The notes below the pieces were generated by a model. The model ran no database searches, was not told the DNA's origin, and saw only the letters and a program-made list of their open reading frames with translations. The translations under genes were made by a program, and so were the position numbers. This document shows, piece after piece, positions 1 through 64,000 of a stretch of DNA of 64,000 nucleotides; positions within the stretch are counted from its first letter, which is position 1, and each line of letters starts with the position of its first letter. Source of the DNA: an uncultured Brevinema sp. (lineage in GTDB: Bacteria > Spirochaetota > Brevinematia > Brevinematales > Brevinemataceae); NCBI GenBank assembly GCA_947038195.1, contig CAMQVI010000002.1, forward strand, positions 45,003 to 109,002. The letters are read 5' to 3'.

Positions 1-928
1 TGCAAGAAAATCTCTCCTTAGCATTATTAACAATATTAGTTACAAAGTCGCTCATACTTATATTAGCTACTTTTAACATAGCAGGAATATCACTTGTGTG
101 TGTCATTCCAGGTGCTGTATTTATTTCTAAATATTTAGGGCCATTTTTAGTGAGAATAAGATCGATACGGACACAATCCCTTAATTGGAACTCTTCAAAT
201 ATCTTTAGCGCATCATTTGTTATTTGTTTTAATAGTTGATCGTCTATAGGGGCAGGGATAATAAACTCTGTCATTCCTGCTGTATATTTAGCTTCATAAT
301 CATAAAATTCTTTTTTGGATTTCAATTCTAAAATAGGGAGTACTTTTACTTGCTTTTGATATTCCACAATCCCCACTGTCATTTCTCTTCCCACCAGTAA
401 TTCCTCTACTAGGCAAGAGGGGTATTTTTCAAGATGATTTTCTAATAATTCTTTCGCTTCTTGTTTGCTATGAAGAATAAGCGTTCCCACACTAGATCCT
501 TCACTGCTGGGTTTAATAAATACAGGGTAGCCTATATCGTCTATCTTTTGAAGATTTTCTTTTAGATTGCTCCCTGTGACAAATCCTCTAGCACAAGGGA
601 TATCAATAGCTTGAAAAACTTTTTTAGTCATCCCTTTATCCATTGTTAAAGAGCTAGCCATAATATTAGACCCTGTGTAAGGAATATTATAGCTTTCTAA
701 AAGACCTTGTATACAGCCATCTTCTCCCTTTGTTCCATGGAGAATAGGATATACTATATCAAATTTTTTCAATTCTTGTACATTAAAACCAAAATCTATA
801 GGATCAAAAAGAGTAGTATCAAAACCCGCTTCTTTAAGAGCTTTATATAAATTCTGTCCAGAACGAGTTGAGATTTCTTTTTCAGCAGATACGCCCCCCG
901 CTAGAAGAGCAATTTTATACGACGGCAT
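1..928 (-). CDS. ddl: D-alanine--D-alanine ligase, C-terminus truncated by the window edge
   Basis: Manual translation of the minus strand from ATG at 928: MPSYKIALLAGGVSAEKEISTRSGQNLYKAL...HGTKGEDGCIQGLLE...YTGSNIMASSLTMDKGMTK...EINTAPGMT. Absent from the ORF track because it runs off the edge. Confidence 0.93.
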   Translation of the reverse strand, partial: MPSYKIALLAGGVSAEKEISTRSGQNLYKALKEAGFDTTLFDPIDFGFNVQELKKFDIVYPILHGTKGEDGCIQGLLESYNIPYTGSNIMASSLTMDKGMTKKVFQAIDIPCARGFVTGSNLKENLQKIDDIGYPVFIKPSSEGSSVGTLILHSKQEAKELLENHLEKYPSCLVEELLVGREMTVGIVEYQKQVKVLPILELKSKKEFYDYEAKYTAGMTEFIIPAPIDDQLLKQITNDALKIFEEFQLRDCVRIDLILTKNGPKYLEINTAPGMTHTSDIPAMLKVANISMSDFVTNIVNNAKERFSC

Positions 929-1024
929 ACCACATCCCTTAAAATATATAGAATTATACCTATCCTATATTATGAGAGATTATTCTAGTTTCGTCAAAGT
1001 TTTGCCAAGAGTTTTTAAAGAAAA

Positions 1025-1046
1025 AGGTAGATCGTAAGATCTACCT
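1025..1046 (-). terminator. Intrinsic terminator of glgA; overlaps the stop codon
   Basis: aggtagatc-gtaa-gatctacct perfect 9-bp stem followed (minus strand) by TTTTT; the glgA stop lies inside the stem. Confidence 0.75.
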
Positions 1047-2531
1047 AGAATAAGTGGCGCTTAGTGCTTCATCATACATATCAATATAGCCTTTAGCGGA
1101 GCGTTTCCAAGACCAATCTTCTTTCATCCCCGTCTTGACGATTTTATCCCAAGCAATTTTGTTTTCTCGCCACATAGTAGTGGCTTTAAGAATAGTTCCA
1201 TAGAGATCTGAAGGGTGGTAATTAGAGAATACAAATCCCGTTTTTCCATCACTAACAGAGTCAGCTAAGCCCCCTGTTCTATGAACAATAGGAACGGTTC
1301 CATATCTTAGACTGTACAATTGATTAAGACCAGAAGGTTCGTATTGAGAAGGCATAAGGAACATATCAGAAGCAGCTTCTATTTCATGAGACCTTTCTAT
1401 ACTAAATCCAATAGTGACATTCATAAGACTAGGATACTTTTCGGATAATTCTAAAAGACGATTCTCATACTCTTTTTTCCCTGTCCCTAAAATGGTAAAA
1501 GCTATTTTTTGTTTCAAAAGATCTTCTACACACTCTAAAAATATATCCAAACCTTTTTGATCATAGAGCCTTGTAATCATTCCAATAAGAGGAGTGTCTT
1601 TTGTTAGTTTAATTTTATTTTCTTTAGCGTAGAGGGCTTTGATTTTTTCTTTATTAGCTAAAGTTTCTAGGGTATAATTTAATTGATACTTTTCTTTAAG
1701 CACAGTATCAATACTAGGATCCCATTCTGTATAATCTACCCCATTCATAATACCACGAAAAATCGCCAATTCTTCTTGTTTTTGAATAATACCTTCGAGT
1801 CCAGAGCCCAAGCTTTCTGTTTTAATTTCCTCAGCATAGGTTTTACTAACCGTATTAACAGCCTTAGAAAACACAATTCCACCTTTCATAAAATTAATAT
1901 GCCTATAATACTCTAAGCCGTCCACGTGGAAATATTTCCAATCAACGCCTAATAGAGAATATTGATCAACAGGAAAAACTCCTTGATAAGCAAGGTTGTG
2001 AATAGTAAACACCGTTCTCGTGTTAAAAAAAGCTGAAGAGTATTCAGGAAGTGCTTCTTTGAAAAGAGGAATAAGCCCCATATGCCAGTCATGGCAATGA
2101 ATAATATCAGGTATCCAAGAAATAATTTTACATGTTTCCAGCACGGCTCTATCAAAAATAACAAAACGGAGGAGGTTATCTGGATGATCTTTCCCCGTTT
2201 CTGAGTCTGTATAAGGGTGTTCTCTATCAAAAAATTCAGGAATATCGATAAACATAAAGAAGTTTTCTTGATACAGTACTTCTTCAATTGTAAAAGCGTA
2301 GATTCTATCATGTAACTCTATACTTGCATGATAGGTATTTTCTACCTTGATATTATGTTTTTTCATGTATTCGGTAACTGATCTATATTTAGGTATAATA
2401 ATACGGACATCTTCTTTTTTTTGTATAAGGGCCTTACTAAGAGCACTAACCATATCAGCCAATCCTCCTACTTTAGCGAAAGGAACAGCTTCTCCACTAG
2501 CAAACAAAACTTTTCTTTTAAGGTTTTTCAT
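1041..2531 (-). CDS. glgA: Glycogen synthase (GT5)
   Basis: KVGGLADMVSAL N-terminal motif, HDWHMGLIP, and the C-terminal PSQYEPSGLNQLYSLRYGTVPIVHRTGGLADSV motif. Confidence 0.95.
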   Translation of the reverse strand: MKNLKRKVLFASGEAVPFAKVGGLADMVSALSKALIQKKEDVRIIIPKYRSVTEYMKKHNIKVENTYHASIELHDRIYAFTIEEVLYQENFFMFIDIPEFFDREHPYTDSETGKDHPDNLLRFVIFDRAVLETCKIISWIPDIIHCHDWHMGLIPLFKEALPEYSSAFFNTRTVFTIHNLAYQGVFPVDQYSLLGVDWKYFHVDGLEYYRHINFMKGGIVFSKAVNTVSKTYAEEIKTESLGSGLEGIIQKQEELAIFRGIMNGVDYTEWDPSIDTVLKEKYQLNYTLETLANKEKIKALYAKENKIKLTKDTPLIGMITRLYDQKGLDIFLECVEDLLKQKIAFTILGTGKKEYENRLLELSEKYPSLMNVTIGFSIERSHEIEAASDMFLMPSQYEPSGLNQLYSLRYGTVPIVHRTGGLADSVSDGKTGFVFSNYHPSDLYGTILKATTMWRENKIAWDKIVKTGMKEDWSWKRSAKGYIDMYDEALSATYSR

Positions 2532-2615
2532 AAAAACTCCTTACTTATAGATATATTTTTAATATAAATATATCTATATATTATATTTTAGCATAAATAT
2601 AAATAATTACAAGAA

Positions 2616-3290
2616 TTATTTGTTATTTAGGATAAAATAAATAAATTCCAAATCTTCATGAAAGGTTAATTTTATATTATTTTTCTCACCGGGGTAAGTG
2701 TAGACTTTTTGGAAAGAATGAGCATAAACCCCAGAACAATCACTATAGTCTTCTAAAGAGTCTTCGAGATTAAGATGAGCTACCAACAGTTGTTGAAAAT
2801 CGAAAGTTTGAGGGGTTTGAGAAATGACGAATTTCTCTCTTTTTTGTCTTGTGGATAAAGATTTGTCGTCATTCAATAACCACAAAGAGTCAGAAAAAGC
2901 AACAATAGGGGTAGCCGATTTTTTTTCTTGAGCTAATTCAATAGAATCGAGTATCATTTTTTCACTAACTAATAACCGAGCCCCATCATGCACAAGAACA
3001 ATGTTAGGGTTAACATCTTTTAACAAGTTGAGTCCATTGAGAACACTGTGTTGACGAGACTTCCCTCCTACACATACTGTAATATTTTTTATAGAAATAT
3101 AGTGCTTTTTCATTAATGTAAAATAATCTTCAGGAACAACTACTACTATTTTTTGACAGAATTTTTGCATTTTTTGGACACTATAATCGAGTACCATTTT
3201 ATTATTAATAAGAGTGAATTGTTTTAGGGTATCGCTTGGGTAGCGACTGCTAGAGCCACCAGCTACGATTATACTTGCTATTTTCATCAT
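2616..3290 (-). CDS. ispD: 2-C-methyl-D-erythritol 4-phosphate cytidylyltransferase
   Basis: IIVAGGSSSRYPSDTLKQF nucleotidyltransferase motif, VHDGARLLVS; dxs and ispE are also in the window. Confidence 0.85.
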   Translation of the reverse strand: MMKIASIIVAGGSSSRYPSDTLKQFTLINNKMVLDYSVQKMQKFCQKIVVVVPEDYFTLMKKHYISIKNITVCVGGKSRQHSVLNGLNLLKDVNPNIVLVHDGARLLVSEKMILDSIELAQEKKSATPIVAFSDSLWLLNDDKSLSTRQKREKFVISQTPQTFDFQQLLVAHLNLEDSLEDYSDCSGVYAHSFQKVYTYPGEKNNIKLTFHEDLEFIYFILNNK

Positions 3291-3340
3291 ATATTATCAA
3301 AAAATAAAAGGCATTATTAATACCTTTTATTTTTATTTAA

Positions 3341-3661
3341 TTATTCGCTAATAGGAAGAGGAACGATATCTTCAGTAGTTTCTTCTACTGGGATAGTTTG
3401 TTCTATGGTATCACCTGTTGGAGCAGCGCTTACTTCTGTTGCTCTAATAAAATGAATAGATAACAATAAAGCACTAACGATAAAAATAGTGACACAGTAG
3501 GTAGTGAATTTTACAAGAACTTCGTTAGAGCGAGCGCCAAAAGCACCGGCTGTGATATTAGAAGAAAACATTCCATTATCGGCTCCATTAGATTGTAGTA
3601 AGATAGCGGGAATGAGCAATACAATAGAAATTATGAAAAGAGTAAGAAGAAAAATAATCAT
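3341..3661 (-). CDS. secG: Preprotein translocase subunit SecG
   Basis: Small two-TM protein with the LLQSNGADNGMFSS...FGARSNEVLVKFT SecG signature. Confidence 0.85.
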   Translation of the reverse strand: MIIFLLTLFIISIVLLIPAILLQSNGADNGMFSSNITAGAFGARSNEVLVKFTTYCVTIFIVSALLLSIHFIRATEVSAAPTGDTIEQTIPVEETTEDIVPLPISE

Positions 3662-3726
3662 TTAAGATCTCCAAATGTGTTATACACTATATATTTCCTT
3701 TATTATACTGTATCTTGTTAAAAAAA

Positions 3727-4791
3727 TCAAGGGCTTTGTTCTTGATCAAGATTTCTTAAAGGGCAAAAAATAGTATTTATATGGATTATATAAGGTTCAA
3801 AAGATTCTTTGTCCATAGGGGCAATCATTTTTTCACCTAGAGGTAAGCCCTCATGGTCATACATCTGTATAGCCGTTTCCTGTGCTGTAGGATTTATATA
3901 GTGGCTAAAAATTTCTATAGCAAATTGTTCATGCTTTTTTTCTATATCCTTTCCATACAAAAATCCAAATAAAAATCGTGGTTTTTGCACCTTAAACGAC
4001 AGTCCTTTAAGAGATAATTTATCATAAAATTTATTAAGGTAGGTACTTTCAAAAGGAGTCCGTCCCAATACAAAACGCACAGTGTCGGATAATCGAAAAT
4101 GAAGCCCTATTCTGTGAATATGAGCAGCATTAAGCACTTGGTCTTTTTCAAAAACCTCAAAAGCCTTTTTCCCCATGTTAATTTCATAATCGTCTATGTT
4201 ATTTTTACTTTCTGGATATTCTTTTAGATTGAGCTCTTTAGCGAGGACTTCTCTTTCTTTGGTGAATCCTTTAAAATCGTACATGATTTTTTTTAGCTGA
4301 GGGTATCTTTCTAGATCAATCCCAAAAGGAAGACTTTGAGCGGAGAGAGGTCTAAATACAATTCCTTCTACTCCAGCTTCTCTATCGCTTAATAAGAGAT
4401 TGTCTTTCCCTTGGATAAGAGGCCTTTGATCTATCACATCCCCTGTAACGATAAAATCAGCACCTAGCTCCAGCATATATTCATGAGCTTTAGTTAGAAG
4501 AAATATTTTTTGATCAAGACAAATATTTTTCAAAACCACATGATGATGAGCGCTAATGATATTATTATAAAATTCTGTAGCTACTTCTATTTTATCTATT
4601 TCTATACTATTTTTCACTAAATAATCCAGTCCAAAATATTTAGAAATACGAAGACCTGCTACAATAGGTTTATTGTGGGTAAGCCCCATGTCAAAATGTA
4701 CTACTTTATAGGGAATTTGAGTTTTTTCCATTAATTTAATTACTAGAAGAGAATCTAAACCCCCAGAGCTGAGGACAATGGCACTAAACAT
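3727..4791 (-). CDS. PP-loop ATPase superfamily protein (MnmA/TrmU- or ThiI-like N-terminal domain)
   Basis: LSSGGLDSLLVIKLM PP-loop; FIVTGDVIDQRP; RPLSAQSLPFG. Start moved to 4791 (GGAGACCCTAAAG-ATG). Overlaps the cdaR end by 8 bp. Confidence 0.75.
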   Translation of the reverse strand: MFSAIVLSSGGLDSLLVIKLMEKTQIPYKVVHFDMGLTHNKPIVAGLRISKYFGLDYLVKNSIEIDKIEVATEFYNNIISAHHHVVLKNICLDQKIFLLTKAHEYMLELGADFIVTGDVIDQRPLIQGKDNLLLSDREAGVEGIVFRPLSAQSLPFGIDLERYPQLKKIMYDFKGFTKEREVLAKELNLKEYPESKNNIDDYEINMGKKAFEVFEKDQVLNAAHIHRIGLHFRLSDTVRFVLGRTPFESTYLNKFYDKLSLKGLSFKVQKPRFLFGFLYGKDIEKKHEQFAIEIFSHYINPTAQETAIQMYDHEGLPLGEKMIAPMDKESFEPYIIHINTIFCPLRNLDQEQSP

Positions 4792-5788
4792 CTTTAGGGT
4801 CTCCACTATTAGTAGCCACAGAGGTTTCTAATATTTCTCCCATATTTTCAGAGGGAGGGGTGGTTTCTCTCTCTATCGTAGTATCTATATTTTCTAAAAT
4901 ATTTATGGAGACATTAGAAGGGAGATTTAATATAGATACATTGCTAGGAGTTTTTAGAGTAGCAGGAGCAAGATATAACTGAGGACTGGTTACAAGGCTA
5001 AGATCTAAAATGACCTCACTTTGAATGATATCTCTCTCTATATTGGCATTGGGACTCACTAATTGTAGAGGGATGGTAGGGATACTCTCGATTTGAAAAC
5101 GAGGATCTAAGCCTAAGATAGTTATAGGTAATAACACATCATTAGTTTTTAACACTGTTTTATAGTCTAATCTTATGGCTACCATCGTACTACCATCTAC
5201 TGTAATCCCTCTAGGGATAGAAAGTTGAACATTCGTTTTTAAAATATTATTAAGAGGAATAGGGGGGTTGATTTCTAGGGTATTAATAGCCCTAAGAGCC
5301 TCTAGTATTTTAGAGGAGCCGAATACAGTAACCTCTCTGGGGCTATAGGTGGTGTTAGTTAAAGTGTTATTAGCTACTACTTGCACATAAATAGGTACCT
5401 TTTTAGAGACTATCTCATAGGCACTAATGTTAAGGTAGCTAGGGGAGACAGAGGCTCTAATATCTTGAGGGAGGTTGCTAAGGGTGATAGGATATCTTTC
5501 ACTCCCTAAGGATATGTTGGAAAGGTCTATAACAGCTTGCAATTTTTCTATACGACGAGATACATCTTCTCTTGCCATAATTTCTACTTTAACAGCAATA
5601 TCCTTTCGATATTCCAACACCTTATCCGTGGGTTCGTTAATGAGAGTAATGGGCAGACTTATATAGGTTCTTTCAATAGAATAGATATTCACATAATACC
5701 ATAAAACACAGGCTATCATAAAAGAAAATATTTTTCCCCAAGGATCTGAAAAAAGAAAGGTAGAAAATTTATTAAGCGAGGACTTCAT
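4784..5788 (-). CDS. cdaR: YbbR-domain protein, CdaA regulator CdaR
   Basis: N-terminal TM followed by YbbR repeats; overlaps the 3' end of cdaA. Confidence 0.85.
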   Translation of the reverse strand: MKSSLNKFSTFLFSDPWGKIFSFMIACVLWYYVNIYSIERTYISLPITLINEPTDKVLEYRKDIAVKVEIMAREDVSRRIEKLQAVIDLSNISLGSERYPITLSNLPQDIRASVSPSYLNISAYEIVSKKVPIYVQVVANNTLTNTTYSPREVTVFGSSKILEALRAINTLEINPPIPLNNILKTNVQLSIPRGITVDGSTMVAIRLDYKTVLKTNDVLLPITILGLDPRFQIESIPTIPLQLVSPNANIERDIIQSEVILDLSLVTSPQLYLAPATLKTPSNVSILNLPSNVSINILENIDTTIERETTPPSENMGEILETSVATNSGDPKDV

Positions 5789-6488
5789 TGACCACCTCCT
5801 CTACTAGCATATCAGGAATAGGCGTGAGAATACCTTTTTGAGCATAAGAAATAGCCCCCGTTTCCTCGGAAACCATAAAAGAGATACAATCCCTTTCTGT
5901 GGATATAAAGATTCCTGCACTATGTCTTGTTCCTGTAAAACCATGAGTAATAGTTGTGGGAATAAAAACACGAGCTGCTACAATATGTTCATCTCTAATT
6001 ATTACTGCACCATCGTGGAGGGGAGTATTTGGACTAAATATGGTATGAATCAGCTCAGCACTAAAACGAGCGTTTAGGGACACCCCAGAATTAATAATAT
6101 CATTCAATCTCATTTGTCCTTCAATAACAATCAAAGCCCCTATACCACTGTTAGAGAGTGTTTTAAGTACATGAGCTAGCTCTAAAGAAAACTTGTCGGA
6201 ATTATGTAAACTTTGGTGGGTACGTCCCATATTAGAAAAGAAATGTCGTATTTCCTGATGGAAGAGGATTGCTATAATTACAGGAAAGTCAGAGAAGAAT
6301 CTTGATAAAATCCAGCTAAGGGTTTGTAGTCTTAGTTGGATAGAGACAATAAAAATTAGGACTACTAAAACAAGTCCTTTCATAATAGTTGCAGAATAAG
6401 AGCCTTTGAAGAAGTAATAAAGAAAATAAAGAGACACACTGGTAAGTAAAACATCTATAATACTTATGTATATAGGTATTTCTATCAT
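5772..6488 (-). CDS. cdaA: Membrane diadenylate cyclase CdaA (DAC domain)
   Basis: Three N-terminal TMs, TPLHDGAVIIRDEHIVAARVFIP, GTRHSAG, VSEETGAIS. Confidence 0.92.
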   Translation of the reverse strand: MIEIPIYISIIDVLLTSVSLYFLYYFFKGSYSATIMKGLVLVVLIFIVSIQLRLQTLSWILSRFFSDFPVIIAILFHQEIRHFFSNMGRTHQSLHNSDKFSLELAHVLKTLSNSGIGALIVIEGQMRLNDIINSGVSLNARFSAELIHTIFSPNTPLHDGAVIIRDEHIVAARVFIPTTITHGFTGTRHSAGIFISTERDCISFMVSEETGAISYAQKGILTPIPDMLVEEVVNEVLA

Positions 6489-6498
6489 ATCATCTTTC

Positions 6499-7512
6499 CT
6501 AGTTATTTGAATATTTGAAAATATCTTTCAATCTTGCCCCTTCAGGAATATCATAAGAATGGCTTTGCCCTAGTAATTGATGGTATTCTTTAGCACTGAT
6601 CCCTTCTCCAGGACGTTGGAAAATGATCATTTCTTCTTTAATGGGTGTATGGGCGGGTATAAGACAAGAAGCATAGGCATCTCGTCCTGCTAAAGACCGT
6701 ATTTTTTGTTCTATTTGAGTACTTAGTCTTCGTCCTGAGCCTAAAGCTTTTTCTATCATTCGTGACGATTCTACCATAAGAGTAAATTGTTCTGGGGAAA
6801 GAGAAAGAGGGTGATCATAATCCTCTCTTTTGGGTTCTAAGGTAAAATGTCTCTCAATAATTTTAGCACCATGAGCCACAGCTGCCAAAGATAAGGCTAT
6901 CCCTTGGGAGTGATCAGAAAATCCTATAGCCTTATTAGGGGCATAGTTTTGAAGAACATTTAAGTAACGGATATCAAATCCTTCAGGAGGGGCAGGGTAT
7001 TCAGAAACACAATAAAGCATTGCCGATAAAGAGTTTTTAATTTTTAGGGCTAGTTTTTCAATCTCTTGTTCTTCCAAAGAGCCTGTAGAAATAATAAAAG
7101 GACATTCTTTTTCTAAAAGATAATCAATCCAAGGTTCTGTTAAAGCGTCTCCACTTGCTATTTTAATAGGAAACACCTTTTTTGCTACGAGCTTATGTAA
7201 GGTGATTGTATCAAAAGGAGCAGCAAATGCCAATATCCCTTTAGATTCAGCATAATCTTTTAAAATAAAAAAATCATCAAAGGAAATATGAAAAGATTGA
7301 AACAGTTGATGAGCTTCTGGAGCTATTAGTTTATTATAAAAACGATCTACTTCATAGAGTTGGAATTTTACAGCGTCAGCTTTAGCTTCTATAGCTGCAT
7401 CAATCATTTTTTTAGCGATAGTTATATTACCATCATGATTGATACCTAATTCAGCAACAAAAAAAACAGAAGAATGAGAGGGTTTTTTTAATAAAGATAG
7501 AAAATCAAACAT
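6499..7512 (-). CDS. NeuB/PseI/LegI family nonulosonate synthase with C-terminal SAF-like domain
   Basis: FVAELGINHDGNITIAKKMIDAAIEAKADAVKFQLY; GFSDHSQGIALSLAAVAHGAKIIERHFTL; RSLAGRDAYASCLIPAHTPIKEEM SAF domain. Confidence 0.9.
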   Translation of the reverse strand: MFDFLSLLKKPSHSSVFFVAELGINHDGNITIAKKMIDAAIEAKADAVKFQLYEVDRFYNKLIAPEAHQLFQSFHISFDDFFILKDYAESKGILAFAAPFDTITLHKLVAKKVFPIKIASGDALTEPWIDYLLEKECPFIISTGSLEEQEIEKLALKIKNSLSAMLYCVSEYPAPPEGFDIRYLNVLQNYAPNKAIGFSDHSQGIALSLAAVAHGAKIIERHFTLEPKREDYDHPLSLSPEQFTLMVESSRMIEKALGSGRRLSTQIEQKIRSLAGRDAYASCLIPAHTPIKEEMIIFQRPGEGISAKEYHQLLGQSHSYDIPEGARLKDIFKYSNN

Positions 7513-7516
7513 ATGC

Positions 7517-8089
7517 TTAACTTAGCAGTCTGGCAGAAATAGCAGAAGGGGTATTATAAACATCTGGGTTTACATTAGAGGCGATATCACTAGCATCTTT
7601 TCTTGAAACAGTTCTATGAGCAAGAGCATCTTTATTTTGTTCTGTAATAAGGTAGCGAGCGACCTGTTGTTTTTGTGTTTTCAAATTCTGAGTAACTTCT
7701 TGTTTAGCAGTATCTACTTCCGCTGCTATTTTTTTAGGATCATTTATATGTTGAAAAATCTTTTCTGCTAGTTGGGGTCCCGTTTTTTCTAATTCTTGAA
7801 CAAGTTTTTTGATATTTTCGAGTTGAACAGAGGGTTTTTTTTGGAATAATTCGATGGCTTCTGTTAAGAGAGTAAGAGACCCAAACATTTGTTGGGAATT
7901 AGCGATGTCTTGTTGTAATTCATTAATACGAGAAACATTTTGAGTATTATGTTTTATTATTTGGATAGAATCTTTGGAGGGGTTGTCTACGAGAGATGTT
8001 TGTGTATTAGTAGAAGATTTTTTGTTATTTCTCCCATTAATGTTAGTTGGTACTTGTTGTACAAGAGATTGTTGGTTGATGATTTTCAT
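7517..8089 (-). CDS. Hypothetical 190-aa soluble helical protein
   Basis: Full-length ORF with AGGAGAG-type RBS; Gln/Asn-rich N-terminus, no signal peptide. Confidence 0.7.
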   Translation of the reverse strand: MKIINQQSLVQQVPTNINGRNNKKSSTNTQTSLVDNPSKDSIQIIKHNTQNVSRINELQQDIANSQQMFGSLTLLTEAIELFQKKPSVQLENIKKLVQELEKTGPQLAEKIFQHINDPKKIAAEVDTAKQEVTQNLKTQKQQVARYLITEQNKDALAHRTVSRKDASDIASNVNPDVYNTPSAISARLLS

Positions 8090-8273
8090 AGTACTCTCCT
8101 AATTGTGCGAAAACATACTATATTAACTATAACATGTTTTTCCAATTTACACAAAAAATTAAAAAGCTTTTAATTTTCACACCCCATATAATATATATAT
8201 ATTATATTATATTATAGGAAATTTAGCAACAAGACTTTAATAAAACCAAATATGTTTATAAAAATAAATAAAA

Positions 8274-8400
8274 AATGATTAAATATATCAAAAAGAGTCA
8301 TTTATAATGATTAAATGTGTTAAAAGAGTCATTATGATGATTAAATATATCAATAAAAATGAATGAAAATCAATAAAAACTACAAAAAGTCATTTATAGT
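8274..8400. repeat. Degenerate ~30-bp direct repeats (aATGATTAAATatatcaaaaagAGTCATTtat), about 3 copies
   Basis: Units start near 8274, 8306 and 8336, with a partial AAAAAGTCATTTATAGTGA at 8384-8402. Confidence 0.7.
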
Positions 8401-9527
8401 GACGCATTCTCATTGTTGTGAGAGCTAATATTAAGTAAAATCCCAACAGCAATAGATAAAACCACAAAAGACGAGCCTCCATAGCTAATAAAAGGGAGAG
8501 AAACACCTGTGGGTGGGAGTAGAACCATATTAATCATAATATTTAACAAAGCATGAGTGACTATTAAAGTAACAATCCCAAAAGACAATAATTGTCCATA
8601 AGGATTCCTGGTACGGCGAGCAACCCCCAGTCCGTAAAGGAAAAAAGCGAGAAATAAACCAATCAATACCCCCCCACCAAAGAGCCCCACCTCTTCTACG
8701 ATAATAGAAAAAATAAAGTCGGTATGAGCAGCTGGAAGACGAGAGATCTTCTGCGTACTATTACCTAAGCCCACTCCAAAGAGTCCTCCTTTGGAAAGAG
8801 CCCTCAGAGATTCGATAGATTGGTAGCCTATGCCTCTAGGATCACCCCAAGGGTTCAAATAAGCTAAAATTCTATTTTTTCTATAAACCTCATTACTTAA
8901 AACTAGTACCACAAAAGGAATAGCCACTGAGGTAATCCCAATGATGTGTTTGATGGAGACCCCTCCAGCTAAAATCATTGTAAACATTACTATCAGAATA
9001 ATAATTCCAATAGAAAATCCTGATTGAAGGAAAGCAATTATAACTACTATACTCACAAGAAGTAGTTGAGGAACAAGGCCATGAAAGAAATTAGAGATGT
9101 AATCATGTTTTTTTACAAAGATATGAGCTAAATAAATAACCAAAGTGAGTTTGGCAAGTTCAGAAGGATTAAAAGAAAAAATCCCGAAATCTATCCAACG
9201 TCTTGCCAACCCTATCTGTAAGCCTACTCCAGGGATAAAAACAATAAGAAGTAGGAACAATGATAAAAAAAAGAGAAATTTAACATACTTTTTTGTAATA
9301 CGATAATCTAATAGGGTGAAAAAGAGCATACAGGCTATTGATACCAGAGCAAACACTGCCTGTTTGATAAAAAGAGCTTGGGGAGCTAAGCCTATGGGTT
9401 CTCCTGCATAACGAGAAACACTATAGATAAAAACAAGTCCTATTCCCACAAATATAAAATAGAGATAAAGGATGGGTTTGCTTGCCCTCATAATAGCAGA
9501 AGGATCAAATATTTTTGTGTTTTTCAT
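8394..9527 (-). CDS. SEDS family peptidoglycan glycosyltransferase (FtsW/RodA/SpoVE)
   Basis: Polytopic; RRWIDFGIFSFNPSELAKL, HTDFIFSIIVEEVGLFGG, LPFISYGGSSFVVLSIAVGILLNIS. Confidence 0.93.
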   Translation of the reverse strand: MKNTKIFDPSAIMRASKPILYLYFIFVGIGLVFIYSVSRYAGEPIGLAPQALFIKQAVFALVSIACMLFFTLLDYRITKKYVKFLFFLSLFLLLIVFIPGVGLQIGLARRWIDFGIFSFNPSELAKLTLVIYLAHIFVKKHDYISNFFHGLVPQLLLVSIVVIIAFLQSGFSIGIIILIVMFTMILAGGVSIKHIIGITSVAIPFVVLVLSNEVYRKNRILAYLNPWGDPRGIGYQSIESLRALSKGGLFGVGLGNSTQKISRLPAAHTDFIFSIIVEEVGLFGGGVLIGLFLAFFLYGLGVARRTRNPYGQLLSFGIVTLIVTHALLNIMINMVLLPPTGVSLPFISYGGSSFVVLSIAVGILLNISSHNNENASL

Positions 9528-9528
9528 A

Positions 9529-11376
9529 TTATATTACAGGGCTATTGTCTATCACTTGCTGTTGAAAAGCGTTGAACTGCTCTAAGGGGAGAACTCGTTG
9601 AGCCATAGTAAGGAGTAAATCTTCATATTGCTTGATTACTATAGCGTCTTCTGTTATTTGAGCTATTTTATACATGCTAATAAATATTGTTAAGTCCTCT
9701 TGGGTTTTAGGATTTTTAGGCATATAGGAGCTTGCCTCTTGAGCAGTAATTTCAAAGAGGACAGGGTCTATAAGATCTCCATAATTAGCAAGTTCCCCTA
9801 AGAGGTTTACATGCCAAGCAAAAAAATCAGGATTAGATTTTACCCTTTGCCACAGTCTAAGCCATAACTTGAAAAACTCTTGTTCTTGGGGGGTATCTCC
9901 TAAGAAGCTGAGCTGGTTGATTACTTTAGAAAAATAAGCTTGTATCTCAGCCAAGTCTAAGGCATTGACAGGAGTGTTGTTGTTTAGCATTTCTCGCACA
10001 TTTTTTTCTTGTGTTAAGAAAGCAGGACCAGAAACTTGGTTAAAGTTTTCTCTAAGGTACACTAGTTGTTCTATACTTTGATAAGGTTTAGCCTTAGTAA
10101 TATCTTTTTTCATAGAAATAAAATGAGTCATATTATTAGTCATTTGGTCCAAGGCTGTATCAAATTCTACAAAATAAGCTTCACTTTTTTGAGGGTTACG
10201 GATAGCTTCTCTCACATAGGACCATAATAAAACGTTATAAGTAGACCATGCGTAAGGCGTGTTAGCAACTACCATTTGCCATAATTCTATGGATTGGTCA
10301 ATAAGGTCTTCTTCAACAAGGTAGAAAGTTTCTTTAGCAGTGAGATAAAAAATACCCAAATTATGCAAAGTAGCAGAAGAGTCAGGGCCCACTTTTTTAA
10401 TAAGAGCGATGTATTCTTCGATTTGATCCCATTTTTTTTCAATATCTTGAATGATTTCGTTTTTAATAGTTTTAGAGTCTTCATTTTGGTAAATTCTTTG
10501 TTGATTTTGTATGCTTTCAGAGAGAAAAGTTACTTGTTCATAAGCAAAACTTATGACTATTTCACGAGAGAGATAGTCATAGTAAGGAAGGTTATCAATC
10601 TCATCCCATCTTTTCACGAAGGATAAACTGGGATCTTTAACAAAAGGTTTTGGGTAGCTTTTAAGAAAAGTTAGAGTTGTTCCCCGGGATGTGATATATT
10701 TATTCCGCACTAATTGAGCAATCCATAGATTTAATTCTTGATCTTCTATAGTTCGTCCCAAGGTTTCTTCTAAAGATGCTGTGATTTCATCAATAGAGGC
10801 TGTTCCTGTAATTTCTAAATGATCTATAATGGCATAGGAAATATCTTGTACTTTATACATTTGTCCATATAATTTATAATAAAAATCTCCAAGAGTTTGG
10901 GGATTGGGTAATTTCCATGTAAGATAAGTAGCGGGTTTTCCTAAAGGATAAGGCACAAGGTAGGGAGGTTTTAGACTTCTTATTTCTGTATAAAATGGTT
11001 CTTCGCCTGTGAAAAGACCTTGATTTACAATATGGCTACGTGTTTGTAAAGTTTCATAGGTGACATAACGAAGGTCTCCATAAATTCTTTTAAAGATATT
11101 TCCTTTTTGGTCATAAGGAAATACATCTTGTCGCAGTTTTTCAGCATAGGTAAAATAGAGGGAAGAGAAGACTTGGTTGTCACCCCCTTCTGTCATAAAG
11201 ACGGAGTATTGCTCTGTAGAAGAAAGAAGGTTTTTTCCATAGTCATGGTTTAACCAGTTTTTACTATGATTATTGTACTTATAGTTATTAATAAGAGGAT
11301 ACAGAGCTAATAATAATATTATTATGGATATAGTAATATGTATGGGTGACAAAGGGGATTTTATTCGTTCTTGCAT
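9529..11376 (-). CDS. Hypothetical single-TM protein with large extracytoplasmic domain
   Basis: ISIIILLLALYPLI N-terminal TM then ~590 aa; stop is 1 nt before the SEDS gene start. Confidence 0.75.
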   Translation of the reverse strand: MQERIKSPLSPIHITISIIILLLALYPLINNYKYNNHSKNWLNHDYGKNLLSSTEQYSVFMTEGGDNQVFSSLYFTYAEKLRQDVFPYDQKGNIFKRIYGDLRYVTYETLQTRSHIVNQGLFTGEEPFYTEIRSLKPPYLVPYPLGKPATYLTWKLPNPQTLGDFYYKLYGQMYKVQDISYAIIDHLEITGTASIDEITASLEETLGRTIEDQELNLWIAQLVRNKYITSRGTTLTFLKSYPKPFVKDPSLSFVKRWDEIDNLPYYDYLSREIVISFAYEQVTFLSESIQNQQRIYQNEDSKTIKNEIIQDIEKKWDQIEEYIALIKKVGPDSSATLHNLGIFYLTAKETFYLVEEDLIDQSIELWQMVVANTPYAWSTYNVLLWSYVREAIRNPQKSEAYFVEFDTALDQMTNNMTHFISMKKDITKAKPYQSIEQLVYLRENFNQVSGPAFLTQEKNVREMLNNNTPVNALDLAEIQAYFSKVINQLSFLGDTPQEQEFFKLWLRLWQRVKSNPDFFAWHVNLLGELANYGDLIDPVLFEITAQEASSYMPKNPKTQEDLTIFISMYKIAQITEDAIVIKQYEDLLLTMAQRVLPLEQFNAFQQQVIDNSPVI

Positions 11377-11556
11377 AAGGATACCTCTAAAGCTAATATA
11401 TTATATATTATAACAGAAAATTCCTTTTCTTGCAAAAGAATTTAGACTGTATCAATATTTCATCATATATGTCGTCAATAAACCAGACAATAATATTGAT
11501 TTTTTCATAATATTATACTACAATATATTAATATACAAGAGAGGGACATAGAAAAT

Positions 11557-12402
11557 ATGGATATTAAGAAAATTGTTATTTTCGGGTGGAATAATTTTAC
11601 CGCTTCTTTAGCAGATGGGATAAAAATAGTTCATCCTAACTGTGAAATATTATGTCCTGATGTTAGTACTGAGGACTTTGAATCAGCAAGAAAGTCAGGC
11701 TATTTAGATCCTTTACCTGTCCAAAAAAGTGCTATTTATGAAAATGCTGATTATATTATTATTGATAGAGACCCCAAAGATATTGTCCCTCTTCTAAAAG
11801 ATATCAGGTCTTTAATAGAAGAAGGCACGTATATCATGGATTTTCAACCCATCAAAACAGACTCTTATAGTAGAATCACAAGACTATTGGGCAGTGCAAT
11901 TCCTTATATTAGTTGCTATATTTTTTTAGATGAGGCTCCTAGTGAATTTACTATACGGGGGACGATTTTTAGAGATAAAATAGCGGCAGTTGTTTGTGAT
12001 ACTTCTACTCATATTCTCCAAGAAGTCAGAGCTTTTTGGGGCATTCTAAAAGTTAAGATTGTTCCTACCACAGCAGAATTTTTTGATGAAATTTTTGCAG
12101 AGACCTCCCAAACTGTATCTCTTTTATCAGGTATTTATACCCATATTCTTCAACAGGACAGTTGGGCAGATACATTATTTTTTGGTTTTTATAATAAAAC
12201 CTTACGTTCTTTTATTTCCCCTGTAGACAATCGTTCTCAAAAGGCTGCTGAAGATATTGTTCTGAACGGTGATCATATTAGACGGACTTTGTCTTTTATT
12301 AAAAGAGAGATGGATAAAATTGATGAAATGATAGATAATGAAGATATAGCTAAACTGGCTCAATATATGGCTAGTGCCCAACAATTTAAAAATAGAATTT
12401 AA
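11557..12402 (+). CDS. Prephenate dehydrogenase/TyrA-like Rossmann protein
   Basis: KKIVIFGWNNFTASLADGIK...ADYIIIDRDPKDIVPLLKDI...GTYIMDFQPIKTDS pattern typical of TyrA-type dehydrogenases. Confidence 0.6.
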   Translation: MDIKKIVIFGWNNFTASLADGIKIVHPNCEILCPDVSTEDFESARKSGYLDPLPVQKSAIYENADYIIIDRDPKDIVPLLKDIRSLIEEGTYIMDFQPIKTDSYSRITRLLGSAIPYISCYIFLDEAPSEFTIRGTIFRDKIAAVVCDTSTHILQEVRAFWGILKVKIVPTTAEFFDEIFAETSQTVSLLSGIYTHILQQDSWADTLFFGFYNKTLRSFISPVDNRSQKAAEDIVLNGDHIRRTLSFIKREMDKIDEMIDNEDIAKLAQYMASAQQFKNRI

Positions 12403-12407
12403 AATAA

Positions 12408-12437
12408 AAAAACCAATCTTGGATTGGTTTTTTTATT
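12408..12437 (+). terminator. Intrinsic terminator (probably bidirectional, between tyrA-like gene and prs)
   Basis: aaAACCAATCttgGATTGGTTtttttta. Confidence 0.85.
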
Positions 12438-12452
12438 TTAAATATTTATATC

Positions 12453-13436
12453 TTATACTTTTTTTATCTTACTTTCGTAGAACAATCCACTAAGAGATTT
12501 GTTGGCATGGATACGTTCTATACTTTCTCCAAAGAGGTCAGCAGCACTAAGTATTATTAGCTTGTCTCCTAGTATCTCAATTTTTTCTTCAGATAATTCT
12601 ATTGTATCTGTAATCAATATTTTTTTTGCTTTACAATCTCTAAGCCTCTCCGCAGCATTTTTAGAAAACACCCCATGGGTAGCCATAATATAGACATTTT
12701 TCGCCCCTAATTCTACAAGTCGATCTGCTGCTTGGCAAATGGTTCCAGCGGTATCAATAAGGTCATCAATAAGGATACAATCTTTTTCTTCCACCTCTCC
12801 TATCATATTGAGGATTTCTGTTTGATTTTTCTTTTCACGTCTTTTATCAAAAACAGCAATTCCTCCCTTAAAGAGTTTCGCAAAATGTCGAGCTCTTTCT
12901 AAGCCTCCCACATCGGGAGATACTATTACCCAATTTTCATCAGCCTTTAGAGTGTTTTTTACATAGTCATAAAAGATAGAAGAAGCAAAAAGGTGATCTA
13001 CAGGAATATCAAAAAACCCTTGTATTTGAGCGGCGTGAAGATCCATTGTAATAACACGATTTACCCCTGCTTCCACAAGAAGATTGGCCACTAATTTAGC
13101 TGTGATTGGAACACGAGATTCTGACTTTCTTTCTTGTCTAGCGTAACCATAATAGGGCATTACAGCAGTTATATAGCCAGCTGAAGCTCTTTTAAGGGCA
13201 TCTACAATAACTAATAGTTCAAATAAATTTTTATGACCAGGATTAGAAGTTGATTGAATGACAAAAATATGTCGTCCTCTCACATCTTCTTCTATACGAA
13301 CAAAAATTTCTTCATCAGCAAACTCTGTGATATAGGTATCAATAAGCCTTATTCCCACATAAGAAGATATATTTTTAGCTAAACCTTGATTACTTCTTCC
13401 TGAAATAATTCTTAGTCCAAGATTTTCTTTTAGCAT
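12453..13436 (-). CDS. prs: Ribose-phosphate pyrophosphokinase
   Basis: DEEIFVRIEEDVRGRHIFVIQSTSNPGHKNLFELL, YYGYARQERK, DLHAAQIQGFF, DDLIDTAGT; start taken at 13436 (AAGGAG RBS). Confidence 0.96.
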   Translation of the reverse strand: MLKENLGLRIISGRSNQGLAKNISSYVGIRLIDTYITEFADEEIFVRIEEDVRGRHIFVIQSTSNPGHKNLFELLVIVDALKRASAGYITAVMPYYGYARQERKSESRVPITAKLVANLLVEAGVNRVITMDLHAAQIQGFFDIPVDHLFASSIFYDYVKNTLKADENWVIVSPDVGGLERARHFAKLFKGGIAVFDKRREKKNQTEILNMIGEVEEKDCILIDDLIDTAGTICQAADRLVELGAKNVYIMATHGVFSKNAAERLRDCKAKKILITDTIELSEEKIEILGDKLIILSAADLFGESIERIHANKSLSGLFYESKIKKV

Positions 13437-13511
13437 TTTTATGCTCCTTATGTTCATAACACTCATAGAGTTTTATTTTACAATATCTTGAAGATTTTTT
13501 CAAGTCCCTTG

Positions 13512-14408
13512 TTACTTTTCTTCTTTTAAATATTTGCCCACATAGATAAGAGCTCTTTCTGTTGCTTTTCTCCAAAATAACCAAGAGTGATCTCTAGAAC
13601 GTATTTTTTTATAGGTATAGTCTATGTTATTAGTTTTTAAATCTTCGACTAAATCTCTAGTGTCTCTTAGAGGGGTAACTACGTCTATATCCCCTGTTGT
13701 GAGATAGAAACGAACTTTGTTTGTTTGTTTAAGATAGGATGATAAAAAATGATGATAGCTGTATTCATCCCACTTTTCTTGTGAAATAGGGCTGCCATAA
13801 ATATGAGTGGTTTTTTTTATCTTCATAAAGGTATGTAAAATATTAGGAGGGTTTTTACCTAATTTTGTTACAGAGGGAGATAATAAAAAAGAAGTGGCAA
13901 AATATGCAGGATTCCCCAATGTAAATAATAAAGCCCCATGACCACCCATAGAAAGACCTCCTATAGCTCGGGATTCTCTATGATTAATAAGGGGAAACTT
14001 ATTTTCTATATAGGGAAAAAGATCTTTTGTGAAAGCGGAATACATATTGCAAGAGGGTGAGTCTACATACCAAGAGCTATATCCATTAGGAAAAATAACT
14101 ATAGACGGGGGGAGACTTTTGTTGTTGATGAGTTTATTAAGACGCTTTGATATTTTAGCACTTTTTTCCCAAGATTTAGGGCTATGGGTCATACCATGAA
14201 GTATATAAATAACAGGAAATTTTTTGTTAGATTTTTCATAAGCAGGGGGATAATAAACCATATAATCCCACTCTTTTTTTAGTTGATTGGAATAAAAAGA
14301 TTCAAAAGCCACTTTACCTTGCTGTTCAGAACTATTGATTTCAACATGAATGAATAAAAGTACAGAGAATATAAGAAATCCACTGATTTTTTTCCAAAAC
14401 GTATTCAT
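13512..14408 (-). CDS. Exported esterase (esterase D / feruloyl esterase-like alpha/beta hydrolase)
   Basis: Signal peptide; PVIYILHGMTHSPKSW; RAIGGLSMGGHGAL nucleophile elbow; SRDHSWLFWR. Confidence 0.85.
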   Translation of the reverse strand: MNTFWKKISGFLIFSVLLFIHVEINSSEQQGKVAFESFYSNQLKKEWDYMVYYPPAYEKSNKKFPVIYILHGMTHSPKSWEKSAKISKRLNKLINNKSLPPSIVIFPNGYSSWYVDSPSCNMYSAFTKDLFPYIENKFPLINHRESRAIGGLSMGGHGALLFTLGNPAYFATSFLLSPSVTKLGKNPPNILHTFMKIKKTTHIYGSPISQEKWDEYSYHHFLSSYLKQTNKVRFYLTTGDIDVVTPLRDTRDLVEDLKTNNIDYTYKKIRSRDHSWLFWRKATERALIYVGKYLKEEK

Positions 14409-14433
14409 AATTCCTCTTAAGTGTATAAATTAA

Positions 14434-14465
14434 AAAATCCTGCCCTATTTATAGGGCAGGATTTA
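14434..14465 (-). terminator. Intrinsic terminator downstream of tRNA-Gln
   Basis: aaaATCCTGCCCTATttATAGGGCAGGATtta; strong stem. Confidence 0.8.
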
Positions 14466-14468
14466 ATG

Positions 14469-14540
14469 TTGGGGTGGATGGGATCGAACCACCGAATGTC
14501 GATACCAAAAACCGATGCCTTACCACTTGGCCACACCCCA
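14469..14540 (-). tRNA. tRNA-Gln (anticodon TTG), CCA not encoded
   Basis: Minus strand TGGGGTG-TGGCCAAGTGGTAAGGCA-TCGGTTTTTGGTATCGA-CATTC-GGTGGTTCGATCCCATC-CACCCCA-A; 7-bp acceptor, loop TTTTGGT. Confidence 0.95.
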
Positions 14541-14563
14541 AAAGTTATTTCAAACTTTAATTA

Positions 14564-14836
14564 CTATTCAGCGTGATAAGCTTCTAGAATAGCACTTTGC
14601 ATACGATCACGGAATTCAGAGTTAATAGGATGTGCAACATCTTTTAGCTCTCCGCTACGTGTTTTACGAGAAGGCATAGCAATAAACAATCCTTCACGAC
14701 CATCGATGATTTTGATATTATGAATAACAAAATTATCATCAAAAGTAATAGAAGCGTAAGCTTGAAGCTTGTTAGCATCCCCTTCTACCTTTTTAATACG
14801 GATATCTGTGATTTCCATAGTAACCTCCTGCCACAT
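14564..14836 (-). CDS. spoVG: SpoVG family regulator
   Basis: MEITDIRIKKVEGDANKLQAYASITFDDNFVIHNIKIIDGREGLFIAMPSRKTRSGELKDVAHPIN. Confidence 0.97.
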   Translation of the reverse strand: MWQEVTMEITDIRIKKVEGDANKLQAYASITFDDNFVIHNIKIIDGREGLFIAMPSRKTRSGELKDVAHPINSEFRDRMQSAILEAYHAE

Positions 14837-14857
14837 ACCTAATAAACAAGGTAATGG

Positions 14858-15715
14858 TCAAAAATGTGTAATATAAGCAGAACATGGATTAACATGTCCC
14901 AATAATTTATGAGCCTTATCCAAGTTTACTCTCTTCTCATAAAGAAGGATGAAGCTTGAACCACTCCCACTCATAAACATTACGTCAGGCAATAATTTCT
15001 CTCGGAATATTTGGCTTATATAAAATAACTCTGAGCTAATATCTTCTAACTTGCTATTGAATATATTATAGTTTATTTTCTTTACGATGTCAATATCCCA
15101 CAAAGATTTTTTTAAAAAATCAGCATCATTTAAATGAATCTTGGGAGAAGTTACATAAGGAGCTATTTTTTGGAAGGCTTCTTTTGTTGAAATAGAAATA
15201 TTAGGGTAAATAATTAAGGCAGATAAGCCTTTTTTAAATTTATTTTCTAGAGGAGTTATTTTTTCACCTTTTCCTGTGACAAGAGCTATCCCCCCATAGA
15301 GAAAAAAAGGAACATCGCTTCCTATTTTTTGAGCGATCTCTAGGCAGTCTTGCACATTAATGGTATAACGATGAGCCAACCATTTAAGTAAAGCTCCAGC
15401 GTCTCCAGAACCCCCACCCAATCCAGCTCCCATAGGTACGTTTTTATCAATTTCTATTGTAAAAGAATCTTGTATATTAAATTGTTCTTTAAACAATCTC
15501 AAAGCTTTAGATACAGTGTTTTCTTTTTCTATATTTTCTCTGTTGTTATTGAAAATAATAGAATCTTGTTCCGATTGAGTAATTCTAAAATCATCCCCCC
15601 AAGGAATTTCAACAAAAATACTTTCTAAAAAATGGTAGCCATCTTTAGGGTCTTTGGCTATCAAATCTAGGTATAAATTAAATTTAGAAATAGAGGTAAA
15701 TTGATCTAAGAGCAT
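14858..15715 (-). CDS. ispE: 4-diphosphocytidyl-2-C-methyl-D-erythritol kinase
   Basis: GHMP kinase motif KNVPMGAGLGGGSGDAGALLKWL; N-terminal KFNLYLDLIAKDPKDGYHFLES. Confidence 0.93.
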   Translation of the reverse strand: MLLDQFTSISKFNLYLDLIAKDPKDGYHFLESIFVEIPWGDDFRITQSEQDSIIFNNNRENIEKENTVSKALRLFKEQFNIQDSFTIEIDKNVPMGAGLGGGSGDAGALLKWLAHRYTINVQDCLEIAQKIGSDVPFFLYGGIALVTGKGEKITPLENKFKKGLSALIIYPNISISTKEAFQKIAPYVTSPKIHLNDADFLKKSLWDIDIVKKINYNIFNSKLEDISSELFYISQIFREKLLPDVMFMSGSGSSFILLYEKRVNLDKAHKLLGHVNPCSAYITHF

Positions 15716-16383
15716 TATTGTACCTCCAAATCATCTATAGTGTATTGGAGGTCACATTTTTGGGCGAACTTTTGGTTGTGGGTAGATAATATGAGAGTAG
15801 CATTTTGTTTTTTGATAATATCAAATAACAGATCCTCTATATTAAGAGCATTTTCTTTGTCTAAAAAACCAGTAGGTTCATCAGCAAAAATAACAAGAGG
15901 CTTATGAACAAGGGCTCTAATAATAGCTAGTCTCTGTTTTTCTCCTCCCGATAATTCGTCTGGTCTATGATTCATCCTATGCCCCATTTTTAGATATTCA
16001 AATAACTCTTTGGTTTCTTCTAAAGTGGTTTTTGTTAGACTTTTAGTGATTCTTAAAGGTAAGAGGGTGTTATCGAGAGCATTTAAATCATTTAATAAAA
16101 AATGATGTTGAAAAACAAAACCAAAATAGGTTGCTCTGAAATGGGCTAGTTTTTCTTCAGAAAGAGCTTGAATATCTTGACCTTGAATAAGTACTTCTCC
16201 CGCACTTGCTTGCTCCAAACCAGAGAGGAGGTATAATAGAGTGGTTTTTCCTCTTCCACTTTCTCCAGTAATGGCTAGAGATTTTCCTTGAGGGATATTA
16301 AGATTAAGATTTGAAAACACGGAAACACTGCTTTGAGGATGTTCATAAATTTTAGATAAAGAAGTTGCCATTATAATATTCAT
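15715..16383 (-). CDS. lolD: Lipoprotein-releasing ABC transporter ATPase (LolD/MacB type)
   Basis: Walker A GESGRGKTT, signature LSGGEKQRLAIIRALVHKP, Walker B LVIFADEPTGFLD. Confidence 0.9.
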   Translation of the reverse strand: MNIIMATSLSKIYEHPQSSVSVFSNLNLNIPQGKSLAITGESGRGKTTLLYLLSGLEQASAGEVLIQGQDIQALSEEKLAHFRATYFGFVFQHHFLLNDLNALDNTLLPLRITKSLTKTTLEETKELFEYLKMGHRMNHRPDELSGGEKQRLAIIRALVHKPLVIFADEPTGFLDKENALNIEDLLFDIIKKQNATLILSTHNQKFAQKCDLQYTIDDLEVQ

Positions 16384-16416
16384 AATATTCCTTTGATTTT
16401 CACATTTTGTTAAATT

Positions 16417-17721
16417 TTAAAAAGCTCTTTTTCTAAGAATTTCAGCAGGTTTAAACTCTTTAGAAATATGAGCAGGATAGAGGGCTGCACATACAGTACA
16501 CAAAATAGCACAAATACTAGAAAAAATAATATCTCCCCATTGGATTAAAACAGGAAATTCTTTAAGATAGTAGACATTTTGATTGAGAAAATTAAAGGTT
16601 CTAGGAGTTTTTTGCTGGAGTATTATGGCTCCTATATAAAGGAAAAAATTGATGATGATTTCTAGTAATTTAATGATATTATTAAATTGCCAACTTAAAA
16701 AAACACCTAATATAACTCCAATAAAGGTAGCGCTAATTCCCAAAAACAATCCTGTCCACATAAAGGACATCATATTTTCTTTTTGGGGCATGCCCAAAGC
16801 TTTGAGGAGGGCGATTTCTTCTCTTTTGTCGGAGACTAAAGCAGTCATAACAGCTAGTATCCCAAAAAAAGCTACAGCAAAAAAGATTAAGAGCAACACT
16901 TGTATAACTCTTTTTTCATTTTCTAGGGCTAAGAGGGTGTTGAGATTGTCTAATTTCCAAGATTTAAAACGGAAAGGGACAATTTTCTCTAATTTTCTGA
17001 TATAAGATTGGGGGTTTTGATAATCTTCTACTCTGATCCCTATAGCTGGGGCATAACCGGGCATACCAAACAGCTCTATAGCATCATCGTAATTAATATA
17101 AGCTAAGCCTTGATCTAATAAACTGTCGTTAGCAGAAAAAATACCAGAAATTTGAAATCGATATGTGATGGCCCCAAATGTATTATCATAGGTAAGTATT
17201 TCTACATAGTTACCTACAAAAAGAGCGAGGTTTTGCGCCAAGGTTTCCCCTATAGTAATAGTCCTAGGCTTAGAAAAACTCCACTCTCCATCTTTTAGTT
17301 GGAAATAACGATTGAAAGTAGGGTCCTTGGTTAATTCAGGGGGAAAGGCTTTAAGTACAATGCCTCTTGTGTCATCATAAGATTTAAGGAGAGCTTCATT
17401 TTGGGTAAAGGGATAAGCGTCTAACACGCCTGGCACAGATTTGATTTTTTGTAGAACTTCTTGATAAGCAGGGACACCACGACCCACTGTGACAAGAGTA
17501 ATGTGGGAGTTAGATTCAGCTAATCTTTTAAGATAGCTATGATTTAAGCCATTAGCTAAAGAAAGTATTAATATAGAAGTCGCTACCCCTAGAAGAATAG
17601 AGGCAAAAGCCAAGCGAGGTAATAATACCACCCCAGGAGAGTCGGATTTAGGAATGAGTCGTCTTAGAGCGAGATATAGAGATAGATTGTTGTTTAGTAA
17701 AGATAGTAATTTATTTTTCAT
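16417..17721 (-). CDS. Lipoprotein-releasing ABC transporter permease (LolC/E family)
   Basis: FtsX-like permease; SNSHITLV, EEIALLKALGMPQKENMMSFMWTGLFLG; directly upstream of lolD. Confidence 0.9.
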   Translation of the reverse strand: MKNKLLSLLNNNLSLYLALRRLIPKSDSPGVVLLPRLAFASILLGVATSILILSLANGLNHSYLKRLAESNSHITLVTVGRGVPAYQEVLQKIKSVPGVLDAYPFTQNEALLKSYDDTRGIVLKAFPPELTKDPTFNRYFQLKDGEWSFSKPRTITIGETLAQNLALFVGNYVEILTYDNTFGAITYRFQISGIFSANDSLLDQGLAYINYDDAIELFGMPGYAPAIGIRVEDYQNPQSYIRKLEKIVPFRFKSWKLDNLNTLLALENEKRVIQVLLLIFFAVAFFGILAVMTALVSDKREEIALLKALGMPQKENMMSFMWTGLFLGISATFIGVILGVFLSWQFNNIIKLLEIIINFFLYIGAIILQQKTPRTFNFLNQNVYYLKEFPVLIQWGDIIFSSICAILCTVCAALYPAHISKEFKPAEILRKRAF

Positions 17722-17755
17722 AGTATAATTATAGTATATCTTTTTGTTTTCTACA

Positions 17756-17800
17756 AAAAATAAAGCCCTCGTGGAGAAGAGGACTTTATTTTTTATTATA
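17756..17800 (-). terminator. Intrinsic terminator downstream of flgF-like gene
   Basis: aaaaaTAAAGcCCTCgtggagaaGAGGaCTTTAttttt hairpin. Confidence 0.6.
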
Positions 17801-17819
17801 AAAGGTAAAACTTAGAGAC

Positions 17820-18650
17820 CTAAGCCATAACTTTATTGACCACTTGATTTAATAGCTCATCTTCTGTTTGTATTACTTTTTGGCTGGCTTCGTAAAGCCT
17901 TTGTACTTCTATCATTTTAACCATTTCATCAACAGGCTGTACGGTGGATTTTTCTAAAAATCCTTGTAACACTTTAGGGTTTTCTAAGTCTTCTGCTGCC
18001 CCAGAGTATTTAGTTTCTGCATAGAGATGATTTCCCTCTCGCACAAGATAACGGGAGTGTTTGAAGTCGACAATTTTTAGTTTCCCTAAAGATTGTTCAG
18101 GAGCCCATTCATTTCCTGCTAAGGTCGTGAATTCATCAAAAGCCACTGTAGGATTTATAGTGATATTAGCTTCCTTGTCTACTTTGAAGTTGTTACGTGC
18201 TATTTGTAAACGTCCTTCATCCCCTAAGAGATAGTTACCATTGTTATCAACGACATAGCCATCACTAGAAACAGTGAATTTACCATTTCTACCGTAACGT
18301 ATACCCGTAGGTGTTTCTAATGTAAAAAACCCATCTCCTTCCAAAGCAAAATCAAATTCTGCATCTGTTTGAGATAAACTGCCTTGTTCAAATCTGATAT
18401 AGGATTCGTTATATTCTACACCAGTCCCGATTTTTCCAGCGATAGGAGCTTTATCATAAGAACCAAGAGGAAAGACCACTTGCCCATCATCATTAACACG
18501 TCTTGCTAACATTTCAGGAAAAGCCTTCATCACAGCTGTTTCTCTTTTATAACCGTCTGTATTAACATTGGATAGGTTTTGTGAGATGGAGTTCATTGAT
18601 TCTTGAAGGGCAATCATCCCACTAGCCCCTGTGTATAATCCTTTTACCAT
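17820..18650 (-). CDS. flgF: Flagellar basal-body rod protein FlgF/FlhO-like
   Basis: MVKGLYTGASGMIALQESMNSISQNLSNVNTDGYKRE; C-terminal VQPVDEMVKMIEVQRLYEASQKVIQTEDELL. Start taken at 18650 after GAGAGGA. Confidence 0.88.
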   Translation of the reverse strand: MVKGLYTGASGMIALQESMNSISQNLSNVNTDGYKRETAVMKAFPEMLARRVNDDGQVVFPLGSYDKAPIAGKIGTGVEYNESYIRFEQGSLSQTDAEFDFALEGDGFFTLETPTGIRYGRNGKFTVSSDGYVVDNNGNYLLGDEGRLQIARNNFKVDKEANITINPTVAFDEFTTLAGNEWAPEQSLGKLKIVDFKHSRYLVREGNHLYAETKYSGAAEDLENPKVLQGFLEKSTVQPVDEMVKMIEVQRLYEASQKVIQTEDELLNQVVNKVMA

Positions 18651-18786
18651 AATAGTCCTCTCTTTCAAAATATAAATTCCCTAATATAAATATCGGATTT
18701 TATAAAAAAATAATGATATTTTCTCATTTTATTTTAAATAATTCCGAATTTTTTAGAGTATTAATTTAAATAATAGTAGGTATTAT

Positions 18787-19692
18787 ATGAAATCAATCAA
18801 TTCTTATCTTCGTCGTTTACGGTATGAAAAAAATGCATCTCCTAATACTATCTCAGCTTATACAAATGACCTTATACATTTTTGTACTTATTTAGGGAGA
18901 GATATTATAGACGCTCAAGAAGAAGAAGTTTTTGATTATTTGGTTTCTTTAAGAGAAGAAGATGGGGACTTATCCACCAAGACGATTGCTCGTAAAATAT
19001 CGTGTTTTCGTTCTTATTATAAGGATCTGATGCGATTGGAGCTTAGAGAAGATAGCCCTATGCAAGGGATTGATACCCCAAAAGTAGCAAAAAAATTACC
19101 AATGACGATTAGTGAAGAGGAGTTAGATATTTTATTCAATGCTATGAATAAAAATTTGACCTTTGCTCCCCTAAGAGACTTATTGATTTTTGAGATTTTA
19201 TATTCTTGTGGGCTGAGGGTAAGTGAATTGTGTAATCTCACTATATCTCAGATATATTTAGAGGAAGAAGTTTTAAGAATCTTGGGAAAAGGGGATAAAG
19301 AGAGATTGGTTCCTATGAGTGGAAGGTTGGTGAACCTTTTACATCAATATATCCCTGTGCGTTATGAATATCTACAAGGGGTAGCATGTGATTGTTTGAT
19401 TACCTCTAAATTCAAGAAAAAGGTATCTCGTATGTTTATTTGGAAAGTGATGAAAAAGTATTCTCAGGAATTAAATATTACGGAATTACATCCCCATATG
19501 CTAAGACATGCATTCGCTACGCATTTATTAGCTCACGGGGCTGATTTAAGAATGATACAAGAATTATTAGGTCATAGTGATCTTGCTACTACAGAGATTT
19601 ATACCCATGTGGTGAGAGAGGAGTTGTATGATACTCTTATTCTTCATCATCCTCTAAGTCATCCTCAAGAAGTAAATCATTCCCATTTTTAA
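18787..19692 (+). CDS. Xer family tyrosine recombinase (XerC/XerD)
   Basis: [13 protein letters not shown] and [39 protein letters not shown] catalytic motifs. Confidence 0.93.
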
Positions 19693-21064
19693 TTTTTTTA
19701 GAACTGTTTTGCTTAAAAGCTGCTAGGGAATCTCCAAAAATCGTACATACTTTTTTACGTTTAAGAGGGTGTTCCGTAAGAAGCTCTATAATAGGACCTG
19801 TACAATTCATAATCTTAGTAAGGTCAATAATAATATTATTTTTAGAATGGTTTCCAAATATATAAATAGAATCTTCCCCGTCCATATATCGCTCTATTCC
19901 CCAGACACAGCAATCTTGTAAAACCATTCGGAAACGCCCTTGTCTAAGAACAGGGTATTTTTTTCTTAATTTCAAGAGTTTTTGGTAGAGATGAAAGAGG
20001 TCTTTATTCCATTTTATTTTAGTCCAATACATATTTCGTTCCGTGCCTGTTTTAACTAAGCCTATCTCTTCTCCAAATAGAATCTTAGGGGTCATAGACC
20101 CTAAGAGTTGAAATCCTATCCCTCTCATAGCGACAGGAAAACTTCTTCGAGTGAGATTCCAAAAAGAGATTTGATCATCGGAAAGACTAAATGGTATGGT
20201 GGCAATATCTTGCCTGTATTCATAAGCAAATCGCCCTAACAATCCTATACTGGGATTAAAATCTTCTGTTTCTAAAAAAATATCTCTTAAAAGGCAGGTG
20301 AGAGCTTTGTTAGTTTTACCCTCTTCAAAGAGAGGATATTTTTTAAGTAAAGGGGATTTGGCAGGGATATCTCCAGCCAATCTATCAATAGGGAATTTGT
20401 CAAAATAAGAATGATGTTTTTCGAAATCTTGTATAGATTTTGGGGTAGGCAGATGGTATATAGCCATAATATTAGAGGGAGTAATAGGAGGAGAGTGGTG
20501 TTCGTTGATTTCAAAAGGGTCAATAGCCCATTCTGACTCTTTTAGTCCGTTAACACCATAATAAGCGTGCTTTTCATATCCTGTGAGCTCAAAATATGCT
20601 AGTAAAGATTCTTCTTGAGGGATATCTACAACAAACATCTGGTATTCACTGGAACCTTCAAAAAAAGTATTTTTTCCATGGATTATTTCCAAACCTTTTA
20701 AGGTTTGGATGTTTAAGGTAGCCTGAGTCCATAAAGACGAATTAAGCCCTATCATGAGGACAAGGTGATTGTTTTTGACAAAAGACTTTGCTAAATCAAA
20801 AATAACCCCTTGATTTGTTTCAGAGCCTAATATTAAAATCGCCTCTCCCCCTTTTGGGGCTCTAAGCTGATCATGGACAATTTCTCCATCGGCAAGAAAT
20901 TGGTAGCGATATACACCACTAGGCAAGTCTATTGTTTTAACGAAATAATGATTTCTATCACAAAAATCCAACTGAAGGTCGATATCCACAGGAAAATCAT
21001 TGGAATGTATAGAGACGGATTTATATTTTTCTGCAGGTAGAATAAATTTTATAGGATACTTCAT
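19637..21064 (-). CDS. CBM48/AMPK-like N-terminal domain plus degenerate GH13-like domain, probably non-catalytic
   Basis: N-term [35 protein letters not shown] (CBM48-like); C-term [13 protein letters not shown]...[20 protein letters not shown] (GH13 beta-8-like). No GH13 catalytic Asp/Glu motifs seen. Confidence 0.65.
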
Positions 21065-21251
21065 ACAACGGTTCCTTTATCTTCTTTAACACTAAGATAT
21101 TGTACAACTAATATTATAATCAATCCTTTTGAAAATAGCAATACTTTACATTATTATTAAACATGACAAAGAACATATATTCAGAAAAGTTGGTGTTAAA
21201 TATAAAAAGATTATAATACTAGGGTAGAAATCTTAAACTTGATAAAAAAAA

Positions 21252-21422
21252 CTACGATACGTGTTGTAAAAACCATTCTCTATAGTAGGATTTTATCCAA
21301 CGCTTAGAGGCTTCGTTTTCACCGATATCATAGCCAGCTTTTTCGCTTTCAAGCCATTTATACTCTTCAATGGAGTGTATAAGATTGGGGAGTGTTTTTC
21401 TATACATATCAAAACATTTCAA
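21252..21422 (-). CDS. Small conserved-looking 56-aa protein (below the ORF-track cutoff)
   Basis: TTG start after AGGAGACTCCA: (M)KCFDMYRKTLPNLIHSIEEYKWLESEKAGYDIGENEASKRWIKSYYREWFLQHVS*. Confidence 0.6.
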   Translation of the reverse strand: MKCFDMYRKTLPNLIHSIEEYKWLESEKAGYDIGENEASKRWIKSYYREWFLQHVS

Positions 21423-21540
21423 TGGAGTCTCCTTAACACTTTATATATCATTTTTCGACTTATTATACCAATATAATAAGGCAAATGGTAGTAAATAGTC
21501 AAGTATTTTTCTCTTTTTATTAATATTATTTTTTTATACT

Positions 21541-21590
21541 ATATTTTCAAACAAAAAGGGATCTTAAGATCCCTTTTTGTTTGAAAATAT
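21541..21590. repeat. 50-bp perfect palindrome / terminator of flgG
   Basis: ATATTTTCAAACAAAAAGGGATCTT|AAGATCCCTTTTTGTTTGAAAATAT, 25-bp arms with no mismatch or spacer. Confidence 0.97.
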
Positions 21591-21597
21591 TAATGAA

Positions 21598-22392
21598 TTA
21601 TCGTTTTAAAGCAACAGCAGACCCTAACATGTTATCACTTGTTTGGATAGCACGGGAATTAAACTCATAGGCTCTTTGTGCAACAATCATGTCTACCATT
21701 TCTGTAATAGCAGAAACGTTAGACATTTCTAAAAAACTTTGTCTTAAAGCTCCAAACCCTTGAGTCGCTGGAGTTCCTTCTACAGGCAATCCTGAAGCAG
21801 GACTTTCTTTCACAAGATTTTCACCTATATTATTAAGCCCAGCAGGATTGATGAACCGATTTAAGGTTAAAAACCCCACTTCTCTAGGATCATTTTCTCC
21901 CCCTACCTTTACACTCACTTCCCCTGTAGGAGTAATAGTGAGTGAAGTAATATCAAAATTATCGGGAAGCTGTGTTCTAGGTAAAAGATAGTATCCTTGA
22001 GATGTTACAATTTCTCTATTAGCATCGATTTTAAAAGTACCATCTCTGGTATAGGCGACAGTTTCATCGGGCATCTGCACGGCAAAAAAACCTTCATCTT
22101 CAATAGCTATATCAAGAACATTTCCAGTTTGTTGTAAACTGCCTTGAGTGTAGAATTTTTGAGTTCCAGATACTTTTACACCTAAACCTGTTTGTATACC
22201 GATAGGGTGTTGTGTTACTTCAGAAGATGGGGTCCCTGCAAGCCTTTGTGTTTGGTATAAAAGATCTTCAAATTCAGCCCTTGTTCTTTTGAACCCTGTA
22301 GTGTTAATATTAGCTAAGTTATTAGAAATAGTGTCAATGTGAAATTGTTCACCTACCATTCCTGACGCAGCTGTCCATAAGGAACGCATCAT
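21598..22392 (-). CDS. flgG: Flagellar distal rod protein FlgG
   Basis: MMRSLWTAASGMVGEQFHIDTISNNLANINTTGFKRTRAEFEDLLYQ; SNVSAITEMVDMIVAQRAYEFNSRAIQTSDNML. Confidence 0.95.
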   Translation of the reverse strand: MMRSLWTAASGMVGEQFHIDTISNNLANINTTGFKRTRAEFEDLLYQTQRLAGTPSSEVTQHPIGIQTGLGVKVSGTQKFYTQGSLQQTGNVLDIAIEDEGFFAVQMPDETVAYTRDGTFKIDANREIVTSQGYYLLPRTQLPDNFDITSLTITPTGEVSVKVGGENDPREVGFLTLNRFINPAGLNNIGENLVKESPASGLPVEGTPATQGFGALRQSFLEMSNVSAITEMVDMIVAQRAYEFNSRAIQTSDNMLGSAVALKR

Positions 22393-22566
22393 AATAGTAT
22401 CCTCCTGAGATATATTTTCTCCTCTTTCTACAAAGAAATAAATCCTTGCTCTTTTATTATCGGATTATTTAAATTTTTCATTATACTTTTTTATTAATAA
22501 TGATTGTTTTTGGTAATTTATTGATGTATAATTGAGATATATAAGTAAAGATTTTAGGAGATTGGT

Positions 22567-22956
22567 ATGACCCTCGATAAAATCAAACAAGTACTCGTTC
22601 AGATTTTGGATGACGGAAGCACAGATAAACCAGACTTGTTTTGTTCAGAAATTGTTTTCCTTCGCTTGCAAGGGCGGTCAGATTGTAAGGGACACCCTGT
22701 CAGGAAGGACACTCTTGTTATGTCCCCCAATATCTATTGGACTATAGATAAAAATATGCAGTCCGCAGATATTAGACCTAATACTAGTAAAGGTAGATTT
22801 GTTCTACAGTACCTACAATTAGTTTCCTATTATATAACCATGGAACATGGGGAAATTACTTTAATTAATAATTTTATTATAGAAGAACGTAAAAAAAGAG
22901 AGGCTCATTTCGATAATGAACAACCACCTTCTTTTTTTGAGAAAGATGAAGAATAA
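22567..22956 (+). CDS. Hypothetical 129-aa protein
   Basis: Intact ORF with tTTTAGGAGA RBS before ATG; no family recognised. Confidence 0.65.
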   Translation: MTLDKIKQVLVQILDDGSTDKPDLFCSEIVFLRLQGRSDCKGHPVRKDTLVMSPNIYWTIDKNMQSADIRPNTSKGRFVLQYLQLVSYYITMEHGEITLINNFIIEERKKREAHFDNEQPPSFFEKDEE

Positions 22957-23035
22957 AAAACACTGCTAGTCATAGTCACCCAACATCATTAACATATTAT
23001 AAAACAACAACTTACATCGTGGTGCTCCGGAAAAT

Positions 23036-23057
23036 GCAATAGTTATTGCTATTTTTT
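23036..23057 (+). terminator. Weak intrinsic terminator candidate
   Basis: GCAATAgtTATTGC followed by TATTTTTT. Confidence 0.4.
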
Positions 23058-23109
23058 GATACTGGTTTATAATTAATAAAGATTAAGTTCTTATTTTTAG
23101 GAGGCTACT

Positions 23110-23817
23110 ATGTCAGCGTATATTGCAGAATTTATCGGAACTGCCATTCTTATAATTTTAGGAAATGGAGTGGTTTCTAACGCCCTACTTGCTAAAACAA
23201 AGGGTAATGGTGGAGGCTGGATTGTAATCACCACAGGGTGGTGTTTTGCAGTGATGATTGCAGCCGCTATTACAGGTCGTGTATCTGGAGCTCACTTAAA
23301 CCCTGCTGTAACAATAGGACAAGCTGTTCATGGGGTATTCCCTATGGCAAATGTTGCTGGATATATTATTGCTCAAGTGGCAGGTGCTTTTGTAGGAGCA
23401 TGCTTTGTGTGGGTGTTTTATAAAGATCATTTTGATGCAGAGACCGATGAAGGGTTGAAATTAGCTTGTTTCTCTACAGGACCTAATATTAGAAATCCTA
23501 TTAACAATTTTATCTCCGAGGTTATCGCTACTTGTATTTTTATGTTAGCAATTTTAGGAATCTCTCATCCTGACTCTGGGTTTGGTCCTATGGCTACCTT
23601 TATGGTTTCCACCTCCATATGGGGTATAGGTCTTTCTTTAGGTGGAACAACAGGATATGCGATTAACCCTGCTCGTGATTTCGGTCCAAGACTTGCTCAT
23701 GCTATCCTTCCTATTAAAGGTAAAGGTAGCTCAGATTTCGCTTATGCTTGGATTCCTATATTTGGACCTATTCTTGGGGCAGTACTCGCAGTATATATCT
23801 TCAAATTTCTTGCCTAG
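23110..23817 (+). CDS. MIP family channel (glycerol facilitator/aquaporin)
   Basis: Two NPA boxes: SGAHLNPAVTIG and GYAINPARDFGPR; polytopic. Confidence 0.95.
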   Translation: MSAYIAEFIGTAILIILGNGVVSNALLAKTKGNGGGWIVITTGWCFAVMIAAAITGRVSGAHLNPAVTIGQAVHGVFPMANVAGYIIAQVAGAFVGACFVWVFYKDHFDAETDEGLKLACFSTGPNIRNPINNFISEVIATCIFMLAILGISHPDSGFGPMATFMVSTSIWGIGLSLGGTTGYAINPARDFGPRLAHAILPIKGKGSSDFAYAWIPIFGPILGAVLAVYIFKFLA

Positions 23818-23878
23818 AGAAGAAAAAGTTTCCAATAATTGGTAAAACGTTTCTATTATTTTTTACTGAAAATTTATT

Positions 23879-23914
23879 AAAAACTCCTAGCTTATTATAA
23901 TGCTAGGAGTTTTC
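23879..23914 (+). terminator. Intrinsic terminator downstream of MIP channel gene
   Basis: AAAACTCCTAGCttattataatGCTAGGAGTTTT. Confidence 0.75.
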
Positions 23915-23976
23915 CTATTGTAAATAGAAAAAAAATACAGTATAATTTTATAGATAACTTATAAATTGAGGAAAAA

Positions 23977-24495
23977 ATGTCTTATAAACCCCCTTTTAAT
24001 CATATAAAAACCTTTATTCGTATGGTAGAAAGCCGTATTCCTCTAAATGTTAAAATTGTTGCTGAAGTTCGTGGTATTTGGTTAGAAGTAGTAGGGGAAT
24101 CAATGGCAAAACGAAGTAAAGTAGCTAAATGTGAATATCTTCCTAAAAAGGATGAGAATGGAAATGATACAGGGGTATTTAACAGACGGCTTGTTGTTCT
24201 GGTTAGTGATAATGCTACCCAAAGTGCTATGGCTACTTATGCTAGTGAGTATTTAGAAAGATTGCCCAAACGGCTCAAAATCCACTCCTTGCGCTTTCAA
24301 TATAGTAAATACCCCCTCAGCTTCAGAGAAGAAGCATATGTTCCTCAAAAACCCACTCTTAACCTTACTTCATTTGAAAAAAATACCATCAGAAAAAAAG
24401 TAGAGAGTATGTCTATGAGTCCAGAGCTTTCAGAGCAAATGATACATTATCTGTATTCATGGAAAAATATCCAAAATAAGGAAAGACCCCAGTGA
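23977..24495 (+). CDS. DciA/DUF721-like protein
   Basis: VRGIWLEVVGESMAKRSKVAKCEYL...LVVLVSDNATQSAMATYASEYLERL resembles the DUF721 pattern; upstream of tilS. Confidence 0.55.
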   Translation: MSYKPPFNHIKTFIRMVESRIPLNVKIVAEVRGIWLEVVGESMAKRSKVAKCEYLPKKDENGNDTGVFNRRLVVLVSDNATQSAMATYASEYLERLPKRLKIHSLRFQYSKYPLSFREEAYVPQKPTLNLTSFEKNTIRKKVESMSMSPELSEQMIHYLYSWKNIQNKERPQ

Positions 24496-25757
24496 AGGTA
24501 GTTTTTACAGTTTCGGGTGGAGCAGACTCTATTTACCTTTTGCATACACAGAAAGATAACTATCCTTTAGATCAAATCACAGTACTACATATCAATCACC
24601 AAACAAGACCAGAATGTTCCGAAGAAGCATTATTTGTTGAACAGCACTGTATAAAACTAGGTGTTAGATTTGTCGTTTTAAAGGCCCGAGGGCTCTTTTT
24701 AGAAATGCCCAATTTTGAAGATGAGGCTAGAAAAGAACGCTATCGCTTGTTTGCAGAATATGCTGTAGAAAATAATATCACTACTGTTCTGACAGCTCAT
24801 CATCAAGACGATCTTATAGAAACTGTTTTTTTAAAATTACTTCGTGGCTCTACGAATCTTTTTATCCCTTCCCAGCGTTATCTCAATAGAGATAAAAAAA
24901 TTATTATTCAAAGACCTTTACTAAAAATTCCCAAACAAGAAATATTAGCCTATCTAGAGGCATATAAAACACCTTATATTAATGATTGTTCCAATGATGA
25001 TCCCAAATATTTGCGTAATTTTTTACGTCTTAATATTATCCCTCTATTGGAACAACGCATTCTTAATGTATCCAAAAAATTAAGAACTGTTGCAGAACAA
25101 AGAGAAAAAGAGGAGGCATTTTTAAAAAATTATACCACCAAAAAAATAACAGGACTGCTAAAAGATAAGCAGATTAGGATAAAAGATTTCTTAGAAGAAG
25201 ATATTATTATCCAAGAACGTATTCTACAAGAAATAATGATAACATGTTTTAAAAAATCAATATCTTTAAAGCAACTGCAAGAAATGATTAAAAAAATAAA
25301 AAGAAAAGAACAAAAATCAATAATAATTTTTGATTCTTTAGAGGGGACAATCCTCAAAGAGCAAGGCTACCTTCTAATAATTAATAAAAATATCGAAAAA
25401 TCTCTTGAAAAAAATGAATTAATCATTCATAATAATGAAGTGTATAGAGATGGTTTTCAATGGTTTGTTGAAGAGAGGCAAGGGGAAGGCTTGCGGTATC
25501 GTTTAGAAGATGATATTTCACTAAGAGCCCCCAAAGAGGGGGAAAGAATCCCTTGGAATAGAGGAACTAAAAAAATAAGCTCTCTTCTAAAAGATAAAAA
25601 AATCCCTCTTTCTCGTCGTTCCGAAGCAAGAATTATCCAAAAAAATGGAAACATTGTGGGAGTGCTTAGCGAACTTTATTCTTATATTATTCCCCAAGAA
25701 AGAGGTAACCTAGAAGAAAAAGGTTTGTACATAAAATGGAAAAAAAGATACCAATAG
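24492..25757 (+). CDS. tilS: tRNA(Ile)-lysidine synthase
   Basis: VFTVSGGADSIYLLH PP-loop; LTAHHQDDLIETVFLKLLRGS; C-terminal LKDKKIPLSRRSE. Confidence 0.95.
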   Translation: MKVVFTVSGGADSIYLLHTQKDNYPLDQITVLHINHQTRPECSEEALFVEQHCIKLGVRFVVLKARGLFLEMPNFEDEARKERYRLFAEYAVENNITTVLTAHHQDDLIETVFLKLLRGSTNLFIPSQRYLNRDKKIIIQRPLLKIPKQEILAYLEAYKTPYINDCSNDDPKYLRNFLRLNIIPLLEQRILNVSKKLRTVAEQREKEEAFLKNYTTKKITGLLKDKQIRIKDFLEEDIIIQERILQEIMITCFKKSISLKQLQEMIKKIKRKEQKSIIIFDSLEGTILKEQGYLLIINKNIEKSLEKNELIIHNNEVYRDGFQWFVEERQGEGLRYRLEDDISLRAPKEGERIPWNRGTKKISSLLKDKKIPLSRRSEARIIQKNGNIVGVLSELYSYIIPQERGNLEEKGLYIKWKKRYQ

Positions 25758-25770
25758 GAACGTAGAAATC

Positions 25771-26289
25771 ATGAAAAAACTAGAAGTATTATATTCTGAG
25801 GCAGATCTGGATAAGAGAATCCGTGAAATTGCAGTAGAGATTAATGAGTATATAGGCGAAGATGAAGCCATTATTGTAGCCAATTTAAAAGGAGCAATTC
25901 CCTTTTATGCAGATCTTTTTCGTTGTCTAACTGGAAAAGTAAAGATGGACTTTATAGAAACCCAAAGTTATATTGACAATAAAAGCTCTGGGCATGTGAA
26001 GATAGCAAGAGATCTTTCCGAAGATGTTAAAGGAAAAAAAATTGTTATAGTAGAAGATATTTTAGATACAGGGCTTACTTTTGAGCATATTTTAAAACAT
26101 CTAAAACATTTTCACGGAGCGAAAGAAGTTAAAATTTGTGTTCTTCTTAACAAAGAAGCCAACAGAAAAGTCGTCATGAAAGCGGATTGGGTGGGTTTTG
26201 ATATCCCTGATCATTATGTTTTAGGGTACGGTTTGGATGATAATCAATATTATAGAAATCTACCCTACATAGGGTATTGGACAGAATAG
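25771..26289 (+). CDS. hpt: Hypoxanthine phosphoribosyltransferase
   Basis: IVIVEDILDTGLTFEHILKHL PRPP motif; VGFDIPDHYVLGYGLDDNQYYRNLPYIG. Confidence 0.96.
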   Translation: MKKLEVLYSEADLDKRIREIAVEINEYIGEDEAIIVANLKGAIPFYADLFRCLTGKVKMDFIETQSYIDNKSSGHVKIARDLSEDVKGKKIVIVEDILDTGLTFEHILKHLKHFHGAKEVKICVLLNKEANRKVVMKADWVGFDIPDHYVLGYGLDDNQYYRNLPYIGYWTE

Positions 26290-26357
26290 AATTTGACTAG
26301 CTACGTTTTATTTATGTAGATTATAGTAATAAAAGAAAATATAGAAAAGGAAAAGTC

Positions 26358-28334
26358 ATGAATAAAAAAAAGAATAAAATGCCTGCAGTCGGTGGACAAG
26401 GGATTACAATAGGTGTATTTTTGTTGATCACATTAGGTCTTTTTGTCTTATGGTCTCGATTTGAGACTCCTCCTACTATGGTAGAATACTCAAGATTTTT
26501 CAAAAAATTAGAAACTGGACAAATTCAATCTTTAACTGTGCAAGGACAAAAAATAGAAGGTCGTATGCTTGGGGCAGATTCTCTAAACCCAGAACGTTTC
26601 CTTACTATTATTCCTATGAATGATCCAGACCTACTCCCTTTATTAAAATCTCAAGATATTCTTTTAGAAGGTAAGATGATTCAATCTTCTAGTAGTACTC
26701 AAAGTTTTTGGTGGATTCTAATTATTTCTGCTGGTATTTTGATGCTATGGTCTGCCCTTTCTCGTAATGGTGGGGGTGGGGGTGGCCCAGGTCAAGCCAT
26801 GAATTTTGGTAAAACTAAAGCAAGACTTCACAATGAAATTGCAGATAAAAAAACATTTAAAGATGTTGCTGGAGCTGAAGAGGCGAAAGAAGATCTTGAA
26901 GAAGTGGTAGAATTCCTTAAACACCCTAAAAAATTCCAAGAATTAGGGGCTAAAATTCCTAAAGGGGTTCTTTTAGTGGGACCTCCTGGAACAGGTAAAA
27001 CCCTCCTTGCTAAAGCAGTGGCGGGTGAAGCTAACGTTCCTTTCTTTAGTGTTTCTGGTTCTGAATTTGTAGAAATGTTTGTTGGGGTAGGGGCTTCTCG
27101 TGTTAGAGACCTTTTTGCCAATGCTCGTAAAAAATCCCCTGCTATTATCTTTATTGATGAGCTTGATGCAGTAGGTCGCGCTAGAGGCGCTGGGTGGGGT
27201 GGATCTCATGATGAAAGAGAGCAAACTCTTAACCAAATATTAGTAGAAATGGACGGATTCGATTCTTCTGAAGGCTTAATCATCATTGCTGCCACCAATA
27301 GACCTGATATTCTTGATCCTGCTTTAAAAAGACCTGGTCGTTTTGATAGACAAGTAGTAGTCGATAGACCTGATTCTAAAGCAAGAGAAGGGATCTTGGC
27401 AGTTCACTGTAAAAAGAAAAAAATAGCGGCAGATGTTAAATTAGATGTTATTGCTAAAGGTACCCCTGGATTTACAGGAGCTGATTTAGAAAATCTTGCT
27501 AATGAAGCAGCTTTAAAAGCTGGTCGTGATAATAGAAAAGAAATCATAGGCGATGACTTTGAATATGCTAAAGATAAGGTTATGATGGGACCAGAAAGAC
27601 GTTCTATGGTAATGACAGATGAAGACAAACTTACTACCGCTTACCATGAAGGTGGACATGCAGTTTCTGGACACTTCTTGAAGATGGTGGATCCAGTACA
27701 TAAGGTCACTATCATTCCTAGAGGACAAGCTTTAGGGGTAACCTTCTTCCTCCCACAAAATGACAGATATTCCCATATTAAGAAAAAAGTAGAAGAAAAT
27801 ATTATTATGGCTTTAAGTGGGCGTGCAGCAGAAGAAATTATGTTCGGTAAAGAATTTATTTCCGCTGGGGCAAGAGGAGATATAGAGCACGTTACTCGCT
27901 ATGCTCGTTCTATGGTATGTGAATGGGGTATGAGTGACCTTTTAGGCCCTGTTCAATATGGGGAAAGTGATGGACCTGTATTCCTTGCTAAGGATATTTC
28001 TAGTCGTAAAACCTACTCAGAAAAAACCCACGAAGATATAGATTCTGAAATTAAGCGTATTATTACAACAGGCTATACAGCAGCTGTGGCTCTTTTAGAG
28101 AAACATAAAGATAAACTGATTGATATTGCGGAAATCTTATTAGACAAAGAAACCTTGTCTTCTGATGAAGTGATAGCCATTCTTGGTATAGCAGAAAGAC
28201 CTAAGTTCCCTGTTTTAGATGACTTCCGCAAACGACACCCAGCTAGGGTCTACGAAACTACAGAAGAAGTTGTCGCAGAAGCAGTTACTACTGAAGATGT
28301 CACCCCTCCTTCTGACGAAGCTGAAAAAGTATAA
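26358..28334 (+). CDS. ftsH: ATP-dependent zinc metalloprotease FtsH
   Basis: [58 protein letters not shown] zinc site. Confidence 0.98.
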
Positions 28335-28349
28335 TTTAAGAAAAAATAA

Positions 28350-28377
28350 AAACACCCCTGCAAAAGGGGTGTTTTTT
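28350..28377 (+). terminator. Intrinsic terminator downstream of ftsH
   Basis: aaACACCCCTgcaaAAGGGGTGTtttttt. Confidence 0.9.
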
Positions 28378-28394
28378 GATTTACTTTTTAGAGA

Positions 28395-28889
28395 TTATTC
28401 GGATTCTGATTCGGGGGTATTATTTATGATACAGTGGTGGGCACAAGCTATCGCAAAGGATAAAGCCTCATCGCAGTCTTTTTCAGGGTGCATTTTGTTG
28501 AGAGTGACATAGGCTTTGGCTCCACCCTTTTTTTTTGCTTCTTTTAAAAAACTTTGTTTATTATTGTATTCTCGTACAGGAACCCCTTGTAGATAGGTAA
28601 CGCCTTCCAGATAAGATTTTCGTCTATTATCAACACTATCAATTTCATAGCCAGCTATTTTCAATGCTATTTTATCGATTTTATAAGTCGCAATGTTTTT
28701 TTTAAGTTCTTTATCAAACCACGCCACTGTTTGAATAGGGATATGTTGCTCTGCTTTGAAATAATCTTCGGGAACAGATATTCTATGATCATCATCTGTA
28801 CTGATAAGAGCGTATTCTCCCTGTTCGTTTTTGTTTATTACAGCAAAGTGAACCCGTTTTTTTCTAATACATATACCGAGTACATTCAT
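28395..28889 (-). CDS. Hypothetical, possibly RuvC/RNase H-fold
   Basis: VLGICIRKKRVHFAVINKN N-terminus and alternating strand/helix pattern; weak fold guess. Confidence 0.45.
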   Translation of the reverse strand: MNVLGICIRKKRVHFAVINKNEQGEYALISTDDDHRISVPEDYFKAEQHIPIQTVAWFDKELKKNIATYKIDKIALKIAGYEIDSVDNRRKSYLEGVTYLQGVPVREYNNKQSFLKEAKKKGGAKAYVTLNKMHPEKDCDEALSFAIACAHHCIINNTPESESE

Positions 28890-28991
28890 TTTATTTCCTT
28901 ACTTTGGAGATACCAAAGATTTATTAATCTTATTAGTAGTTTATTATTTTTGATAATACTAATTAATGTGCTCTTACCCCCCTCTTTTTAG

Positions 28992-30278
28992 TTAGTATTC
29001 AAATAACAAGTTACCATCTTTATCAAGGACTACTTTTGTAGGAATAATAGTAATAAATTCGTTAACAGCTGTTGAGTCAGCTTTAAAATGCACTCTAATA
29101 TAATTTTCTGTATAAGCTTCTCTAATACCTTGTTTTGCCGTTTCAGTAAGGGCTGTATATGTTTTTCCTATACAGTTTTCTTGAGCAAATTTTAAAGCAC
29201 TTTCTTGATAAACTGTTTTTAATTTTTCTTCTCTTTCTTTTTTGAGCTTAATAGGCAAATCATCCATACGAGCTGCGGTAGTGCCTTCTCTACGAGAGAA
29301 AGGAAAAATATGTACTCGTGAAAATTGAGCTTTACGAACGATAGAGAGGGTTTCTTCAAACTCTTCGTCTGTTTCATTAGGAAATCCTACGATAATATCT
29401 GTGGTGATTCCTGCATCAGGTCTTACTTTTCTAATACGATTTATTAAATCTAAAAATTCTCTGCTATCATAATGCCGAAACATCCTTTTTAAAACGGTAT
29501 CAGATCCTGATTGTACAGAGAGATGAAAATGAGGTGTCATTTTAGGGTGAGCTAAACAATCTATCAAGACAGAATCAAATTCGTCTGGCTGTAGGGAAGA
29601 TAGACGTATGCGAAAGTCCCCCTCTATCTCGAGGAGAGATTTTACCAGTACTCCTAGATATCCTTCGGCAGAAGTATAATCGCTAAGGTTAATCCCTGTG
29701 AGGACAATTTCTTTATAACCAGCATCTAACAAAACTTGAAAAGCAGTACGGATTTTTTCTGGGTGCTGACTACGACTACGCCCTCTAGCAAAAGGGATTT
29801 TACAAAAAGAACAAAACTTATCACAACCATCTTGTATTTTCAAAAAAGCTCTCGTACGTTCAAAGCCAGAAATTTCTGGAAACTCTGTTTTGTCTTGACC
29901 GTCTACCAATTTAGTCCCTAAGTCTAGTAAAGGAAGATATTCGTGAATACTAAATTTTTGATCATTTCGTAGAATGAGATCTATATAATTTTCTTCAGCT
30001 AATTCTAAGCCATCTGTGGTTGCGTAACACCCTGTAGCAATGACCTTTTTCCCCATGTTTTTAGCTCTACGCATGTGCTTACGACCTTTATCGTCAGCTT
30101 TAGCAGTTACGGTGCAGGTATTGACAATGACGATATCAGCATCCTCTTGAATGTCACAAATAATATGTCCCTGTTCTTTCAAATGAGATACGATAGCATC
30201 TCCCTCAAAGGCATTTAATTTACAGCCCATATTTATTAAATGGATTTTTTGAGCTTGTTGCTCTTTTATATGATTCAT
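28992..30278 (-). CDS. mtaB: tRNA-t6A methylthiotransferase MtaB-like radical SAM protein
   Basis: MGCKLNAFEGDAI, NTCTVTAKAD, DGCDKFCSFCKIPFARGRSRS (CxxxCxxC), TRAM-like C-terminus. Confidence 0.92.
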   Translation of the reverse strand: MNHIKEQQAQKIHLINMGCKLNAFEGDAIVSHLKEQGHIICDIQEDADIVIVNTCTVTAKADDKGRKHMRRAKNMGKKVIATGCYATTDGLELAEENYIDLILRNDQKFSIHEYLPLLDLGTKLVDGQDKTEFPEISGFERTRAFLKIQDGCDKFCSFCKIPFARGRSRSQHPEKIRTAFQVLLDAGYKEIVLTGINLSDYTSAEGYLGVLVKSLLEIEGDFRIRLSSLQPDEFDSVLIDCLAHPKMTPHFHLSVQSGSDTVLKRMFRHYDSREFLDLINRIRKVRPDAGITTDIIVGFPNETDEEFEETLSIVRKAQFSRVHIFPFSRREGTTAARMDDLPIKLKKEREEKLKTVYQESALKFAQENCIGKTYTALTETAKQGIREAYTENYIRVHFKADSTAVNEFITIIPTKVVLDKDGNLLFEY

Positions 30279-30348
30279 TATTTTTCCTAGTGATTTGTTT
30301 TTATACCGCTTGCCTATCTAAAAACTTCCAGATAGTAAAAATACTTTA

Positions 30349-32187
30349 CTATGGGTATTCTTTTAAAATATCTTCTACAATAGATGGAGTATCTAATCGA
30401 TACTCGCTGAGTAGCCCTTCTCTTGTATTGACAGAAGGGATTTCATCCCCTATATTTTTCACTAATAGATTTTTATGGGGTAATTGAGTTTTTAGATATT
30501 CCCCTATACTTCCTGTGTGAATACCTTCTTCTAATAGAACGATATGGGGGTATTTTTCTAAATAAGAGATTACTTCTGGTGCAATAGGTTTTGCAAAACG
30601 AAGGTGATATAAGCCATAATTTTTCCCAGATTTTTGAAGAGATAAAATAGCTTGACGGGTTTCTTCTAAGAGAGAGCCATAAATAACGAGAACCCCATCA
30701 TCTCCTTGTATTAATTCTACTCCCTGCCCCAAAGAAATAGGGGGAAGATCTTTTTCCCATTTTGGAGCAATATCTTTAGGATAACGGATAGCCACAGGTT
30801 TTTTTAATGCTAAAGAAAAGTCCAGCATCATAGAAAATTCTTTTTGAGTGAGAGGGCTCATGAGGGTCATATTAGGGATCATTCTCAAATAAGAAATATC
30901 AAGTACCCCTTGGTGTGTTTCCCCATCCCCTGGCACTAACCCAGCCCTATCTAAACATAAAATCACAGGGTATTGGGCTAAAGAAATATCATGTATTATT
31001 TGATCGAAAGATCTTTGTAAAAAAGTAGAATAAATCGCTACAATGGGAATTTTTCCTTGTATAGCAAGACCCACAGCGCAAGTAACAGCGTGTTGTTCAG
31101 CGATACCTACATCAATAAATTGTTTTGGGTGATTTTGAGAGTATTTGTATAATCCCGTGCCCTCACGCATAGCGGCGGTAATAACTACGATATTCTTATC
31201 TTCTTCAGCCAGTCTATTCATTTCTTCTCCAAAGACAGAAGACCAAGATTGTCCCTTTGGTATAGAAATTTCTAAGTTGTCATTCTGAGCAGAGATTCCA
31301 TGAAAATTAGCAGGGTCATTTTGGGAGGCTTCATGTCCTAGCCCTTTTTCTGTGAGAATATGAAGTAATAATGGTTTAGGTCTTTTTTTTGCTTCTTCTA
31401 AAATGGCAATAAGATGAAAAATATCGTGTCCATTAAAAGGACCTAAATAAGCTACACCTAGATTTTCAAACATATTTTTTCTTTCAAAAAATTTATTTTT
31501 GATCATTGATTTGATATTAAACAAAGTCTCATAGATACCTTCCCCAAATTTAGAAGAGGAGAGGGTTCCAGTTACCCCTCTTTTCAAATAAAGATAAGCT
31601 TTACTCGTACGTAGATTTTCTAAGTGTTTGGCAATACCACCTACATTAGCGGATATAGACATTTGATTATCATTTAAGATAATCAATAAGGGTAAATCAC
31701 GCCAAGATGCGTCATTTAACGCTTCGTATACCATGCCACTAGTGAAAGAACCATCTCCAATAAATGAGATAGTGGTACTCGTGTCATTGTCCATTTTTTT
31801 AGCGGTAGCCACTCCTACGCCTAAGGAGACAGAGGTAGAGCTATGCCCTGCATGAATAAGGTCATAGTTACTTTCTTCAGGGGAAGGATAGCCTGATAAG
31901 CCGTTTTTTTGACGTAATGTGGGAAAAAGATGCTTTCTTCCTGTGAGGATTTTATGGACATAAGACTGATGTCCTACATCCCAAATAAGAGAATCTCTAG
32001 GAATATCAAAAACATAATGTAAGGCAATCGTTAATTCTACTACCCCAAGATTAGGAGCTAAGTGCCCCCCCGTTTTAGTGACATTTTCAATAAGAAAATC
32101 ACGGATTTCTTGTGCTAATAAGGACAGTTCTTTATGGCTACATTTTTTTAGATCTGAAGGGCTATTTATTTTTTCTAGAATATTCAT
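30349..32187 (-). CDS. dxs: 1-deoxy-D-xylulose-5-phosphate synthase
   Basis: GHQSYVHKILTGR, GDGSFTSGMVYEALN, DVGIAEQHAVTCAVGLA, DRAGLVPGDGETHQG. Confidence 0.97.
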   Translation of the reverse strand: MNILEKINSPSDLKKCSHKELSLLAQEIRDFLIENVTKTGGHLAPNLGVVELTIALHYVFDIPRDSLIWDVGHQSYVHKILTGRKHLFPTLRQKNGLSGYPSPEESNYDLIHAGHSSTSVSLGVGVATAKKMDNDTSTTISFIGDGSFTSGMVYEALNDASWRDLPLLIILNDNQMSISANVGGIAKHLENLRTSKAYLYLKRGVTGTLSSSKFGEGIYETLFNIKSMIKNKFFERKNMFENLGVAYLGPFNGHDIFHLIAILEEAKKRPKPLLLHILTEKGLGHEASQNDPANFHGISAQNDNLEISIPKGQSWSSVFGEEMNRLAEEDKNIVVITAAMREGTGLYKYSQNHPKQFIDVGIAEQHAVTCAVGLAIQGKIPIVAIYSTFLQRSFDQIIHDISLAQYPVILCLDRAGLVPGDGETHQGVLDISYLRMIPNMTLMSPLTQKEFSMMLDFSLALKKPVAIRYPKDIAPKWEKDLPPISLGQGVELIQGDDGVLVIYGSLLEETRQAILSLQKSGKNYGLYHLRFAKPIAPEVISYLEKYPHIVLLEEGIHTGSIGEYLKTQLPHKNLLVKNIGDEIPSVNTREGLLSEYRLDTPSIVEDILKEYP

Positions 32188-32346
32188 TCTAATATTATAA
32201 CACGATATTAAAGCATTTTCAATCTTTAAAACTTTTTAAGAGTAGTTAAAATTTTATCTTGTGATAGCTTTTAAACATATAAAAAGTTATAGTAAAGAAC
32301 TTTAAAACTTTTTTGTAAGTTCAAATAGAGGAATTCTTAGAGACGA

Positions 32347-35160
32347 TTAGTTATCAAGATCATCAAGACTGATTAAAGAGAGCAGATCATCGGAAGAGAA
32401 AGCGCCAAATTGACTATTTTCTTGCATAATATTATCAAATAAGAAGTCTTTTTTACGTTGGAGCTTGAAGATTTTTTCTTCAATAGTTCCCTTAGTCATC
32501 AATCTATATATATTGACCATCTTGTCTTGTCCTATACGGTGAGCCCTATCTATAGCTTGATTTTCTACGGCTGGATTCCACCAAGGGTCAAATAAAATGA
32601 CAGTATCAGCTCCCGTAAGATTTAGCCCTATGCCCCCTGCTCTTAAAGAGATAAGGAAAATGGGGGTAGTGCCTTTATTAAACTGATCTGTTAATTCTAT
32701 ACGATTAGAAGTTTTACCATCTATATAAAGGTATTCGATTTTTCTGTCTTCTAATTCTTTTTTGATTAACTTAAGCATAGAAACGAATTGGCTAAAGATA
32801 AGAATACGATGCTTAGAATCTATGGCTTCATCGACTAACTCTAAAAGAGCTGTCATTTTAGAAGAATAAAGCTCTGAATCCTCTTTTTCTAATTCAGGGT
32901 AAATTAGAGCTGGGTGTAGAGAAATCTGCCTTAGTTTAGTCAGGGCAGAGAGGAAATCAATACGACTAGAATTTAAGCGATTTTCTTCAATGATTGTTTG
33001 AAAATGATCTCGCACACTAGATAAGGTGCTGAGGTATAGAGTTTTTTGTTTATCTGTTAGCTCTGTAATAATAGTTTGTTCTACTTTGGCGGGGAGTTCT
33101 TTGTATACAGTGTCTTTAGTACGTCTAATAATAAATGGAGTACAGATTTGATATAATTTTTCTAGGCTAGCTTTTCTTTTCTCAACATCGAAACTTTGTA
33201 AAGGATCTTCATAATCGTGCTGAAATTGTTTTGCCGTCCCTAAGAACCCAGGCATAATAAAATCGAAAATAGACCACAATTCTGCGATATTATTTTCTAG
33301 AGGTGTACCACTGACAGCAATTTTAGTCTGTGCATTAATGTGTTTAACACTTTTTGCTCTTTTAGATTTCTTGTTTTTAATATGTTGTGCCTCATCGATA
33401 ATACAAAAAGAGAATTTATACTTTTCATAGCTACTTAAGTCAAATCCTAGCATGTGATAAGAAGTGATAATAATATCGTACTCGTCTATTAAGGCTAGTT
33501 TTAGATCTCTTTTAGCTTTTATACCATTGATAATAAGTACTTTAAAACGATTGGGGTAAAATTTATCAATTTCTGCCATCCAATTCAACAACAAAGCACT
33601 AGGGGTAACGATAAGGACTTTTCCTGATTTTTGATATATATCAAGGAGAGCTAAAATTTGCAAAGTTTTACCTAAACCCATTTCATCTGCTAATATCATC
33701 CCAAACCCAAAATGATGCAATAAGGCCAAACGCTTCACCCCTATATTTTGGTAGTCTCTAAGAACGTCTTCACCAATAGAAGGGGACTCTATGTGAGGAA
33801 TAGTTCCTTCTGCAATAAAATCTTTTAATTCTTGCCATTCTTCTGGAATCTGAGCATCTGGGTATAAAGACAGAATCCAAGGAAGAAAAGAAGCTTGTAT
33901 TTGTAGATCTTCGCTCTCTTTGTTTTTACGAAGGGTAAGAAGTTTTTTAAGGGGGTCTATCTCTGATTCTGGAAGAGATACAAGAAAATCATCCTGTTCT
34001 ATAAAACCTTGTTGAAGTATTTTTTCTAAATCGGCAAGGCTTAACTTAATACCATGCTGATTGTATTCAAAATTAATGGAAAGCCAATCTATACTTCCAA
34101 ACAAAGGGTTACGAGAGTTATTGGCGATAGAAATCTTAGCTTTTTCTTCGATGAGAACCACTTTTAGTTTATTTTTCTTTCCTTGATAATAAATATCTGC
34201 ATGAGGGGAAATCTTAGGGAGAAAATTTTCAAAGAAATTCACCCTATCATCTGTAATAATTTTATTATCCTCTATTTCTCCAAGAATACTGTAGAAATTT
34301 TGGAAGCTCGTATCTACGATTGTATCAATATGATTTCTAATAGGGTTTTCTTGAGTTATAAGTAGAGCAGTATTATCGCTTCCATTAATCGCAAAGTCTT
34401 GAGAATTTTTCAGAAATTTTTTAACATTTTCCAAATGTAGGGGAAAACGGTGTTTTTTAGAACCAATCTCTGCCTCTAAAAATAAGCCTAACTCGTATTT
34501 ATTATTATGTTTATTATAATAAAACTCAAAAACAGATGTAATGATTTCTGATTTGACAATCTTAGGGATAACAAGGCTTTTCTTAAAGAGGGAGTCTGAT
34601 TTTTGGAGCTCTGATATAAGAAAAGAGCTTTCTGAAGCGGGAATCCCCGTTTCTAGACGGCTAAATAGGTCGTCCATAATTTTTGGTGCGAAAAACATTT
34701 GTAAAGGAGAGATATTGTTTTTATAAATAACGAGAGGATTTGTCCCCCCAATAAGATAAATAGGGTCCGCTGAACCAAAAGAAATAGTAGACTGAGCAAT
34801 ATCAATAAAAATCTTAGGAGCGTAAGGGCTGTTATGGTAAGATATATATTTTTCTGTGTGATCAGGGAAAATAAATTTACTTTTAATTTTTCCAAGAAAT
34901 GGCAGTAATTCTGCGGGAATAGGATCTTGAAAAAGAACGCTATTGTTTTTTTTAGAATCCTTTTTTAGGGTCTTCCAATAGTTAAGAAAAGTTATTTCTA
35001 AAGGCGTAATACTAGGAAAAGAAGAATAGAGCATAGCGATAGTTCTGTTAGAAGTAAGGTGAGAGTCTATTAAAGGATCGGTGTGTAAAGATATGCGAAG
35101 AGCTGCAGTCTTATAGGAGGTGACATTGAGATGAATGTGCATTTCAAATAAAGAATCCAT
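32347..35160 (-). CDS. SNF2/Rad54 family DEAD-like helicase
   Basis: ILADEMGLGKTLQILAL, DEAQHIKNKKSKRAKSV, SGTPLENNIAELWSIFDF, LRAGGIGLNLTGADTVILFDPWWNPAVENQAIDRAHRIGQ. Confidence 0.95.
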   Translation of the reverse strand: MDSLFEMHIHLNVTSYKTAALRISLHTDPLIDSHLTSNRTIAMLYSSFPSITPLEITFLNYWKTLKKDSKKNNSVLFQDPIPAELLPFLGKIKSKFIFPDHTEKYISYHNSPYAPKIFIDIAQSTISFGSADPIYLIGGTNPLVIYKNNISPLQMFFAPKIMDDLFSRLETGIPASESSFLISELQKSDSLFKKSLVIPKIVKSEIITSVFEFYYNKHNNKYELGLFLEAEIGSKKHRFPLHLENVKKFLKNSQDFAINGSDNTALLITQENPIRNHIDTIVDTSFQNFYSILGEIEDNKIITDDRVNFFENFLPKISPHADIYYQGKKNKLKVVLIEEKAKISIANNSRNPLFGSIDWLSINFEYNQHGIKLSLADLEKILQQGFIEQDDFLVSLPESEIDPLKKLLTLRKNKESEDLQIQASFLPWILSLYPDAQIPEEWQELKDFIAEGTIPHIESPSIGEDVLRDYQNIGVKRLALLHHFGFGMILADEMGLGKTLQILALLDIYQKSGKVLIVTPSALLLNWMAEIDKFYPNRFKVLIINGIKAKRDLKLALIDEYDIIITSYHMLGFDLSSYEKYKFSFCIIDEAQHIKNKKSKRAKSVKHINAQTKIAVSGTPLENNIAELWSIFDFIMPGFLGTAKQFQHDYEDPLQSFDVEKRKASLEKLYQICTPFIIRRTKDTVYKELPAKVEQTIITELTDKQKTLYLSTLSSVRDHFQTIIEENRLNSSRIDFLSALTKLRQISLHPALIYPELEKEDSELYSSKMTALLELVDEAIDSKHRILIFSQFVSMLKLIKKELEDRKIEYLYIDGKTSNRIELTDQFNKGTTPIFLISLRAGGIGLNLTGADTVILFDPWWNPAVENQAIDRAHRIGQDKMVNIYRLMTKGTIEEKIFKLQRKKDFLFDNIMQENSQFGAFSSDDLLSLISLDDLDN

Positions 35161-35294
35161 TATTTCTCCTTTTACTGATTATATATTATACCATAAGTAA
35201 AAGGATAATGCAAATAGATATAAAAATACACGATATTGACTTTTATTATAGAAATCACTATAATAAAGCAAATATATTATTAAGGGAGCAAAGG

Positions 35295-36419
35295 ATGCAG
35301 TATCAAATTAACACAGAACGGCTCGTTCAAATTTTCATGGACATGGCAGCTATTTCTAGCCCTAGCTTTTATGAAAAACCAATAATGGATTACATTGAGG
35401 ATTATTTAAAAGGGAAAAAAGTAGAGCTAAAAAGAAATCCCTTTACTGACAAATCTAGAGGACTATCTACAGAAAATGTAATTATTCGTATGCCAGCCAC
35501 AGATCCTTCTAAAAAAGGACTCTTTTTTGATGCTCACGCCGACACAGTAAATCCTTGTGAAAAAGTAGTACCTATTAGAGATGGGAATATTATTAAATCA
35601 GATGGAACTAGTGTTCTTGGGGCTGATGATAAATGTGGTATTGCTAGTATGCTCATTGCAATAGACACTATATTAGAAAATGATATCCCTCACGGAGAAC
35701 TGGTCTTTATTGTTTCCTCAGCCGAGGAAGTGGGTCTTGTGGGTGCGGGTTATATTGTTGAAGAAGAGCTCGAAGGCTTAGATTATGGGATTATCCTTGA
35801 TGGAGGGGGGGCTGTTGGGAGGATTACTCGTAGCGCTCCTTTTCATTACACTTATGAGATTCAAGTTATAGGCAAGGCTTCCCACGCTGCTGTAGCTCCT
35901 GAAAAGGGGATCAACTCTATTAAGATTGCTGCAGAAGTCATTTGCGGATTACCCTCTGGGAGAATAGGCGATAATATTGTATGTAATGTGGGGACAATTA
36001 ATGGGGGCACAGGGCGTAATGTTGTTCCAGAATGTACTCGCATTGTTGGGGAAGTAAGGGCTATTGACGATAAAGACTGTCAACCTCTTATCCAACAAAT
36101 AAAAGACGCCGTAGCCCAACATAAAGATAAAGCGGTAGATATTAGTTTAGAATTAACAAAAAGTTACCCTGGTTATTCTTTTGATGAGTCATCAGCAATT
36201 ACCCAGTTTGTAGCTAAGGCTTTAGAAGATATTGGCATCAAGGCAGAGTATGAAGAATCTTGTGGAGGAACAAATGCCAATGTTTACACCACTAAAGGGA
36301 TATCTTGTACTGTCCTTAGTGTTGGGATGGAAGAAATCCATAGTGTGAATGAATTTATTAGAATTAAAGATTTAGAAGACACCACAAGACTTCTTCTTCA
36401 GCTTATACAAATAGCTTAA
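35295..36419 (+). CDS. M20 family peptidase (PepT-like tripeptidase)
   Basis: LFFDAHADTVNP, GADDKCGIASMLIAID, SSAEEVGLVGA; start taken at ATG 35295 after AGGGAGCAAAGG rather than at 35208. Confidence 0.9.
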   Translation: MQYQINTERLVQIFMDMAAISSPSFYEKPIMDYIEDYLKGKKVELKRNPFTDKSRGLSTENVIIRMPATDPSKKGLFFDAHADTVNPCEKVVPIRDGNIIKSDGTSVLGADDKCGIASMLIAIDTILENDIPHGELVFIVSSAEEVGLVGAGYIVEEELEGLDYGIILDGGGAVGRITRSAPFHYTYEIQVIGKASHAAVAPEKGINSIKIAAEVICGLPSGRIGDNIVCNVGTINGGTGRNVVPECTRIVGEVRAIDDKDCQPLIQQIKDAVAQHKDKAVDISLELTKSYPGYSFDESSAITQFVAKALEDIGIKAEYEESCGGTNANVYTTKGISCTVLSVGMEEIHSVNEFIRIKDLEDTTRLLLQLIQIA

Positions 36420-36423
36420 GATA

Positions 36424-36455
36424 AAAAGCTAGCTACTTAAACGTAGCTAGCTTTT
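36424..36455 (+). terminator. Intrinsic terminator downstream of pepT-like gene
   Basis: AAAGCTAGCTACttaaacGTAGCTAGCTTTtttt. Confidence 0.9.
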
Positions 36456-36456
36456 T

Positions 36457-37107
36457 TTATTTATGTTCTTTTTCAGAAGCGATATCTGGTAACTGAGGGT
36501 TGTCCAACTTTTCTTCTTCATCTTCTTCGTCTTCTTCTTTGAACTCTTCCACGACAACAGTATGAGATAAAACATCATGTATTCTTTGTTTCAACATAGG
36601 ATTTACCACAATTAAAGCGGGGAACCCCCAAGCTATTTCTATTAATTTTAGCGCTGCTACACGGGAGATAATAGATAGAATAGTGGGTTTTAATCGAGAA
36701 GGAGAAATTACTCTTATTCTTAGAATCATTGCCCCGATTGTTTGCCCTGTATTTCCCCAAAATAAGCCATAGTATAAAGAGCTAATAATCTGAGAAATAA
36801 TAAAAATAGACTGAGAATATTTACTTTGAATAATGTAAGACCAATATACAAGGTTTTGTTCGAAAACACTTAGAGGCCCTAATTCTTGAAATTGTTCTAC
36901 CATGAAGGGGTTATCTTTCATTAGTTCAAAACCACCGACTGCCACAATGTTATCAAATAAGCGTATAAAATCATCCCCATAAATTCCTGCCACAAAAAAC
37001 ACTAGAATAATAAAGAGAATAAGACTATCTATCCCGTAGGATAAGAGTCTTTTCCACCAAGGGGCCAATTTTAAAGCTTTAATTTTCTTCTTTTTTTCTA
37101 ATGTCAA
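36457..37107 (-). CDS. RDD family membrane protein with acidic C-terminal tail
   Basis: APWWKRLLSYGIDSLILFII; WGNTGQTIGAMILRIRVI; tail KEEDEEDEEEKLD. Confidence 0.85.
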   Translation of the reverse strand: MTLEKKKKIKALKLAPWWKRLLSYGIDSLILFIILVFFVAGIYGDDFIRLFDNIVAVGGFELMKDNPFMVEQFQELGPLSVFEQNLVYWSYIIQSKYSQSIFIISQIISSLYYGLFWGNTGQTIGAMILRIRVISPSRLKPTILSIISRVAALKLIEIAWGFPALIVVNPMLKQRIHDVLSHTVVVEEFKEEDEEDEEEKLDNPQLPDIASEKEHK

Positions 37108-37259
37108 AAGAATCTCCTTTATAAATGTGAGTAGCTTTTAAATTATAATGAATTTATGGTAAAAAATCAATGTATTCTATGATAATGATTTGATATATTT
37201 TAATGAATATCTTATAATATAAATGTATAATATTATCTTTTAGGAAGTATGCACTCATT

Positions 37260-40232
37260 ATGATAGAAATTCTAGTTATTATCAGCATTTTAATCTTTTT
37301 TGCTATGCTTGTTTATTTTCGATACACCGATGCTCGTAATATAACTGTAAAACAATTGCAAGATTATTTAAAACAAGCAGAAAATCGTATAGAAACTATG
37401 CTTAGAGAAAAAGAAAGAACTTTCAACGATAAGATCATTCCTTCTGAAGTTGCGATAGAAAGAATGAATAGATTGGCGATGGCAATTCAGGAAAAATTAG
37501 ATCTTTTTGAAAAAAATGTACTCCAAGGAGAAGACCTTCATAGAGAGCTAGTGCAAGAAATTTCTCAAGTGCAACAAGATATTGGTGATTATCAACAAAT
37601 TCGTGGTGAGTTTCGTGATATTGAAGATAGGATAGGAAATATTCTTGATATGAAACGACAGGCCGAAGAGGGAACGACAGAGCTTAGAGAATTAAAGCAA
37701 AAAATTGATGATTTCACCCAAGATTATCAAACCCTTACAGGGGGCATTAAAGCTCAAAGTGAAAAAGAATTAGAAGGATTTTTTGAAAAAATGCAAAATG
37801 ACCTTTCTGATTATTTGTCAAAGGCAAAAGAGCAACTCTCCGAAAGAGATGAAGAGATCACAACACAAATTCAGGCATTAGAATCTGACTCAGGGTCTGT
37901 TCTAGAGCAAATAAGTGGATTCAAAGAATATACGCAAGAAAGTATAGAGAGTTTAAGATTGTCCAATCTAGAAGAATTTAACAGTGTTAAGGCTATTTCA
38001 GAGGCAAATATAGTTGAAATCTTTGATATGTGGAATAAATTAAAAGAACAAACCCAACAAGATAAAGATATTATTGAATCAAGTTATCAAGAACAAAGAG
38101 AATTTTTTGAAAACTCTGAGGCTAGAATAGCTCAAGATCTCACGCATTTCAGTACAAGTACCCAAGAACTAGCAGAATCTTTAAAAGCCACTTTAGAATT
38201 TAGTATTCAAGAAAAATCTCATGAACTAGACACTAAAATGTCGGAGATATCTTTAACTTTAGACCAACAAGGATTGGATACCCAAACTCGAATAGAGCAA
38301 GGGCTACAACAAAAAATCAATGATGTTAATGAGGATTTAGAACGTCTTCATTCTGCTTTCGTAGATCAAGAACAGTCTATAGAAGATAGAGTCAGGGTAC
38401 TAGGGGGGCGTGTTAGTGAGGGCTTAGCCTTAGGAGAGCAATCTTTCCTAGATAGTATTAAAGATATGCAAAGCACCCTAGAAAAAACAAATGAATTCTC
38501 TGAACAGATCCTTCAAAAATCTCAAGAAAAAATTGATGAAAGGGTACTAGAATTTGAACAAGGATTTAAAAATCAGATCCAAGAAAATCTAGGACGTATC
38601 GAAAAAACATTTATAGAAGCCAATCAAGAAAGAATTACTCAAAGTATTGGGGAGATTAGTAGTAGCTTAGAAAATGAATTTAATCAACGTTATACAGCTA
38701 AGATTGAAGAAGCTTTCAAAGATGTAGAAAAATTACAAGATTCTATAGAAGAAAAACACCAGTATATTGAAAATATAGAACAAAAATATCTGCAAATACA
38801 AGATACATTCAACCAAGAAAAAGAACAGATACTTTTAATGGTAAGTGAGCTAGAGCAGGATAGAGAAACTAGCCTCGCTAGTATTCAAGAAACAACATCA
38901 GAATATATAAATGAACTACTAGAATCCCTCACCGAATCTATAAAAGAGACTTTAGCTGAAGGGACTAATAAACTTACTCATGATCAAGAGTTATGGCAAG
39001 AGCTTTACAATAATATTATTCAAGAAGCTAGAAACGAATTCCAAACGATCAAACAGACTGTCGATAAAATGGAACATGCTGTTGCCAATGTGGGAGAAAC
39101 TTCCCTAGCTACTTTAAAAAGAGACGCAGACAGAGTCTTCCAAGATGCAAGCTTTAAAATCGATAATTTCAAAAATGATATCTCTGACTATCTAAGAGGG
39201 ACTAAAGAAGATTATCAAGAATATACAGACCAATCTAAGCTCGATATGAAGACGCTAAAAGAAGATTTATGGAATCAAGAAAAAGAATTACAAGTAGCTA
39301 TTCAAAAAGATTTAGATAGGTTAAACCAAAAATTAAAAGAAATAGAAAAACAATACCAAGGCTTTATAAAAAAATCTGAAAAATTAGACAAAACAGAAGA
39401 TCTTATGAGAAAAATGGGGCAACAATACCAAGAAATTACCGAGCTTAAAAAAGATATACAGAATCTAAACCAAAGTATGAAAAATGAAAGTACTCAAGGA
39501 ATAGAAACTATAAAACAACTACAAGACTTCAAATTGGAATTAGACGAAAAATCTGAAAAATTAAGCATAAACTCCTCAGAGGCAGATAGAATACAAGAGT
39601 TTCTGCATGCCACTATTAAAGAAGCTCAAGACACCTCCAATCTTTTTAAAGATATAAAAGTAGAAGAGCTAAGAGGTTTGTTATTACAAAACCTTGAAAC
39701 ATCTGATAAATTACAAGAATCTATTGCTAGCCTAGAGGGTAGAAAAGCAAGTATAGAAGAGATGATGCATACTATTGATAAATCAGAAAAAGACATTTCT
39801 CAGGTTTCTCTATCTTCTGATGAAATGATAAGAAAAATCGATGAAATGGGTAATTATGCTCAAGATATCCACACACAGTTGGGGCAATTACAAACAGATA
39901 TGAGAGATGTTGCAGGGGAACAATCTAAACTTCATAGAGCAGTTTCCTCCTTACATGAATTAGAGCTAATGATAGATCATATAGATGCTGAAAAACTTAC
40001 AGTGCAAAGAATGATGGACTGGATTGCAAAAGCTCAAAAAGACGTAGACCGTATAGGCTCCAAGGCCAATGTGCCTTCTTTCACGAGCATTCAAAACAAT
40101 CAAGTAGATGAATCTCAGGTTAAAAACATCTTGGGATTGTATGAGCAAGGGTGGAGCTTGAGTGATATAGCTACCAATTTAAATACCACTCAAGCCTATG
40201 TAGAATTGATTATAGATAGGTATAAAAAATAG
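37260..40232 (+). CDS. SpiroCoCo-like membrane-anchored coiled-coil protein with C-terminal HTH-like segment
   Basis: One N-terminal TM (EILVIISILIFFAMLVYF), ~900 aa of Gln/Glu/Lys-rich heptads, C-term VKNILGLYEQGWSLSDIATNLNTTQAYVELIIDRYKK. Confidence 0.8.
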   Translation: MIEILVIISILIFFAMLVYFRYTDARNITVKQLQDYLKQAENRIETMLREKERTFNDKIIPSEVAIERMNRLAMAIQEKLDLFEKNVLQGEDLHRELVQEISQVQQDIGDYQQIRGEFRDIEDRIGNILDMKRQAEEGTTELRELKQKIDDFTQDYQTLTGGIKAQSEKELEGFFEKMQNDLSDYLSKAKEQLSERDEEITTQIQALESDSGSVLEQISGFKEYTQESIESLRLSNLEEFNSVKAISEANIVEIFDMWNKLKEQTQQDKDIIESSYQEQREFFENSEARIAQDLTHFSTSTQELAESLKATLEFSIQEKSHELDTKMSEISLTLDQQGLDTQTRIEQGLQQKINDVNEDLERLHSAFVDQEQSIEDRVRVLGGRVSEGLALGEQSFLDSIKDMQSTLEKTNEFSEQILQKSQEKIDERVLEFEQGFKNQIQENLGRIEKTFIEANQERITQSIGEISSSLENEFNQRYTAKIEEAFKDVEKLQDSIEEKHQYIENIEQKYLQIQDTFNQEKEQILLMVSELEQDRETSLASIQETTSEYINELLESLTESIKETLAEGTNKLTHDQELWQELYNNIIQEARNEFQTIKQTVDKMEHAVANVGETSLATLKRDADRVFQDASFKIDNFKNDISDYLRGTKEDYQEYTDQSKLDMKTLKEDLWNQEKELQVAIQKDLDRLNQKLKEIEKQYQGFIKKSEKLDKTEDLMRKMGQQYQEITELKKDIQNLNQSMKNESTQGIETIKQLQDFKLELDEKSEKLSINSSEADRIQEFLHATIKEAQDTSNLFKDIKVEELRGLLLQNLETSDKLQESIASLEGRKASIEEMMHTIDKSEKDISQVSLSSDEMIRKIDEMGNYAQDIHTQLGQLQTDMRDVAGEQSKLHRAVSSLHELELMIDHIDAEKLTVQRMMDWIAKAQKDVDRIGSKANVPSFTSIQNNQVDESQVKNILGLYEQGWSLSDIATNLNTTQAYVELIIDRYKK

Positions 40233-40241
40233 GAGAGATAC

Positions 40242-41519
40242 ATGTTAGATATCAATCGTTTAGCAACAGAAACAGAAAAAATAAAAAATCTACTAAAATA
40301 TCGTGGCGAAGTTTCTCAAATTGATAAAGCATTAACAGTGAATGCTGAAAGAAAGCAAATCCAAACAAAAGGCGATGAAATTCGTAATAAGCGTAATGAA
40401 TTATCTAAAGAAATCGGAATAGCAAAAGCTAGTGGGGATCAAACTAAATTAACCCAATCTCTTCATGAAGCAGAGCTTCATAAAGGAGAAATGGCGGCTT
40501 TTGAAGAATCTCAAAACCTTGCGGAAAAACGGTTAAAAGCTATTTTAGAAAGAATCCCTAATATCCCTATGGACGATGTGCCAGAGGGAGAAGATGAATC
40601 CACCAATAAAGAAATTAAAAAATTCAGTATCCCTAGGTCATTTGATTTTGAACCTTTATCTCATATAGAGCTTTTAACTAATCTTAACATGTGGGAGCCA
40701 GAAAGAGCTACAAAAATTTCTGGAAGAGGGTTCCCTGTTCTTAGAAATGTAGGAGCACGTTTAGAGCTTGCCTTAATCAATTTCATGTTAGATCATAATA
40801 TAGATCATGGAGCAGAACAAATATGGCTTCCTTTTGCTATTGCAGACCATTCTCTCTACGGGACAGGGCAATTACCTAAATTTGAAGAAGATCTTTTTAA
40901 AATTGCCGATTCTAATCTCTACCTCAATCCCACTGCAGAAATTGCACTCACTAATATGTATAGAGAGGAAATCGTTGAATCAAGCATTCTTCCTAGCCGT
41001 TTTACAGCTTATTCCCCTTCCTTTAGAAAAGAAGCAGGGACTTATGGTAAAGATACGAAGGGGCTTATCCGTGTCCACCAATTCAACAAAGTAGAATTAG
41101 TTACCATTTGTAAGCCAGAAGAATCCGAAGCAGAGCACCAAAGAATGTTAGAAACATCAGAAGCTATTCTCCAAATATTAGAGCTTCCCTATAGAGTGGT
41201 TACCTTATCTCAAGGGGATATGGGCTTTTCTGCTGCTAAGACTTATGATATAGAAGTGTGGCTCCCATCTTTTGATAATTATAGAGAAATAGCATCGATT
41301 TCAAATTGTCTTGATTTTCAGGCTCGCCGTGCCGATATAAGATATAAGCCAGAAGGTTCTAAAAAAACAGAGTTTGTTCATACACTAAATGGATCCTCTT
41401 TAGCTGTAGGGCGAACTTTAGTAGCCATTGTTGAAAATTACCAGCAAGAAGATGGCTCTATAAAAGTCCCAGTAGCTCTTCAACCGTATCTGAAAATGGA
41501 GAAAATAAGTCTTAAATAA
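40242..41519 (+). CDS. serS: Serine--tRNA ligase
   Basis: N-term coiled coil; TAEIALTNMYREEI, SFRKEAGTYGKDTKGLIRVHQFNKVE, NGSSLAVGRTLVAIVENYQQEDGSI. Confidence 0.97.
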   Translation: MLDINRLATETEKIKNLLKYRGEVSQIDKALTVNAERKQIQTKGDEIRNKRNELSKEIGIAKASGDQTKLTQSLHEAELHKGEMAAFEESQNLAEKRLKAILERIPNIPMDDVPEGEDESTNKEIKKFSIPRSFDFEPLSHIELLTNLNMWEPERATKISGRGFPVLRNVGARLELALINFMLDHNIDHGAEQIWLPFAIADHSLYGTGQLPKFEEDLFKIADSNLYLNPTAEIALTNMYREEIVESSILPSRFTAYSPSFRKEAGTYGKDTKGLIRVHQFNKVELVTICKPEESEAEHQRMLETSEAILQILELPYRVVTLSQGDMGFSAAKTYDIEVWLPSFDNYREIASISNCLDFQARRADIRYKPEGSKKTEFVHTLNGSSLAVGRTLVAIVENYQQEDGSIKVPVALQPYLKMEKISLK

Positions 41520-41614
41520 TATAAATATTTTTTTTATTTGACAAGATGATACTTTTTTTATTACAATATAGTTAATTATGTAACAAATAGTGTATGAAAT
41601 ATATTGAGGTTTTT

Positions 41615-42403
41615 ATGAAATATTATCTTTTATTGTTATTCTTTGTTCCTAATATTTTTTTTGCACAAACAGAAGAAACTCCTTTTTCTGTACTCACTAA
41701 TTCTGTTGGTATTCCAGCCCCTCCTAGTGCGCAAAGTTTACCTGTTTTAGAGGTAATTTCTTCTATTATTACTCCTAGTAATACTATTGAGGATATTAAA
41801 AAAGAATTTCCTGCTACCCCTCCCTATACAGGGAGCACCCCTCTCTATCCTCCAGATGATTCTTTAGGGGCATGGTGGAGATTTTATACCCAATCTTCAG
41901 GAATTTTTAATATTCCCGCTGTTGGGGAAGAGATTTTGTATATAGATAAAGATAGCTCGGCTTATTGGCTTCAAAATATCAAAACTGAAGAGACCTTGAA
42001 ATCCAGTTCTAAAAGAAAACTATATATAACGTATTTTGATTTGTTTGATAATACCTTATTAGTATTTCATTATACGAATCAAAACCCTCAAGATCAGGAA
42101 ATTAGAGATAAACAAGGTTTTTTTATCCGTGTTTCACCAAGTAAAGAATATATGCAAATGTCTACAAGCCCTAATTTTGAATTAGAAAAAAGTATATATT
42201 GGCGTCGATTTCCCAACCAAACATTAATCACCCCTTCTGCCCAAAAAGATACTAAGACAGTTGTCAATACTAACACGAACACTGCTGTTACCCCTGAAAA
42301 TATGGATACCCAAGATAGAAAAGAAGCCGAATACATTGATACTACAGATATGGAAGATGCAGAATATATAGACACTACAGATACGGAATATATGGAAGAA
42401 TAA
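41615..42403 (+). CDS. Exported hypothetical protein with C-terminal acidic peptide repeats
   Basis: Signal peptide MKYYLLLLFFVPNIFFAQ; GAWWRFYTQ; tail EAEYIDTTDMEDAEYIDTTDTEYMEE. Start taken at 41615 (GAGG RBS). Confidence 0.7.
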   Translation: MKYYLLLLFFVPNIFFAQTEETPFSVLTNSVGIPAPPSAQSLPVLEVISSIITPSNTIEDIKKEFPATPPYTGSTPLYPPDDSLGAWWRFYTQSSGIFNIPAVGEEILYIDKDSSAYWLQNIKTEETLKSSSKRKLYITYFDLFDNTLLVFHYTNQNPQDQEIRDKQGFFIRVSPSKEYMQMSTSPNFELEKSIYWRRFPNQTLITPSAQKDTKTVVNTNTNTAVTPENMDTQDRKEAEYIDTTDMEDAEYIDTTDTEYMEE

Positions 42404-42436
42404 AAATCTTATACACTCTTAATAAAAGGAAAGCCT

Positions 42437-42865
42437 ATGAAAAAATTACTACTTTTTACTACCCTTATCTTAAATCCTCATGCTCTATTTGCTCAGGTAC
42501 AAGTGACTCATGGGGCTCTTATAGGAGTATGGTCTTATTTTTATATAGGGGCAGATTTTTTTGCAAAAGATATGATGCTAGCCACAGAACAGCGTCTTAT
42601 TTTTCAAGATGGACAAAATGTTGTTTTAGAGATCCTTGCTAAAGAAAAAGAATACAATCAAGATACAAGTTATAAGTTAAAATACTCTCTTTCTTTAAAA
42701 GATAATGTTCCTTACATTACTCTTTTTTCTACGGAAAGTAAAGAAGTTTTAGGGGCTTATATGAGAATGCCTTTAGGAGATTCCTTAGAAATGGCAGCAG
42801 ACCCTAATTTCAAGACAAAAAAACAGCTCTACCAACGTAAAAGTCCTCAAATCACAGGTAAATAA
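42437..42865 (+). CDS. Exported hypothetical protein related to the upstream ORF
   Basis: Signal peptide MKKLLLFTTLILNPHALFAQ; GVWSYFY; DPNFKTKKQLYQRKSPQ matches SPNFELEKSIYWRRFPNQ of the upstream protein. Confidence 0.7.
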   Translation: MKKLLLFTTLILNPHALFAQVQVTHGALIGVWSYFYIGADFFAKDMMLATEQRLIFQDGQNVVLEILAKEKEYNQDTSYKLKYSLSLKDNVPYITLFSTESKEVLGAYMRMPLGDSLEMAADPNFKTKKQLYQRKSPQITGK

Positions 42866-42883
42866 GTAATTCTTATTTTAAAA

Positions 42884-42910
42884 AAGCACCTTAATTAAGG
42901 TGCTTTTTTG
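42884..42910 (+). terminator. Intrinsic terminator
   Basis: AAAAAGCACCTTaattAAGGTGCTTTTTT. Confidence 0.9.
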
Positions 42911-43034
42911 TTGAGATAATTATAATGACAGTGTAGTATAAAATATACTTTTATTCCTAGTTAACTCAAGGGACTAGATAGACTAAGTGTTTATCTTAAT
43001 AATTTTGATTCATAGGATGATACTTTAGATATGT

Positions 43035-43058
43035 ATAATAATAATAATAATAATAATA
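43035..43058. repeat. (ATA)8 trinucleotide microsatellite
   Basis: ataataataataataataataata, 8 perfect units. Confidence 0.97.
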
Positions 43059-43113
43059 TATTGTGATAAAGTTCCGAGAAGATATTATAATACAAAATCA
43101 AATAAGGGTGAAT

Positions 43114-43374
43114 ATGCAATCTTTTGAATATACAGAAATTAACAAATATGATTTGGCTATAGTCGTTATTAATGTTCTTTATATAGTGCTCCAAGATTCA
43201 GCAAGAGCTAAAAAATCTTTAAGTGAATACCAACGTCTTTTCCCTAATAAGGAGATAATCTTAAGGGCTGAAAGCTTTAGTATGATAAAATTTTATGGAA
43301 ACGCAGACACGACAATCCTTGTTAGAAAAACACTTCCTAATCCTGTAAAATGGACAGTTTTCAGAATTTCTTAA
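43114..43374 (+). CDS. Hypothetical 86-aa protein
   Basis: ATG 43114 after aaGGGTGAat; the track uses GTG 43063. Confidence 0.5.
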   Translation: MQSFEYTEINKYDLAIVVINVLYIVLQDSARAKKSLSEYQRLFPNKEIILRAESFSMIKFYGNADTTILVRKTLPNPVKWTVFRIS

Positions 43375-43492
43375 ACTCTTTTTGTTCTAATATGCTTTGT
43401 AGGATGAAAATGCCATAAGAGGGCACCATAGGCAATGTTTTAACAACTTTTCACTATTATTAATATATAACAAATCTATTTTACACAATATA

Positions 43493-44560
43493 TTACCGAA
43501 CAAATATGACTTCATAACCATTAAGAAGAAGCAAATCAGGTCTATATTCAAAGTGCATCGTATCATAAAAATTCCACTTCCCACCCCAAACAAAACCATG
43601 TTTTTCAAAGATTTCAACCACTGTCAGTGGGGGATTCCACCGAACAGAAATAGGTTCTCTAATCCAGTCGATTTTTTGATTTTGTCTCCACAGCCAATAA
43701 ACAGCGTCTGTAGACCCTTCTTTAAGGACGTCTACAGCAATACCGTAAGAATGTAAGCTGCGACCTTTGGAGTTAGCGATATTACGCCAAAAGAAAGAAT
43801 ATACAGTGTCTCCCTCTCTAAGGAATTGGACGACCTCTGGGTGGGTATTGGTGAGTTTGTAAATTTCTTCTTGCACTTTCATCAAGGGCTTATATGAAAA
43901 TTGGTGAACAAGTACTTGCTTACCAAGAAATCTGGCTTTGATAATTTGGGTATTAGTATCAGAAAGACTTTTCATTCCATATAAGGCTTCATTAAAACCA
44001 GGGTAGGTAGATTTTTTTCTTTTCCTGTAATTTTTTGACCCCTGTTTTTTCATCAACTGGATTTCTTTTTTTGTTCTTTGTAGGGGATCAGGGATAGATT
44101 TGGCGTAATCATAGAAAGTATTAGAGCTATATTTTTTCCAGTGATCCCTTTCCTCTTCAGGAAGAAAACGCCCTTGTACATTGTAAAATATTTTATCTCG
44201 AACACGAATAGCAAGATCTGGGTGGTAAGGATTGTCTACTTTTTTAACCTTAGTAACTACATCAGGATAAGAGATTAATAAAGAACGGAAGATATTAGGG
44301 ATAGAAAAATCTCCATCTTCTACAGATTTTCCCTCGGGTTCTTCTTCATTTATTTCATTGGTAAGAGGTATTTTTATCGTAGTGGGAATAGTGATTTCTT
44401 CGACACTGGGAACTTCCTCCACCAAAGGTGTCTCATTTTTTAAGAGAGAGATATTAGAGTCTATATTAATATTATCTAAATTCTCTTCGAAGAGATTCGA
44501 ATCTTTGGATTGTGTGAAGGTAAAGCTGAAAAAGAAAAATATTAGTATTAAAATTTTCAA
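43493..44560 (-). CDS. M15 family peptidase (VanY/D,D-carboxypeptidase-like), exported
   Basis: Signal peptide; SKGRSLHSYGIAVDVLKEG and GFVWGGKWNFYDTMHFEYRPD zinc-ligand motifs. Confidence 0.87.
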   Translation of the reverse strand: MKILILIFFFFSFTFTQSKDSNLFEENLDNINIDSNISLLKNETPLVEEVPSVEEITIPTTIKIPLTNEINEEEPEGKSVEDGDFSIPNIFRSLLISYPDVVTKVKKVDNPYHPDLAIRVRDKIFYNVQGRFLPEEERDHWKKYSSNTFYDYAKSIPDPLQRTKKEIQLMKKQGSKNYRKRKKSTYPGFNEALYGMKSLSDTNTQIIKARFLGKQVLVHQFSYKPLMKVQEEIYKLTNTHPEVVQFLREGDTVYSFFWRNIANSKGRSLHSYGIAVDVLKEGSTDAVYWLWRQNQKIDWIREPISVRWNPPLTVVEIFEKHGFVWGGKWNFYDTMHFEYRPDLLLLNGYEVIFVR

Positions 44561-44763
44561 AAAAATCTCCTAATTTATAAGTCTTATCTATATAAAAAGT
44601 CATTATATTATAGTGTTTGAGAATAAAAAAATCAACTATTTTTGATATAACCATATTATAGAATAGCATACCTTTTTCTGAAGGAAATTATTGTATTTTT
44701 ATATACTTTTAGGGTAAGATATGTTATACTAAAATATCTTACAAAACAAAGAGGTATGAAATA

Positions 44764-45498
44764 ATGTTTCCAAGGATTGATAAACACTCCTATATTCCAG
44801 CTTATATACAAATCAAAGACCACTTCCTAAGACTCATAGAGACTAATGTTTTGAAACCTGGGGATCAGCTTCCCCCAGAACATGAAATCGTCCGAGAAAC
44901 AGGGCTAAGCCGAATGACTGTTCGACAAGGCATACAAAAACTTGTACAAATGGGCTACTTAACTGCGCATAGAGGGCTAGGTACTTTTGTAGCACATAAA
45001 TCAGAAAATGTAGACACGATGGCTTTTACTTCTCTTAGTAAAAAACTATCTTCATATAATCAAATAGTTACTAGTGAGATTAATATTTTTGAAGAGCGTA
45101 AAGCTTCTAAAGAAATTTCTGACGTCCTAGGTATAGCAGAGGGTGGTGCCATATGGTATTTAGACAGGGTTCGTTCTATTAATGGAATTATATCTCTACA
45201 TGAAATATCATATCTCCCTAAAGATCTATTCCCTACGCTCACCAAAAAAGCATTGGCTAATTCTAAATATAAATGGGTACAGGATAATACCTCTAATGCT
45301 ATTTTATTTTCTGAGAAAAGTTATATTCCCCTTCTTGCAAAGGGTGATATCTCTAAAATATTATGTATAGAAGAAAATACACCTGTTATTAAGGCCTGTA
45401 TTACTTCTTATCTAGACAATCATAGAGCTTTTGAATATAATGTTATCCATTATAGGCCTGATTACCCCCATCATACTTTACAAAGTTATAGAAATTAA
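44764..45498 (+). CDS. GntR family regulator with UTRA domain
   Basis: PAYIQIKDHFLRLIETNVLKPGDQLPPEHEIVRETGLSRMTVRQGIQKLVQMGYLTAHRGLGTFV; UTRA-like C-terminus. Confidence 0.95.
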   Translation: MFPRIDKHSYIPAYIQIKDHFLRLIETNVLKPGDQLPPEHEIVRETGLSRMTVRQGIQKLVQMGYLTAHRGLGTFVAHKSENVDTMAFTSLSKKLSSYNQIVTSEINIFEERKASKEISDVLGIAEGGAIWYLDRVRSINGIISLHEISYLPKDLFPTLTKKALANSKYKWVQDNTSNAILFSEKSYIPLLAKGDISKILCIEENTPVIKACITSYLDNHRAFEYNVIHYRPDYPHHTLQSYRN

Positions 45499-45532
45499 AA
45501 AACAGCCCATTAATTATGGGCTGTTTTTTAAT
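45497..45532 (+). terminator. Intrinsic terminator, probably bidirectional
   Basis: aaaaaACAGCCCATaattATGGGCTGTttttta. Confidence 0.9.
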
Positions 45533-46184
45533 TTATCTCATAGATACGAATCATTTCACTTAAAACTTCTGAGCTATTAAGGTGTGAAGTGTCAATAAGG
45601 ACTGCATTTTGGGGAATAACAAGAGGATTTAGTTTTCTTTCTGAATCTTCTTTATCTCTTTGAATGATTTCTTCAGTAAGTTTCTCAAGATTTTTATCTA
45701 TCCCTTGCTCTAATAGTTGTTTATATCTTCTTTCTGCTCTTACTTCAGGAGAAGCTGTGAGATAAAATTTTAATTTAGCGTCAGGGAAGACATTAGACCC
45801 CATATCCCGCCCTTCTGCGACTATATTGGTATTACCATTTCCGACCATGCGTTGCATATCTTTCATTTTGGATCTTACAATAGGGGAAAGGCTTACTTTA
45901 GAAGTGAGGAGATCAATTTCTGGAGTTCGGATAGCTTTTGTGACTTCTTTTTCATTGAGAAAAACTTTTTCTCCTTGAAAGGAAATGTTAATATTTTCCA
46001 GTAGAGTTTCTAAGAAACCTTCTATTTTAGAATCATCTAATGAGATATGTTGTTCTTTTACAAGTAATGCGACAGACCTATACATAGCCCCAGTGTCTAA
46101 AGTGTTAAATTTGATATGTTTTGCAAATTCTTTGGACAAGGTGCTTTTCCCCGATCCTGCAGGTCCGTCTATGGTAATAATCAT
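45528..46184 (-). CDS. cmk: Cytidylate kinase
   Basis: ITIDGPAGSGKSTLSKEFA, NTLDTGAMYRSVALL, VAEGRDMGSNVFPDAKLKFYLTAS. Confidence 0.97.
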   Translation of the reverse strand: MIITIDGPAGSGKSTLSKEFAKHIKFNTLDTGAMYRSVALLVKEQHISLDDSKIEGFLETLLENINISFQGEKVFLNEKEVTKAIRTPEIDLLTSKVSLSPIVRSKMKDMQRMVGNGNTNIVAEGRDMGSNVFPDAKLKFYLTASPEVRAERRYKQLLEQGIDKNLEKLTEEIIQRDKEDSERKLNPLVIPQNAVLIDTSHLNSSEVLSEMIRIYEIN

Positions 46185-46256
46185 TTTTTCTTTTTTCCTT
46201 GCCTTTTGGATTTTTTTTGTATAACTTTCTTATATACAATCATAAAGGAGTATATT

Positions 46257-46730
46257 ATGAAAATAGTACTGTTATTTACGTTGATATTAACATCAACAAG
46301 TTTTGCCCTAGAGGGAAAAAATTTAGAAGGAACTTGGGCAAGAAAGTGGTATGAAAAAGTCCCACGATCTGAAAACTTAAAAGGGGTAGGACTTGAGCAT
46401 TCTACAGGTTTACATTTCACTAAGAATATGGTTCTTGTATACCAAGGAAATGAGAGAAACCTTGTGGGAAAAAGCGAATTTTCTATAATGAAAAGAGATG
46501 GCCAAGATTTTATCGTGTACTATGGTCCTAAACAAGATCCTAAAGATCTAAAAGTACAAGAAAAACAAGGTTACTTTGTTGAATTCTCTGAAACTGCAGA
46601 CGGACAAGGAACAGCAACTTTTTATACAGTTAAAGAACATGAAAAAAATGCGTCTAAAAAAATATACGAAGGAATTACTTTTAAAGAAATGGACTATACA
46701 CATAAAAATATCCCTTATGTATTTAATTAG
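46257..46730 (+). CDS. Exported small hypothetical protein (third member of local family)
   Basis: AAGGAG-tatatt-ATG 46257; signal peptide MKIVLLFTLILTSTSFALEG; LEGTWARKW; KQDPKDLKVQEKQGYFVEFS. Confidence 0.7.
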   Translation: MKIVLLFTLILTSTSFALEGKNLEGTWARKWYEKVPRSENLKGVGLEHSTGLHFTKNMVLVYQGNERNLVGKSEFSIMKRDGQDFIVYYGPKQDPKDLKVQEKQGYFVEFSETADGQGTATFYTVKEHEKNASKKIYEGITFKEMDYTHKNIPYVFN

Positions 46731-47206
46731 TCGTCACTTTCTCCAAGATTTGAAAGGAACTCTTCTCTTTCATCAGGAGTAAGTTGTTCAAGGATTTCAT
46801 CAAGATCAGCCTCAGAAAGACCGTATTCTTGATCATGATCTTGAAAATCCGTATATTTAGAACGGGTCTCGACTAAGGATGACATTAGTTTATCAAGGTC
46901 ATAAAAACTTCGTTTTTCTTCTACCAAGATATGAATGACAATATCTACACAATCAAGTACAAGCCACCCCTCAGAGTAATCTTCTGTGGGGTTTTGTACA
47001 GGGAACCCTGCCTGTTTTGCCATAAAAGATAAGCTGCGTCTTGCTGCGTCCATTTGGAGTATGTGTGTTGCTGTAGCAATAAATACAACATCTGTCAGAG
47101 GGCTATAACCTTGTACATCGTATACTTGCATCCCTTCCATCGTAAGACGCACACATTCAACTTTCATTTCGTCAATTAAATTTTGTATATCTTCAGTAAT
47201 AGCCAT
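46727..47206 (-). CDS. rsfS: Ribosomal silencing factor RsfS with acidic C-terminal extension
   Basis: DVQGYSPLTDVVFIATATHILQMDAARRSLSFMAKQAG...EDYSEGWLVLDCVDIVIHILVEEKRSFYDLDKL. Confidence 0.92.
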   Translation of the reverse strand: MAITEDIQNLIDEMKVECVRLTMEGMQVYDVQGYSPLTDVVFIATATHILQMDAARRSLSFMAKQAGFPVQNPTEDYSEGWLVLDCVDIVIHILVEEKRSFYDLDKLMSSLVETRSKYTDFQDHDQEYGLSEADLDEILEQLTPDEREEFLSNLGESDD

Positions 47207-48030
47207 TATTGTTCCTTAAATCTATTTCTCACGTTATTAATCGTGGTTAGTTGTACGTCGGGATCCATTTCAGGGATAAATACAGTTGCTACTAGCACAA
47301 GGAAATCTTCATTAGATAAATCTTCCAAAAAGACCCTTTCTTTGAGGGATTCCCAAGTTTCAGCATCTTTTTCCGCTTGTTTTCTAGTGGGAATGCGGCG
47401 AGATTGCAGTAGTTTATCTAGGGTATTAAAAGCGTCTAAGGGTATTGCCATATTCCCTACAAGAAAATCTTCCATACTGCGATAACGAGCAAGGAAAGCC
47501 AACACTTCATAAACAATAGGATAAGCTACCGCAGAAAAAGATGTTGTTCTATAGTAATTTAAAATTTCTTCATCATTAAAATCTTGCAATCCATAAGTAT
47601 TTTTTGCTTTTTGAAGAACTGATTTTATGCTAGAATTTTTGAGAGTCTCACCGATATCTTTTTTATTAATAAAATCTTTTTTTTCTTCAGGGCTTAAAAT
47701 GTCCATAAATTCTTTATAAGAAAATTTCACCAAATCTTTTAATAAAACATGATAAAAGAAATAAGAAGTTTGCTGACCATTAAAACTCATAATAGCTTCG
47801 TCTATACGTATTTTTCTTAATTTTTGAGTAAAAGATTTGTCAGCAAGCTCTTTTTGGTCTAAAATCACACCTAACTCTATAAAGTTTTTTTGGACAAAAA
47901 GTATTTTTTCTTCGGGGTTTAGAATAGCATGCCAGTTTTTTACCCGATTTTGAAGTCTATAAACTTCCCCTTGAATCGCACAAGAAGAACTAAATAAAAA
48001 GCAAAGACTCAATAAAATTATTTTTTTCAT
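47206..48030 (-). CDS. Putative lipoprotein, hypothetical
   Basis: Lipobox-like MKKIILLSLCFLFSSSC-AIQ; between lolA and rsfS. Confidence 0.65.
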   Translation of the reverse strand: MKKIILLSLCFLFSSSCAIQGEVYRLQNRVKNWHAILNPEEKILFVQKNFIELGVILDQKELADKSFTQKLRKIRIDEAIMSFNGQQTSYFFYHVLLKDLVKFSYKEFMDILSPEEKKDFINKKDIGETLKNSSIKSVLQKAKNTYGLQDFNDEEILNYYRTTSFSAVAYPIVYEVLAFLARYRSMEDFLVGNMAIPLDAFNTLDKLLQSRRIPTRKQAEKDAETWESLKERVFLEDLSNEDFLVLVATVFIPEMDPDVQLTTINNVRNRFKEQ

Positions 48031-48038
48031 GAATGGTC

Positions 48039-48677
48039 CTATTCAAAAATATTATCATAGATTTGAGACTCTTCTGTAGTGTTTACTACAAATTCCTCAT
48101 CACTATATCCTCTATTGATTTCGCTATAAGATATAGCCAGCTCTGTCACGATCCCTACTCGAGAAATCCCTCTTACCCTTAATATGCGACTTGTTTTTTT
48201 ATCGGCTATCATCTCAATACGACGAAAACTGGTGGTATTGATTTTAGGCTCAAAAACAATTTGGTACGCTGGGGTCTGTCCATATTTAATCTCTAAGCCA
48301 TTACTAGAAGCTGTGGCAATATACTGTCTTCTTAGAGAACGAATATTCCACGCTTTTACAGGATTGTTTTCTTCCCCTAGTTTTTGACGGGCAATAAGAT
48401 TTCCTTTTTGTACCCAAATAAATTTACCATCAGATACAATTTTTTTATCAGCAGGATTGGCTTCTGAGCCAAATTGCATAATTAATTTATTGGGAGAGAC
48501 ATAGGTAATAACCCCAAAATAGCTAGACTTGTCTTTTTTATAAACAAAACGACCTTTAAAACTTGTGATCTTGGCAGAAGCTTTTTCGATCTCATTAGCC
48601 ACAGATGATGCATTAAACACTGATATAGCCTGTGAAAAAACCACAGATGGGAGCACCAAGAACATCAAGAGCATATA
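48039..48677 (-). CDS. lolA: Outer-membrane lipoprotein carrier LolA-like
   Basis: Signal peptide; KITSFKGRFVYKKDKSSYFGVITYVSPNKLIMQFG...IVSDGKFIWVQ. Start could be 48695 or 48677. Confidence 0.75.
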   Translation of the reverse strand, partial: YMLLMFLVLPSVVFSQAISVFNASSVANEIEKASAKITSFKGRFVYKKDKSSYFGVITYVSPNKLIMQFGSEANPADKKIVSDGKFIWVQKGNLIARQKLGEENNPVKAWNIRSLRRQYIATASSNGLEIKYGQTPAYQIVFEPKINTTSFRRIEMIADKKTSRILRVRGISRVGIVTELAISYSEINRGYSDEEFVVNTTEESQIYDNIFE

Positions 48678-48838
48678 TTTCATTAAATCCTCCAAAGAGA
48701 TATAAGATTTTATATTATAACTAAAAATTTCATTTCATGCAAGATTAAAACCACATATACACTAAATTAACGAAATAAATTGTTTTTTTTACATATGTGT
48801 GGTATAATAATTGGTATAATTTAACGAGGAGCCCTTTG

Positions 48839-49891
48839 GTGAGTGAAGAAACAAACATCCCTGCAGAAAATGTAGACCCTAAAGATAATGCAAAAAAAGA
48901 AATATCTGCTGATAAGAAAAAAGCCTTAGAAGCAACAATAGGTCAGTTAGAAAAACAATATGGGAAAGGGGCCATAATGCGTCTTGGCTCGAAAGAAATA
49001 GAAAAAATACCTGTTATTCCTACAGGGGCTTTAACCTTAGATCTTGCCTTAGGAGTAGGGGGAATACCCTATGGTCGTGTCACAGAGATATATGGACCAG
49101 AGGCATCGGGTAAAACCACCCTTACTCTTAGCCTTATTGCAGAAGCTCAAAAACAAGGTTCAACCTGTGCATTTATTGATGCAGAGCACGCTCTCGATGC
49201 TGAATATGCTAAAAATATTGGTGTAGACATAGAAAATCTCCTTATCTCACAGCCTGACAACGGAGAACAAGCTCTAGAAATTGCAGAAGCTCTCGTTCGC
49301 AGTGGTGCTGTTGAGCTTATCGTTATTGATTCTGTGGCGGCACTTGTCCCTAAAAATGAAATTGAAGGAAATATGGGGGATTCTGTTATGGGAATGCAGG
49401 CTCGTCTTATGAGCCAGGCCCTAAGAAAACTCACTTCTATTGTAAATAAAGCCAAGTGTGCTGTTATCTTTATAAACCAGCTTCGTATGAAAATTGGTGT
49501 GGTATATGGAAGCCCTGAAACCACAACAGGGGGAATGGCTTTAAAATTTTACTCCTCCGTCCGTATCGAAATCCGTAGAAAAGAACAGCTCAAACGGGGA
49601 GATGAAATTATTGGTAACCTTGTAATAGCTAAAGTTATCAAAAACAAACTAGCTCCTCCTCATAAAAATGCCACCTTTGAAATTCGTTTTGGAAAGGGTA
49701 TTTCCAAAGTAGCTTGTATTGTAGACGCTGCCACAGAATTGGGTATTATTGAAAGAAAAGGTTCTTGGTACTTCCAAGGAGAAGAAAAGATGGGACAAGG
49801 AAGAGACAATGTCATTCAGCTCCTAGAAGGCGATGCTAGTAAACTAAAAGAAATAGATAAACTTGTAAGAGAAAAATTGGCAACTCATTAA
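48839..49891 (+). CDS. recA: Recombinase A
   Basis: [68 protein letters not shown] start after GAGGAG. Confidence 0.98.
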
Positions 49892-49915
49892 ATATCATTT
49901 GAAAGGATTTTAATT

Positions 49916-51142
49916 ATGGTAGATATCTTACATCTAGAAGAAGGGGTTCTATCCCCTCAAGGTTTTAGAGGGACAGGGGTTTCTTGTGGACTTAAAAATG
50001 GAGGCTCTAAAGATATCTCTTTATTACTAAGCGAAGCGCCTTGTAATACGGCTATGGCATTTACCAAAAACAATATTCAAGGAGCTCACATTGCTATAGA
50101 TAAAGCAAGAGTGGGTAAAAAATGCAGAGCTATTCTTATTAATAGTGGTAATGCTAATTGTCTTACAGGACAAGAAGGGCTAGATAATGCTCGCTTTATG
50201 GCTGAAGAAACAGAAAAATTATTAGACATCCCCTCAAAATCTTGCCTCATTGCATCTACAGGAGTGATAGGGCGACAGCTTAATATGACTAGAATCAAAT
50301 ACGGCATAGAAAGGCTTGTAAATGTTATCCCCAATGAAACTAATATCAGACATTTTAGCTCAGGTATTATGACCACAGATACAAGACAAAAAAACATTGC
50401 TTACCAAGTTAAAATAGGAAAAGATACAGTAACCTTAGGCGCTACAGCTAAGGGGGATAGTATGATTAAACCTTCATTGGAGACGATGCATGCTACTTTG
50501 CTAATCTTTATCACTACTGATGCTAATATCTCCCCCAATCTTCTCCAGAAAGCTCTAGATTATTGTATTAAAAATTCTTTTAACCGAATGTCGATAGATA
50601 ATGATCTAAGCCCTAATGATAGTGTTTTTATAGTTGCTAATGGTTTGGCTCAAGAAGAAATTATTTCCTCAAAAGATGACCCACGTTATGAAGTTTTTTT
50701 AGAGGTTCTCGAATTTTTAATGATTAATATTGCTAAACAGCTCATCAAGCAAGGATTAGGGGTCACTAAACTTGTACATCTTGAAGTAGTGGGAGCGGAA
50801 AATGACGAAGAGGCAGAAAAAATCGTAAGAGCTGTTTCCGAATCCTATCAAGTTAAAACGGCTCTTCATGGGCAAAAAACAGCTTGGCAAAAAATCGTTA
50901 ATACGGTGGCTAATACATCCGATTCTTTTGAATTAGATAAACTTACTATCAGCTATAATAAAAATGTTCTCTTTGAAAATGGAATGCCCAATGCGGCTAG
51001 TATTGTTAGCGCTCTAGGAGACATGAGCAGTATAGACTGCACTATTGAGATCAATCTTAATAGTGCAACAGGGACAGCCTTTTTATGGACTTGTGATTTA
51101 ACTCATGATTATGTGAAAATAAACTCTTTTATAAACGAATAG
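49916..51142 (+). CDS. argJ: ArgJ, glutamate N-acetyltransferase/ornithine acetyltransferase
   Basis: GFRGTGVSCGLK, NSGNANCLTGQEGL, ASTGVIGRQL, KGDSMIKPSLETMHATLLIFITTDA, NDSVFIVANGLA. Confidence 0.95.
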   Translation: MVDILHLEEGVLSPQGFRGTGVSCGLKNGGSKDISLLLSEAPCNTAMAFTKNNIQGAHIAIDKARVGKKCRAILINSGNANCLTGQEGLDNARFMAEETEKLLDIPSKSCLIASTGVIGRQLNMTRIKYGIERLVNVIPNETNIRHFSSGIMTTDTRQKNIAYQVKIGKDTVTLGATAKGDSMIKPSLETMHATLLIFITTDANISPNLLQKALDYCIKNSFNRMSIDNDLSPNDSVFIVANGLAQEEIISSKDDPRYEVFLEVLEFLMINIAKQLIKQGLGVTKLVHLEVVGAENDEEAEKIVRAVSESYQVKTALHGQKTAWQKIVNTVANTSDSFELDKLTISYNKNVLFENGMPNAASIVSALGDMSSIDCTIEINLNSATGTAFLWTCDLTHDYVKINSFINE

Positions 51143-51198
51143 AATATTCTTTTTATATTTATTGGATACTTATATAGATATTTTCGATCATACTACAT

Positions 51199-51236
51199 AA
51201 AAAACACCACTCCTGTTTTAAAGGTGGTGTTTTTTA
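51199..51236 (+). terminator. Intrinsic terminator downstream of argJ
   Basis: aaAAAACACCACtcctgttttaaagGTGGTGTTTTtt. Confidence 0.8.
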
Positions 51237-51317
51237 TATTTTTCTATAAAGTTTTTCTTACTAACTAAACAAACCTGTCCCATAAAAGCCCTTTGAGATA
51301 GGGGTCTTAAAGATATA

Positions 51318-51941
51318 TTACATTTTTATATGTTGAAAATAAGGTCTAGCTTGTTCGATGGTAAATTTAGGGCCATGACCAGGATACACCATCGTTTTAG
51401 GGGGAGCAGATAAGGTCTTAGCAATAGATACTTTCATCGCGATAGGATCACAACCAAGAAAATCTACACGTCCAATACCCCCTTTTGCAAATATTACATC
51501 ACCACCAAACATCACTAAATCTGAACTAACAAATATCGTATGATCTATGGCATGACCAGGAGTATGTATTAGTGTCCATTCTTGTCCAGCAGCTGTAATA
51601 GATCCCTTTTTTCCACTATAAGTCCAGTCAGGCAAAGGTGCGACAAGGTCTATCCCCATTGAAGAAGCAAGATTTTTTTGAGGGCTAGGCAAGGTCTTTT
51701 TTGCTAGCTCGTGGGCTACAATAATAGCATCGGGGTATTTTTCTTTGACTTCGCCTAAACCTTGTATATGATCTACATGACCGTGGGTAATAAAAATGTG
51801 GGTGACTTTATCGTTTCCTATTAAATCAAACAATCCTTCCAGTTCATCCCCAGGGTCGACAACAATCGCTTCATTCGTTGCAGGATTGGAATAAATCCAA
51901 GCATTTTGAGCAAAAACTCCGTTCTCATAACATTTTATCAT
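51318..51941 (-). CDS. MBL-fold metallohydrolase (glyoxalase II-like)
   Basis: HIFITHGHVDHIQGLGEVK, HTPGHAIDHTIF, GGDVIFAKGGIGRVDF, YPGHGPKFTIE. Confidence 0.95.
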   Translation of the reverse strand: MIKCYENGVFAQNAWIYSNPATNEAIVVDPGDELEGLFDLIGNDKVTHIFITHGHVDHIQGLGEVKEKYPDAIIVAHELAKKTLPSPQKNLASSMGIDLVAPLPDWTYSGKKGSITAAGQEWTLIHTPGHAIDHTIFVSSDLVMFGGDVIFAKGGIGRVDFLGCDPIAMKVSIAKTLSAPPKTMVYPGHGPKFTIEQARPYFQHIKM

Positions 51942-52106
51942 ACTAACAATCCTTTTTAAGTTTATTTATTATAAGATATTTTTCAAAAATATGAAAGTAA
52001 AATCAAGAAAAGAATCTATTTTGTGATAAAAATTGCATTTTATATAATAATTTGTTACAATAAAATAGTATAGCTAAATAATCTATTGAATAAACTGGAG
52101 GTAAAT

Positions 52107-52637
52107 ATGGCTGATGAAGAAATACTAGAAGATGGTGATGAGGAAGGGGGAGGGGCGAAACCCCCAAACCCCATAGCAAAAATTATTATCAAGATTTTAG
52201 GATACTTAATACCTGTTTTAGTATCTGTGATTATTTCTGTGATTATTATGTTTGTAGTATTCAAGGGAGGGGCGGCTAATGAGCGTGATGAAAGTTCTAT
52301 TATCACTCAGCTACAGCCCAAGCCTACGCCTTTATCCTACTACGATTTAGGGGAATTTAGAAATAATACGGCAGATATTGACGCTAATCACTTTATTCGT
52401 GTAGCTATTTCTCTTGGTTACGATCCAGAAAATAAGCTACTACATTCTGAGTTAGTGGCTAGACACATCCAGATTAGAGACGTAATTTTAAACCTTTTAA
52501 ACTCTAAAGAAAAAAATCAAATTGATGAATTTCTTGAAAAAGAGCGACTAAAAGATGAAATTGCTAGAACACTTAACAGCTTGTTCATTAATGGTGAGAT
52601 AGATGCTGTTTATTATACAGAATTTACTATTTCCTAG
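52107..52637 (+). CDS. fliL: Flagellar basal body-associated protein FliL
   Basis: Single TM (PVLVSVIISVIIMFVVF), FRNNTADIDANHFIRVAISLGYDPENKLLHSELVARHIQIRDVILNLL; ATG 52107 after GGAGG. Confidence 0.9.
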   Translation: MADEEILEDGDEEGGGAKPPNPIAKIIIKILGYLIPVLVSVIISVIIMFVVFKGGAANERDESSIITQLQPKPTPLSYYDLGEFRNNTADIDANHFIRVAISLGYDPENKLLHSELVARHIQIRDVILNLLNSKEKNQIDEFLEKERLKDEIARTLNSLFINGEIDAVYYTEFTIS

Positions 52638-52667
52638 ATATAAATTAGGAAATAATAAGGAAAAAAG

Positions 52668-53711
52668 ATGACAGAAATATTGTCACAAGATGAAATTGAT
52701 GCTCTGTTGACCGTTGTGTCAACACCTTCTACAGATACTTCCGATGAAGAAAGTGCTTTAGCTATGGTTAGAGCCAATAGGGCGAAGAAGCGTTTAAAAG
52801 TTTATGACTTTAGAAGGCCTGACAAGTTTTCTAAAGATCAAGTGCGTACCCTTCAGATGATTCACGAAACTTTTGCTCGCTTAACTACCACTTCTTTAGC
52901 GGCTCAATTACGCTCTCTTGTTCGTGTCCATGTAGTATCTGTTGATCAGCTTACTTATGAAGAGTTTATTAGATCTATTCCTTCTCCTACGACTTTAGGA
53001 GTGGTAAATATGGACCCTCTTAAAGGCAGTGCTATTATCGAGATAGACCCTGCTATTACCTTTTCTATTATTGATAGACTTTTTGGTGGCAAAGGAGAGA
53101 CCCTTAAGACTAATAGAGAATTAACAGATATTGAGATGTCTGTTATCGAAGGGATTTTAGTTCGTTTATTAGGAAACCTTAGAGAATCTTGGGCTAATAT
53201 GACAGATTTACGACCTCGTTTAGGAAACATTGATACTAACCCACAATTCGTAGGGATTGTCCCACCTAATAGTATGGTAGTTTTAACTACTTTTGAGACT
53301 AAAATTGGTGAGGTAGAAGGAATGCTCAATTTCTGTTTGCCTTATATAACCATTGAACCTATTATTAGTAAATTATCCGCTCAATACTGGTACTCTGCTG
53401 TTAATAATAGTATGACTTCAGAACATATTAGTTTTATTAAACAACAAATAAACGATATTCGTCTCACTGTTATTGCCCAGTTAGCTCAAGCAACTTTATC
53501 TTTTGAAGAAGTTAGCCGTCTAAAAGAAGGCGACGTAATTCGTTTTGATACTAGTGTGCATGCAGATGTAGAAGTGTTTATAGGACGTAATGCCAAATTT
53601 AAAGCCAAACCTGGCTTATTTGGTAATAGAAGAGCTATCCAATTACACGAAGTTTTGGGTACTTTCAAAGAAGAAGACCTACAAGAGCTTCTTCTCGATC
53701 AAGAACAATAA
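52668..53711 (+). CDS. fliM: Flagellar motor switch protein FliM
   Basis: MTEILSQDEIDALL; FRRPDKFSKDQVRTLQMIHETFARLTTTSLAAQLRS. Confidence 0.98.
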   Translation: MTEILSQDEIDALLTVVSTPSTDTSDEESALAMVRANRAKKRLKVYDFRRPDKFSKDQVRTLQMIHETFARLTTTSLAAQLRSLVRVHVVSVDQLTYEEFIRSIPSPTTLGVVNMDPLKGSAIIEIDPAITFSIIDRLFGGKGETLKTNRELTDIEMSVIEGILVRLLGNLRESWANMTDLRPRLGNIDTNPQFVGIVPPNSMVVLTTFETKIGEVEGMLNFCLPYITIEPIISKLSAQYWYSAVNNSMTSEHISFIKQQINDIRLTVIAQLAQATLSFEEVSRLKEGDVIRFDTSVHADVEVFIGRNAKFKAKPGLFGNRRAIQLHEVLGTFKEEDLQELLLDQEQ

Positions 53712-53718
53712 TCATTAT

Positions 53719-53757
53719 TAAAATAAGGGATAAGTTTTACTTATCCCTTATTTTTTA
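53719..53757 (+). terminator. Intrinsic terminator downstream of fliM
   Basis: aaaATAAGGGATAAGttttaCTTATCCCTTATttttt. Confidence 0.92.
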
Positions 53758-53931
53758 CCCAATTTTTTTTCATCTATTATGCTGCACACCTTCTTTAATA
53801 ACACTACAATCAATCCTAGAATATAATACTATACCGATAAAGACAATAATTTTTATGTAATTTATGGGATGTAGTTTTTGAAGGATATATCTATCTAAAA
53901 TAAAATGATTTGAAAGACAAATGGAGAGGGT

Positions 53932-53970
53932 GTAAAAAAACACCTTATATCATATAAGGTGTTTTTTTAT
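53932..53970 (-). terminator. Bidirectional-type terminator downstream of flgM
   Basis: aaaaaaACACCTTATatcATATAAGGTGTttttttt. Confidence 0.85.
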
Positions 53971-53982
53971 TATTTCAGTATT

Positions 53983-54279
53983 TTATAAACCCAAAACTTT
54001 GATTAACTTTTCTGCAAGCGCATCAATAGTTTCTTTGTTATTGTATTCACCATTTTCAAGCTTTTTCTTAATGTTATCAATTTTTTCTTGATCAACATCA
54101 GGTGTTCTAGCAAGAACATCTTTCACAAATGCTTCGTCTTCTAAAAATCTAACTTCATCAGATACTTTAAGCGAGTCGCCTGTATGAGTTACAGATTTTT
54201 TAGGTTCGGGAACACTGGGTGATTTGGCAGACTGAGATTTTTCTGCAGGAGTTAGACCTCCAACACCGCGAATCTCCAT
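53983..54279 (-). CDS. flgM: Anti-sigma-28 factor FlgM
   Basis: DSLKVSDEVRFLEDEAFVKDVLARTPDVDQEKIDNIKKKLENGEYN...IDALAEKLIKVLGL. Confidence 0.87.
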   Translation of the reverse strand: MEIRGVGGLTPAEKSQSAKSPSVPEPKKSVTHTGDSLKVSDEVRFLEDEAFVKDVLARTPDVDQEKIDNIKKKLENGEYNNKETIDALAEKLIKVLGL

Positions 54280-54294
54280 AGATAACCTCCTGAT

Positions 54295-55071
54295 TTAAAC
54301 TATCCCTGTTTCGTTTTCTAATATTTTTTTTAATTGTTTCTGCTTTCGCTTTTCTTTTTTGGAAAAACTACTTTCTTTGTCCAAAAAAGGTATTTCTTCT
54401 AAAAAACGAATAACAATAACAAATTCGCCTTTGACTTCTTGTTCTAAGAGAAGGGTGTCAATCTCCTCTGCTGAGCCTCGATAAATCTTCTCATAAGATT
54501 TAGTTAGTTCTTTCCCCAAACAAATATCGGCAGAAATCGATAACTCCTTTAGGATTTTTAAAAACTTTTTTATTCTGTGGCAGGAAACAAAAACAACTAA
54601 TACATTGTTTTTATGGGCAAATTCTTGCAAAGTTTTTGTTATTTGTCCTTCTTTTTTAGATAAAAATCCTGTAAAAACAACATTTTCTCCACCTATGCCT
54701 GCTACTGATAATATAGTAGTTAGGGCTGAAACCCCTGGTATAGGGATAACATTAAATCCAGCCTCTGAAACACTTTTTACTACCCTGACTCCAGGATCTG
54801 AAACAGAAGGAGTCCCTGCATCACTCACAAGAGCAACACTCTCCCCTTGCTCCAATAAAGAAATAATCCCCAAAGCAGAGTTTTGTTCATTACTAGGAGA
54901 ACATTCAATCAATTTTTTATGACGAATATCCAAATGACTCAACAAGATTCTTGTTCGAGGGATATTTTCACAAGCGATGATGGAAACCTCGTTTAAGGTT
55001 TTTATAGCTCTAAGGGTAATATCTTCTAAATTTCCTATAGGAGTCCCTATAACAAATAGTTGTCCATTCAT
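54295..55071 (-). CDS. rsmI: 16S rRNA (cytidine-2'-O)-methyltransferase RsmI
   Basis: LFVIGTPIGNLEDITLRAIKTL, ALVSDAGTPSVSDPG, GFLSKKEGQ. Confidence 0.96.
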   Translation of the reverse strand: MNGQLFVIGTPIGNLEDITLRAIKTLNEVSIIACENIPRTRILLSHLDIRHKKLIECSPSNEQNSALGIISLLEQGESVALVSDAGTPSVSDPGVRVVKSVSEAGFNVIPIPGVSALTTILSVAGIGGENVVFTGFLSKKEGQITKTLQEFAHKNNVLVVFVSCHRIKKFLKILKELSISADICLGKELTKSYEKIYRGSAEEIDTLLLEQEVKGEFVIVIRFLEEIPFLDKESSFSKKEKRKQKQLKKILENETGIV

Positions 55072-55268
55072 TTTCTTTCCTACAATATCTTCGGATTTAC
55101 GAGAGATATTTCTTGAGTACCTTAGAGATTATTTTGCTGCTGTTTTATCGATAAATAGGTAATAACTCGATTCATTATATCCTTTTTTTTAAAGGAAATC
55201 AATTTTTTTACACCTTTTTTTTATGTTAAAATTTCTCTAAGATATTTTAAGGAATCTTAATCTTGTCG

Positions 55269-55600
55269 TGTTATACTAATATAGAAAAATAATAAAAAAA
55301 TATAAATGATTGAAGAGCATTTTACCCTTGATGTGATGGTTTGTAGGGAACTCTGAGTACTTTAAAGAAAATAGATACCTTAGTTTAGTTGTTTATCCCT
55401 AATTCTTTAAGGGCAAATAATCTTATAATAAAAATCCCTTACATAATCCTTAATTCCCGTTTTTTAGAGTCTTATTAATGAAAGGGATGAAAAATCCCCC
55501 TTAAAAAATCGCCTATATGTTTAAGGAGCTAAAAGGCTCAAATAGTCTAGTTTAACTAAAGAATTATTAATAAATTTTCAAGTCTAAGAGGGGCTTTATT
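55269..55600 (+). other. Long non-coding interval with promoter-like start; candidate ncRNA or leader
   Basis: Extended -10-like TGt-TATACT at 55269-55277; no ORF of 60 aa or more; several short hairpin-forming segments. Confidence 0.35.
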
Positions 55601-55604
55601 TACA

Positions 55605-55633
55605 TTGCAAAAACACAAAAAATATACTATAAT
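55605..55633 (+). promoter_or_regulatory. sigma70-like promoter of cysS
   Basis: TTGCAA - 17 nt - TATAAT about 26 nt upstream of the cysS ATG. Confidence 0.65.
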
Positions 55634-55659
55634 TATCTAAATGAAAATGAGAGCTATTT

Positions 55660-57012
55660 ATGAAATTTTACAACTCCTTATCTAAAAACCTAGAAGTATT
55701 TATTACAGATAATACTGTGAAAATATATTCTTGTGGTCCTACCGTTTATGATTATGCTCACATAGGAAATATGAGGACTTTTCTTTTTGAAGATTTGCTT
55801 ATTCGCACTCTAAAGTATTTTTCTTATCCTGTTAAACATGTGCGTAATCTTACAGACATAGATGATAAAACAATCAACAAATCTCAAGAACAAAAAACTT
55901 CTTTAAAAGACTTCACAGAAAAGTATGCCAAAGAGTTTTTTAAGGATCTTGCTCAATTAAATTTTGACGAGACTTCTACTACCTATCTCAGGGCGACAGA
56001 GTATATTGATCCCATGATAAATCTTATAGAAGAGCTCATAGAAAAAAGTTTTGCTTATGATAAGGGAGATGGCGTATATTTCAAAACTTCTTCTTTTAAA
56101 GAGTATGGTAATTTTGCTGGCTTAGATTTAGAAAATCTCCAAGAAGGTGCTGCTGGGGTAGAAGGAGATTATCAAAAAGAAGATTTTGGGGATTTTGTTC
56201 TATGGAAAAAATATAAAGAAAGTGATGGAGATGTTTTTTGGGATAGTCCTTGGGGGAAAGGGAGACCGGGTTGGCATACAGAGTGTGCTGCTATGGTTAG
56301 AAACTCTTTTCTAGAAGGTTTGGATATCCATACAGGGGGAATAGATTTACTCTTTCCTCATCACACTAATGAAAAAGCTCATTGTGAATGTCTGTCTCAC
56401 CAGCCTATGGCTACCTATTGGCTTCATGCCACCCATCTTCTTGTAGATAATAAAAAAATGAGTAAAAGTCTCGGTAATTTTTATACGATTAGAGATTTGT
56501 TAGATAAGGGTTTTGACCATAGAAACATAAGGTTTTACCTGCAGACAGGGGCTCATTATCGCAGTCCTCTTAACTTTACCTTAGAAGGACTGAAAGGCAC
56601 TACATCTGCCCTTAAACGCTTGGATAATTTTATCTATGAAATTAGCGAAACCCCTCAAGAAGGAGATCGCTATTTTCTTAAAGAAAAATTTGATAATGCC
56701 TTACAAGAAGATCTCAATATTTCAGCTGCTATGGGAGAGATTTTTAGTTTAGTAAACGCTTACTATGGTGGGAAAATATTTGATACAAATGCTATTTTAT
56801 TAGAGCTAAAAGAAATAGACAAAGTGCTAGGCGTTTTAAAATTTCCTAAAGAAAATATCCTTGATGAAGAAACTCAAAAACTTTTTGACCTTAGAGTAAT
56901 TGCTAGAGCTGAAAAAAATTGGGCAGAGTCTGATCGATTGAGGGATGAATTGTTAACTCATGGTGTAGAGGTAAGAGACACCAAAGACGCTACGAATATC
57001 AGGAAACTATAA
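55660..57012 (+). CDS. cysS: Cysteine--tRNA ligase
   Basis: YSCGPTVYDYAHIGNMRTFLFEDLL, GRPGWHTECAAM, GGIDLLFPHHTNE, KKMSKSLGNF. Confidence 0.98.
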   Translation: MKFYNSLSKNLEVFITDNTVKIYSCGPTVYDYAHIGNMRTFLFEDLLIRTLKYFSYPVKHVRNLTDIDDKTINKSQEQKTSLKDFTEKYAKEFFKDLAQLNFDETSTTYLRATEYIDPMINLIEELIEKSFAYDKGDGVYFKTSSFKEYGNFAGLDLENLQEGAAGVEGDYQKEDFGDFVLWKKYKESDGDVFWDSPWGKGRPGWHTECAAMVRNSFLEGLDIHTGGIDLLFPHHTNEKAHCECLSHQPMATYWLHATHLLVDNKKMSKSLGNFYTIRDLLDKGFDHRNIRFYLQTGAHYRSPLNFTLEGLKGTTSALKRLDNFIYEISETPQEGDRYFLKEKFDNALQEDLNISAAMGEIFSLVNAYYGGKIFDTNAILLELKEIDKVLGVLKFPKENILDEETQKLFDLRVIARAEKNWAESDRLRDELLTHGVEVRDTKDATNIRKL

Positions 57013-57849
57013 ATGAAATATGTGAATGCTTTTTTTTATAGTTTAATTATTGTAGTAGGTATAGTAGTATCCCAAGTTTTTATTGCGAACCCCAATATCC
57101 AAAAAACCACTTTTGAAAGGGTGATTGCTCTCTCCCCTGCTCACACCCAAAGTCTTGATTATTTAGGCTTGGGGGAGAAAATCATTGCTGTTTCTAGCTA
57201 TGATGAAGATCCAAAATATCAAAATAGGGCTAAAGTCAATAGCATTTATTTTGATAGTGAAGACATCCTTAATCTCAATCCTGATCTTGTTTTAATAGGG
57301 GACTCAAAGGATAAAGAAGATACCATTGCATTTTTAGAAGAAAGAGGCACTAAGGTTGTGAGCCTTAAGACGGAATCCTTTCAAGATATTTATGAAGGCT
57401 TACTTACCCTCCAAGATCTTTTTCCTGAGATTTCTCTATCTAAAATAGAATATTTCAAAGAGACATGGGACAAGATAAAAGCCAATCCTATACCTAAGTC
57501 TAGGACTTTTTTAGCGGTTTTGGAGATCGATCCTCTTTATACAATATCTACCAATAACTTCTTGAATGAGCTACTCTCGTATAGTGGGTGGAGGAATGTG
57601 ATAGAGGTAGAAAATAATTACCCTATCTTATCCGAAGAAGCTCTTCGGCTCTTGCCCGAAGTAGATGATATTATTATTACAAGCACTTATTTAGCCAATG
57701 AAACTAAAGCTCTAAAGCTCATTCAAGATAAAGTTAAGGCAGAACGTATTGTGATTATTTCTAATAAGCACGCCAATCTCCCTTCCCCTTATCTCGTAGA
57801 TATAATAAAAGAGCTCCGACAACAGCAGAGCTTTTTAGTGTTTGATTAA
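57013..57849 (+). CDS. BtuF/FepB-like periplasmic binding protein (helical backbone type), orphan
   Basis: TM/signal; RVIALSPAHTQSLDYLGLGEKIIAVSSYDEDP; LNPDLVLIGDSKDKE. Confidence 0.85.
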   Translation: MKYVNAFFYSLIIVVGIVVSQVFIANPNIQKTTFERVIALSPAHTQSLDYLGLGEKIIAVSSYDEDPKYQNRAKVNSIYFDSEDILNLNPDLVLIGDSKDKEDTIAFLEERGTKVVSLKTESFQDIYEGLLTLQDLFPEISLSKIEYFKETWDKIKANPIPKSRTFLAVLEIDPLYTISTNNFLNELLSYSGWRNVIEVENNYPILSEEALRLLPEVDDIIITSTYLANETKALKLIQDKVKAERIVIISNKHANLPSPYLVDIIKELRQQQSFLVFD

Positions 57850-58490
57850 TAAATAAGGGTATCAATCCTATGTTTGAAGCTTTTAATAGAATTTCCAATT
57901 TCTAGGTAATTCTCATCAGCAAGAGCATCTTTTTGGAAGATAGAGCCTTTTACTCCTACAGCTTTTGCACCTTGTCTTAAAAACTCTAAAGCGGAAGAAA
58001 CGCTTAAACCACCAGTAAGTATAAAATTAGCATCGGGTAAATATTCTAAAATAGAAATAATAGACTTGTGATGTATTTGAGCAGCGGGGAATATCTGGAC
58101 TAAATCGGATTGGGTTTTGTATGCTTCAAAAATTTCTGTAGGCGTAAAACCAGAGATAATAGCAGGTTTTTGGTATAAGGAAGATACAGTAAGTATTTCT
58201 TTGGCTAAAATAGAGCTTACCACAAAATCTGCTCCACATTGAATGATTTTTTCGGCATCTTTAGCAAGGGATAAAAATCCAGCTCCTATCTTTATTTCGG
58301 GAAATTCTTTAGTTAATTCACTAATGATGCAAGCCTCTTCTATTTGTTGAGCATTTTTAAAGTTAATTTGAATAATAGAAACATGGTTTTCTAATAATGT
58401 TTCTACAAATACTTTAGGGTTTTTCATCAATTCATAATCGATGATGGGGAGAAACTTCAAATCTAAAATACGTTCTATTGACACATCCAT
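57846..58490 (-). CDS. KDPG/KHG aldolase-like TIM barrel, catalytic residues apparently lost
   Basis: IGAGFLSLAKDAEKIIQCGADFVVSS, VQIFPAAQ, FILTGGLSVSSALEFLRQGAKAVGVKGSIF; start taken at 58490 (GAGG RBS). Confidence 0.8.
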   Translation of the reverse strand: MDVSIERILDLKFLPIIDYELMKNPKVFVETLLENHVSIIQINFKNAQQIEEACIISELTKEFPEIKIGAGFLSLAKDAEKIIQCGADFVVSSILAKEILTVSSLYQKPAIISGFTPTEIFEAYKTQSDLVQIFPAAQIHHKSIISILEYLPDANFILTGGLSVSSALEFLRQGAKAVGVKGSIFQKDALADENYLEIGNSIKSFKHRIDTLIY

Positions 58491-58562
58491 AAAAACCTCA
58501 TATACTATATTATATATTATCACTTAAAAAGAGAAGTTTTTCAAGAGAATTAGGAAGAAAAA

Positions 58563-59054
58563 ATGAAAAAAAAACCAAATATACCCACTAAACCTGCTAT
58601 TCCCATTGTAAATATCGCAAATAATAAAAAAGCATATCATGATTATGAAGTTTTAGAAAAATATGAGGCTGGTATAGAATTAAGAGGGACAGAAATAAAA
58701 TCTCTCAGAGAAGGAAGAGTAAACCTCAAGGAATCTTATGTATTGGCTAAAGATGGTATTGCTAAAATTATAGGGATGAATATTAGTACCTATAATTTTG
58801 GGAATATTTTTAATCATATTCCTAAAAGAGAGAGACAGCTTCTTCTTCATAAAAAAGAAATCCTAAAATTAGAACAACGGGCTACCCAAGAAGGTTTGAC
58901 TATTATTCCACTTTCTATTTACATTAAAGGTCGATTGGCTAAGCTTTCTATTGGACTGTGTAAAGGGAAAAAGCTCTATGATAAGAGAGAGAGTCTCAGG
59001 GTTAAAGATGCCAATAGAGAAATACAACGTACTTTAAAGTCTTTTACAAGCTAA
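58563..59054 (+). CDS. smpB: SsrA-binding protein
   Basis: NKKAYHDYEVLEKYEAGIELRGTEIKSLREGRVNLKESYV...GLCKGKKLYDKRESLRVKDANREI. Confidence 0.97.
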   Translation: MKKKPNIPTKPAIPIVNIANNKKAYHDYEVLEKYEAGIELRGTEIKSLREGRVNLKESYVLAKDGIAKIIGMNISTYNFGNIFNHIPKRERQLLLHKKEILKLEQRATQEGLTIIPLSIYIKGRLAKLSIGLCKGKKLYDKRESLRVKDANREIQRTLKSFTS

Positions 59055-59085
59055 AAAAAACACCCACTAGTGGGTGTTTTTTTCT
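59053..59085 (+). terminator. Bidirectional intrinsic terminator between smpB and the opposing small ORF
   Basis: aaaaaaACACCCACtaGTGGGTGTttttttt. Confidence 0.92.
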
Positions 59086-59267
59086 ATAAGAATTGGTCGA
59101 ATAATAAAAATATAAAGCCCTAAGGCTAAAAAATAAGTCTCTACCATGAAAAATGTCCAAAAATACTCTTTTATTATTGTATACAGATCAAAGAAACTAA
59201 GAGCAAAGAATGTCACTCCTAAAAGAGTAATGATGTAATATAAATATTTTATAAGATTGGATTTCAA
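59067..59267 (-). CDS. Small two-TM membrane protein
   Basis: MKSNLIKYLYYIITLLGVTFFALSFFDLY...; downstream of the 59287 ORF on the same strand. Confidence 0.6.
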   Translation of the reverse strand: MKSNLIKYLYYIITLLGVTFFALSFFDLYTIIKEYFWTFFMVETYFLALGLYIFIIRPILIEKNTH

Positions 59268-59286
59268 AGGAGTCCTCCATTATTAT

Positions 59287-59754
59287 CTAGTATTTATCAC
59301 GTTTTATTAGTATAATCCCCCATACCTTAGAACAAATAATATAAGTTATTACTGCAGAGAATATTGAAAATCCACCGACTGCAGGCCTGATAAAAACCAT
59401 GTAGATAATCCCTGCGCTTATTAGGGAAGCAAAAGACTGAAACATCTTCATTACGTTTGCACCGTTATCAGGCACTTCTTCAATAACTTGTTTTTTACTA
59501 ATTGTATAAGGAGCAGGTCGTGGTGTTACATTGTCTACTCGCTCTTCATTAACAGGTGTTGCTTTGGTGTGTTTTCTTATAGGGGCAGTATTGTTTATTT
59601 CTATATTGTCATATTTGACGGAAGTAGATTGGGATTTTGTATAAATAACTACAAAAAATAGCGCCATCAATAAAACAATCCCAGCCCCTATGTATAAATA
59701 ATAAGTATTTGCAAAAGCGATAAGATCGTTAAGACTATTAAGTTGCCAATTCAT
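59287..59754 (-). CDS. Hypothetical membrane protein
   Basis: N-terminal TM IGAGIVLLMALFFVVIY plus two C-terminal TMs; overlaps the 3' end of pepF. Confidence 0.65.
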   Translation of the reverse strand: MNWQLNSLNDLIAFANTYYLYIGAGIVLLMALFFVVIYTKSQSTSVKYDNIEINNTAPIRKHTKATPVNEERVDNVTPRPAPYTISKKQVIEEVPDNGANVMKMFQSFASLISAGIIYMVFIRPAVGGFSIFSAVITYIICSKVWGIILIKRDKY

Positions 59755-61456
59755 TTAATTCCTCCTTAATGAAGTCCACCAAATCTTTTATATATTCTCT
59801 AGTGAATTTTAGCTCTATACCAGCTTCTTTATATAAATCAGCAAGGGGGACTTGGTGTCCTTGGTGGAGAAATTTTTTATAATGGGCTATCGCTTTTTTA
59901 GGATTTTTTTTGTACTCTCTATAAACAGCCAAAGCTCCTAATTGAGCAATTCCATATTCTATATAGTAAAAAGGAATTTCAAATATATGTAATTGGAAGA
60001 GCCATTGCACGGCTTTTTCTTTATCTAAGCCACTCCAATCCAAACCAGCTCTATCGGAAAATCGAGCCATCACATCTAAAAAAGCTTGTTCTCTTAATTC
60101 TCTTGTGCCACTATCTGTGTAGATTCGTTGTTGAAAACTATCTACTGTCATACACCAAGGAAAAAACTTTAAAGCCCCTTCGATTTGGTCATATTTCGCT
60201 TTTTTAAAATCAGCAGGATCGGTATAACATTCTTTCCATTGGTCCATAGAAATCATTTCCATACTCATAGAAGCTAATTCAGCAGCTTCCATAGGCAATC
60301 CTGAAAAACTTGTGTACGGTATTTCAGCTTGTGCAAACTCATGCATTGCATGTCCAATCTCATGCACCAAAGTGGTTAAATCACTATGCAATCCTACGGC
60401 ATTCATAAAGATAAAAGAGGCACCATATTTGTTGAGGGGGTAGGAATAACCACCAGGAGCTTTGTTTTTACGATTGAACAAATCAAGTAACTCTGTATCC
60501 TGCATCGCTGTGAAATTTTCCCCGAAGAGAGGGTCTACATTATTCATCATAGTGATATGCTTAGGGATTAAATCCTCAGGTTTTTCTACAGGTTTTAGAA
60601 TTTTCCCATCTAAAGATACGCCCATATCCCAAGGTTTTAGCTTATCTAAATCCAACTTTTTTTTGCGTTTTTGATTGAGTTCGGCGATGAGAGGCATCAT
60701 TTCGGATTCTACAGCATCATGAAAAGAATGGATATCTTCTACGGTGTAAGAGAAACGCCCTTTAGCTTGGTGCACATAATCTCTATAATTATCAAATCCA
60801 GCATTTTTGGCAATTTCTATACGAATTTTATAAAGCTTATCAAAGAGTTTATTTAATTCATCTTTATGATCAATCATTTTTTCGGAGCGTACACGCCATG
60901 CTTCTTCTCGAACAGCAGGACAAGAATCTTTTAGATAGATGGCCATTTCAGGAAGAGTTTTTTCCTCTCCCTTAAAAAGAACAGTCATTCCCCCCACAAT
61001 AGAGCGATATTCTACCCCTAAAGCAGATTCCTCTGTTCCTAAAGGGACGTTTTCTTCTCTAAACAGATCGTTATCATTTCTAAGGATTTTTTCTAGGAGG
61101 ATACCTGCTTTATCATGCTTTTCTACCCACTCTTTAAGGGCTGGAGAATCGAGAATGATATTTTTAAAAGCAAAATCTTTAGGAGCGTAATAAGCGACAA
61201 TATTAGCTTGAAAAGCTTGATAGTCATTAGCTATATTGGTGTCAGCTGTATCACAGGTCATTTTGATATAAATATTTGCCCCGGTATCGTTGATTTTATG
61301 ATTTAATTCATCTAATTTAGCAAGGAATAATTCTAATTCCTCTAGGCTTTGTGGTTTGTTTTTCTCTAATTCTTCCACCCATTGTTTTAAAGAAGTTAAA
61401 TCATGAGGGTTAATTTCTCCTTGAAAATATAGTGGTGTTTTGGCTAGTAATTTCAT
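59738..61456 (-). CDS. pepF: M3 family oligoendopeptidase F
   Basis: LTTLVHEIGHAMHEF (HExxH), GLPMEAAELASMSMEM, FHIPFYY-like C-terminal FEIPFYYIEYGIAQLGA. Confidence 0.95.
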   Translation of the reverse strand: MKLLAKTPLYFQGEINPHDLTSLKQWVEELEKNKPQSLEELELFLAKLDELNHKINDTGANIYIKMTCDTADTNIANDYQAFQANIVAYYAPKDFAFKNIILDSPALKEWVEKHDKAGILLEKILRNDNDLFREENVPLGTEESALGVEYRSIVGGMTVLFKGEEKTLPEMAIYLKDSCPAVREEAWRVRSEKMIDHKDELNKLFDKLYKIRIEIAKNAGFDNYRDYVHQAKGRFSYTVEDIHSFHDAVESEMMPLIAELNQKRKKKLDLDKLKPWDMGVSLDGKILKPVEKPEDLIPKHITMMNNVDPLFGENFTAMQDTELLDLFNRKNKAPGGYSYPLNKYGASFIFMNAVGLHSDLTTLVHEIGHAMHEFAQAEIPYTSFSGLPMEAAELASMSMEMISMDQWKECYTDPADFKKAKYDQIEGALKFFPWCMTVDSFQQRIYTDSGTRELREQAFLDVMARFSDRAGLDWSGLDKEKAVQWLFQLHIFEIPFYYIEYGIAQLGALAVYREYKKNPKKAIAHYKKFLHQGHQVPLADLYKEAGIELKFTREYIKDLVDFIKEELNELAT

Positions 61457-61634
61457 AACTCTTCCTTTTTATTTGTTATCAAATTAAGTATAGAGTGTAA
61501 GCCTACTTTTGTCAAGGCAGTACCTTTTTGATTAAATAAACGGAGCTCTAATACTAAAATACCATTTCAGTAAAATAATCATTACTGAGTTATTGACATA
61601 AGGAGTATTATGGTGTAGACTATATAATACACAA

Positions 61635-61707
61635 GGGCTTGTGGCGCAGATGGTAGCGCACTTGAATGGCATTCAAGGGGTCACGGGTTCGATCCCCGTC
61701 AAGTCCA
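61635..61707 (+). tRNA. tRNA-Ala (anticodon GGC), CCA not encoded
   Basis: GGGCTTG...CTTGAATGGCATTCAAG...ACGGGTTCGATCCCCGTCAAGTCCA; G3:U70 alanine identity pair present. Confidence 0.97.
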
Positions 61708-61809
61708 AATATATTATAAGGCTCTCTGGATTTAGGGGGCTTTATTTAAAGCTAGGGAATCCTCTATAAAACTAAGACACATTAGTTTTATGTTCTAGTA
61801 AAGGAGTCA

Positions 61810-62595
61810 ATGATGAAAGTAGTAATTTTAGCTGGTGGACTGGGATCTCGTTTAGGTGAAGAGACTAGCATAAGACCTAAACCATTAATAGAAATAGGTG
61901 GTCTACCTATTATATGGCATATTATGAAATATTATTCTTCTTTTGGGCATAATGAGTTTATTATATGTTTGGGATATAAAGGATTTCTTATTAAAGAATT
62001 TTTTCTTAACTACATGGCTCACCTTAGTGATATGACAATAGATTTTAGTACAAATAAAACTATTTATGATTACTCTAAACATCAAAAAGAGCCTTGGAAA
62101 GTGCATTTGGTACATACAGGTGATACTAATATGACAGGATCTAGGGTAAATCAGATACAATCTTATATAGGTAATGATGAGAATTTTATGCTTACGTACG
62201 GAGATGGCTTGTGCAATGCGGATTTTGGATTGGAAGAAAAATTCCATCTTGAGCATGGTAAAATTGCCACAATGCTAGCTGTTAAGCCCGCTGGGCGTTT
62301 TGGAGCTTTAAACATAGATGGCACGGCCGTTGTTAATTTTGAAGAAAAACCTCAGGGAGATGGTTCCTACATCAATGGGGGATTTTTTATTTTAAATAAA
62401 AAAATATTTGACTATCTTGATAATGACCCTGAGCTTATTTTTGAGCAAGCTCCTTTAAGAGATTTAGCTAAAAAGAGAGAGCTCGAAGCTTTTACACATG
62501 CTGGATTTTGGCAATGTATGGACACTCTGAGAGATAAACAACATTTAGAGTCTTTATGGCATCAAGGAGATGCTCCATGGATTGAAAAAAAATAA
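61810..62595 (+). CDS. rfbF: Glucose-1-phosphate cytidylyltransferase
   Basis: VVILAGGLGSRLGEETSIRPKPLIEIGGLPIIWHIMKYYSSFGHNEFIICLGYKG; NGGFFILNKK; FWQCMDTLRDK. Confidence 0.96.
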   Translation: MMKVVILAGGLGSRLGEETSIRPKPLIEIGGLPIIWHIMKYYSSFGHNEFIICLGYKGFLIKEFFLNYMAHLSDMTIDFSTNKTIYDYSKHQKEPWKVHLVHTGDTNMTGSRVNQIQSYIGNDENFMLTYGDGLCNADFGLEEKFHLEHGKIATMLAVKPAGRFGALNIDGTAVVNFEEKPQGDGSYINGGFFILNKKIFDYLDNDPELIFEQAPLRDLAKKRELEAFTHAGFWQCMDTLRDKQHLESLWHQGDAPWIEKK

Positions 62596-62653
62596 TACCA
62601 CATATAAAATTTACCTAATTATTGTAACGAATAAAAAATAACAGGAAATAATT

Positions 62654-63985
62654 ATGACTTTAGAACAACTAAAAGAACAGATCTTAGAACTAACTAAACA
62701 ATATATAGAACAAAAATTTCCGCATAAAGATTTTATTGCTGGAGAAAGTCTTGTTCCTATTTCAGGAAAAATATTTGATCACCATGAAGTGTGTAATATC
62801 GTTGAGAGTGCTTTAGAATTTCATTTAACAGCCCATACTTTTAATGCTCAATTTGAAAAACAATTGAGAGATTTTGTAGGGGTAAAATACGCCTTGACTT
62901 GTAATTCAGGTTCTTCGGCTAACTTAATTGCTTTTTCGGCATTAACTAGCCCTCTTTTGGGGGAGAGACGCTTAAAAGCTGGAGACGAAGTCATTACCGT
63001 AGCAGCAGGTTTCCCCACTACGATCAATCCAATCATTCAGCATGGAATGATTCCTGTTTTTGTAGATGAAGAATTGTCTACCTATAATATAGATGTTTCC
63101 TTATTAGAAAAAGCATTATCCCCCAAAACAAAAGCTATCATGATAGCTCATACTTTAGGGAATCCTTTTGATATAGATAGTGTATTAGAATTTACTCAAA
63201 AACATAATTTATGGCTTATTGAAGATTGTTGTGATGCTCTTGGGGGCACCTATAAAGGTGAAAATTTAGGGACTTTCGGACATATCTCTACTCTTAGTTT
63301 TTATCCAGCTCACCATATAACAATGGGAGAAGGTGGGGCTGTACTTACCAATGATTCTACCCTTAAAAAAGCAATGGAAAGCTTTAGAGATTGGGGAAGA
63401 GACTGCTGGTGTGCTCCGGGTCAAGATAACTCTTGTGGGAAACGCTTTGACTGGACTTATGAAGATCTCCCTAAAGGATATGATCATAAGTACGTGTATT
63501 CTCACTTAGGATACAATCTAAAAATCACAGATATGCAAGCTGCCATAGCTGTTGCTCAAATGAAAAAATTACCTGAATTTATAGAAATACGAAAAAGAAA
63601 TTTCCAATTATTATTAGAAAAATTAACACATCTTGAACCATATTTTATACTACCTCAAGCTGCAGAACATAGTGATCCTTCGTGGTTTGGGTTTTTACTT
63701 ACTATCAAAGATGGTACTCCTTTTACCCGTAACGAAATTACGCGCTATTTAGATAAACACAAAATCGGAACACGCTTACTTTTTGCTGGTAATGTAACCA
63801 AACAACCCTATATGAAAGAACAAAATTATAGAGTTGCTGGTTCTTTAGAAAATACAGATAAAATTATGAATGATACTTTCTGGATTGGATTGTACCAAGG
63901 TATTACACCTATTATGGTTGATTATGTTGTACAAACAATAGACAATTTTATTAATATGAAAGAAAAAAATACTATTGAAAAATAA
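62654..63985 (+). CDS. rfbH: CDP-4-keto-6-deoxy-D-glucose-3-dehydrase (lipopolysaccharide biosynthesis RfbH)
   Basis: DegT/DnrJ-type fold: [54 protein letters not shown] (His in place of PLP-Lys, typical of E1 dehydrases). Confidence 0.95.
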
Positions 63986-64000
63986 AGAATAATAATATAT

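Follow-up and report, generated by a model that had tools for sequence, protein, structure and literature searches.

A KDPG-aldolase-fold protein of the Brevinemataceae that lacks the Schiff-base lysine and the catalytic glutamate

In the KDPG aldolase of E. coli, Lys133, Glu45, Arg49, Thr73, Pro94, and Phe135 are the key residues (PMC5334617). A literature search for a natural pseudoenzyme of the KDPG-aldolase type found none. Pseudoenzymes in general have a conserved fold that is under selection but lacks catalytic residues, and this likeness extends to the protein described here. It is encoded in the window, that is, the whole stretch of 64,000 nucleotides of DNA from an uncultured Brevinema sp. 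that was analyzed. It represents a clean natural case of an enzyme fold that is without its catalytic pair and has been refitted with fixed new pocket residues, and relatives in sister families that keep the catalytic residues offer a comparison.

A preliminary description of the region had placed an open reading frame at 57846-58490, with an ATG at 58490 and a ribosome-binding site in front of it, and the sequence bears this out:

57846..58490, minus strand: gene of the pseudo-KDPG/KHG aldolase, 214 amino acids (PF01081, 69.9 bits; an orthologue in each of the family's four genomes)
58496..58499, minus strand: ribosome-binding site GAGG, 5 nt upstream of the ATG (from the sequence)
58516..58544, minus strand: promoter-like site TTGAAA-17-GATAAT of the pseudo-aldolase gene (consensus scan)

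Each of the three orthologues begins at the equivalent codon and has a comparable ribosome-binding site (GAGG, GGGG, or GGAG), and the promoter-like site recurs in both other genomes that belong to the genus. Residues 8-199 of the product match the Pfam family Aldolase (PF01081) with a score well over the gathering cut-off (27.8 bits), and the predicted structure is the aldolase barrel fold, which places the protein in this family by sequence and by fold. The NCBIfam eda models also match it, far under their curated cut-offs (at best 100 bits vs 232; for TIGR01182, 89.5 vs 156), and solved KDPG aldolases in the PDB match at E ~1e-12. With the Eda family (PF01081; T. maritima 1wa3, E. coli 1eua), it shares homology over its whole length, the barrel fold, the GAG motif, the FPA sequence after the strand-6 residue, and TGG. 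It differs in having Gln in place of both the Schiff-base Lys and the catalytic Glu, Phe for T73, and Ser for P94, and in the new residues D18 and K181. The pseudo-aldolase could easily be called an Eda aldolase by annotation pipelines, which it is unlikely to be.

Three of the replaced residues are specified by the following codons:

58368..58370, minus strand: Gln41, at the position of catalytic Glu45 (alignment to 1wa3; Glu in 101/105 phylum members)
58095..58097, minus strand: Gln132, at the position of Schiff-base Lys133 (alignment to 1wa3; Lys in 101/105)
58275..58277, minus strand: Phe72, at the position of Thr73 (Thr or Ser in all other sampled members, Phe in the four family proteins)

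When aligned with HMMER to the T. maritima enzyme 1wa3, Gln132 falls on the Schiff-base lysine (LVQIFP/ILKLFP) and Gln41 on the catalytic glutamate (IIQINF/LIEITF); no lysine is placed at the Schiff-base position. A survey of 105 distinct PF01081-family proteins, drawn from genomes of the phylum and including one Bacteroidota relative, revealed Glu in 101 and Lys in 101, the exceptions being the pseudo-aldolase and its orthologues in genomes G001, G002, and G003. Gln occupies both catalytic positions in all four of these family proteins and nowhere else among the 105. Most of this sample was found with a profile built from the four Gln/Gln proteins, so any bias should be toward finding further aberrant members and not toward missing them. 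Four hallmarks of the class I enzyme, namely the strand-6 Schiff-base Lys, the strand-2 Glu, the Thr/Ser of GAGT, and the strand-4 Pro, are without a match in the pseudo-aldolase; Phe135 (E. coli numbering) is retained. The changes of Lys133 and Glu45 to Gln and of GAGT to GAGF, all proposed in the preliminary description, thus stand, the first two by the alignment and the survey and the third by the presence of F72 in all four proteins. A change of Arg49 to Lys, which had been listed with them as diagnostic, does not: Arg is present in only 74/105 proteins, relatives of the order with intact Glu and Lys have Thr or Ser, and the G003 orthologue has Arg. As the survey shows this position to be variable within the family, it was rejected as a sign of lost function. 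Chance or misalignment is ruled out by the HMMER alignments together with the survey, and assembly or sequencing error by the identical changes in four genomes. At the equivalent positions, R-E-[TS]-T-P-K is conserved without exception in the Bacteroidota protein and in eight relatives encoded on plasmids (from Bacillota, Actinomycetota, Deinococcota, and Halobacteria), and no Lys-less member from another phylum was found in this small sample of nine proteins.

Further positions that distinguish or characterize the pocket are the following:

58437..58439, minus strand: codon of Asp18, at the end of strand 1 (Arg in 8/8 order relatives and in 9/9 sampled proteins of other phyla)
57948..57950, minus strand: codon of Lys181, at the end of strand 8, in place of a conserved Gly (Lys in the four proteins, Gly in 26/30 others; last strand-8 residue in the model)
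58008..58016, minus strand: codons of TGG (residues 159-161), the phosphate-site motif, retained (GG in 104/105 members; T159, G160, and G161 invariant in the four)

Comparison of the four family proteins with 30 relatives showed that, at conserved sites, Q41 (E in the relatives), N43 (T), F72 (T), S93 (P), Q132 (K), L158 (P or A), and K181 (G) are unique to the family, and D18 stands in all four where the order's relatives have R. These eight residues are invariant in the four proteins, at an overall identity of 49-65% to the more distant members. An AlphaFold2 model of the pseudo-aldolase, built from two sequences and better than the other four models obtained, has a mean pLDDT of 77.8 and a pTM of 0.79. 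The PDB structures that it matches best are those of KDPG/KHG aldolases and of designed cages derived from these, with 8di1 on top (TM 0.88); scans for viral relatives that could deepen the fold alignment found none. The eight strands of the model comprise residues 13-18, 39-43, 67-73, 89-93, 110-114, 130-133, 156-158, and 177-181, and each of the eight replaced residues is among the final three of its strand. The C-terminal strand ends form the active-site side of such barrels. The replacements cluster at strand ends with only modest significance (p ~0.04), and invariance among the four proteins amounts to 25/48 positions at strand ends vs 57/160 in the rest (p 0.045), the strand ends having in both cases been defined after inspection of the model. 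Judged from the alignments and the predicted structure, the pocket is rebuilt with another fixed set of residues and not merely broken. The pocket changes are few and can be named, so the possible outcomes for such a barrel (a sensing protein, an enzyme with a new activity, or an aldolase whose lysine has moved) are open to direct testing.

The constancy of the pocket bears on the question whether the protein is a noncatalytic scaffold, kept solely as a trimeric structural or protein-binding partner for which the pocket is irrelevant. The KDPG/KHG aldolase family forms stable trimers, and this counts for such a role, as does the loss of the catalytic residues. An unconstrained pocket should vary, however, whereas the eight residues are invariant and conservation is somewhat higher at strand ends than in other parts of the protein, and the scaffold role is considered improbable.

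The pseudo-aldolase gene is present in 4/4 genomes of the family (G000-G003), always divergent from smpB and with cysS nearby. Its neighbors in the window are:

58563..59054, plus strand: smpB, divergent neighbor, kept in all four genomes
58478..58506, plus strand: promoter-like site TTGACA-17-TATACT of smpB (consensus scan, 11/12; the -35 falls within the opening codons of the pseudo-aldolase gene)
57013..57849, plus strand: periplasmic-binding-protein-like gene, convergent neighbor, in this genus only
55660..57012, plus strand: cysS, conserved neighbor (PF01406; same place in G002 and G003, fragment at a contig end in G001)

For the least saturated pair of genomes, G001-G002, the dN/dS of the pseudo-aldolase gene was 0.097 (NG86) or 0.054 (YN00), and the comparison values (NG86) were 0.081 for smpB and 0.183 for the neighboring binding-protein gene; the other pairs are near dS saturation, and their values are only indicative. 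From these estimates, a gene without its catalytic residues is under purifying selection, with a dN/dS of about 0.1, as is characteristic of a conserved pseudoenzyme, and decay was rejected on this value. That the gene might be a degenerating remnant of an aldolase that the cell can do without would agree with the loss of biosynthetic genes from the family, in which ilvD is absent from three of four genomes and the long serA is absent as well. Against this, the gene is intact in 4/4 genomes across a divergence of ~50%, the changes in its pocket are concerted and fixed, and its ribosome-binding site and promoter-like site are conserved. The relic explanation, which is scarcely credible, has already been largely refuted.

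The three genomes of the genus do not differ in the DNA at the likely smpB promoter (58478-58506). The periplasmic-binding-protein-like gene, which lies between cysS and the pseudo-aldolase gene, scores just under the Pfam cut-off and is absent at that place in G003. At 59287-59754 on the minus strand, adjoining an M3 peptidase gene, a 155-amino-acid protein is encoded whose match to SieB superinfection exclusion is weak and under the threshold (E 0.0012).

A lysine on a different strand could in principle have taken over from the lost one. An engineered E. coli KDPG aldolase, K133Q/T161K, reportedly retained activity. The structure of this variant (PDB 1fwr) pairs a lysine on another strand with the very change from Lys133 to Gln that is seen in the pseudo-aldolase, in which Lys181 on strand 8 could play the corresponding part, leaving a class I aldolase-like enzyme of changed specificity. 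Lys181 is indeed found only in the four proteins without the strand-6 Lys when these are compared with the 30 relatives. The two cases differ in that the new lysine was placed on strand 7 (T161) in the engineered enzyme and is found on strand 8 (K181), two strands from strand 6, in the pseudo-aldolase, and in that the pseudo-aldolase is natural, fixed in a family, and also devoid of Glu45 and Thr73. The Phe at the position of Thr73 should, moreover, crowd the pyruvate site. A Schiff base at Lys181 is decidedly improbable; if true, it would be a natural move of the lysine from strand 6 to strand 8, by which the KDPG-aldolase fold would have gained a new class I active site.

The explanation that is best liked, albeit with middling confidence, is that this KDPG-aldolase-fold barrel has lost the reaction of its family and has been repurposed as a ligand-binding, i.e., sensing or regulatory, protein. 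Without the strand-6 Lys, the known class I mechanism cannot operate; pyruvate would not be bound through this lysine, and class I cleavage of KDPG or KHG would not take place. The fixed new pocket residues argue for a retained ligand. Most likely, a small molecule that is phosphorylated or carboxylated can still be bound in the remodeled pocket, and its anion could be anchored by Lys181 and the TGG loop, with Asp18, Gln41, Asn43, and Gln132 reading the rest of it. TGG is also structural, so its retention is no proof of ligand binding. A retained pseudo-aldolase with a repurposed TIM barrel had also been envisaged in the preliminary description, and this idea gains support from the orthology in 4/4 genomes, the purifying selection, the concerted replacement of pocket residues, the modeled KDPG-aldolase fold, and the coexistence of ordinary eda genes.

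Alternatively, the rebuilt pocket could act on a phosphorylated substrate and catalyze another reaction that does not involve a Schiff base, with Asp18 and Lys181 as acid and base. TIM-barrel folds often gain new chemistry, the new charged residues at the strand ends are invariant in all four proteins, and TGG is kept, all of which would suit such an enzyme. Both catalytic residues have been replaced by amides, however, which are better suited to binding, the neighborhood is devoid of pathway genes, and the evidence comes from four sequences only. An enzyme of different chemistry is rather unlikely, and less to be expected than the sensing or regulatory barrel; new catalysis and binding cannot be separated from four sequences.

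The pseudo-aldolase gene is alone in its apparent transcription unit, so there is no operon that points to a pathway. An edd or KDG-kinase gene, the usual though not strictly required company of an eda gene, is not among the neighbors, which are smpB, the binding-protein gene, and cysS. Within the window, no edd is visible nearby, as first described; G000 has a single PF00920 dehydratase gene, located on contig C4 at a distance of 2.8 kb from a normal eda gene. Further PF01081 genes with both Lys and Glu, each adjoining a sugar-kinase gene, are present in G000 (two), G002 (one), and G003 (one), and in these three genomes the ordinary reaction of the family is thus covered by other genes. In G001, which is 79% complete, the pseudo-aldolase gene is the only PF01081 gene seen. 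The eda-kinase pairs of G000 are on contigs C4 and C6 (L043, L055/L021); the pair on C6 adjoins a dapA-like aldolase gene, and that on C4 is near the PF00920 dehydratase gene.

In phylogenetic trees, the four pseudo-aldolases form one clade (support 100/100) on a long branch. An origin as a recent duplicate of an eda gene of the same genome was rejected, as grouping with the normal eda genes of these genomes gave a p-AU of 0.012. Grouping with the aldolases of the order's other families was not rejected (p-AU 0.37) and cost 2.5 log-likelihood units. By sequence comparison, the pseudo-aldolase probably descends from the aldolase that is kept by these other families, often adjoining serA, rather than from the eda genes of its own genome. 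The aldolases in question (G004-G012), each the main PF01081 copy of its genome, are the best-scoring relatives of the pseudo-aldolase (28-40% identity) and share with it the FTPTEI and TGG regions. They differ from it in keeping Glu and Lys, whereas the pseudo-aldolase family has Gln/Gln and its gene is located beside smpB. In 6/9 of these genomes, the aldolase gene (L045-L053), with its catalytic residues intact, is directly downstream of a long serA (L149-L157). The long serA was found in none of the four genomes of the pseudo-aldolase family. A tie between the loss of serA and the loss of the catalytic residues is a lead rather than a result. In place of the long serA, a short SerA-like dehydrogenase of ~300 amino acids is encoded near a neuB-like gene in G002 (L158), G001 (L159), and G003 (L160).
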